Below are positions 1 through 38,362 of a stretch of DNA of 38,362 nt, piece after piece (the stretch's first letter is position 1; each line of letters starts with the position of its first letter). The notes beneath the pieces were generated by a model. It worked only from the letters and a program-made list of their open reading frames with translations, made no database searches and was not told the DNA's origin. A program made the position numbers and the translations under genes. The stretch comes from a virus: IMG/VR virus record IMGVR_UViG_3300042905_003398, positions 1 through 38,362 of that record; one strand, 5' to 3'.

Positions 1-1016
1 ATAACAGAATATGCGTGGTAGTCCAGTCCCTGTCCCCGTGCGGTGTCCACCACCGTGATATATTTGTTACCAGGAACGGGACGAGCGTATACCTTTAGCC
101 CCTCCCCATTTCTGAACTCGGGTGTCTTGTACACCAAACACTTCAATTTTTCAGAATGCACAAGAGTGTGCATGGAGCCTAGGAATTCACACTCAAATTC
201 CGTTCGGAACTGCTCTTCGCTGGTGTTCGCTATTGTCTGCTTTTTCCACGCATCATCGCGTCCAGGCACATCGCTCCAATGGACTTCGATGGGCACATAC
301 TCGTTCTTGCCGTCTTCTCCCGGTCGCTTGTTGGCATTGATCCAAAAGCGATAAAACATATTCAAGCCCTTGGGCGTAGAGATGATCGTGACCTTCGTGC
401 TTTGACCGCTAGTTATGGTGGGATACACGGACGAGAAGAACTCTTCCGCGACATTCTGCGGCACATACGCAAACTCGTCAAGGAAGATGTAGTTGAACGA
501 TCCACCACGCACAGCGGAGGATGATGTGGCTGACGCAAGGATCTTGGAGCCGTTTTCCAAAACAATTGATCCCTTGTTCCACTCCACGACACCCTGCTGC
601 AACCACATGGGAAGGTATTCGTATGCCAGTTTCAGGCGACCAAGCAGTTCGCGTGCTGTTGACAGTTTGTTTGCGAGAATGGCTACGCTCATGCTCTGAT
701 TGAACAGAACATAGTGCAACATATACGCAATGATCGTGGTGGATTTACCTGTCTGTCGGGGTAGTTTGCCGATCACGAAACGGTTTTCGTGAATGGTGCG
801 GATCATTCGCTCCTGATACTCATACGGCTCAAACGGCACCAAGCCCTTGTCAAGGGACACGATCTTCACATAATTTTTGATGAAATACAGGGGATCTTGA
901 GAGCATTTCACATATTCCTCAATCTGCTCAGGGGAAAAGTTGACCTGAACCCCTGCTGCTTTGAGGTTTGCGTTTCCAAGGTATTTGTTGCTCTTGTTAC
1001 TCAACGGTCTTGTCAT
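1..1016 (-). CDS. gp17: Terminase large subunit (gp17), C-terminus cut by window edge
   Basis: This is the DNA-packaging motor ATPase and nuclease, which docks on the head portal, drives DNA in and cuts the concatemer. Only the first 338 residues are in the window. Translation shows a Walker A-like loop RQTGKST at residues 87-93, a Walker B run IFLDEF with D180-E181, and a coupling motif STPKG at 213-217. The nuclease domain then begins with VVDTARGQGLDYHA around D324 and D332, which matches the first catalytic aspartate region of T4 gp17. The ATG at 1014-1016 is the only usable start, because an in-frame TAA lies five codons upstream. It overlaps the 3' end of gp16 by 20 bases, as expected for translational coupling, and there is no well-placed Shine-Dalgarno sequence. 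The T4 protein is about 610 residues, so roughly 45 percent is missing to the left. Confidence 0.96.
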   Translation of the reverse strand, partial: MTRPLSNKSNKYLGNANLKAAGVQVNFSPEQIEEYVKCSQDPLYFIKNYVKIVSLDKGLVPFEPYEYQERMIRTIHENRFVIGKLPRQTGKSTTIIAYMLHYVLFNQSMSVAILANKLSTARELLGRLKLAYEYLPMWLQQGVVEWNKGSIVLENGSKILASATSSSAVRGGSFNYIFLDEFAYVPQNVAEEFFSSVYPTITSGQSTKVTIISTPKGLNMFYRFWINANKRPGEDGKNEYVPIEVHWSDVPGRDDAWKKQTIANTSEEQFRTEFECEFLGSMHTLVHSEKLKCLVYKTPEFRNGEGLKVYARPVPGNKYITVVDTARGQGLDYHAYSV

Positions 1017-1506
1017 CCTGTATCGTCTGTCTTACATCTGGGCGGTTGTCAAACGCCTTCATCGTGGATCGGGTGGAGTTGATGATGTCCTGTAGTTCCT
1101 TTGTGGAACCCACATAAATGGACTGATTGGTGGTGCTGTTATTCGTAACGCTTTGGTCAACCTTGCGAACAGTCTTCACCCGATTGTGTAGATCCATCAG
1201 TTCACGGTTGGTTTCTGATAGCGTTTTAATCATCTGTGCCACCACTTCATACGCTCGGGGCTGATCGCCTTCCTGTGCCACCTGAATCACGCCGTCTAGT
1301 GCGTTCTTGCCCATGTTCACCAATTCTTTGAGATTATCCCGCACAATCTGATAGTCGGTTTTCAGGTCATTTGCCAACTCGTCATCGGTGAGTGGACGAG
1401 GAGGAACGGAAACAACCACAGCGTTCTGCGGGATGCCCGTGTTGGTCAATGGCTTTGCTTCAGGCTCTGCTCCCAGAGCCTTTTCAATATGATCGAACTC
1501 ACTCAT
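997..1506 (-). CDS. gp16: Terminase small subunit (gp16)
   Basis: This is the small terminase subunit, which forms a ring that regulates gp17 and helps select DNA for packaging. Its 169 residues are close to T4 gp16 (164). The helical core at about residues 40-110 (DDELANDLKTDYQIVRDNL, then TLSETNRELMDLH) and the later SIYVGSTKELQDII align by eye with the T4 central coiled region and its VFMGSPTELMDEI segment. A proline-rich, low-complexity N-terminus precedes the core. The start at 1506 has a good ribosome site, AAGGAG, about six bases upstream. It lies 10 bases after gp15 and directly upstream of gp17, the order found in T4. Confidence 0.93.
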   Translation of the reverse strand: MSEFDHIEKALGAEPEAKPLTNTGIPQNAVVVSVPPRPLTDDELANDLKTDYQIVRDNLKELVNMGKNALDGVIQVAQEGDQPRAYEVVAQMIKTLSETNRELMDLHNRVKTVRKVDQSVTNNSTTNQSIYVGSTKELQDIINSTRSTMKAFDNRPDVRQTIQDDKTVE

Positions 1507-1516
1507 GCTCTACTCC

Positions 1517-2392
1517 TTATATGTTCCAATCCACAGTCAGACCACCCGAATCCATCGCATTTTGATATGTTGTTCCACCTGCATCAAAATCATTTTGGTA
1601 AATTTTGACATACGGAGTGTAGTTGTTCAGATTGGAATTGGCTCCCGATGGACCAGATATTCCAATAATGTCTGTAGCGTAGTTGGGTGTGTCTGTAGTG
1701 TTTCCTGGCAAGAAGGTGATTCCGCCAGCACCAACAAAATCCTCGTCAAACACATTTCCGTTCCACATATTCGCTTGAACCACACGGATTTCCTTGTAGT
1801 TCTTCTTGTTGCCAAACAGATAGGTCTTTATCGTGAAGTTCAATGTAAATATTATGGATCGCCGTGTTTGGAAGTCGCCCTCATAATCCTCTTCGGAAGA
1901 AACGGAGTTCAGGTAGATGGGCACATCAATCTTTCGGTTTATGTCATCAAAATTCATGGTGACCACAAACTCTGGCGCAAAGAACGGCAGAATTTGCTCC
2001 ACTATCCGCAGCCCGTCTTCCATGTTTCGGACATACACATACAGTCCAAAATCAATGTTGTACGGGACTTCAGAAAAGGTGTAGTCCACCCCGCTTGGAG
2101 CACCAGTTGGTCTGACTATGTTACGAATGGTGCTGTTGCGCTTGCGAGTGGGATCATACACATATCCCGTGATCTCAAACGCCATGCGCGGCAGGGTGAT
2201 TTGGTTGGGATTGTTCAGATAAGGATCACCAGCCAACCGCACCTTGTATTTTTCCTTCGGAGCATACGCTATGGGAACAAGGAGGGTTTTTTTGCCACCG
2301 CTTTCCTGCTTGTCGATGTAGATTTGGTTGAACAGTGAACCAAATGCCACCACTATTCGGCGTATGGAGCCGTTGTAGAAGTTGGTAAACAT
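1517..2392 (-). CDS. gp15: Tail sheath terminator / tail completion protein (gp15)
   Basis: This protein caps the tail tube and sheath at the head-proximal end and joins the tail to the neck. The 291-residue product begins MFTNFYNGSIRRI, matching the T4 gp15 start (MFGYFYNSSFRRY in T4). It also carries VPIAYAPKEKY at about residue 40 and RIVEQILPFFAPEF near residue 130, both hallmark segments of the T4 protein. T4 gp15 is 272 residues. The start ATG shares one base with the gp14 stop (TGATG), and a strong GGAGG lies 10 bases upstream inside gp14. It is followed closely by gp16, as in T4. Confidence 0.94.
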   Translation of the reverse strand: MFTNFYNGSIRRIVVAFGSLFNQIYIDKQESGGKKTLLVPIAYAPKEKYKVRLAGDPYLNNPNQITLPRMAFEITGYVYDPTRKRNSTIRNIVRPTGAPSGVDYTFSEVPYNIDFGLYVYVRNMEDGLRIVEQILPFFAPEFVVTMNFDDINRKIDVPIYLNSVSSEEDYEGDFQTRRSIIFTLNFTIKTYLFGNKKNYKEIRVVQANMWNGNVFDEDFVGAGGITFLPGNTTDTPNYATDIIGISGPSGANSNLNNYTPYVKIYQNDFDAGGTTYQNAMDSGGLTVDWNI

Positions 2393-3279
2393 CAGTAGTT
2401 ACCCTCCGAGAACGGATCTCGCTCCGTAAAGTCGAAGATGTCGTCCTGAATCTTTTCCAACTCCAACTGGTCGTTGTCCTGCTGATCTTGATGGTTGACC
2501 CGTATATCGGTGGTGTAAACTCCTGAAATTGGGTGGATTGCTCCGCTGACTGCACCAACAGCGTAGTCTCCTGCTTGGAATGTTCCTTCTTGTCGGTTGA
2601 CATACAGATACTTGCTATCAGCGATGGGAACCGTGTATTTATTGACACGACCAAAAGCAGTCTTGTTGGATGTTGTGCCTGTGTAGACTTCTTCTCCAAC
2701 AGCAAACGATCCGGTTCCACCCGATCCGAGAGTTAATCCAACAAGATAGGACGATGTGATTTCCATGACGGCATCCATCTCTGTCTCGCCTGTGTCGATC
2801 TTCTCGTTGGAATACTTGAATGCTTCACAGGACAGTTTGAAAGAATATCTGTCTCCAGCAGGATAGAACGGATTATCGTGTTCCACGAACTTGATTTCAA
2901 ACATTCCGTATGGGTAGTCGAAGAACACAATGTCGCCCTCGCGTGGGCGACCGAGCCGCCGAATGTCTGCGTTGTGTCCCATTACATCCATGAATCGCTT
3001 TCGAGACACGATGAATGTGGCTGCTTCCTTTACATCTAGCCCAAAGCGGCTCATCTCTTGATCGCCTTCGTATCCCTCGGCATTTTCAAGATACATTTCA
3101 ATTCGATTAGCGTCCTTGAATTCGGACACCTCTTCTCCAAAAATAAGGTCTTCCGTGACCTTTTCTCGCGGAATGTAAATCATCTCATGCCCGTGGATTT
3201 TGATTGCCTCGGTCGTGAGTGATTCTAGAAGAGACTGCTCGCCCTTCTTGTTCCTGCGAAAATACGGATTGACTGTCAT
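2392..3279 (-). CDS. gp14: Neck protein (gp14)
   Basis: This is a neck protein that, with gp13, seals the filled head and forms the tail-docking surface. Recognisable segments are LTTEAIKIHGHEMIYIPRE at about residues 21-39, DLIFGEEVSEF at 44-54, and a later run from EGDIVFFDYPYGMFEIKFVE to NPFYPAGDRYSFKL. These follow the T4 gp14 order (Y-VPRE, DLIFGED, GDLIYFP, FEI-WVE, PFYQLG). At 295 residues it is about 40 longer than T4 gp14 (256); the extra length lies in a beta-rich region at about 185-250. The ribosome site AGGA precedes the ATG, which lies two bases after gp13 ends. Confidence 0.93.
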   Translation of the reverse strand: MTVNPYFRRNKKGEQSLLESLTTEAIKIHGHEMIYIPREKVTEDLIFGEEVSEFKDANRIEMYLENAEGYEGDQEMSRFGLDVKEAATFIVSRKRFMDVMGHNADIRRLGRPREGDIVFFDYPYGMFEIKFVEHDNPFYPAGDRYSFKLSCEAFKYSNEKIDTGETEMDAVMEITSSYLVGLTLGSGGTGSFAVGEEVYTGTTSNKTAFGRVNKYTVPIADSKYLYVNRQEGTFQAGDYAVGAVSGAIHPISGVYTTDIRVNHQDQQDNDQLELEKIQDDIFDFTERDPFSEGNY

Positions 3280-3281
3280 GT

Positions 3282-4037
3282 TTATCCTGTAATGAATTCA
3301 GGTGGTTCCTGATACTTCAGGAGGACATCCTCTTCTATCTTGGCTACCTCATCCATAGCCTCCTGATAGATGCGCTGCCCATTGAAAGTAATGTTTCCTG
3401 GCAGCGGGATGCCCTCGTACTTCGACAAGTTGGCACCCCACTGCATTTTGATTAGTGCTGTGGCGTATTTCTTCAGCATGGGGTCGTTCCACGCTTCACT
3501 ATACACCTCGGGATCAACTATTGTGTAGCCTTCAATAAGCAGATACTGTCCTGTCAAAAAATCTTCCCAATTCATATCAATATTGAGTTTGTTGTTGTAC
3601 TTGTTGAAGCGTATCTGCTTTTCAGGATCAAGGAGTTGCTGCAACATCTCAATATACTGCATAGTGGTCACAAAGTAATTCAGATTCATCTGTCCGGTGC
3701 GAAGACCATAGAAGTCGTTCAGTGCCATCTGATACCGAACATTGAAAATATTGTTGATCTGTAGATTGAACCCTATCTGAAACACACGAGAAACAGTAAG
3801 CAGATTGGGATCTATGGCAAAGGTGTCAACATACTGATTGGTCTTGTCCTGCTCGGTGACTTGATACTTGTAATATGTCCTCTGTGCGCCGTTGGAGTTC
3901 CAGTCCGCAAAATACTGAAGGGCTTGGTCGATGCGGTCCTCTACCTGTGCATCATCTACATTTATTTCGATAACAGGCGCACCGAGAGCGCGTAGGCAGT
4001 AGTCCTTGAATTCTTGTCGTGTGCGCGGCTTCGCCAT
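3282..4037 (-). CDS. gp13: Neck protein (gp13)
   Basis: This is a head-to-tail connector that acts with gp14 after DNA packaging. The 251-residue product begins MAKPRTRQEFKDYCLRALG, followed by EINVDDAQVEDRIDQALQYF and a conserved hydrophobic core around residues 75-110. This is the typical N-terminal pattern of T4-like gp13. T4 gp13 is 309 residues, so this copy is shorter. A strong AAGGAGAAGG ribosome site precedes the ATG at 4037. Position directly upstream of gp14, gp15, gp16 and gp17 supports the call. Confidence 0.92.
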   Translation of the reverse strand: MAKPRTRQEFKDYCLRALGAPVIEINVDDAQVEDRIDQALQYFADWNSNGAQRTYYKYQVTEQDKTNQYVDTFAIDPNLLTVSRVFQIGFNLQINNIFNVRYQMALNDFYGLRTGQMNLNYFVTTMQYIEMLQQLLDPEKQIRFNKYNNKLNIDMNWEDFLTGQYLLIEGYTIVDPEVYSEAWNDPMLKKYATALIKMQWGANLSKYEGIPLPGNITFNGQRIYQEAMDEVAKIEEDVLLKYQEPPEFITG

Positions 4038-4059
4038 AACCCTTCTCCTTTTGAAGTAT

Positions 4060-4407
4060 TTAGGAGTCCGTGTTCTTGAGTTTCAGGGTCAATCCGCTTT
4101 TCCGTTTCATAAGCGTTTCGCCGTTGTCATTGGTGTAAATCTTGGGCTTCGTTTCCTCTTCCAACATCAGCAAAAGCCTAGCCAATTCTCCCTCTCGGTT
4201 GCATATGCGGTCACAGGTTTCGTCTATGACCGGAAGGTGTATAGTGTTTATCCCGTCACTAGCGTAATGACGGACTCCACGCTCATACACATGAATATGA
4301 AATCCATATGGAGCGGAATAGTCTGGTTCAACCTTTCTAAAATCCAAAAAGGAGTACTCGTTTCCGTTCAAATTTATCCTGTCAAGCCCATAATGAATAA
4401 GGGTCAT
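4060..4407 (-). CDS. Hypothetical 115-aa protein between the fibre cassette and gp13
   Basis: I do not recognise this family. The product is soluble-looking, with no signal peptide or membrane segment. It has aromatic and histidine-rich stretches in its first half (YGFHIHVYERGVRHYA at about residues 34-49), a central CDRICNREGELARLLLMLEEE helix-like region, and a basic C-terminus. It starts three bases after the 616-aa LamG protein ends. A strong GGAGG formed by the last codons of that upstream gene lies about 7 bases before its ATG, so it is very probably translated. Its place beside an adhesin suggests, by inference only, a fibre-assembly or chaperone role. Confidence 0.8.
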   Translation of the reverse strand: MTLIHYGLDRINLNGNEYSFLDFRKVEPDYSAPYGFHIHVYERGVRHYASDGINTIHLPVIDETCDRICNREGELARLLLMLEEETKPKIYTNDNGETLMKRKSGLTLKLKNTDS

Positions 4408-4410
4408 GTG

Positions 4411-6261
4411 TCATCCTCCAAACTCTTCACCACCCAATTCAACTGTCAATCCACCCTTGATGTACTTTGTCTCCGGAATAGTTGTTTTCTTCGTGGCTCT
4501 AGCCTTTGGAGATATGAACAAGACTCCAACTTCATCAATAGTGGGAGCAATCTTCACGGCAAATCCTTCACCAGTAAACCCTGCAATTGTGTTTAAATTT
4601 TCTATTGTTCCTGCTGATTGAATTTCATTCTTGATTGTGTTTCCCGTCAGAACAGCAGTAGAATGATAAGACACGATGTCCGAATACAAGTTCTTAATGT
4701 CTGCTGTAGCCATGCTATAGACATTACCTTCAAAATCCGTAATATTGTAATTTACATTTTTACCATTGATTATGATATTGTCGTATATGCTGCGAATATT
4801 GGCAATATTTGCCTGAACAGGCAAGAAGGTAAAGGTGTCCCCTCCCCAGTTTCGGCTAAAAAGTCGAGGAAAATCTCCAGATGCACCAGAGAATCCACGC
4901 ATTGCAGTGGCTCCAAGCAGATAAGAAACTGTCAAATCAACCATAGTGGAACGAATTCTCTGCGCTTGTGTTAAAGTTGGTTGTAGATTTTCTACATTGT
5001 TCACATACATCGCGGCACCAGTATTATATCCAAACAAATACGCAGCACCCGATATTCCGGTTCGCTCGTGTCCCGAACAAACGCCAGCAAACAGGCTAAG
5101 TCCAGTAATAGAATCATCAACTCTAACTAAGTTTCCTGCTCCGACCACACCATTGAATCGGTCAACATATGTAACGGTAGACATAACCTTTTCCTGTGTG
5201 TCGCATGGAAATATGCTGCTTCGATTAGGTCCATTCATACTCAACAAATAAACTGTATAGTCTCCAGAAGAAATTGTGTCCGTGGGAACCGGAGCCGTTG
5301 CACCCGGTTGAAAAGAACGAAGAGCAGTGGTTGTTGCACCAGCACTTATCATTATATCGTCCAGCCATCCCTTGTACGGTTTGTCTCCTGATACACCACT
5401 TCCCACACATACAAATCCATTGCTGTTTTTGATGTTGCCAGAAAGTCCAGTGGCAGTGAAAAGTCGGGTTCCATTCCAGTAGGTCATAACAGCGGCACAT
5501 CCACCTTGATTGATATATGTTATAGCAAAGTGATGCCAGTCATCCAGTGTTATTCCGTTTACGGGAGATACATTAACCACATTGGAGTATCCTGAACCAG
5601 AGTAAGACGCTGGCGAGAAGTGGAACTGCAACTGATTGGCAGAAGTATCGTATTCTAGACGGAAAGAATCCTGTGTGGTATTGCTCACTCCGTCCGTGCT
5701 ACGAGTGATTAGTATTGGATCGTAGTTATCTGAAGGCTCTTCTTCCAAATACATGAATCCCTCAATAAGCATATACGGGAAAGATGTGCTGGAAAAAGAG
5801 GGCAAACGAATTCCTGCTGCTTTGGTGTTCGTGTCAAGATATGATCCCTTGAACTCCGCAGCCTTTTTTCCAAGAAATTCTCCGGTAGCACCAATGCTTC
5901 CCACCGTAGGCAGATACTCGTCTGCGGTTACTCCGTTCAACTGCAAGCCATTGATGAGAATTGGAGTAATCACCGACTGAAACACCTGCTCATTCATGGA
6001 AAAATTTCCATAAACCGTTCCAGTCAGCAATTGTTCTGTTACAGGATTTATGAGAACACGCTCTACTGCTGTGGTTCCAAGACCGTCGTTGAGCGGCGCA
6101 TTTCGGGTGATTGCTATCTCAGACAGAGTGGAATCAATCACAATTGGCTTGACATTCGAAGAAGACGCTGACGGAATGTAGTTGAACTGATCGTATCCAT
6201 CAATACGACCGTCCACTATTCCGTCTTCCCGAATGTTGATTAGGCTCTTATTGCTGCTCAT
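4411..6261 (-). CDS. Virion protein with LamG/concanavalin-like lectin domain (putative tail fibre)
   Basis: This 616-residue protein is a probable receptor-binding or fibre component. Its N-terminal ~130 residues contain fibre-like segments (NPVTEQLLTGTVYGN, then NGVTADEYLPTVGS). A LamG-like beta-sandwich follows at about residues 160-320. Its supports are FPYMLIEGFMYLEE near the start, the central DDWHHFAITY motif at 240-249, MTYWNGTRLF, and the closing YKGWLDDIMIS. WHH-AITY and GWLDDI are typical of this fold. The C-terminal ~290 residues are of unknown fold and end in a glycine-rich tail. The start at 6261 has only a weak AAGAG ribosome site. It is the last gene of the adhesin cassette before the neck genes. 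The ligand (surface glycan or protein) cannot be read from sequence. Confidence 0.85.
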   Translation of the reverse strand: MSSNKSLINIREDGIVDGRIDGYDQFNYIPSASSSNVKPIVIDSTLSEIAITRNAPLNDGLGTTAVERVLINPVTEQLLTGTVYGNFSMNEQVFQSVITPILINGLQLNGVTADEYLPTVGSIGATGEFLGKKAAEFKGSYLDTNTKAAGIRLPSFSSTSFPYMLIEGFMYLEEEPSDNYDPILITRSTDGVSNTTQDSFRLEYDTSANQLQFHFSPASYSGSGYSNVVNVSPVNGITLDDWHHFAITYINQGGCAAVMTYWNGTRLFTATGLSGNIKNSNGFVCVGSGVSGDKPYKGWLDDIMISAGATTTALRSFQPGATAPVPTDTISSGDYTVYLLSMNGPNRSSIFPCDTQEKVMSTVTYVDRFNGVVGAGNLVRVDDSITGLSLFAGVCSGHERTGISGAAYLFGYNTGAAMYVNNVENLQPTLTQAQRIRSTMVDLTVSYLLGATAMRGFSGASGDFPRLFSRNWGGDTFTFLPVQANIANIRSIYDNIIINGKNVNYNITDFEGNVYSMATADIKNLYSDIVSYHSTAVLTGNTIKNEIQSAGTIENLNTIAGFTGEGFAVKIAPTIDEVGVLFISPKARATKKTTIPETKYIKGGLTVELGGEEFGG

Positions 6262-6270
6262 TGGTGTCTC

Positions 6271-9200
6271 TTATTTGAAAATGAAGGACGAAGAGTCATG
6301 TATGAATATGCTGTATGTGACTCCTGTTACAGGAGCGTTTATCCGTGCAGAATTATCCGTGGCACTTGCTGCTACCCCGATGTTTCCGCCCTCCACTCCG
6401 ATTCGCGGATTTGTGGATGGAGCCTTGCCCCTCCAAGACCGCTGATTGTCGGTAGATGGACGGTCGTAGACATAGGGACCGGAATTCGTGCCTGCTGCCG
6501 CAGAACGGGTCAGAACCTTTCGGTGGTCAACTGTTGAACGCGCATCAGTCGTAAATCGGAATCCCACCGAGGAGTTCATGGAAACAACACTGCTGATCTG
6601 ATTGGGGTCTGGAATGTAGACTGATCCACCCTTTCCTGCGGAAATCAGAGCCATGTTCCGATTTGCGAGATTGAACTGTGGTGTTCCCCCATCAAAGTGG
6701 AAAATATGTTCTCCAATGTCTGACAGCGAAATGCTTGAGTTGCGGAAAGCACCAAGAACTCCCTCGTTCCGTGCAAGCGGATAATCCTTGTGACCGTATC
6801 GGGTTCCGTTTGCGGAAGTCCATAGTCCTGTGCCGTTTGCTCCATCCAATCCAAGAACTGTAGTGTGTGCAGGATACATTACTGCGTACACATTTCCCAA
6901 AACAAGCGAAGAGTTGTTTTCTGCACGGGCAGCGTTGTTAACCGTAGTGGTTGCGTTTTCGCTAGTGCTTGTGTGTAGTGGGTGCTTAACGAACAGAGAA
7001 CCAATCTTGATGTTTGACCCATCAACAGCAAGGACACCGTGTTTTACAAAACCGGTAATGCATACCGAACCAATCAGGTCATTTCTGGTGTCTCCACCAC
7101 CAGTTCCCACTATTCCCGTGTCTACATTTACCTGTTCATCACCAACAATCATGTTTGATCCGCCTCGAACCTCAACTGGCAGATATCCACCGTTCTGTAT
7201 GACAAGTGCCTTGTGTATCTGAACCGTGGACGCATCCATAGCAGAAATAGCATTGTTGCCGTGTCCACAGTATGCATATTCACCGTTTGTGCCCGTAGAA
7301 ACAAGAGTCTTCAAAAACGCAGAAGCAGACGCTCCACTGGAAAGATTTGTGTAGCCGAGAGTGACACCGTTGTGTCCGCGCACATACACCGTAGAAGAAC
7401 CAACGGCATATTCCGAAGACAACCCGCTGGCAGCAGCATCTCCATAGAACCGAATAGAAAATATTCCTCCACAAACACCGCTGGTAATGCCATAGTGAAG
7501 ATCGCCTGTGGACATATACTTCAATCCGTCTGGTGCAGTCTTTACTCCATATACACTGTATACACGGTAATCTACAGGATGCAATCCAGCCAGAATTGGT
7601 GTGGCAGAAGCAGTGCTGCCGTTTACACTTGTGTAAGAACCTAACCCACCCTCATCCACAATGTAATTCACATATCCAATTTCCTGTTCGCTGCCAACCG
7701 CTGGCTGCAAGAACATCTTTGCTGCGGGATATGCAGACCAGAATGTTTCGCTGTTTTCATAGGAGAGGAATGCCTGTGTCGCTCCTGCCGCCGTTGTACC
7801 TGCGAATACAGGAACAACCACTTGGCACAAATATTTTGCCACATCTCCGTGTCCCTGAATATGGATGTGAGTGGCTTTCAGTTCGCTGCCAAGGAGTTCA
7901 ATCGCCCGTCCAGTGGTTGACAGATAGCAACTAGTTTCCTCATGGCTCTGTGAGAATTTCTTGGACAGACCTGACGAATCAGTGAAGTCGATCACGCTGT
8001 TCTTTGCCATTATGCCGTGCTTGCACTGTGTGGCACACATTACGGGTGCGCTGTCAAGTGAACCTGCTGCTGAATATCTGATTTCGCTTCCAACTATTCC
8101 GTCCGATGAATATGCACCAATGTGTGAATTGTGGGAAGCAATAGCAACACCCACACCATAGAATCCAAGGTGACGGATATTTACATTAGCGTTTTCAAGA
8201 GCAATAGCAGTGCCGTTTTCGCTCCACGACCGTTGTTGATCGGTGAGTGCAGACAGTGCCTGACTGTAGTTCTGTGTGCTGCCTGTTCCACCACCAACAA
8301 GGGTGAACGGAGCATCGTTTGCAGCAAAGAACAGGTTTCTGATGGCTTTGAGTGATCCGTTTCGTAGATACAAGGTTCCGCTGTTGCTGCTGTAGTCTCC
8401 ACGCAGGACCACCGGATAATAAGAAACAAGGAATGGATCTTCCGAATTATGTGCAACTCCTGCTGGTTTTGCGGGATAAGCAGTTACACCATCAGTGGTG
8501 CTCCAAGACGCATTTCCATAGTATCCGTTGGGCTTGGAATACTGTGTCTCGGGATAGTTGCTAGAAATGCCTCCCCAAGCGGTAGAGTTGTTCAATCCGC
8601 CGTCCATGTGCCAAGCAGGGCAACGAGAATCGTAATTGGGGTTCTTGAACTCCACTACAGCCGATGTGGTGTCGGCAAACGATGTGATTCGCCCCACTCC
8701 AAGAATTCCCTGACCTTCTTCATACGAAATTCCGTGATTGAAGAATCGGTCACCCACATCCTGCCATCCGTAGAGAGAAGACGACCAGATTCCGTAGGTG
8801 GCACCAGTCTTGTATCCGCTACGCGCACCAAATGCAGCATTGGTCACGCAGAAATACATTCTTTCGTCGCCGGTCGTAAACCCGTGCAGGGTGCTGCCAG
8901 TGCTGACATCAAAAACCTTCACCGAGCCAGTGTGACCACCGCCTGCAAAACCAGCGGGATTCCATGAGTATCCATCCACGCTCCACAGGAAATGCTGCTT
9001 GAAAGCATCTGGATCGCCTTCAATGATTATGTTTGACCCCTGTGGGTGATACAGATCAATGTTTGATCCGATTGTGTGTTCACCCTTCATCAAACGAATG
9101 GTGACTGTTGAATTTCCCATAATCTGATAATTGCGGACTGCGTTCATCGCACCGTATAGAGTTCCATACGGTGCAGCAGTGCTTCCAGTAGCGGTGGCAT

Positions 9201-9303
9201 CGTTGCCGTCTGTGGACACATAAAATATCTGATTCTCTGCTATGAGAGAAATGCCCGCAAGGGCGGCACTGCTTGGATACAGAATGTGTGAGAAATTTGT
9301 CAT
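6271..9303 (-). CDS. Large virion protein, putative right-handed beta-helix (tailspike-like)
   Basis: This 1010-residue protein is probably a tailspike or fibre. Near the N-terminus it has FYVSTDGNDATATGST (residues 27-42), then APYGTLYGAMNAV and a run TVTIRLMKGEHTI followed by NIIIEGD. This is the usual entrance of pectate-lyase-like parallel beta-helix spikes, where a 'DGNDA..G....P..tl..A' segment precedes the coils. The body is rich in short beta strands, Asn, Ser, Gly and repeated V.I-type turns, consistent with beta-helix coils. I see no assignable catalytic residues, so an enzymatic (depolymerase) role is only possible. It ends with a short beta-rich tail (GVTYSIFIHDSSSFIFK). The ATG at 9303 has AGAG upstream and a late-promoter-like element about 37 bases away. 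Confidence 0.83.
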   Translation of the reverse strand: MTNFSHILYPSSAALAGISLIAENQIFYVSTDGNDATATGSTAAPYGTLYGAMNAVRNYQIMGNSTVTIRLMKGEHTIGSNIDLYHPQGSNIIIEGDPDAFKQHFLWSVDGYSWNPAGFAGGGHTGSVKVFDVSTGSTLHGFTTGDERMYFCVTNAAFGARSGYKTGATYGIWSSSLYGWQDVGDRFFNHGISYEEGQGILGVGRITSFADTTSAVVEFKNPNYDSRCPAWHMDGGLNNSTAWGGISSNYPETQYSKPNGYYGNASWSTTDGVTAYPAKPAGVAHNSEDPFLVSYYPVVLRGDYSSNSGTLYLRNGSLKAIRNLFFAANDAPFTLVGGGTGSTQNYSQALSALTDQQRSWSENGTAIALENANVNIRHLGFYGVGVAIASHNSHIGAYSSDGIVGSEIRYSAAGSLDSAPVMCATQCKHGIMAKNSVIDFTDSSGLSKKFSQSHEETSCYLSTTGRAIELLGSELKATHIHIQGHGDVAKYLCQVVVPVFAGTTAAGATQAFLSYENSETFWSAYPAAKMFLQPAVGSEQEIGYVNYIVDEGGLGSYTSVNGSTASATPILAGLHPVDYRVYSVYGVKTAPDGLKYMSTGDLHYGITSGVCGGIFSIRFYGDAAASGLSSEYAVGSSTVYVRGHNGVTLGYTNLSSGASASAFLKTLVSTGTNGEYAYCGHGNNAISAMDASTVQIHKALVIQNGGYLPVEVRGGSNMIVGDEQVNVDTGIVGTGGGDTRNDLIGSVCITGFVKHGVLAVDGSNIKIGSLFVKHPLHTSTSENATTTVNNAARAENNSSLVLGNVYAVMYPAHTTVLGLDGANGTGLWTSANGTRYGHKDYPLARNEGVLGAFRNSSISLSDIGEHIFHFDGGTPQFNLANRNMALISAGKGGSVYIPDPNQISSVVSMNSSVGFRFTTDARSTVDHRKVLTRSAAAGTNSGPYVYDRPSTDNQRSWRGKAPSTNPRIGVEGGNIGVAASATDNSARINAPVTGVTYSIFIHDSSSFIFK

Positions 9304-9339
9304 TTAATGGCTCTCTGTTGGTGTATCGGTGTGTCCATT

Positions 9340-9347
9340 TATTTATG
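9340..9347 (-). promoter_or_regulatory. Late-promoter-like element CATAAATA
   Basis: The minus strand reads CATAAATA, one mismatch from the T4 late consensus. It lies 37 bases upstream of the 1010-aa gene start and overlaps the stop codon of the 367-aa gene. The gap here (9304-9342) is the longest in the fibre cassette, which fits an internal promoter. Activity is inferred. Confidence 0.45.
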
Positions 9348-10446
9348 TGTATGAAATGTCGTCCCGCAGAGAGGTGAGGTATCCATCGCCAACAAATCGG
9401 AACAGAGTCACATATGCCCTCCATGTGGGGTTGGCAAAAGAAAAATATTTGGTGGAAGGTGAGGGATTGAAGTAGAGACTGATAGCAGTAAAACCTCTAG
9501 ACGAAAGTTGACTCTGATACAACCTGTTCAGAGAAACACCACCACCTACTGCTACTCCAGCACTGGTAGTTTCAAACGGTATAGAAGGATATGCAGGAGA
9601 ATTGTTTCCTGCCCATGCAACTACGGCAACATCAAAGCCACCAATCTGAAGAATCCCTGCGTTCTCATTGAACAATATGCTGCCATTAGGTTGCCATTTG
9701 TTTGGCAACAAAAATATTCCTGCGTGAGAAGCGGTGTCTTTATCACCACTTCCCTGTCCACTAAAATTTTCAGGCTGTCTGTGTGATGCACTGATGATAG
9801 AAGTTATAGGTTGACCTGGAGGGGTGGTGTATGCGGCTATGGAAGCCTTTGCGGTGAAATTGAATGATGGGTAATCACCAACAGGAAGGAATCCAGAACC
9901 GGTGTCAATTGTAGACGGATAGTATGAGGGTGTTACCGCGACCCCGTTCACTCTGGTTTGTGTTAGTTGTGTGAATCCATTGGCTTTTCCCACTGCCACC
10001 CATATAACGGTGTTTTGTTCCGCTTCTCCACCTTTCTGTCCAAGAAATCCAGTAGCACTTGCTGCTCCAGATGCGGATGTGGAGAAGTTTGATGTTATGG
10101 TGAAACGCCCGTCTGTGTTGTCCCATGCAACTTGTCCAGCAGCAAGAGCAAACTGACGAACCGACTGTGCGCCTCCATAGACCGAGCCAATAGGCGATCC
10201 GCCAAAAGGGTGCTGTGAGATTCCCCGAGTCAGGATGGCACCACACTCCCGTGCATCGGGGTGGGCAATCTTTCCACGAAAATCAGAAAATTTTACTTCG
10301 CCGGTAAGAGTTATCCCTTCGGCAGCATTGGGAACACCTGTGCTTGGTCTGGAGTATTCTGCAATTCCAGAAGGTCTTCCTGCCAATTTGCCGTATTCAG
10401 CCTCTACAGCACTGACTGATACCTGTCCAGTGGATGGAATCGGCAT
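9343..10446 (-). CDS. Phage structural protein, putative tail fibre component (367 aa)
   Basis: The N-terminus MPIPSTGQVSVSAVEAEYG, followed by LTGEVKFSDFRGK at about residues 47-59, is a pattern common in phage virion proteins: a short 'PSSGQISLSDI..E.G' start, then an 'ISLSDFRG' element. The rest is beta-rich, with Gly/Ser/Thr-rich linkers and several aromatic-ended strands. No catalytic motif is visible. A clear ribosome site (AGAGG) stands about 8 bases before the ATG. The gene follows the 790-aa S74 fibre by four bases and precedes the 1010-aa beta-helix protein, so it is probably co-expressed with both. Function beyond virion structure is inferred. Confidence 0.82.
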   Translation of the reverse strand: MPIPSTGQVSVSAVEAEYGKLAGRPSGIAEYSRPSTGVPNAAEGITLTGEVKFSDFRGKIAHPDARECGAILTRGISQHPFGGSPIGSVYGGAQSVRQFALAAGQVAWDNTDGRFTITSNFSTSASGAASATGFLGQKGGEAEQNTVIWVAVGKANGFTQLTQTRVNGVAVTPSYYPSTIDTGSGFLPVGDYPSFNFTAKASIAAYTTPPGQPITSIISASHRQPENFSGQGSGDKDTASHAGIFLLPNKWQPNGSILFNENAGILQIGGFDVAVVAWAGNNSPAYPSIPFETTSAGVAVGGGVSLNRLYQSQLSSRGFTAISLYFNPSPSTKYFSFANPTWRAYVTLFRFVGDGYLTSLRDDISYT

Positions 10447-10450
10447 GAAA

Positions 10451-12823
10451 TTACCTCTTCTCTAGTTCTTCTACTCGCGTGGACAATTCCTTCACTGCCT
10501 GAACAAGCAGACCAACAAGATTTCCGTAGGCAAGCGCAAGGTTTCCTGCTTCATCCGTGGAAACTGCTTCAGGAAGAACAGCCTGAACATCCTGTGCAAG
10601 CAAACCGGTTTTTCTGCTACCGTTGGAGTCCGTATACAGGACACCAACCAACGAACGAACCTTGTTCAGGGAATCCGCGATGGGAGAAATGTCTCGCTTG
10701 TATCGTGCATCAGAGAATGCAACAATGTCGTCGCTTGCGTAAATTTTTCCTGTGACAGACAGTCTATATGCAGATGTTGGCGTTGCTGCTATGCCAACAA
10801 AACCATCAGCAGATATTCGCATTCTTTCGGTGTTGTTGGTAGCAAATCCAAGAGCCTGATTCTCCCACTGCCAAACATATGCATCTCCGGCACTACCAAT
10901 ATGGAGGTGAAATCCATCGGATACACCCTCTCCTGTGCTTGTATTGGTAATTCTAAGTCCATGAGAACTAGATCCTGAACGATGAATATGGAGAAGATCG
11001 CTAGGACTTTGCGTTCCAATTCCAATATTGCCGTTTGCTGTAATACGAGCACGCTCAATACCACTCGTCGCAAACAACATTGGAGTTGGACTGTAATTCC
11101 ACACAAAAGTGTTTGCACTAGCATCACACTCAAGCATAAGACCATTGCTAGTTGCCGCGCTGTTTTTAATATTAATTGCAGTGCTGACGGCGGTGCTAGA
11201 TGCCACAGTAAGTTTTCTGTCCGGACTGATAGTCCCAATACCTACATTTCCGTTTGCATCTATACGCAGCCGTTCTGTGGTGTTGGTATAAAATCTCAAA
11301 TATCCAGAAGAACCACCACTTTCTCCATTGATTTTTATGCTACTGTCAAACTGATACTCATTCCCCAAACCAATACGAACACTGCCGTTTGTTTCTATTT
11401 TGGTTGCAGGAGACACAACACCAAGTCCGAGATTTCCACCATTAGTCAACCGCATCCGCTCTGTGCCGCTGGTAAGCGTGCTGGTATTCGTCTTGAAAAC
11501 CAAGTCTTCATTCACACCAGCACCGCGCATAATGCCCGAGCGAAGGTCACCCACCAGCAGATTTGGATAGTCGGGATCTACTCCACCAATGATGGCAGCG
11601 CGTGTATACGGCTTGGCTTTGATGATGTATTGGACTGCCACATACGGCGGCACATTCGAAATAAGCGAATTCAGTGAGCCAGAGGTAACATATGCGTTTA
11701 CTCCAGATGCAACACCCGTTGCTGCCGGTGTGCCTTCTTGACCACCAAACGATCCAAGAGAATATGAATTAGAAATTGCAGACGAGTATGTTGAGTCACC
11801 CTCTGCATCTGAAATAGCCGATGTGTTTACACCAAGGGCAAACCGTCCACGCAGATCAGGAGCATTGAAGTGGGTAATGTTTGTTGTGGTAATGGTGATT
11901 GCGTTTCCACCACTTCTTACCGTACCAGTAATTGCACCAGTAGGAGGAGCAATAAGGAACCGATACGCCGAAGTTCCAGTCAGGGTATTGGTTCCCGTTC
12001 CTGTCCCAAACACTGCGTTTGGATGAGAGAATGTCTTTGTGGTGCTGTTGTATCTTGGCAGAGTCTGTACTACAGCAGTAGATGAAGTGACCGAAAGTAT
12101 TACACCAGTGATGTCTGCATTAGAATCGTACACTCCACCGCTCCAAGCAGTCGCAGCATTGCTCTTGAACTGAACAATGTCGGTGGCTGCAATGTGCGAG
12201 TTAAGGGCTGTGCCCGTGAGTGTCACCACATGACCGTGCATGGGCGCACGGGGAGCAACAGTGTTCAGGAGTTTGTCGTATAGTTCAGCGTAATCCGAAA
12301 TTGCATACGATGCGCCGTTGCACGACAGCCATGTATCGGGAATCACCGTGCCTGCAAAAGGCATCACCGTTCCAACAGGCTGAATCTGATCCACTGACAC
12401 AGTGGACGATCCACCAATCTGTGTTCCAAGGTAATTCACAACCAAGTGACCTGTTCCGGTGGAAGACCGAATGGCAATAGGCTTGACAACGCTTCCTATT
12501 GCACTTGGGGGAGAGCCAGTCAAGCCACCTGCAAGAGAGTCAGACAAAAACAGCGCAGGCAGAGAAATTCCAGAAAACGATGCAGGCAGTTCAATAAAAC
12601 CAGAGTAAACCACAGTAAACGAAGAGGAACTTGCAACTTGAGACACCACTCCAGCAACTTCGGCATTTGCGGCATTGTTGGCTTGTGCCTTTGTCCACTT
12701 GCCCTCGGCAACATTGTAGCGAACAACATCACCAGGCGAAAACCCGTGAGACACCTGTGCGTGGCTCTCGCTCACTGTTTTTGCTAGAACTGTTCCGCCC
12801 TGTAGTGGTAGTGATGATCCCAT
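10451..12823 (-). CDS. Tail fibre with collar domain and C-terminal S74 intramolecular chaperone
   Basis: This 790-residue protein is a modular fibre. Residues 18-134 form a virion module also found twice in the preceding 988-aa protein. A phage tail-collar domain spans about 149-335, starting PVGTVMPFAGTVIPDTWLSC and ending NAPDLRGRFALG, but split by about 130 inserted residues. The module closes with VPPYVAVQYIIKAK. Four imperfect repeats follow, each with a TERMR-I-like strand and an NGN-GIGT-like turn, typical of trimeric fibre shafts. The last 87 residues match a peptidase S74 chaperone: FSDARYKRDI places Ser704 and Lys709 five residues apart, like the self-cleavage dyad of endosialidase chaperones. 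GLLAQDVQ and a C-terminal coiled coil (VKELSTRVEELEKR) follow. It probably trimerises and then releases the chaperone. Confidence 0.93.
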   Translation of the reverse strand: MGSSLPLQGGTVLAKTVSESHAQVSHGFSPGDVVRYNVAEGKWTKAQANNAANAEVAGVVSQVASSSSFTVVYSGFIELPASFSGISLPALFLSDSLAGGLTGSPPSAIGSVVKPIAIRSSTGTGHLVVNYLGTQIGGSSTVSVDQIQPVGTVMPFAGTVIPDTWLSCNGASYAISDYAELYDKLLNTVAPRAPMHGHVVTLTGTALNSHIAATDIVQFKSNAATAWSGGVYDSNADITGVILSVTSSTAVVQTLPRYNSTTKTFSHPNAVFGTGTGTNTLTGTSAYRFLIAPPTGAITGTVRSGGNAITITTTNITHFNAPDLRGRFALGVNTSAISDAEGDSTYSSAISNSYSLGSFGGQEGTPAATGVASGVNAYVTSGSLNSLISNVPPYVAVQYIIKAKPYTRAAIIGGVDPDYPNLLVGDLRSGIMRGAGVNEDLVFKTNTSTLTSGTERMRLTNGGNLGLGVVSPATKIETNGSVRIGLGNEYQFDSSIKINGESGGSSGYLRFYTNTTERLRIDANGNVGIGTISPDRKLTVASSTAVSTAINIKNSAATSNGLMLECDASANTFVWNYSPTPMLFATSGIERARITANGNIGIGTQSPSDLLHIHRSGSSSHGLRITNTSTGEGVSDGFHLHIGSAGDAYVWQWENQALGFATNNTERMRISADGFVGIAATPTSAYRLSVTGKIYASDDIVAFSDARYKRDISPIADSLNKVRSLVGVLYTDSNGSRKTGLLAQDVQAVLPEAVSTDEAGNLALAYGNLVGLLVQAVKELSTRVEELEKR
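10789..11480 (-). repeat. Four imperfect fibre-shaft repeats inside the 790-aa fibre gene
   Basis: Four copies of a unit with a TERMR-I-like strand followed by NGN-GIG-like turn occur at about 11421-11480, 11227-11285, 11013-11066 and 10789-10846, spaced 190-225 bases apart. They encode TERMRLTNGGNLGLG, TERLRIDANGNVGIG, IERARITANGNIGIG and TERMRISADGFVGIA. Similar units build the shafts of trimeric fibres that end in an S74 chaperone. Confidence 0.85.
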
Positions 12824-12842
12824 AGTTTTATCCTATTTTACT

Positions 12843-15809
12843 TCAGCCTATTGCTATGAATGTTATTCTGTTTGCGGCAGTAAATTCTGGAATAGTTGAA
12901 GTGTTTGCTAATGCATGATATATGTCAAAAGTAGTAGAATTTACGATCACCACATTAACCGTGGTTCTAGCGTTTACATTTGCAACCGCTTGTCCAGCAG
13001 AAGAAGCAACCACTGCGTAATTGTCAGGAAGAGGTGTTGCAAATGTTACTCTGTAAACACCAGCACCAGTTCTGACAACACTTGAAATATTTGCACCAAC
13101 TACTGCTGATGGATTACTTGCCGCTCCGCTTGGAGTTATCCTTCCCCATGCACGGGCACCAATAATAGGAGCAGAACCGGTATGAGCAGAAGCATTCATG
13201 TCCGCACTTCCGAGCCGCAGGGTATTCAGACTAACAATATTTGAGTTGAAATTTCCACTTGCATCACGAGCCACGATTGCGTTTCCGGTGTTTGCGTCAG
13301 TAGCCGTAGTTGCGCTGTTGTTCACCTTGCCTGCGGTGGAAATGGTGGCAAGTTTTGCGTCAGTAATTGTTCCATCTGTAATATCGGCATTCACAATGCT
13401 GCCTGCTGCTATTGCTGTGGTCAGGCTGATGTTTCCGCTTCCGTCAAAAGCGACACCAGTAGCAGTTACATCACCAGCAAGCGCAATAGTTCTAGATGTT
13501 CTTAGTGCCGATGCAGTGATTGCATTTCCATAGAAAGTGGGACCACTCACACCCGCAGCAGCACTCACAAATCCTGCGAATGTGCCAGTAAACCCCGAAA
13601 CCTTGAACAGTTCAGTCAGTGTCAGGTTTGATCCCCGTGTTGCCGTGCGTTGTGTCAAACCAGACAGACGAAGAACCGGATCAGAGTTTTCCACTCCCAC
13701 TTCCACAGCAGTTCTTGCAAGATTACTTCCGTCTGTGCTTTCGAATGTATTGGCGCTTCCAGCCTTTGGTCTTACGCCATACGACAGAACCGAGTTTCCT
13801 GTGCTGTTCATGGAACCAAACACATTGAGTGTGTTTGGATAGGCAGACGAGTAGCGGCTTGCAAGGATAACCGATCCGTTTGTTGCTTCCGCATCACCAG
13901 AGACAATTGTTCCCTGAACCGAAAGAGTAGATCCGGCACCAGAGGAAACTGATGTAAAAGAAGACGGACCAATACGGATGTTTCCCTTTACCGTGTTGTC
14001 AAACACCATGACCTGCCGTCCTGGTGCTGATCCTCCATCGTAAACACTGAACACCAAATTTCCGTTTTGGGATGCTCGCAAGTCCTGTATCAAAAGACTG
14101 CCCATAGGAACATTGACATCGGTAAGAGGAGCAACGACTGCTCCTCTATACGAATACACATACCCCGTAGTCGGTGATGTGGCAAACATCACCGGCTTAT
14201 CTACAGTGTTCAACCCTGTTGGGCGAGAATCGGTGAGAGAAGCAGTTGCTCCTTCAAATGCACCAGTAGTTCCAGCACTGTTTACGCTCAAATAGTAGTT
14301 TCGTCCTGCGACCAGTGGTCCAGGTGTGCCACTGTTGATGGCAGTTATGCCACTAGCAGAGAAAAATCCATCCATCATAAGGTTGAAAGACTCGTTTATG
14401 CCGGTATACGGAGGCTCAAACGGAATGGCGGAAATAACCATGCCAGCAACACTGTCTGCGTTCTGACTGTCTTTTGCGTCTGCTCGAACATATGCACCGT
14501 ATGCATAACGAGAAGCGGTGTATCCAAAACCAGATCCGTATTCAAGAGTGATCCCTCCAGATACTGCGCGGAACCGAATCACATCACCAGGCTTGAACTG
14601 ATTGATCTGATTAATAGTTACGGTGTTGCTTGTGGATTCCGCAAGGACAACAGAATCACTCAACACACCGCCCGTCCACGGAATCACTATGACTGAAGAA
14701 CTTGTGTTGGCAACAAAGACCGCTTTGTGAACGGTGTTTGTAAGTGTTGGTGCAGAAGGTATTACCTTTCCTGCAACATCTGTGCTGAGGTAATACACTG
14801 CACCAGTGATTCCTCTCGCAGCCCCATCCGTAGTGATTGAGGACCAGTTCAGGTCATGCACTTCTCCCAAAAATGTCAATTCAAAGTTGTTGCCGTCTAT
14901 TACTTTAGAAACTATTCCAACCACCTCTGCGTTTACTGCATTGTTTCCCTGAGCAGCAACATAGTTTCCGTTTGTTGGATCAATCCGCACAGGGGTTCCG
15001 ATAATATGTGCGTGATTGATCTGCCTAACAGTCTTTTTGTTCGCACCGTCTTTGATTGCAACAAATGGTCTTGAAGGATTGGTAGACGGTAGATTGACCT
15101 CAATGAAAGCAGTGGTTCCGGCTGGAGAATACCGAGACATCTCAATGGTTCTGCCGGTCGTGGTTCCGTTACCGGCAAAACTCATAATCAAGCCGTGTTC
15201 GGTTGTTGCTCCACCGTCAATGCGAATTCCTGTGCCGTGAACAAGGAGATTTCCGCCTGCGTTTGGACTAAGCCCACCAGTGTTGCCTTTGAACCCTATG
15301 TGTCCATCACCTGTCCATATTCCAATAATGCCGTGGAGTGATGTGGGAGTCCACAGCCATTCCGCAGTGTTTCCGCTTCCACGACGGAGCAGCAGTCCAC
15401 CGCCGCCAGCAGTAGAAATATTTGCATCACTTGCAGCAGCAGTATCACCAAGAACGATATTGTAATCGTCTATGGTTACAATGTTTGCATTAACGGTAAA
15501 ACTGTCTGCATTGAAAGTAACTGGTCCGTTGAAGGTTACGCCAGAACCAAATACAACCTGATCGGTGAATGCCATCCGAGCAGAAAATGTGTGTCCTGTT
15601 GGAACGGTCGGGGACAGCGTATACGACAAGTTTCCCGCAGAATCGGTGGAAGCAACAGTATCACTGGAACTCACACCCGCATACACAGCCATCTTGTTCA
15701 GTTTGTAGATGCCGGTGTTTGTGATGTCTTTCCACACATTGAAAGTATCACCCAACAACACCTCTGGTATTGCATATGTGTTTGAGTCTGGTCCTGTGTT
15801 TGCTGCCAT
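12843..15809 (-). CDS. Large virion structural protein, putative tail fibre (988 aa)
   Basis: The N-terminus (NTYAIPEVLLGDTFNVWKDI, at about residues 11-30) is typical of a fibre family in environmental T4-like phages, where this segment probably anchors to the baseplate. A beta-rich region follows (about 85-260). Two copies of a module sit at about 264-378 and 401-555, starting with INHAHIIGTPVRI and INQFKPGDVIRF and ending near YYLS plus a KAVF/KPVMF strand. The C-terminal region has a fibre-shaft stretch (about 795-880, including NADITDGTITDAKLATIS), then a beta-sandwich tip ending RITFIAIG. No enzyme motif is seen. It lies three bases after the 61-aa coiled-coil gene and 19 bases before the S74 fibre gene, so these may form one fibre assembly. 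Confidence 0.85.
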   Translation of the reverse strand: MAANTGPDSNTYAIPEVLLGDTFNVWKDITNTGIYKLNKMAVYAGVSSSDTVASTDSAGNLSYTLSPTVPTGHTFSARMAFTDQVVFGSGVTFNGPVTFNADSFTVNANIVTIDDYNIVLGDTAAASDANISTAGGGGLLLRRGSGNTAEWLWTPTSLHGIIGIWTGDGHIGFKGNTGGLSPNAGGNLLVHGTGIRIDGGATTEHGLIMSFAGNGTTTGRTIEMSRYSPAGTTAFIEVNLPSTNPSRPFVAIKDGANKKTVRQINHAHIIGTPVRIDPTNGNYVAAQGNNAVNAEVVGIVSKVIDGNNFELTFLGEVHDLNWSSITTDGAARGITGAVYYLSTDVAGKVIPSAPTLTNTVHKAVFVANTSSSVIVIPWTGGVLSDSVVLAESTSNTVTINQINQFKPGDVIRFRAVSGGITLEYGSGFGYTASRYAYGAYVRADAKDSQNADSVAGMVISAIPFEPPYTGINESFNLMMDGFFSASGITAINSGTPGPLVAGRNYYLSVNSAGTTGAFEGATASLTDSRPTGLNTVDKPVMFATSPTTGYVYSYRGAVVAPLTDVNVPMGSLLIQDLRASQNGNLVFSVYDGGSAPGRQVMVFDNTVKGNIRIGPSSFTSVSSGAGSTLSVQGTIVSGDAEATNGSVILASRYSSAYPNTLNVFGSMNSTGNSVLSYGVRPKAGSANTFESTDGSNLARTAVEVGVENSDPVLRLSGLTQRTATRGSNLTLTELFKVSGFTGTFAGFVSAAAGVSGPTFYGNAITASALRTSRTIALAGDVTATGVAFDGSGNISLTTAIAAGSIVNADITDGTITDAKLATISTAGKVNNSATTATDANTGNAIVARDASGNFNSNIVSLNTLRLGSADMNASAHTGSAPIIGARAWGRITPSGAASNPSAVVGANISSVVRTGAGVYRVTFATPLPDNYAVVASSAGQAVANVNARTTVNVVIVNSTTFDIYHALANTSTIPEFTAANRITFIAIG

Positions 15810-15812
15810 ATG

Positions 15813-15998
15813 TTACTTGCTCTCTTTTATGGACTCCAAAAATGACCGCAATTCTTGAACTGCCGTTTTAAGAGTATGTATCTCGTTTCTCAAAACCTGT
15901 ATTTCGCTCTCAATTCTGCTTTTTTCAGAAAATTTGCTAATGGCGCTCTGATCTCTCAGGATCAATGCACCCGTAATAGCGTCCCGTATATACCTCAT
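15813..15998 (-). CDS. Small coiled-coil protein (61 aa)
   Basis: I have no firm family for this 61-residue product. Its second half (about residues 25-58, RIESEIQVLRNEIHTLKTAV onward) has hydrophobic residues at heptad positions and looks like a coiled coil. The first half has a MRYIRDAITGALILRD strand-rich start. The ATG overlaps the stop of the 1645-aa gene in an ATGA arrangement, and its stop is three bases before the next gene, which strongly supports expression. Small proteins of this kind recur beside DUF4815-type genes in environmental T4-like phages. A role in trimerising or connecting the neighbouring fibre is inference. Confidence 0.78.
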   Translation of the reverse strand: MRYIRDAITGALILRDQSAISKFSEKSRIESEIQVLRNEIHTLKTAVQELRSFLESIKESK

Positions 15999-18900
15999 GC
16001 TCGGATGTAACTCACTGTTCTGATGTTTCTTGCCGCAGGAATCTGGTAGTATGTGGCAGTAGTGGAGGGAGACTCCATCTCAACCGCGATCTGATACGCA
16101 GTAAACCGTCTGATTGTGTTTTCTGTTGCACCTACAAACTCAACCTCACGGAAGTCTATTTCGGAAGAACTGGTAAACTGCGGGGTGATTCGCTCCATCT
16201 GCTTCCATGTCTTTGTAAAGATGTCGGTTTCGCCCGTCAAGAGTGCGCGGAAATACACACGAATCACCCCGTCAGCATGAACAGGAATATTTGCATCAAC
16301 AAAAACCGAAACTCCATTAGAAGCCAATTCCGATGGCAATTCAACAACTCTGCTCACATATCGTGAAGTAGCGGTCTGTGGAACCGATGAATTCGTTTTT
16401 ACTGCGGCAACAAGCAGAGAACCACCATCTACCACAGGAGATACCGATGTATCGCTGCCACGATCCATCTGATAAACCATGTCTACATCAGAACCAAGAA
16501 GAGAATTAAAATACAGAGTTTCGTTGTTCAGGAACGAATACGATCCAATGCTTCGGGTCAAAGACGAAGAATCAGGAACGATTTCTGATGCGTAAACCTT
16601 CAATATCTGTGCATCACCAACCACAGGAACACCACTCCACCGAACAGTTCCGTTTGACACAAACTCGCAACGATTAATCTCAAACATAAGATCGGTGCTG
16701 TTTATTTCTGCCGCAGGACCAATTCCTTGTGGTGCGTATAGACTCCCTACACGCTGATTGTTTCCTGCCCTTCCACCGGTAGCGTCTGCGTTCTGTGTGC
16801 TGTTGAATCCAGTCTGTGCAGCAAACAATCGGTAATCATCGCTGTTTGCAAGCACACAAAGTGCGTATTCTCCAGGCTCAAGGTATACAGGACTGCTGAA
16901 CGAGAACTTGGTTTCTGTTGGGACGCTTGCGCTTGCCGTTATTCCTGATGCAGGAAAAACTACGGTGCTGAAAGGAACAACTACCGATGGCGATGGATAT
17001 CCAGAAATTGTTGGGCGAATCTGAACTGCCACTGGCAGAGCAGTGTCCTTTTGTGCAAAATACAGAGAAACGCTGCTCAAGAATACTCCACTCGGATTGG
17101 TCTTCTTGTCAACAAAGAAGGTCTGTGACAGAGGATCACTCCAGTGTGTGCTTTCAACAGAGTCAATATCCCGATTGAACGGATCTTTTGAAACTGCTTC
17201 GCTTGCTGGCAACTGTCTGCGTAGAACCGGAGGACGAGTGGCATACACTCCCGAATCCCTCTGCTCAAGCAGACCAGTGCAGCGATACACTGCTTCCGCT
17301 GCCATAGTTGCGTTTTCGGTTATCTCTGAATCCGAAACACGAACAACACGATCTCCTGCAAGGAAAGTTTCTGTTGGAATGGTAAATTCCACTGTGCAAG
17401 AACCAGAAGAATCTGTTTCAAATCCTGAAACCAAAACCTGTCCGTCAAACATGAGGCGAAGATTCTCGGCATTTGGCTTCAATCCGTGAACCACGGCAGT
17501 TACGGTGTTTGATGGAATGTAAGGAACGACACTACGATCAACCACACGAGAACCAATAGATTTCTTGATTCTGTTCTTCAACTGCCGCACACGAATGTAG
17601 TTGCTAGTCTTTTCGTTCACAGCCTCAATGGTTCTTGAAATGCCAACTGTATTGCTTCCAGAATTGACCGAAGGAACCGATGACCGAGAAATGGTTCTCG
17701 GGAGTTGAACAATTTTCTTCTGTATATCGTCTTGCTCTTCTTGAACTTGCTCTATTCCAGTCCATACACTTTCCCAATCATTCCACTGCGTTCCAAATCC
17801 GCGAGCATCATTTGCATTGCACGACACCCAGTTATCGTTTTCCATCAGGGCATTAGTCTTTACTACAGGACGATAAGACTGATCGTAGAACGAATCAATT
17901 TCGGGGGTCAACTTCATGTATCCAAGCCAGTTTACCGTATTTGACGGATTTATCTGAACACTGGTGGTGTATTGTTTGTTAGAAACATATGGGGTTTCGG
18001 AATAGTCTAGAGTAATAATACCGTCTTCTGACTGAACAGAATCAACCAATATGGGAGAAGGTGGATTTACCCGAGATGTGGTGAAGAAAGGACGCAACTC
18101 TCCGCGCTCATAGTCAACGGAGCAAGAATAAGAAGAGTCTACGACATCTGCCACAGAGTGACCATAAAATTCATCAACAAATATGGATGTTTTAAGTGGT
18201 TCTGTTTGTTCTACTGAAGTCTTCAGGGAACGAGACTCAAGTTCAGACTCAGAAAGAGACAGTTTGGCAAAAACTTCAACTTCGTCTACCCGCTTTTCCA
18301 TCTTACCAATGTCTGCCATCGTGTATCGCTTGCTGTCTACAGGAGTTATAACAACACTCCGCTCATCGTGGGTATATGATGGAACAGTAATAGTTGCAAT
18401 CACCATCCCATCGGTTGGGTCTGGTGGAGCAACAGGTGCAAGAGATGGAGTTCCGCTTACCAAGAAGAAAAGTGCAGATCCGTCCTGTGGGTCTGATTTC
18501 ACACATAACTTGTCTATTCTGGGCAGATAGTGCCGATACGAAACATCGGTGTCTCCCAGTATTCCAAACTCAGATCGTCCGTAAGGCTTCATCATCTGTG
18601 TGGTTGCTGTTAGTCCGCTTCGTCGGAAATCCAAGCAATTTGCCAGAGATACAGCCTTTCCTGTCTTTGGATTCACATACAGTGGAATGTTCTCGTAGTT
18701 TACTCCAACATACGATGCTGCTCCCACGAATGGAGCAGAAGCAAGTCCACCGTGAACAAAATATTGAAGGGACACATTCAATGAAACCGCAGATTCTGCA
18801 AAACTGTAACGAGCCTCTGTGGTTTTGTCTGGCTTGATATACAGTCTGGCATTTTGGTAATGTGTTTCTCTCTGTCCATCATCCAACTCAAAATCCGATG

Positions 18901-20932
18901 TGACATCAACTGAAACGGCAGGTGTTCCAGTAGTGTATGAAACCAAACCAACTCCATATACATCCATGTAGGGAAGTTCAAAGTATTTTCTTCCGTTTTC
19001 ATCCACAGAGAAATTTGCCGAGGAAGAAACAACCGCAACAGCAGTTGCTGGTGTTTTTGTGCGGAGTGTGGTTGGATCTGTTGTGGTAGGAGAATACAGA
19101 ATCGGAACACAGGCTCGGACTGCACCAGAAACAGCAAATCCGGTTGGAGGTGAGGTCACCGTCAAACTTACAGTCTGATTGTTGTTTACCAGTGTTCCGG
19201 AAGAAGGAGAGTATGCAGCGCCGTCAGTGCTGCGTATAAACGATATATCTCGCGTTTCTACAGAGTTAACATAACCCTGCGTTCCATATGGTAAAAACGA
19301 AAATACACTGGCGTTTGCTGTTGATATCGTATCAGAAAAGTTTGACTTCGTAAAAGAGAATGTGCTGCTGTTTCCACTGCTGCTTACGCTTACCGCAGTG
19401 TTGCTTGTTATCTTTGCGGGAACAACAAGGCTGTCAACGCTTGACACAGCATATCCAGGTGTCAATTCGTAAACAAGAGAACTGTTTTCGCTAGAAATTG
19501 GAGTTATAGCAGACTGAGAATTGAAATAGCCAATGGTAAATCCGGTTCCGTGCTGATACAGATACCCAAATCCAGGAACAGTATTTGCAGGGATAGAGCC
19601 AGACAGCCCGTAGATATACAACCGATACTGCATCCCTGTTAGTCCAGTGGGATGTGGAACTATACCGTGAACATACCCTTCGGCAATGACTCCACCAACA
19701 TCAGCATTGAAAACAACTCTGGATGAGCCCGAAGAAGTAGTTGACAAGAAGTTTGCAAATGTCTGCCCTATTCCTGCAAGAGAGCCAGGACCGGTGGTCT
19801 GCACATCCACTTCCACATAGTTTCCAACGGTATACGGGAATCGCAGATTTGTTTCCGTTTGTGTTGTTCTTGCCTTTGGTAGAGAAACCTGAGCAGGATA
19901 CTCGTTTTCTACCTCATAACCAAACACATATGCTTTTCCTTTACCAGCAGAAAGAAAAAGAGATCCATCAGAAGACTGTTTGGTCACAATATCAAACGGG
20001 TTAACACTATACGATCCAGACTCGTCGTATGTTCTGCGAGCAAGTGCTTTTTGAATCTCTCCATACGAAATACGATCAATCTTCTTTGTGATCTTTCCAG
20101 ACTCAAAGCGAAGAAGTTCCACAAAATCAACAGGATCGGAATTCAGATCATTCTGTGACAGAACAAGTGAAATCTTGTAGCGATCCGCACCAGGAGCATT
20201 GTAATTATACGAACCAATGGAGGGATCTCTTAGTGTGGAGTCTTCACTGTCGGTTATAGCGTCCCGTGTTATGGAAAAACCAATCTTCTTTGACAGGTCG
20301 GCAAATCCCGAAAAAGACAGATCGCGGTATCCACCCACAACTCTATAAGGAGCAAACACGGAAGACCGAACTCCGACAAAGAATCCGTCAACATAGAAAA
20401 CACCATCACCAACAGAAACCAACTTGCAAGAACCCTCAACCGGATACGATACATCAGAACGAACCGTGATTCCTGTTATTGTGTCTGTATCTTCTTTTTC
20501 AAAAACTAGTTGGCTTCCAGCAAGAGATGAGCCGGACACAAAATCAACAACAACAACAAGGTTTCCGTCTGTATTGTCTGGAGGAATCACGCTGACAATT
20601 TTTGCGACTGAATTGATTGATGTATTACTCAAAACTCCGCCCACAAGGAACGAATAATCGTCCAAGCCGCGAAGAGGAGATCCCTCTGCTACAGAAAGCA
20701 TCGCATAGGAAGAATTCCGAACAGATATACCGCCACCAACAATACGCGATCCGTCCTTGAACAGATGATCGCCTATTTTTGAAAATTGATTCTGTAGAAT
20801 GGTCTGGAGTTGGGTCAGTTCCCGTGCCTGAACCGCATATCCAGGCTTGAACAGGACTCGCAAAAATCCCTTATCGCCGTCAAAATCATCGTAGTATGGA
20901 TTGATATTGAAGATGCTAGGATCGTATGCCAT
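15995..20932 (-). CDS. DUF4815-like giant virion protein, probable baseplate/fibre connector
   Basis: The 1645-residue product begins MAYDPSIFNINPYYDDFD, then FLRVLFKPGYAVQARELTQL and HLFKDGSRIVGG. This is the signature start of the DUF4815-type structural proteins found in cyanophages and related T4-like phages, assigned here from memory. A long beta-rich body follows. A mid-region helix (ADIGKMEKRVDEVEVFAKLS) precedes a segment rich in aromatic and acidic residues. The C-terminus (TATYYQIPAARNIRTVSYI) resembles the end of the same family. It sits directly after gp8 and before the fibre genes, where T4 has gp9-gp12, so a role as a baseplate-periphery protein that connects fibres (in the gp10 position) is plausible but unproven. 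A good ribosome site, AGAGGGA, precedes the ATG. Confidence 0.88.
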   Translation of the reverse strand: MAYDPSIFNINPYYDDFDGDKGFLRVLFKPGYAVQARELTQLQTILQNQFSKIGDHLFKDGSRIVGGGISVRNSSYAMLSVAEGSPLRGLDDYSFLVGGVLSNTSINSVAKIVSVIPPDNTDGNLVVVVDFVSGSSLAGSQLVFEKEDTDTITGITVRSDVSYPVEGSCKLVSVGDGVFYVDGFFVGVRSSVFAPYRVVGGYRDLSFSGFADLSKKIGFSITRDAITDSEDSTLRDPSIGSYNYNAPGADRYKISLVLSQNDLNSDPVDFVELLRFESGKITKKIDRISYGEIQKALARRTYDESGSYSVNPFDIVTKQSSDGSLFLSAGKGKAYVFGYEVENEYPAQVSLPKARTTQTETNLRFPYTVGNYVEVDVQTTGPGSLAGIGQTFANFLSTTSSGSSRVVFNADVGGVIAEGYVHGIVPHPTGLTGMQYRLYIYGLSGSIPANTVPGFGYLYQHGTGFTIGYFNSQSAITPISSENSSLVYELTPGYAVSSVDSLVVPAKITSNTAVSVSSSGNSSTFSFTKSNFSDTISTANASVFSFLPYGTQGYVNSVETRDISFIRSTDGAAYSPSSGTLVNNNQTVSLTVTSPPTGFAVSGAVRACVPILYSPTTTDPTTLRTKTPATAVAVVSSSANFSVDENGRKYFELPYMDVYGVGLVSYTTGTPAVSVDVTSDFELDDGQRETHYQNARLYIKPDKTTEARYSFAESAVSLNVSLQYFVHGGLASAPFVGAASYVGVNYENIPLYVNPKTGKAVSLANCLDFRRSGLTATTQMMKPYGRSEFGILGDTDVSYRHYLPRIDKLCVKSDPQDGSALFFLVSGTPSLAPVAPPDPTDGMVIATITVPSYTHDERSVVITPVDSKRYTMADIGKMEKRVDEVEVFAKLSLSESELESRSLKTSVEQTEPLKTSIFVDEFYGHSVADVVDSSYSCSVDYERGELRPFFTTSRVNPPSPILVDSVQSEDGIITLDYSETPYVSNKQYTTSVQINPSNTVNWLGYMKLTPEIDSFYDQSYRPVVKTNALMENDNWVSCNANDARGFGTQWNDWESVWTGIEQVQEEQDDIQKKIVQLPRTISRSSVPSVNSGSNTVGISRTIEAVNEKTSNYIRVRQLKNRIKKSIGSRVVDRSVVPYIPSNTVTAVVHGLKPNAENLRLMFDGQVLVSGFETDSSGSCTVEFTIPTETFLAGDRVVRVSDSEITENATMAAEAVYRCTGLLEQRDSGVYATRPPVLRRQLPASEAVSKDPFNRDIDSVESTHWSDPLSQTFFVDKKTNPSGVFLSSVSLYFAQKDTALPVAVQIRPTISGYPSPSVVVPFSTVVFPASGITASASVPTETKFSFSSPVYLEPGEYALCVLANSDDYRLFAAQTGFNSTQNADATGGRAGNNQRVGSLYAPQGIGPAAEINSTDLMFEINRCEFVSNGTVRWSGVPVVGDAQILKVYASEIVPDSSSLTRSIGSYSFLNNETLYFNSLLGSDVDMVYQMDRGSDTSVSPVVDGGSLLVAAVKTNSSVPQTATSRYVSRVVELPSELASNGVSVFVDANIPVHADGVIRVYFRALLTGETDIFTKTWKQMERITPQFTSSSEIDFREVEFVGATENTIRRFTAYQIAVEMESPSTTATYYQIPAARNIRTVSYIRA

Positions 20933-20941
20933 ATGTCCCTC

Positions 20942-23296
20942 TTAGAAGCCCAGTCTGAGCCTAAATTCTTCCTTCTGACCCGAAATTCGTGTAATGGGGC
21001 GCACATTGTCTATGTATAAGATTTCTCCTGAAGTTGGATCAATCTCTGGAGTGTGATACTGTGCAACCACGAATGCCCCCAAGCCGGTTCCTGTTAGTCC
21101 GTGCTGTGCCACGCTTAGGAACTTTCCAGTGATTCCTGTAAGATACAGACGACCATACGATGGATTAACAAAATCCCATTCGTAAACGGTTCCTGCTGCA
21201 TAGTTAAATCCGGGAGCAGTAGACCCTTGTGTTACAGTGTCTCCGTTGGAGAATGAGGTTTGGGTCAAAGAAGAAGAAGTCAAGTCAACCGCACCGGTTA
21301 CGCCAGAAACACTGGTACTAACCTCAAGCAGGTGCAATCCTCTGAAAGACGGGATGGAATCAGTGTCATAATACGGTTGACCCACAGAAACAACTTTATA
21401 CAGTCGGGTGATCCCATCCCGAGAAACAGCATACGACTGCTCGTCGTTGTTTACAAATATTCGGATGAATTCTCCGTAACGAGGAGCAACAGTATTGATT
21501 GAAGCGGTGATTCCAGAAATTGCACCCACTACAAACGCATCGGTATTTGCTACAAAATTTCCACCACCCTCTACACGAACTAAACAACGATCAGCATACG
21601 ATTCAACAATCCGTCCCTCTATGGTCAAATCGTATCCATACACGGCTCCACTCTGAAATACAGTTCCACTAGGAACAGTCTGATACACCAACTCACCAAC
21701 CCTAAACAAAGAATTAGCAGGAGGAGCACCGTTTGGAGAATAGGTCAACACATAATCATTCAGTCTATCCAAACGAGTTACAAATTTGCCAGAACTATTG
21801 ACGGTTTTCAATTTTACCGACGATCCATCTATGAACTGAACAGCACTTTGACTAACCACCTTTCCAGAACTCTTGCTATCATCCCCAACAACAAACACAT
21901 CTCCATCTTGAACGAAGTCAGAATTCAAGTATGTGGTCACGGGAGTCAAAAACAAGTCTCTATAGTATGTGTTCTGCGACCCTGCAATCTCGCTCTTATT
22001 TGAAGACAGAACAGGATTTTTTATGATACCAAACTGTCTGTAAGACCCTCCACCACGAATGAATTCCGAATCAGAATCACTTACCTGAACCACAATAATC
22101 ACATCTTTCACGCTCAACTCTTTGAGAATGTTGCTTCCATGTCCACCCTTGGGAGACAGGACAACTCTGAATGTGGGATGGACACTGCTTGCTGTTTTTG
22201 CACTGTTTACAGATGCTGTTGCATACGAATAGTTTATTCCGGCTCCCGCAACAACCACCGAAGAAATGGTCTTGGAAGAACTCATAACAGGAAATGCGTA
22301 TCCTCCCGATCCATTCCCCAAAATCTGAACAAACGGAAGGATCTCGGCAAGAACGACATTTGCAGCGTTTCCTGAAACAGGAGGGGTGAAACTAAAATCC
22401 ATCTCGTCGTTTTCAACATCAAACACAATAGAATTTCCAGACACAGTTCCATTGACAATTACTCCGTAATTGTTTATTTCTGATGCGCTGAATGTAGTTA
22501 CATTGCTGCTGATAATACGCAGAACATATCCAACATAATTAGATGGGGTGCTACCAATCCGTTCGCGTGAGGCAGAATCGGTGATTGTGACTCGCTTTCT
22601 GGTAGGTGACAATTCCGTGATTGTTGCCAGTCTGACGGCTGATAGTCCCGAAATAGAATACGGATACACACCAGCAGAAACTCCACTTGCGCCCACACCA
22701 GACATCACCACACGATCAATGGTACCAGACACAGAGGTAATCTGTGTGTTGTATTGGTTTGATACTTCGGTGTCTTCTGTGTTGTAAGCGTAGTCTATGG
22801 GAACATAATCCGACAGTTCATAAGGAAGGTCGCTCTCACGAACGGTTGCAAGATATTTCCAAACATAACCATCTGACAGTGCAAATGGCTGAGAAAACAC
22901 TTCCGTTGGTTTTTGAGTAGAAACACCGCCTCCATTATTTTCCAAGCACTTGTATACCTTGTATTCATCTGTAATGACATACAATGGATTAGCAAGTGAA
23001 TCAGAAAAAAGTTCAACAGAATCGTCGTATTGTGTATAAACACTGCCGCTCTCCCATTCGTAGCGTGGTAGAGCAAAAAACACATTTTCCGGAGTGATTT
23101 TCTTATATCCAATCACTCGGTTCATTACACTGTATTCAGAACCAACAGTATCAGTATATGCTGGTGGGGAATTTTCGTTGGACCACGGAAGAGGGTTGGC
23201 AATGAAGAAAAAATACTGATTTTCGTTTCTCTCCAATTCGGTGAGAAAACTTTCAGCATAAGAACGCTTTAGTGATGCCTTGATGTAGGTTGCCAT
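20942..23296 (-). CDS. gp8: Baseplate wedge protein (gp8), enlarged
   Basis: This wedge protein bridges gp6/gp7 arms in the baseplate. Residues 1-150 match T4 gp8: NPLPWSNENSPPAYTDTV, the RVIGYKKITPENV region, ALPRYEW, YKVYKCLENNGGG and SDGYVWKYLATV follow the same order as PWSSNENEVGFAPPYPTDSV, RRDW, YRCLD and GDGYVWEYLF in T4. The last 37 residues (748-784), which include SGEILYIDNVRPI and end EEFRLRLGF, match the T4 C-terminus (SGEMIYMENRPPI to INILFTF). In between lie about 590 residues of beta-rich sequence where T4 has little over 100, so the family fold here carries a large internal insertion. The ribosome site GGAGAA precedes the ATG. It lies between the 178-aa lectin-tail gene and the DUF4815-like gene. 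Confidence 0.9.
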   Translation of the reverse strand: MATYIKASLKRSYAESFLTELERNENQYFFFIANPLPWSNENSPPAYTDTVGSEYSVMNRVIGYKKITPENVFFALPRYEWESGSVYTQYDDSVELFSDSLANPLYVITDEYKVYKCLENNGGGVSTQKPTEVFSQPFALSDGYVWKYLATVRESDLPYELSDYVPIDYAYNTEDTEVSNQYNTQITSVSGTIDRVVMSGVGASGVSAGVYPYSISGLSAVRLATITELSPTRKRVTITDSASRERIGSTPSNYVGYVLRIISSNVTTFSASEINNYGVIVNGTVSGNSIVFDVENDEMDFSFTPPVSGNAANVVLAEILPFVQILGNGSGGYAFPVMSSSKTISSVVVAGAGINYSYATASVNSAKTASSVHPTFRVVLSPKGGHGSNILKELSVKDVIIVVQVSDSDSEFIRGGGSYRQFGIIKNPVLSSNKSEIAGSQNTYYRDLFLTPVTTYLNSDFVQDGDVFVVGDDSKSSGKVVSQSAVQFIDGSSVKLKTVNSSGKFVTRLDRLNDYVLTYSPNGAPPANSLFRVGELVYQTVPSGTVFQSGAVYGYDLTIEGRIVESYADRCLVRVEGGGNFVANTDAFVVGAISGITASINTVAPRYGEFIRIFVNNDEQSYAVSRDGITRLYKVVSVGQPYYDTDSIPSFRGLHLLEVSTSVSGVTGAVDLTSSSLTQTSFSNGDTVTQGSTAPGFNYAAGTVYEWDFVNPSYGRLYLTGITGKFLSVAQHGLTGTGLGAFVVAQYHTPEIDPTSGEILYIDNVRPITRISGQKEEFRLRLGF

Positions 23297-23307
23297 TGAG
23301 TTCTCCG

Positions 23308-23844
23308 TTATATTCCGTATGCAGTATATGTATCGCTACCAAGAGTGGTTCCGTCTGGCAACGGACTGCCACTAGAACGATACACCAATTGGGGAAGCGA
23401 GAAAAAGTTCTCAAGCGAAATGCCACCAAAGTCAACTCCCTCGGGAATAGCAGTTATTCCCTGTGTGTTGGGGTGGTGTTCAATCTGCCAGTATGTAACA
23501 CCTGAGTAGTATGTGCCGGTGTGTGCAGCCTTGAACTCATCAGGCAGAATCCTATCCGCACGATACTTTCTAGCCAAATACCCATACATCTGTTGCCGCT
23601 CTGTTTCTGACAATTTTCGGTCAAAGACTATGACTTCGTGGATTACCCCGCCGAAAGAATACGATGGGGTGTTTGCTAATACAGAATTGATCCATGCCTG
23701 TGAACCTGGAGTCCCGCTGCCAGTGGCACCCGCGCTGATGTGACAGCCGATTCTGCCAATGAGAATGTCCGAAGCATTGTATTGCTCTTCGCTTGCTGCG
23801 TATCCTGTCTCTCGCTGTGGTAGGAATAGTTCTTCGTCTGCCAT
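23308..23844 (-). CDS. Lectin-domain fragment protein (concanavalin-like C-terminal half, 178 aa)
   Basis: The first ~100 residues look like the terminal half of a LamG/concanavalin-like sandwich: YNASDILIGRIGCH (22-35), then GGVIHEVIVFDRKLSETERQ (65-84) and MYGYLARKYR. The 'F.G.I.E.i.fdr.Ls..Er..v..YL..KY' ending is very common in phage lectin modules. No N-terminal half of the fold is present. That half is visible in the preceding gp7, whose first lectin region lacks this ending. The remaining ~75 residues form a tail with several tyrosines, ending TAYGI, which resembles the gp7 end ARFGI. A clear AAGGAA ribosome site precedes the ATG, so the gene is probably expressed rather than a relic. 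Role: probable baseplate-periphery adhesin part. Confidence 0.8.
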   Translation of the reverse strand: MADEELFLPQRETGYAASEEQYNASDILIGRIGCHISAGATGSGTPGSQAWINSVLANTPSYSFGGVIHEVIVFDRKLSETERQQMYGYLARKYRADRILPDEFKAAHTGTYYSGVTYWQIEHHPNTQGITAIPEGVDFGGISLENFFSLPQLVYRSSGSPLPDGTTLGSDTYTAYGI

Positions 23845-23853
23845 ATGGTTCCT

Positions 23854-26800
23854 TTATATTCCGAACCGTGCGCGGCTTGAGTTGTAGTTTTGCAATATTT
23901 CTTGTTGTGAAAGCGTGCGAGAATACACACGAACAGCGGATATTCCACCGTTGTAGTGGTAATCCCAATATGAACCTTCTGCACCAAATGCATACCAATT
24001 AGTGCCACCACCATAACCATGACTTCCTAGAGCAAAAATTCCACTTCCACTTCCAATGATATGTTTGCCAGGATATATCTGCTGTCCAACTTGTTTTCCA
24101 TTCGTGTATATGGTAACTGTTGTCTGATCTGATGCAGACGAATAACTGAATGTAGTAACTGCATAGACATATTTTGTAGGAACAACGAAATCCGAAGCCT
24201 GTGCTATGACTCTTTGTATGTTTTGTGTATTGAAACTGTTAAAATGATTTCCTGCATCACCGTATACAAAGTATGGCAATCCTTTACTAGCCCACATACC
24301 AAAACCATAATAACTAGTTACATTTTGCACAATAGGAATTGGCTTCACCCATGCTTCCCATGTGCTATTTCCAGTTTCGTCTGAAGAACCAACACTCAAA
24401 GTTGGTATTGTACGAATGCTTGTGGTTCGCTTTTTGTCAAACACCACCACCCCACCATCACCACTACTGTATAGAGGCTGCGACAGGGCGTACATATTCT
24501 GACCCTTGCCGCTGATGTCATAGATGGTGTTTGGTGTGTTTGCCAGTAGTTCAGCAATTGTAGGCTCGGTTCCGTCTACGAGATCAATTCGGGGAAGCAT
24601 GAACCGTGCCTCTGTTTCAGGAACATTGCTTCCATACAGACCAATACGCAGAGCAGAACTAGTAGCATCGGATCTCCATATGTAATCGCTGTAGTTGTCT
24701 CCCGCGCCAGAACCATTTACTAAAGGAGCATATGTCAATCCTCCGCCACCAAGAGCATACCATCCGCTGTTTGGATGGTTGGAATTTGCTCCGCTTGCTG
24801 TTCCTTCGGGGTGTATGTGTCCAACCACAAGCAACCACTGTCCCACCCTGCTTGTGGGAATCTGCGAACTTCCAACAGTTGCAACGGCAAAATAAGGATT
24901 GGGTTGCTCCGCTCCTGTTATTTTGTTGTTTACTCCCCCATATATTGTTCCAATATAAACATCACCAGCATTAGCATCCATTCTCTGAATCCACACAGAA
25001 TACCGATACAGTTTTGTCCGATCTATTGGAGTTCGTGTGCTGACAAATCCTCCATTCCAACCAGATATACTTGAGTTAACCGAGTGATTCACTGCTCTCC
25101 AAACCATTCTTGGGTCGCCCCACGCATCAGTAAAGCGTTCAATTCTGTTGCTGTGGGCATGACCTAATGTTGTGTTGATCCGCTGTCCTATGCCGTAGTG
25201 TCCCAGTGTGACTCCATCTGGTTCACCAGGAATCAAAACTCCGGTATCGCGTGCATACGGCAACAACTGAACACCCGATATGTCGTATTCCACACCAGCA
25301 CCGAGTCCAGACAAACCAAAAAGAACGACAGACTGTTCTGGTGGATTGGCAATCCCGTCACTGGGTTCTTTTCGTGTTCTTGAAATTCTGTACCATCCAC
25401 CGCCAACACTCTGCACTGTCGCGGCAGCAAGATTGTAGTTGTTTGGAACATTCCAATAAATATACATGGAAGCGGAAGAAATTGCTGCTCCATCTGTTCT
25501 GCGAACATACATCACTGCTGTCCAAGCCTTGTTTTTGAACCCAACATAATTAGGATCAATCCAGTTCTGAACAGGACTGATATAAAGGTTTCCGTTCGTT
25601 CCTGTACGCATACGGAATACCTCAGCACCGACGAAAGGTTCAGGTCTAGCCGCTGGTTGTTCAGATCCTGTTGTTGAGGTAACACGCAATATCGGTCCTG
25701 CACCTGCTGCACCATCTCTACCAAAAGCACTAACATCCAAAGGCTTCAATACATTACGAGGTATAGGCTCAAACAGAGTATTCTTAATGAGATTCTTGTC
25801 ATGTCCCCGTGCAAATTCACCGATACACGCGCTCTTTCCCGCATCAAAATAGAACTCAAGTCCTTTCTTGATTACAAAGTCTTCCGTTGGTGGAGCAGTG
25901 ACTTCTGCAATGTAGCGATTGGTTGAACGAGAACGGTTCAATCCCTCATCGCCGTTCAGATACACCCGTATTCTGTTGTCCGAGTCACGAACGGCTTCCG
26001 CAACAGACACACCAAAACACACACCAGACACATGGGGATCGTATACAATGTAGTTCTGTGTCACCGACTGTTGATCTCCGCCTGGTCGGAATCCAACGGC
26101 ACCCACTGGTGGCAGCGACGCACCAGGATACAGAAGTGTTCCAAGTGGAGTCACGCTGTAGTATTGGCTCGTTTGGAAAGCGGGAGTCCTGTCTTGCACA
26201 TTGTAAGGGCGAGAGAACAGCACAGAGTCAATCCGCACTGATGGGTCAGCAGGATTGTAATTGACACTTCTTGACGCAAGTAGTCCGTATCCATGACTCA
26301 AGCCCTCAATAGTGGGGCGATACACCACAAAAATATCTGCATCATCGGTGACTGCCAGTTGATTTGTCAGATAAAGATGCTGTCCGTTCAAGACCGCTGC
26401 TGCACTGCTTCCCGCAGCAGTAGTAAATCCAAGACCAACTATAGAACCAAATGTGGCTCCTCCGAAAACAGAGTGAGGAGAAAACACTGGTCCGCCATTG
26501 AAAGATATTCCCGTCACACCAGCAGAAGAAGCAGTAACAAGAACAGGACGGAGTTTGTCAATCGTAATTCCAGCGTTCAAACTAGCCATTCCGTTAAATC
26601 GCCCCCATGTGGGAGGAATCGCGTGGTTTTGTCGTGGAGAAGAGTCTCGCCAGATGTCTACGCTTGCACCGTTCACCACCGATCCACACACCCCGATGTT
26701 TTCTGGTCGGAGCCACAACACCAACCCACGAAGACCTGCTGGTGACCACGAGGTTTCCTTTCCCGAATACCATGCTGTGGTGCTGCCCAAAGGAGCACCG

Positions 26801-28278
26801 ATGGGATTGTGTGCTGTTGTTCCGTCTTCGGGAACATAGCACCAAGTATAGCCCAATGAGTTACCAACAAATACAGTTCCAGTAGAAGTCGTAGTTCCGT
26901 TTGGTCCCACTTCTGCTGTAGACCCGATATACGGGTTATAACCAAGTGGATACAAATCTCCTGTGGCACCGAGCCAATATCCAGAAGCCGTGACTCCGTT
27001 GTTACGAAGATCAACAATCGTGGTGGTCTTGTATGGAGTATACTTTCCGACTACAGGAGTTTCATATGTCGTGGACTGTGTTGATGATAGTGGACTGTTT
27101 ACTAAAAAATTCTTTAGCAACACCGAACCAAACATTTTCGTTCCGGCAGGGTGTATAACCCGCTTCAAAACATCAAAGTATGTGTCTATTGAAACCGCAG
27201 ACTTTAATTCATACGAGAAAGACTGATAGAAGTTGCTGTCTTGTATCTTTTTGTTGGATGACAATTTTCCGCGGTTTCCTGAAAAATAACCAGGATACCG
27301 AGTGAGGGCACTGCGCTTTCCGTATACCTTTGCACTTTGCTGTCCTGTATCGCTAAAAACAGACAACAAGAAATAATCAGCAGACACTCCGGGGGAACTC
27401 TGACCGTAGTTTACGCCAGAGTTAATGATGTCTATCTTTTTTATACCTCCAGCAAGTCCAGTCTGTTGAATTTTTGCCGAAAACCCCTTTCCGTTCTCGT
27501 CAAACACAGTCACGGCATCGCCAATTCTATATCCACTGCCGGGCACTTCTACAAAAAAATCTCCAAGCACCGAATATGTGCGCTCAACCCATTTTTCATC
27601 TCCACCAACAACGGTGACCTCTTGATCGGAATTAAATGTACCGTTGATGTCGGACACAAAGAATTCCGTGATTGGCAATCCACTGAAAGAATACTGAACA
27701 ACAGAATTGATGAACGCACTGGCAGAAACTTCAGCACCATTGTATTGGTAAAGATAACCTCCTTTTCCACCAAACAAAGATGTTCCGTTTAGGCTTGTTG
27801 TTTTTATAGAAACAGGTTCTATCCACTCACCATCAGATGCTTTGAGCAAATCAGATGATGGATAGTAAATCTCTAGATCACTGTCATACAGAACACGAAA
27901 CAAGAATTTGTAAGCACTCTCTGTGCCCTTTTTTCCGTAAAACTCTCGTATTTTTTTCAGAAGAGTGTTTTTGTTTGGAACTTCTCCTGACTCGTTTTCT
28001 GCCAAAACTTCTGGAAATCCGTCAAGATAAGTGGACTTAAAGTGGTTGTAGAACTCCTGTGCGTTTTCGTCAACATCAGAAACCGCATCCAAATTCATCA
28101 ACACATAAGAAGGATTATTCTTTTTTTCAAGCCACTCGTAATACGATTTGATGAACAGTATCAATTTTCCGTAATCGGATCGTGCAAAAGAAGGAAACTG
28201 TTCTCGTATGAAAGGAGACAGAACCTTTTCGAGTTCGTCTGTAGGAGTGCTGAGAACTATGTTGTTGATTCCGCTCAT
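23854..28278 (-). CDS. gp7: Baseplate wedge protein (gp7) fused to lectin-like adhesin modules
   Basis: The N-terminal ~400 residues correspond to the C-terminal third of T4 gp7. PFIREQFPSFARSDYGKLIL, then REFYGKKGTESAYKFLFRVL at 111-130 and FDVLKRVIHPAGTKMFGSVL at 368-387 align with T4 segments around RNQYPREE, FYSTKGIEASYKFLFKVLY and RFVHPVGFGF. From about residue 515 the protein is not gp7-like. Residues 516-800 start a lectin domain (GLVLWLRPENIG, VDIWRDSSPRQNH, RIRVYLNGDEG) without its usual end. Residues 803-1474 look like a second one that starts GLEFYFDAGKSACIG, carries two jelly-roll-like inserts (about 885-1006 and 1050-1240), resumes at TIYDISGKGQN and ends GGISAVRVYSRTLSQQEI. The 1474 residues compare with about 1030 in T4. 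The start is coupled to the gp6 stop and has no obvious ribosome site. Confidence 0.87.
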   Translation of the reverse strand: MSGINNIVLSTPTDELEKVLSPFIREQFPSFARSDYGKLILFIKSYYEWLEKKNNPSYVLMNLDAVSDVDENAQEFYNHFKSTYLDGFPEVLAENESGEVPNKNTLLKKIREFYGKKGTESAYKFLFRVLYDSDLEIYYPSSDLLKASDGEWIEPVSIKTTSLNGTSLFGGKGGYLYQYNGAEVSASAFINSVVQYSFSGLPITEFFVSDINGTFNSDQEVTVVGGDEKWVERTYSVLGDFFVEVPGSGYRIGDAVTVFDENGKGFSAKIQQTGLAGGIKKIDIINSGVNYGQSSPGVSADYFLLSVFSDTGQQSAKVYGKRSALTRYPGYFSGNRGKLSSNKKIQDSNFYQSFSYELKSAVSIDTYFDVLKRVIHPAGTKMFGSVLLKNFLVNSPLSSTQSTTYETPVVGKYTPYKTTTIVDLRNNGVTASGYWLGATGDLYPLGYNPYIGSTAEVGPNGTTTSTGTVFVGNSLGYTWCYVPEDGTTAHNPIGAPLGSTTAWYSGKETSWSPAGLRGLVLWLRPENIGVCGSVVNGASVDIWRDSSPRQNHAIPPTWGRFNGMASLNAGITIDKLRPVLVTASSAGVTGISFNGGPVFSPHSVFGGATFGSIVGLGFTTAAGSSAAAVLNGQHLYLTNQLAVTDDADIFVVYRPTIEGLSHGYGLLASRSVNYNPADPSVRIDSVLFSRPYNVQDRTPAFQTSQYYSVTPLGTLLYPGASLPPVGAVGFRPGGDQQSVTQNYIVYDPHVSGVCFGVSVAEAVRDSDNRIRVYLNGDEGLNRSRSTNRYIAEVTAPPTEDFVIKKGLEFYFDAGKSACIGEFARGHDKNLIKNTLFEPIPRNVLKPLDVSAFGRDGAAGAGPILRVTSTTGSEQPAARPEPFVGAEVFRMRTGTNGNLYISPVQNWIDPNYVGFKNKAWTAVMYVRRTDGAAISSASMYIYWNVPNNYNLAAATVQSVGGGWYRISRTRKEPSDGIANPPEQSVVLFGLSGLGAGVEYDISGVQLLPYARDTGVLIPGEPDGVTLGHYGIGQRINTTLGHAHSNRIERFTDAWGDPRMVWRAVNHSVNSSISGWNGGFVSTRTPIDRTKLYRYSVWIQRMDANAGDVYIGTIYGGVNNKITGAEQPNPYFAVATVGSSQIPTSRVGQWLLVVGHIHPEGTASGANSNHPNSGWYALGGGGLTYAPLVNGSGAGDNYSDYIWRSDATSSALRIGLYGSNVPETEARFMLPRIDLVDGTEPTIAELLANTPNTIYDISGKGQNMYALSQPLYSSGDGGVVVFDKKRTTSIRTIPTLSVGSSDETGNSTWEAWVKPIPIVQNVTSYYGFGMWASKGLPYFVYGDAGNHFNSFNTQNIQRVIAQASDFVVPTKYVYAVTTFSYSSASDQTTVTIYTNGKQVGQQIYPGKHIIGSGSGIFALGSHGYGGGTNWYAFGAEGSYWDYHYNGGISAVRVYSRTLSQQEILQNYNSSRARFGI

Positions 28279-28280
28279 TT

Positions 28281-30074
28281 TTACAGTGATGCCTTCCGAG
28301 TGCTAGCAGTGGTTATGCCAACGGAAACCGAATCTGCATATCCACGATTGATTCTAAATATGCTGTTTTCAAAAAGATAAAGGTCGGTGTTTTCTGGTTC
28401 TGCGGTTATAACAAAAAACAGATCATTTCCAGAAGGAACAAATGTGGTATTCAGACTGACAATTCCTCTGTTATAATCAACCTGTCCAATCTTTGGATAC
28501 TCTATCTTTTGTGTTCCATCATCAGCAACAGAAACAAGATTGAGAGTTCCTTCTCCATCATCAATCAAACTAACTCGCTTCAAAGTACCAAACGAATCCT
28601 TGTGTGTGATAAAAGTAGACTTTACTGAACCAGTCATTTGGTGTATTGGATTCTTGAAATCAACAAAGATTCCTTTTGCGGCAGCCAGTTTGGACAGATT
28701 TATAGCCTTACGCATCATCACCGTCGTTTCGTTGCTGACTATAGACCCATTCAACCCGTTTATTCCCTGTATGAGTTTAGACAGGTAAAAGTTTGATCCG
28801 AATCGCTCAAGAGAACTGGCAGAGTAAGTAAAACAATAAGCAACTACTAGGGCTTTCAGAGTTCCTGCACCGATTGAAGTAAGAGCAGGATTGTATGTTA
28901 CGGTAGAAGACAGAACCAAATCAATGTAATCTGGATCTACTATTTCTGGAGTAACAGTAACAACAGAACGGGTTTTCTTCAACGACGAAACAAGAGAAAT
29001 CTTTTCTTCTCGGGTAAGAGCCGATCCAGATTTTGGCTTTATCGCTATCATAACCTTTCCGTATTGCGGAGGATTCATGCTCTCTCCTCCGTAAACATAC
29101 ACCGAATCAGTATTTGGATACTCTTTCTGAACAACCGCAGCGTAATCGTCTTCGGTGACTGCTCGGCTTTGCGCGGTGTAAAACTTTGGAGCCAAAAACT
29201 TGATGCGAGAAACGCTCTCTTCGGGAGATCCCCCAGAAGAAACCGATGCTGCTGTAATGTTACTCAATCCACTAACTGCTGATGTAAAGCGTGAGATTCC
29301 GTTTGCTGCATCTCCATTTGTCTCCAAATATTCAACAATAACCACGCTTCCGGCAGCAGGCTGCGCTCCCAAGAAGTTGTCACCAAAATACAGTTCATAC
29401 ATTCCAGTCTCTTTTTCCTGTAGGAAATACACCTTTGATGTGGGTGTAAGATCAATGTATGAACTGGTGTATGCCCATGCTTCTTCTAGCCCTGTGTTGT
29501 CTGTTGCCGATGCCTTTACACGCACCTTCATTGTGTTTGTGTCAATCTTGTCGTTTGGAATCAGCAGGACAGAACTGGTCTTCTTCGAGGGGTCATACAC
29601 ATAACTCATTCGACGCAGAGTGCCTTCATAGACACTCATGTTCTCGAACGACTGTTTTGCAGCATTAGCATAAACCGTATCAAGCAAAACAAACCGATAC
29701 TGCGTTCCCGCATCATTCGTACCGATGAACTCCGTGCCACGCGCCAAGTAAGTGCTTTCGGATGCCCCTGCTGCGGACGCTCCAAGAACTGCCTTGGAAG
29801 CGCGACGAGAAGAAGGAACATATCCCAGTGCCTTTGCATGGGAAACAACAGACGGACGAAGAACGGCACTGTCAAGGAACATTTCGTTAGCCACCATATT
29901 GGCATAGAATGCCTGATAGTGGGTGTTGTAGGCAAGCACATCCAGCACAGTGCTGAGAACAGACCCATCAAAATTGTAGTCCTTGAGGGTGTCCTGTGAC
30001 TGCAAATACGCCTTCAAAGAAGCCTTTGCGTCATCAAAATCCAGTCCTACAATGTTGAAACTGTTGTTAGCCAT
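28281..30074 (-). CDS. gp6: Baseplate wedge protein (gp6), baseplate J-like
   Basis: This is the main wedge protein; gp6 dimers form the ring that holds the baseplate together. The 597-residue product begins MANNSFNIVGLDFDDAKASL, followed by YNFDGSVLSTVLDVLAYNTH and MVANEMFLDSAVLRPSVVSH, the strongly conserved gp6/baseplate J start (T4 gp6 is 660). A central baseplate J-type segment includes SPEESVSRIKFLAPKFYTAQ, then RAVTEDDYAAVV, typical of the family. Its ATG shares one base with the gp25 stop (TGATG), and gp7 starts two bases after its own stop, so gp25, gp6 and gp7 form a tightly coupled wedge block. Confidence 0.94.
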   Translation of the reverse strand: MANNSFNIVGLDFDDAKASLKAYLQSQDTLKDYNFDGSVLSTVLDVLAYNTHYQAFYANMVANEMFLDSAVLRPSVVSHAKALGYVPSSRRASKAVLGASAAGASESTYLARGTEFIGTNDAGTQYRFVLLDTVYANAAKQSFENMSVYEGTLRRMSYVYDPSKKTSSVLLIPNDKIDTNTMKVRVKASATDNTGLEEAWAYTSSYIDLTPTSKVYFLQEKETGMYELYFGDNFLGAQPAAGSVVIVEYLETNGDAANGISRFTSAVSGLSNITAASVSSGGSPEESVSRIKFLAPKFYTAQSRAVTEDDYAAVVQKEYPNTDSVYVYGGESMNPPQYGKVMIAIKPKSGSALTREEKISLVSSLKKTRSVVTVTPEIVDPDYIDLVLSSTVTYNPALTSIGAGTLKALVVAYCFTYSASSLERFGSNFYLSKLIQGINGLNGSIVSNETTVMMRKAINLSKLAAAKGIFVDFKNPIHQMTGSVKSTFITHKDSFGTLKRVSLIDDGEGTLNLVSVADDGTQKIEYPKIGQVDYNRGIVSLNTTFVPSGNDLFFVITAEPENTDLYLFENSIFRINRGYADSVSVGITTASTRKASL

Positions 30075-30481
30075 CAGCGGAGCCTTTCTAATACAACCGC
30101 AACTCTGTCTGTCCTGCCCACAGCAACAACTGCATATTCAACACTTACCGTGTATTGATTTTCGTCTGGAAGAGCAACCACATCAACGAGCACATTTGAA
30201 ACACGGGGTTCGTGGTTGAGAATGGTATTCAAAACCCGATCTCGAATTTCCATTGTTGTAATGGAGTCGATGGGTTCAAACAGGAGAGGACGCAGCGACC
30301 CGCCGATGGTGGGCTGAAACAGCCGCTCCCCAAAAGCAGTGGACAGCAGATTTCGGAGAGATGTTCGTATTGCACTATCGTCCCGCAGGGTCAACAGATC
30401 GCCCGTCTTCGCGCTACGCGTGAAGTTTGGATCAATGTCCGTGAATACTGGTGTTCCGTTCCCTGCTGCTCGTAGAGCCAT
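30074..30481 (-). CDS. gp25: Baseplate wedge protein (gp25, GPW/gp25 family)
   Basis: This is the lysozyme-like (inactive) wedge protein that helps start sheath assembly at the baseplate. The 135 residues match T4 gp25 (132). They include DIDPNFTRSAKTGDLLTLRD near the start, AIRTSLRNLLSTAFGERLFQ in the middle, and IGGSLRPLLFEPID, the classic gp25 core containing the 'R..P..G' loop. The start overlaps the upstream stop by one base (TAATG) and the stop overlaps the gp6 start, so translation is coupled through the block. Confidence 0.95.
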   Translation of the reverse strand: MALRAAGNGTPVFTDIDPNFTRSAKTGDLLTLRDDSAIRTSLRNLLSTAFGERLFQPTIGGSLRPLLFEPIDSITTMEIRDRVLNTILNHEPRVSNVLVDVVALPDENQYTVSVEYAVVAVGRTDRVAVVLERLR

Positions 30482-31143
30482 TACTTTTTCCCTGCGTTGT
30501 ATGCCAAATGCGTGTTTATTTCGTGAGCGGTTTCAGATATCAGTTGCTCCAACTTGTCCTGTGAGATGCCTTCTTTCTCTATCGCGTCAAGGGGTTCAGC
30601 CGAACACCAATGACAGAACACAAAACCAAGCGGAGTAATTCCGTCCAAGCACTTCAGTGGAGTAACCGTGAAATACTCGACATTATTTATCTCAAGCCCC
30701 GAACGAAAAGCGGACGGGGACAGCGAATCTGTTTTGATGATCCGCGACGACTGCGTGTCCATGACCGCAACCATATCCATGTATCGGGTAAGCAGAACAT
30801 CCTGCGAATCCAACAGAATACTAGGAATTGTTGTGTCACAAGACTCGTGTGTGACAGAAAACCGCTTTATGGATGTGCCGTCAGCGAATGATCCGCCATT
30901 GTGGAGTTGAAAAACCAAGCATCTGCACGCACGAACAGTTACACGCATCTCTGTGAGCAGTTCGTGAATTTGGCTGTGTTGCTCCACAAATCTGCGCTCC
31001 GTTGAGGGTGACCACTTTGGTTTGAATTTTTGATTGCGTATCACACCCACTATTCCCACGATCAATCCAATTACAAATATTCCAACGGCTTCGCCAGACA
31101 TGAGAAAGAAGTCTTTGAATGTTACTGCTGTGGATGCCATCAT
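30481..31143 (-). CDS. Membrane-anchored protein with possible GAF-like domain (220 aa)
   Basis: The N-terminus has one clear transmembrane helix at about residues 11-34 (MSGEAVGIFVIGLIVGIVGV), followed by basic residues (RNQKFKPKW). That pattern predicts an N-out/C-in single-pass protein. The C-terminal ~160 residues begin with a helix (QIHELLTEMRVTVRACRCLV). They then run FQLHNGGSFADGTSI and RFSVTHES, ending with a GFVFCHWCS-type strand and a terminal helix. This 'LHNG..... S..HE ..... GF.F..W' pattern resembles GAF-like phage and bacterial proteins, though I cannot name the family. It is wedged between baseplate genes with 4-base (ATGA) and 1-base (TAATG) overlaps. Its function is unknown: candidates are a membrane contact of the baseplate, a lysis or superinfection factor, or an assembly factor. 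Confidence 0.8.
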   Translation of the reverse strand: MMASTAVTFKDFFLMSGEAVGIFVIGLIVGIVGVIRNQKFKPKWSPSTERRFVEQHSQIHELLTEMRVTVRACRCLVFQLHNGGSFADGTSIKRFSVTHESCDTTIPSILLDSQDVLLTRYMDMVAVMDTQSSRIIKTDSLSPSAFRSGLEINNVEYFTVTPLKCLDGITPLGFVFCHWCSAEPLDAIEKEGISQDKLEQLISETAHEINTHLAYNAGKK

Positions 31144-31955
31144 CGGAAACCTCCTGATCCGAACCCTGTGGGTGAGCCTCCACGGACAGTATTAATAAAT
31201 TGTGGGCTTACCAAACTACCGTTTACTGTGCTGCCTAGTTTGAAGCACGGATCGTTGTTGGCTAGATCCACCAAACTGGCAAGGGCACTAATGTCTGTGT
31301 ATTTTTGAATAAAGTCTGCCGCAGCGTTCTGTATGGCAGCGGCTTGATCCATCAACTCGTTTATTTTGCCATTCACTTCGTCTAGTTTGGCAAACGCAGA
31401 ATCCAATCCTGCCTGTAGTTCCTGAACAGCGTTGGCTAGATCGGTTCCCGACTTTCCGTCAAAATTGTTCAGTACCTTCTCTAGATCAATATTTGCGGCA
31501 ACTGCTCCCTGTATGGCAAATTGACCGTTCTGATTGACCACATTCAATCCCACGCCAATGTCCAGCCCCTCAATTCCAAGAGCACAACTCAACTCCCCAA
31601 ACAGGCTCAGACTGCTTATGGTGGAAAGCAGCCCTTGTGGAGTAGACAGACGCTCGGATTCCGCTGCAAAACCGTCTACAATACCAGACATCTGATCTAT
31701 TCCATTTTTTCCACGCTGAAGAGATGGAAGTGCTTGTACCAGTGGAGAAGGCAATTGTCCGGGTATACCTCCCCCGCCTGCCTGCTCAATCATGGCGGCA
31801 AGGCGACCACCATTCCGTCCCCCCAACTGACGAACAGCACCAATGGCTGCGGCATTTGGATTTTTGAGCATTTCATTGCTCAATCCAAAATTAAGGATTC
31901 CCTTTTCGCCTTCAGACACCTTTTGCTTGCATGGACATGGTTTCTCTTCAGCCAT
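31140..31955 (-). CDS. Hypothetical baseplate-region structural protein (271 aa)
   Basis: I do not recognise the family. The N-terminus has a CxC pair (EEKPCPCKQK). Next come a Gly/Asn-rich, small-residue stretch (GGRNGGRLAAMIEQAGGGG) and a helical region at about 165-215 with heptad-like spacing (LANAVQELQAGLDSAFAKLD). A glycine-rich end (GGSPTGFGSGGFR) closes it. No signal peptide or membrane segment is evident. It follows the PAAR gene by two bases and overlaps the 220-aa membrane protein gene by four (ATGA). Position between the PAAR tip and the wedge genes suggests a hub-associated structural protein or assembly factor (inference). Confidence 0.75.
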   Translation of the reverse strand: MAEEKPCPCKQKVSEGEKGILNFGLSNEMLKNPNAAAIGAVRQLGGRNGGRLAAMIEQAGGGGIPGQLPSPLVQALPSLQRGKNGIDQMSGIVDGFAAESERLSTPQGLLSTISSLSLFGELSCALGIEGLDIGVGLNVVNQNGQFAIQGAVAANIDLEKVLNNFDGKSGTDLANAVQELQAGLDSAFAKLDEVNGKINELMDQAAAIQNAAADFIQKYTDISALASLVDLANNDPCFKLGSTVNGSLVSPQFINTVRGGSPTGFGSGGFR

Positions 31956-31958
31956 AAA

Positions 31959-32225
31959 TCAACCTATGAAAAAAGTCCCTGATCCAGTGGGCTTGTGCCC
32001 ACAACTTGCTTGACTGGCAGTAGTGCATACAGGAATGCCACCCACAACAAAATTAGGATTGCCTTGCTCCATAACTGCATTATCGTGCTCGTTTGTTCCA
32101 TGATCCTTTACTGGATTTCCCTGAACTGCAACGGCAAATCCATCAACAAAAAATGAAGGATTTCCTACAAGGATCATTCCTCCAGCGGTATCTATGTTGG
32201 CACGGCAAACAGCAAAACTAGGCAT
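31959..32225 (-). CDS. PAAR-motif spike-tip protein (gp5.4-like)
   Basis: This is a tail-spike tip that sharpens the gp5 needle. Starting at the ATG ending at 32225 the product is 88 residues and begins MPSFAVCRANIDTAGGMILV, matching the T4 gp5.4 pattern. Three 'NPSFFVDG'/'GNPNFVVGG' turns give the conical PAAR beta-arrangement. Candidate zinc ligands are His42, Cys67, Cys75 and His77. A longer reading frame starts upstream at 32282, but the shorter start is preferred because a perfect GGAGG lies 8 bases upstream and the N-terminus then matches PAAR proteins. The ATG overlaps the end of the 79-aa gene by eight bases. Confidence 0.9.
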   Translation of the reverse strand: MPSFAVCRANIDTAGGMILVGNPSFFVDGFAVAVQGNPVKDHGTNEHDNAVMEQGNPNFVVGGIPVCTTASQASCGHKPTGSGTFFIG

Positions 32226-32457
32226 TGTAAGTTCCTCCGTCAATGTCTCCGAATGTCGCTCCTGCACCGACACCATCTCCAACTATCATAAATCCAGACT
32301 CGGCTTCTTCGGGCAAGTATCCAAAGGTCTGTGGAACGGAACACACATACGAAATTCCGTTTCTCTCCACCAAATCACCGTAATAATAGACAGCGTATTC
32401 TGATGTGCCCGGCACATATTTACGGTGTCTGCCCTTGTAGTCCATTGGATTGGTCAT
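32218..32457 (-). CDS. Small protein upstream of the PAAR tip (79 aa)
   Basis: I have no firm family for this protein. The central part reads YAVYYYGDLVERNGISYVC, and later VPQTFGYLPEEAESGFMIVG. The 'Y..GD.V...G..Y.C......G..P' pattern resembles small carbohydrate-binding or fibre-end modules seen in phage tail proteins. The ATG overlaps the gp5 stop by four bases (ATGA), and its own end overlaps the PAAR start. It is thus locked between spike and tip and is very likely a hub or spike component (inference). Confidence 0.8.
   Translation of the reverse strand: MTNPMDYKGRHRKYVPGTSEYAVYYYGDLVERNGISYVCSVPQTFGYLPEEAESGFMIVGDGVGAGATFGDIDGGTYNA
32234..32238 (-). promoter_or_regulatory. Ribosome binding site that sets the PAAR start
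   Basis: The minus strand reads GGAGG, 8 bases before the ATG that ends at 32225. It decides in favour of the short 88-residue PAAR product over a longer frame beginning at 32282. Confidence 0.8.
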
Positions 32458-33584
32458 CCCCCGCCTCCTTTGACATTTACGCGCTTGGGATTAAGCACAG
32501 GCTCGCCAGAGTTTACCTCTATGCGCTTGCCCTGCTGCATGACCATCAGAGAATTGTCGGTGATGAACGAAATGGTTCTGCCAGAGAAACCAATATCTTC
32601 GTCCGCATAGAACTCAATAGTCTTTCCTGATGCCTTCAGGGTTCCTTCAATCTGAAGGTTTACATCGTTGTTAGCCAACACATTGGTGTTGCCGTTGATT
32701 TCTATGTTTCCGCCACCGTTTATGGTGATGTTGACTGCACCATCAATCACCAAATTCAGCCCCTGTCCGCCCTTGATGTGAACCTTCTTGTTTCCGTGAA
32801 TTATTTCGTAATCGTTTCCCACAATCCTCTGAACTCGGGTTCCATCAGGATTAATGATACTTCCGTCTACCGCTCGCTCCCAGCCATTTGCAACTTCACA
32901 AAAAGTGCCAGAGTTGTGGTATTGGTGGATGCGCTCTTTTCCCGGCGTATCATCGTATTCCTCTATGTGTCCGCTTTCGGTGTAACGAACATGATTTTTT
33001 GGATAAACCGCAGCATAGGGAGTGAATGGTTCGCTCCATCGGGACTTTCCTGCCATGTTCGGTGTGCTTTGAACCGCACGATCCGTGGTAGACGCACGAT
33101 ACGCTGCATTTGCTCCGCGCATCTGATTCTCGTCGTTGTTTCGGGCAAGGCGATTGGTGTCTTGCTCTCCAACAACAGACACCCCCATTGGAAATTTCTT
33201 TTCCCGAACACCCGCATCGGTGGCAGGATACTTTCCGCTAGGATCGTTGAAGCCTTTGTTTGTGTCCGCAGCAGTCATCGGAACACCGCCAAAAGAACCA
33301 ATCATCACGGGGTCTTGTGCTTCTTCTCCGTCACGGAAAAATCCAAACACATGGGAACCAACAAGCAAGCCTGTTGGAGAAGTTCCTATTCCTGAAAGAG
33401 CAGCACTGGTAAGGGGCTGCATGGGATATGCCCACGGCAGTGCTTCAGTAGGAAGTTCGGTCTTGTCTGCTGAGTGGAATCCAAACACACGGACACGACA
33501 TCTGCCAATCAACAGCGGATCGGCAGTGTCTTCCACCACTCCGTGCCACCACACAAATCCTTCTTTTCCCAAAAAGCCTCTCAT
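32454..33584 (-). CDS. gp5: Baseplate spike protein (gp5) lacking the lysozyme domain
   Basis: This is the central spike of the hub. Residues 8-100 match the T4 gp5 OB-fold: FVWWHGVVEDTADPLLIGRC, then LPWAYPMQPLTSAALSGIGT and GLLVGSHVFGFF follow the same order as in T4. Residues 203-218 (ESGHIEEYDDTPGKER) match the T4 linker ESGHIQEFDDTPGQER. From about 255 to 345 short repeats such as GNDYEIIHGNKKVHIKGG and INGGGNIEINGNTN mark the triple-stranded beta-helix. The roughly 160-residue lysozyme domain of T4 gp5 is absent: only about 100 low-complexity residues separate the OB-fold from the linker. The 376-residue length against 575 in T4 agrees. The ATG overlaps the hub-gene stop by one base (TGATG). 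Confidence 0.93.
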   Translation of the reverse strand: MRGFLGKEGFVWWHGVVEDTADPLLIGRCRVRVFGFHSADKTELPTEALPWAYPMQPLTSAALSGIGTSPTGLLVGSHVFGFFRDGEEAQDPVMIGSFGGVPMTAADTNKGFNDPSGKYPATDAGVREKKFPMGVSVVGEQDTNRLARNNDENQMRGANAAYRASTTDRAVQSTPNMAGKSRWSEPFTPYAAVYPKNHVRYTESGHIEEYDDTPGKERIHQYHNSGTFCEVANGWERAVDGSIINPDGTRVQRIVGNDYEIIHGNKKVHIKGGQGLNLVIDGAVNITINGGGNIEINGNTNVLANNDVNLQIEGTLKASGKTIEFYADEDIGFSGRTISFITDNSLMVMQQGKRIEVNSGEPVLNPKRVNVKGGGG

Positions 33585-34915
33585 CAGACCCCCATTCCAT
33601 TGCGCGAAAGTTCGTATTTACAACTATACGATCCCGCAAGACTGTGTTTAATGCTTGTAATCATGTATTGACCACTGAGATTTTTGTCTTGTTTGTCATC
33701 CAGTGCAGTAACATCGCTCTGTGGTTTGAACACACCAAGATCAATAATGTCTCCCACTCGCCGCCTGCTGTCTCCAAACACCTGTATGACTAGTTTCTGT
33801 GTAAGAAATGAGTTCATGTGGTATTTGCGCTTTTGATACAGCGACTCTACTTGGTGGTTGTCTAAAATAGAATTTGCCCCATCGTATACCGTATAGGGAG
33901 TTGACGGAAGGTAGAAATACGAAGTCCCCCGAGACAACACACGCGCTTCTTCGGGATCGTTTGCCCTGAAATACGGCTCGTTTCCAAGTTTACGCGTGGA
34001 ATCAAACACATCGCTTTCATAGAACTCGTGTTCCCTATGTTCCTTACGCACCAAATCGTGAACCGTGAGGTGTGAAGAAACTATTCCGTTCATTATGTTT
34101 GAAGCGGCATCAAACCGAGACAACTCTTCAAGTTTCTGAACCTTGTGGTATCTGCTAGGCAGCACACTCTGAAAGCCCAAGTTTTCCTTCTGTCCTTCGA
34201 TCACAGGCATATTGCCTTGTGTGTATTCATAACGAATCATGTTTGACGATCCGTCCTCTATGATCTTGGACAGACTCTTGAAACGATGCCCGTCTATGGA
34301 TTCGTAAAACAGATACGGGCTGTATTCAAGTCCAGTCTTTGAATATGCCTTTCCACAAAGCCAGTCTATTGCACGAAACGGAGTGTAACTGGCAGGCAAC
34401 ACAAAAGAGTAGTTGTCTGCTGTGTTCTCTATGTCAAGTTTGTCTTTCCAAACCGAATCAGGGAAGTGCTTGTATAGTATGCTTTTAACCATTTCAGATA
34501 CTGATCCGCTCAATGCGTATCCGCATATCTGTGAGAAGTTGAAATACCCACCTTCGCTCATCAGGTGCAGCACATACTGCTGTGTCTTTCCTGACTCGCT
34601 TATTCGCTGACTGTCTAGTTTATAAACACGAAATGCAAGTTTCACCGGTTCCATGCTGTTAATATCTGAACGAAACTCAATCTCCACCTTTTCTTGCCCT
34701 GTAATTGGAAGCCGCTCGGGAAAATTCATCGCGTCTTCAATGTGCAGTTTGGCAGAAATGTATGGAGAGAATATATCTTCATAAATTTCAATATAGCGAT
34801 ACAGATTGTTCAATTCTATCTCGCTGCCGTTTACAAGAGAATACAACACAAAGCGTTCTAGTTTGTAGTCGCCTGCCTTCAGTGCTTCATTACCGTGTCC
34901 AACAGAATCAGCCAT
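33584..34915 (-). CDS. Baseplate hub protein, gp27-like
   Basis: This 443-residue protein sits where T4 has gp27, directly before gp5. Its N-terminus is hub-like: FVLYSLVNGSEIELNNLYRY (21-40) and EDIFSPYISAKLHIEDAM (46-63) then LPITGQEKVEIEF. This is the 'EdIf.p...g.i.i.Da....lPI.G.E...i.f' pattern of tail hub proteins. The C-terminus (RRRVGDIIDLGVF, then YMITSIKHSLAGSYSCKYEL) is a typical hub end. It is less similar to T4 gp27 than the other proteins are to their T4 counterparts, so a gp27 symbol is not given. Position, length and fold-type segments support a trimeric hub on which gp5 stands. Confidence 0.82.
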   Translation of the reverse strand: MADSVGHGNEALKAGDYKLERFVLYSLVNGSEIELNNLYRYIEIYEDIFSPYISAKLHIEDAMNFPERLPITGQEKVEIEFRSDINSMEPVKLAFRVYKLDSQRISESGKTQQYVLHLMSEGGYFNFSQICGYALSGSVSEMVKSILYKHFPDSVWKDKLDIENTADNYSFVLPASYTPFRAIDWLCGKAYSKTGLEYSPYLFYESIDGHRFKSLSKIIEDGSSNMIRYEYTQGNMPVIEGQKENLGFQSVLPSRYHKVQKLEELSRFDAASNIMNGIVSSHLTVHDLVRKEHREHEFYESDVFDSTRKLGNEPYFRANDPEEARVLSRGTSYFYLPSTPYTVYDGANSILDNHQVESLYQKRKYHMNSFLTQKLVIQVFGDSRRRVGDIIDLGVFKPQSDVTALDDKQDKNLSGQYMITSIKHSLAGSYSCKYELSRNGMGV

Positions 34916-34916
34916 G

Positions 34917-35822
34917 TTACACCCTCAACAAGGATTCAAGTTCTTGAACTGCTTCGCGCTTGAAACGAGGGTGAAGAATCTTGATTGTTCGTTTCTTCTC
35001 GTTTTCGTTCATCTCATACAGATAGTTACTGACAGCATAAGTGTTCACTTGACTACCAGATATGCCCATATAGCGACCAATATAGGTTTCCCACATAGAT
35101 ACCACACCGGTACCGACATAACCAATTCCCTGTGTGTTAGACGGATATTCGTCTTGTGTAGCACCCACAACACCACCAACAACAGAATAACTTGATGTCT
35201 GCTGGCTCAGGGGATCAAGCGTAACTGCTTCGTTTGCACTGTTGTCTGTGGTTGGACGAGTAGACTCAAAATGATGCACGGACGAAAACGATTGATCTAT
35301 TCTGTGAATCTTTACGCTGTATGCGGTTCCTCCCGAAACAGTCACGGTAGCAGCCCCTGCTACAAATCCCGAGCCTTCAACCAACAGTTTACAGAGATTT
35401 GGTTGATACTCCTTGATTCTAGATTGTGCTGTGTTCTGTGAAAGAGTTGAGCCAGCACCGATGGGAGAACGATACATGAAGTTGTCTGTTGGATCAGTGA
35501 AGAACACAGAGTATCCTGAGTGCTTCTTCTGAATGAATTCCTCCATAGCACTAGAAGATTTGTACCAGCCGTGATACGGATCAATCACATCGTTCGTCAG
35601 GAGAATGATCCAGTGAAAAGTTGGATCACCATAAACCTTTTCTGCAATCTGCTCCGGTCGTTCGCCGTCCTTGATGTCGTATTCTAAAAATGCAGAATCA
35701 CTGCTCTTCATGTCTTCACTAAGAGCAATTCTTCTTAACAGATTACGAGCAAACACAACACGAAACACAGCCCCGTCTTTGATGGGATACTTTACAAGAG
35801 GAAATTTTGAGAAGTATGACAT
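34917..35822 (-). CDS. gp53: Baseplate wedge protein (gp53), enlarged
   Basis: This wedge protein helps join wedges around the hub. GERPEQIAEKVYGDPTFHWI, followed by ILLTNDVIDPYHGWY (residues about 53-87), matches the T4 gp53 core (SPRPEELANAIYGNPQLYWV then LLMCNDNYDPYYGW). The C-terminus (MNENEKKRTIKILHPRFKRE, then a helix) matches T4 (ENEKLRQIKIIAKSDI). T4 gp53 is 196 residues; the extra length is a beta-rich insert at about 115-260 with GSGFVAGAATVTVSGG-type strands. The start overlaps the stop of the tube-cap gene by one base (TAATG). Confidence 0.92.
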   Translation of the reverse strand: MSYFSKFPLVKYPIKDGAVFRVVFARNLLRRIALSEDMKSSDSAFLEYDIKDGERPEQIAEKVYGDPTFHWIILLTNDVIDPYHGWYKSSSAMEEFIQKKHSGYSVFFTDPTDNFMYRSPIGAGSTLSQNTAQSRIKEYQPNLCKLLVEGSGFVAGAATVTVSGGTAYSVKIHRIDQSFSSVHHFESTRPTTDNSANEAVTLDPLSQQTSSYSVVGGVVGATQDEYPSNTQGIGYVGTGVVSMWETYIGRYMGISGSQVNTYAVSNYLYEMNENEKKRTIKILHPRFKREAVQELESLLRV

Positions 35823-37318
35823 TAGAAGCCCTTATCTACTGCTTCGCGTGTGAGCAGACCCATCTCGGTGAACTGCAACGAGAATGTTATGGCTGTAGGA
35901 GAGTTGTCAACAAAAGAACTCCAGACGGAGTTGGGAGCGTAGTCAACTGATATTGCTGTGAGCGCACACCGTCCAATCTTCGGAAGGTATTCGTTCTCGA
36001 CAAATCCCGACTGATTGGGATTGGGATCGGTTGACAAGAACCGCACTTCAAACTCCGCAGGAACTCGGAGAACCACCTGAACCTTCTGTTCTGGTTCTGC
36101 TGACTGATCGTCGGTTGCGGGGTGAGAGTGATATCGGAAAGTCTCTATGATGTCCCGTATTTGATCCGCTTCTTTCTTGGTCTTGGGATAAAACTCCCAA
36201 GAAAAATTGAAGTTTCGGAATTCCTTTTGCTTGAACAGTTTTTCAAGACGAGGATTGATTACTTTTCCGCGAGCCAGCGCACCAGCGCCACCTGCACCAA
36301 CAGCACCTGCTGCTTTTTCAAGACCCACATTTGCGGCTTGTCCAATGGTTTCAACGGGACGACCGAGAAAATCAAACGCACCACCAGCAATTGCTTGACC
36401 CGGATCTTCATACATGAAAGTGTCTTCGTTGTTTATTTTTGTGCAAAAAGGCAGATACAAAGACACCATCTGATCGTATACGGCTTGATTCTGAAATGCT
36501 TTGGCTACAGCCACGCCGCCAGCGGCAGCAGCACCACCAACAGCAGCACCACCGATTGCACCAACCGCAGCACCTTTCTTTCCGCCCATCAGCAACCCAA
36601 GCAAACCACCAACCACTCCGCCAGATACCGCTCCTGTAATTGCTGCTTGTCCTGTGCTTGTGGACTGCACAGTCTCATTCAACCGATTAAGAATAAGTAA
36701 ACGCTCTTGGTCATCTAGACCAACCTTGCCCACGCCGTCACTCAATTCCGACTCAATGCTAGACAAACGAGCCTGATACGAAGTAATAGTCTGCTCAAGC
36801 AGTTCCTTTGCCCTGCCAGGATTTGTCTGTAGCAGGGTGGCAAGATTGTCGTTGCTCGCTGGATCTACAATCTTCATTACATCTGGATCATTTGCCAATT
36901 CTTTCAGAGCAGCAATTTCTTCTTGCGATACCCCTCTTTGCTCCACTATTTCTTTGGTAAGATTTCCATTCTCAATATATTTCGCAAGAGTTTCCAAATC
37001 TCCAATCTTGCGTTTTGTTTCTTCTTTTGCTTTGGTTGCAGTCTCTTTCAAGTCTTTCTGCTCCCAACGCCAGAACACCTTAAACTGCATGACATGGGGA
37101 ACCTCACCCGTTCCAATCTCAACAGGATATTTCAAAATAGACGGGCGGGTGCGGGAGCCGCGCTGAACCTTTGGGGTTCCCTCAAGTGCCCGTGTAACAC
37201 TGTCTTCAATTTTGCTATTGAAGAATTCTTCGGACAGTTTGGTGGTTCTGTTGGTAGCCACAATGGGTCTGCCAGCAGAATTTACTAGTGGTGGATTGAA
37301 GTTTGGTATTGCTGACAT
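35822..37318 (-). CDS. Tail-tube cap / baseplate tail-tube initiator (gp48/gp54-like)
   Basis: This protein sits at the baseplate-tube interface and starts tube assembly. The assignment rests on the C-terminal region: FNFSWEFYPKTKKEADQIRD and IIETFRYHSHP at about 370-400, then NEYLPKIGRCALTAISVDYA and PTAITFSLQFTEMGLLTRE at the end. This is the usual gp48/gp54-type tube-protein ending. Residues about 85-220 form a helical, coiled-coil-like insert and 222-275 a glycine-zipper stretch (GGVVGGLLGLLMGG, AAVGAIGGAAVGGAAAAGG), neither typical of T4 gp48 (364) or gp54 (320). It is the first gene of the minus-strand block, preceded by GAGGAAA and a TATAAATA element. I cannot tell whether it is gp48 or gp54. 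Confidence 0.82.
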   Translation of the reverse strand: MSAIPNFNPPLVNSAGRPIVATNRTTKLSEEFFNSKIEDSVTRALEGTPKVQRGSRTRPSILKYPVEIGTGEVPHVMQFKVFWRWEQKDLKETATKAKEETKRKIGDLETLAKYIENGNLTKEIVEQRGVSQEEIAALKELANDPDVMKIVDPASNDNLATLLQTNPGRAKELLEQTITSYQARLSSIESELSDGVGKVGLDDQERLLILNRLNETVQSTSTGQAAITGAVSGGVVGGLLGLLMGGKKGAAVGAIGGAAVGGAAAAGGVAVAKAFQNQAVYDQMVSLYLPFCTKINNEDTFMYEDPGQAIAGGAFDFLGRPVETIGQAANVGLEKAAGAVGAGGAGALARGKVINPRLEKLFKQKEFRNFNFSWEFYPKTKKEADQIRDIIETFRYHSHPATDDQSAEPEQKVQVVLRVPAEFEVRFLSTDPNPNQSGFVENEYLPKIGRCALTAISVDYAPNSVWSSFVDNSPTAITFSLQFTEMGLLTREAVDKGF

Positions 37319-37341
37319 GAATTTCCTCGGTGGGCGCTACA

Positions 37342-37349
37342 TATTTATA
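37342..37349 (-). promoter_or_regulatory. T4-type late promoter element TATAAATA
   Basis: The minus strand reads TATAAATA exactly, the T4 late promoter consensus recognised by the gp55 sigma factor. Its downstream edge is 24 bases from the gp48/gp54-like start, giving a short leader that contains the GAGGAAA ribosome site (37322-37328). It is the only perfect copy I found near a gene start and probably drives the long minus-strand structural block. Confidence 0.75.
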
Positions 37350-37789
37350 TGGCATACAGAGGCTTTTTCCGTCCCCAAAACCCCTCCAAATACATCGGCA
37401 ACCCCACACAGATCATGTATCGGAGTATGTGGGAGCGAAAGTTTATGAAATACTGCGATCAGAGTGCCAATGTGCTGCGTTGGGCTTCTGAAGAAGTAGT
37501 TATTCCGTATATCAGTCCATTAGACAAAAAGCCCCACAGATATTTTGTAGATTTCCTCATAGAGATACGGACACCTGAAGGGGTAAAGACTTGGCTTATT
37601 GAGATAAAGCCAAAGAAGCAGTGTCAAGAACCCACGCGCCGTAAGCGAGTCACACGGGGATACATCACCGAAGTAAAAACTTGGATCACAAACAAGGCTA
37701 AATGGGAAGCAGCAAAGCAGGTTTCGGAGTCTCGTGGGTGGGAATTCAAGATACTCACAGAAGACGACCTGTTCAGGAAAAAGGCATGA
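37349..37789 (+). CDS. gp4: Head completion protein (gp4), TnsA/PD-(D/E)xK nuclease-like
   Basis: This head-completion protein acts after packaging, before the tail joins. The 146 residues begin MAYRGFFRPQNPSKYIGNP, then IMYRSMWERKFMKYCD and SEEVVIPYISPLDKKPHRYF, the strongly conserved start of T4-like gp4. A nuclease-like core is visible: E29 in the SMWERK segment, D68 in HRYFVDF, and E85/K87 in LIEIKPKK, the PD-(D/E)xK layout of TnsA-type nucleases. The C-terminus (VKTWITNKAKWEAAKQ, WEFKILTEDDLF) also fits. It is on the plus strand, divergent from the tail block with a 30-base gap. No clear ribosome site is visible upstream, and its ATG overlaps the minus-strand late promoter. The next gene overlaps its stop by four bases. 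Confidence 0.93.
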   Translation: MAYRGFFRPQNPSKYIGNPTQIMYRSMWERKFMKYCDQSANVLRWASEEVVIPYISPLDKKPHRYFVDFLIEIRTPEGVKTWLIEIKPKKQCQEPTRRKRVTRGYITEVKTWITNKAKWEAAKQVSESRGWEFKILTEDDLFRKKA

Positions 37790-38362
37790 CCGAAGACGAA
37801 CTGAAATCAGACTTGCAGGCACTTCTCGAAGAAACCACCTCCATTCTGGGTGGAACCGATCAAACCTATATTCAGTTTCTGCAACTGCTGAATCGGGCGC
37901 AAAAGTTCTCCATGCCAAGCAGACTGTTTCAGGGGCAGATGGTGTTTTTCAAATACACGCCAATGAGCGAATCTTTCATTTCAAGAAATACATACTACGA
38001 CCAGTATCCGCTGGTTCTGGTCACGGGTGTGTATCGGGGAGGCTTTGAAGGGGTAAACCTCCATTTTGTTGATCCCGTGAAGAGAAAATTCTTGTTTGAC
38101 TCTATCATGCGCGGACTGCCAACACTGAAAGCCAACGAAACATGGAGAACGCGCTTGATGGTGGATTACGACCGATTGGATGCACGCCGACAATTCAAAT
38201 ACTTTCGCCCGTGCTACCGCAGATACCTGTGGAAAGGCATGAAGCGCAGACCAGTGGTGGTTCCGTTTGAGTTGTGGGAAGACATGGTAATGGGCAACAC
38301 CGAACGAATGAAGAACGCAAGACCTGTTACGGTATATCGAGACACACACAAGCAGATTGTAA
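37786..38362 (+). CDS. Hypothetical conserved phage protein, 3' end beyond window
   Basis: This reading frame starts at an ATGA overlap with gp4 and is open to the window edge for 192 codons. The N-terminal helix (ELKSDLQALLEETTSIL) is followed by a core reading MVFFKYTPMSESF, YYDQYPLVLVTGVYRGGFEG, VNLHFVDPVKRKFLFD. The 'YD.YPLV......G..G.NLHF..P..R' pattern is common in conserved proteins of environmental T4-like phages, but I do not know its assigned function. In T4, gp2 (DNA end protector) is next to gp4 but on its other side, so a head-completion link is only a guess. Confidence 0.85.
   Translation, partial: MTEDELKSDLQALLEETTSILGGTDQTYIQFLQLLNRAQKFSMPSRLFQGQMVFFKYTPMSESFISRNTYYDQYPLVLVTGVYRGGFEGVNLHFVDPVKRKFLFDSIMRGLPTLKANETWRTRLMVDYDRLDARRQFKYFRPCYRRYLWKGMKRRPVVVPFELWEDMVMGNTERMKNARPVTVYRDTHKQIV

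Follow-up and report, generated by a model that had tools for sequence, protein, structure and literature searches.

The window analysed here, a 38,362-nucleotide stretch of viral DNA (IMG/VR record IMGVR_UViG_3300042905_003398), encodes a putative membrane protein of 220 residues within a baseplate operon, which raises the question of what such a protein does among genes for tail construction. Pfam and PHROG analysis assigned its surroundings to gp48-, gp53-, gp27-position, gp5-, PAAR-, gp25- and gp6-type genes, and the window therefore represents the tail region of a T4-like phage. This confirms the gp25, gp6, gp5 and PAAR neighbours and agrees with the baseplate setting described in an earlier note on this DNA. 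The nearest relatives of the gp6 protein are found in Methylophilales, Synechococcus and Pelagibacter phages, at approximately 35-37% identity. The earlier note had suggested that the protein could anchor baseplate assembly to the membrane, sense a host ligand, or act in injection or exclusion; we argue here that control of lysis is a better fit to the wider context of the family than anchoring, injection or exclusion. A literature search found no paper describing the 220-aa protein.

The gene begins with an ATG that is preceded by AGGAGG and lies within the end of the upstream 271-aa gene (ATGA, a 4-nt overlap), and its stop codon shares one nucleotide with the ATG of gp25 (TAATG). The start is located 3 nt before the upstream stop in 76 of 78 scored relatives, while one base is common to the stop and the gp25 start in 48 of 79, so the coupling on both sides that had been read from the sequence is a conserved property of the locus (Table 1). 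Elsewhere in the operon, a 79-aa gene between gp5 and PAAR (32218-32457) has a weak match to a carbohydrate-binding module (PF02839, E 0.0039), and gp6 is followed by a gene for a 1474-aa tail protein (23854-28278) with apparently repeated lectin-like segments near its C-terminus, as judged by eye from the sequence. The PAAR protein is 86-102 aa long in most relatives; seven loci (L010-L015 and L037) encode versions of 663-1237 aa, in which a long C-terminal extension, unmatched in Pfam, comes after the PAAR motif.

Table 1. Coordinates of the 220-aa gene, its neighbours and its predicted parts in the window
Feature	Position	Strand	Basis
220-aa protein gene, membrane-tethered, predicted GAF fold	30481..31143	-	ORF, family and fold evidence
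gp25 baseplate wedge gene, downstream, 1-nt overlap	30074..30481	-	PF04965 E 2.8e-14; phrog_261 E 3.6e-42
271-aa protein gene, upstream, 4-nt overlap; in 74/76 surveyed loci, fast evolving	31140..31955	-	
PAAR spike-tip gene	31959..32282	-	PF05488 E 1.8e-8
gp5-like hub gene (OB domain)	32454..33584	-	PF06714 E 5.2e-28; phrog_430
gp6 baseplate wedge gene	28281..30074	-	PF21379; phrog_219 E 1.8e-158
Membrane helix, glycine-rich (G17, G21, G26, G30), invariant E18, then K/R cluster; residues 16-36	31036..31098	-	Hydropathy, conservation, model helix 3-39
Long helix joining membrane helix to domain (bridge-helix position); residues 46-70	30934..31008	-	Model; conserved H56, H60, E61, R67
Beta hairpin with FQLHNGGSFADGTSIKRFSVTHESC, family signature; residues 74-102	30838..30924	-	21/30 columns 73-102 invariant; strands 74-85, 91-102
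Predicted C-terminal GAF core ending GFVFCHWC; residues 148-180	30604..30702	-	Conservation and model

The protein features a single strongly hydrophobic helix at residues 17-35 (Kyte-Doolittle 2.4), and none of the 78 full-length members has a value below 1.6 for the corresponding helix, in agreement with the one N-terminal transmembrane helix described in the earlier note. Within this helix, which spans about residues 16-36, G17, E18, G26 and G30 are invariant and G21 is nearly so. Lysine and arginine residues average 5.3 after the helix versus 0.9 before it, with the same sign in 78 of 78 members, for which the simplest prediction under the positive-inside rule is an external N-terminus and a cytoplasmic soluble domain. 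Conservation in this domain peaks at residues 73-102 (21 of 30 invariant, including LHNGGSFADGTSIKRFSVTHESC) and 147-180, and the LHNGGSFADG and GFVFCHW motifs that had first drawn attention to the protein fall within these stretches, at 80-89 and 173-179, respectively. HNGG, D88 and G89 are invariant across 33 members.

Six Cys and six His columns are also prominent, most of them invariant or nearly so within the clade, and H56, H60, H81, H99, C102, C165, C176, C177 and C180 are in this category. Together with the predicted GAF fold, this residue set is consistent with a generic membrane-tied sensor of a cytoplasmic ligand or metal that has a role in host takeover apart from lysis or tails, and relatives in Microcystis phages and Synechococcus phage B23, which have no annotated lysis gene beside them, are compatible with this. 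However, most of the Cys and His residues are lost in distant relatives, where these motifs are reduced to the HN of HNGG and part of THE, and no output domain is present, which makes a sensor of this kind improbable. T4 employs small membrane proteins for superinfection exclusion, and a small one-helix phage protein could likewise be a late product that modifies the envelope or stops DNA entry by a second phage. The large and strongly conserved soluble domain, the very high conservation over divergent phages and the placement of relatives in lysis cassettes all argue against exclusion, to which we assign a low probability.

AlphaFold2 modelled the protein with a pLDDT of 77.8 from 33 sequences, rising to 85.5 from 44 once the alignment also contained Leptospira rows and further clade members. 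The model consists of the membrane helix (3-39), a second helix (46-70), two strands, helices, two further strands and a C-terminal helix. Among the Foldseek matches listed against the PDB, GAF domains rank first (E about 1e-6), including those of cyanobacteriochromes (8k9o, 7lsc) and of a membrane protein (2qyb), with TM-scores by target length of up to about 0.7. GAF domains (PF01590) can bind bilin or nucleotide, and the window protein resembles them by predicted fold. The only phage proteins among the 50 PDB matches listed are structures of the T4 holin T (6pxe, 6px4, 6psk; E 1.9e-4 to 2.9e-4), with TM-scores by target length of 0.61-0.69 that are near the GAF values, although generic GAF domains remain the better fold match. 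The top matches in BFVD, which like all of these fold matches rest on predicted models, included phage proteins named GAF domain-containing, a protein of the crAss-like phage cr127_1 and holins from Proteus phage Stubb (class III), phiP4-3 and Serratia PS2 (T holin). A GAF-like fold for the soluble domain is thus supported at fold level, and the earlier GAF assignment appears right in that sense; by sequence it is marginal, since the curated cut-off of Pfam GAF was not reached and the best match (E 0.02) was obtained in 2 of 33 members. Searches of Pfam, PHROG and the PDB gave no match to a virion or baseplate structural family, a result that, with the helix and the GAF-like model, leaves the earlier description of the protein standing.

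The T4 match is informative in terms of architecture. In T4 T, a short N-terminus in the cytoplasm leads into a single membrane helix, then a bridge helix and finally a globular domain in the periplasm, to which the antiholin RI binds; hole formation depends on the bridge helix and the N-terminal helix but does not need the globular domain (PMC12162936, PMC11413866). The window protein shares with this class III holin (PF11031) a length of about 218-220 aa, one membrane helix, a long connecting helix and a GAF-like domain, and T is a late gene near tail genes in T4, whereas the window gene lies amid baseplate genes. The segment before the helix is shorter in the window protein, and its domain is predicted by charge bias to be cytoplasmic rather than periplasmic; the same count applied to T4 T gives no clear bias. 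Sequence homology to T holins was not supported: hhalign gave a probability of 0.1 with no significant profile similarity, and no PF11031 match was obtained. The Leptospira pair introduced below aligned collinearly with the T family, without significance.

An initial scan of viral contigs identified 251 encoding stretches, of which 80 that were 45-100% identical were kept. Where neighbours are present, the gene is flanked by those for the 271-aa protein and gp25, and all three genes occur in 74 of 76 loci. Because that scan had selected on the 220-aa gene itself, the survey was repeated from gp25, and all 80 of the best 80 of 316 gp25 relatives carry the gene directly upstream; among these, the slot is a fixed feature. 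The 271-aa partner (31140-31955) has no family match and evolves faster than any other gene of the operon (mean identity 45%), and it adjoins the 220-aa gene almost always despite this rapid evolution. Two scans of bacterial and archaeal genomes found no relatives.

Such strict synteny and coupling with gp25, a mean identity (57%) like that of the structural neighbours (50-69%) and a domain that is cytoplasmic by the charge rule are what would be expected of an inner-face membrane tether for baseplate or hub assembly, in which the GAF-like domain binds gp25 or the 271-aa protein. This is the chief rival to lysis control, and is possible, yet rather unlikely and not favoured: the family HMM had no hit around gp25 in the related cultured phages Melnitz-3, HTVC008M and S-SM2, nor in T4 or T5 within the regions examined, although T4 and the three related phages all make baseplates, and the family is represented in a crAss-like phage and in lysis cassettes. 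The earlier remark that T4 has no counterpart between the spike and gp25 was imprecise about position, as T4 gene 25 lies elsewhere, after gene 26. Gene 26 directly precedes gene 25, and its stop shares 1 nt with the gene 25 start just as in the window (L182 2405-3429), but gp26 is a hub-assembly chaperone unrelated to the 220-aa protein, and was rejected as a positional counterpart due to a lack of profile similarity despite the same gp25 coupling.

Profile searches connect the clade to a wider family. By significant profile match, the 220-aa protein belongs with phrog_30125 (which includes Ma-LMM01 gp021) and phrog_14038 (which includes Leptospira phage LE1 gp48), with E-values of 5.6e-7 and 1.7e-4 for the window protein and of up to 9.3e-9 for another clade member. 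The HN-G signature is shared and most members have a membrane helix, whereas the genome context differs and identity is just 20-29%. The family HMM retrieved LE1 gp48, prophage-plasmid proteins, Microcystis phage proteins and the cr127_1 protein at E <1e-8 and a Synechococcus phage B23 protein at E 0.007, and a comparison of A2 with the Leptospira pair gave a probability of 97.9%; the cr127_1 protein as sole query found no relatives in viral contigs. With relatives in Leptospira, Microcystis and crAss-like phages and in B23, this is therefore not a baseplate family.

In Leptospira phage LE1, the relative overlaps an M23 endolysin gene by 4 nt, and in Leptospira plasmid prophages it overlaps an M15-type endolysin, also by 4 nt (phrog_894 endolysin, E 3.6e-49). 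Small multi-helix membrane proteins and lipoproteins are encoded near the relative in Leptospira loci, and in one of these (L111) the gene overlapping the relative has no Pfam match. In cr127_1, the relative is overlapped by a gene for a multi-helix protein of 116 aa, and a crAss tail ring protein comes next. At the level of fold, Polaribacter phage P12002L has a row comprising a small multi-helix membrane protein, a GAF-fold protein and an M15 endolysin (PF13539, E 1.3e-7). Gene 26905-27528 was taken to encode the GAF-fold match (A0A0F7IJH8) on the strength of its length (207 aa), and P12002L is weak evidence because this protein has no Pfam family, is missed by the family HMM and lacks a clear membrane helix in a hydropathy scan. 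T5 and Vibrio phage Gary likewise carry their class III holin directly before the endolysin.

These contexts, a crAss-like phage and a position directly before an endolysin in Leptospira phages, do not support an obligatory role in the baseplate, in assembly or in injection. They also bear on a protein that would travel in the tail tip and, on infection, enter the host membrane to form part of a channel for incoming DNA. The location of the gene between the spike genes and gp25 and a glycine-rich helix with an invariant Glu would suit such a channel, but there is no virion family match, the neighbours elsewhere are lysis genes and the family extends beyond contractile phages, so we consider a part in DNA entry quite improbable.

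Within the clade itself, eight long contigs carrying the gene have no PF11031 (T holin), PF00959 (phage lysozyme) or PF13539 (M15) match, and no endolysin was found adjacent to the gene in the clade's long contigs. The absence of lysis genes is weak evidence because most other contigs are fragments. Two long contigs, G001 and G002, one of 150 kb and one of 147 kb, encode short Destabilase-family (PF05497, i-type lysozyme) proteins (L185, G001 2155-2415; L184, G002 72819-73118) that are approximately 61 kb from the GAF gene, far from the tail operon. A run of hydrophobic residues at the N-terminus resembles a signal sequence and makes these lysozymes candidate exported endolysins, and no obvious small holin was seen beside them.

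Given relatives beside cell-wall-lysis genes and a fold match to the T4 holin, the most likely role of the 220-aa protein is therefore lysis timing rather than tail building, and since its parts follow the same order as in T4 T, a sensor-gated membrane oligomer that controls lysis is the best single reading. We hold it tentatively: the gene could quite possibly encode a membrane protein that controls lysis, as the holin or as a regulator of it, and separate small multi-helix membrane proteins with the relatives in Leptospira, cr127_1 and P12002L make a regulator as likely as a holin. In its favour, we count the T4 T fold matches, the holins among the BFVD matches, the T-like architecture, the Leptospira endolysin overlaps, the P12002L row, the cr127_1 multi-helix neighbour, the holin-endolysin order of T5 and Gary, and the lack of PF11031, PF00959 and PF13539 in the eight long contigs. 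Against it, we count the lack of T-holin profile similarity, the better fold match of GAF domains, the charge bias towards a cytoplasmic domain, the lack of an adjacent endolysin in the clade, the Microcystis and B23 relatives without an annotated lysis neighbour, and a baseplate synteny (fixed in the best 80 of 316 gp25 relatives) that could mean a tail role. Of these points, the reversed charge bias, the missing sequence similarity to T and the constant position within the baseplate operon keep the rivals alive.

For lysis control, we infer a mechanism in which the glycine-rich membrane helix, with its invariant glutamate, would allow oligomers to form in the inner membrane, a rigid connecting helix would lead from there to the GAF-like domain, and binding of a ligand or partner by this domain would gate the oligomer. 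Through translational coupling to baseplate genes, the protein would build up in step with the tail, and the timing of lysis would therefore track tail production. The fuller proposal, that a holin or holin regulator with a cytoplasm-facing GAF-like domain (the reverse of T4 T) is coupled to the baseplate operon such that lysis timing follows both tail production and a cytoplasmic signal, is rather unlikely.

If lysis control is correct, a large group of uncultured T4-like phages keeps a lysis-timing gene within its baseplate operon, and the T4 holin plan of a membrane helix and a GAF-like sensor would be one branch of a much wider phage family that reaches Leptospira, Microcystis and crAss-like phages. 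This would provide a concrete function for two PHROG families (phrog_30125 and phrog_14038), and what holin-type sensor domains sense would become testable beyond T4.
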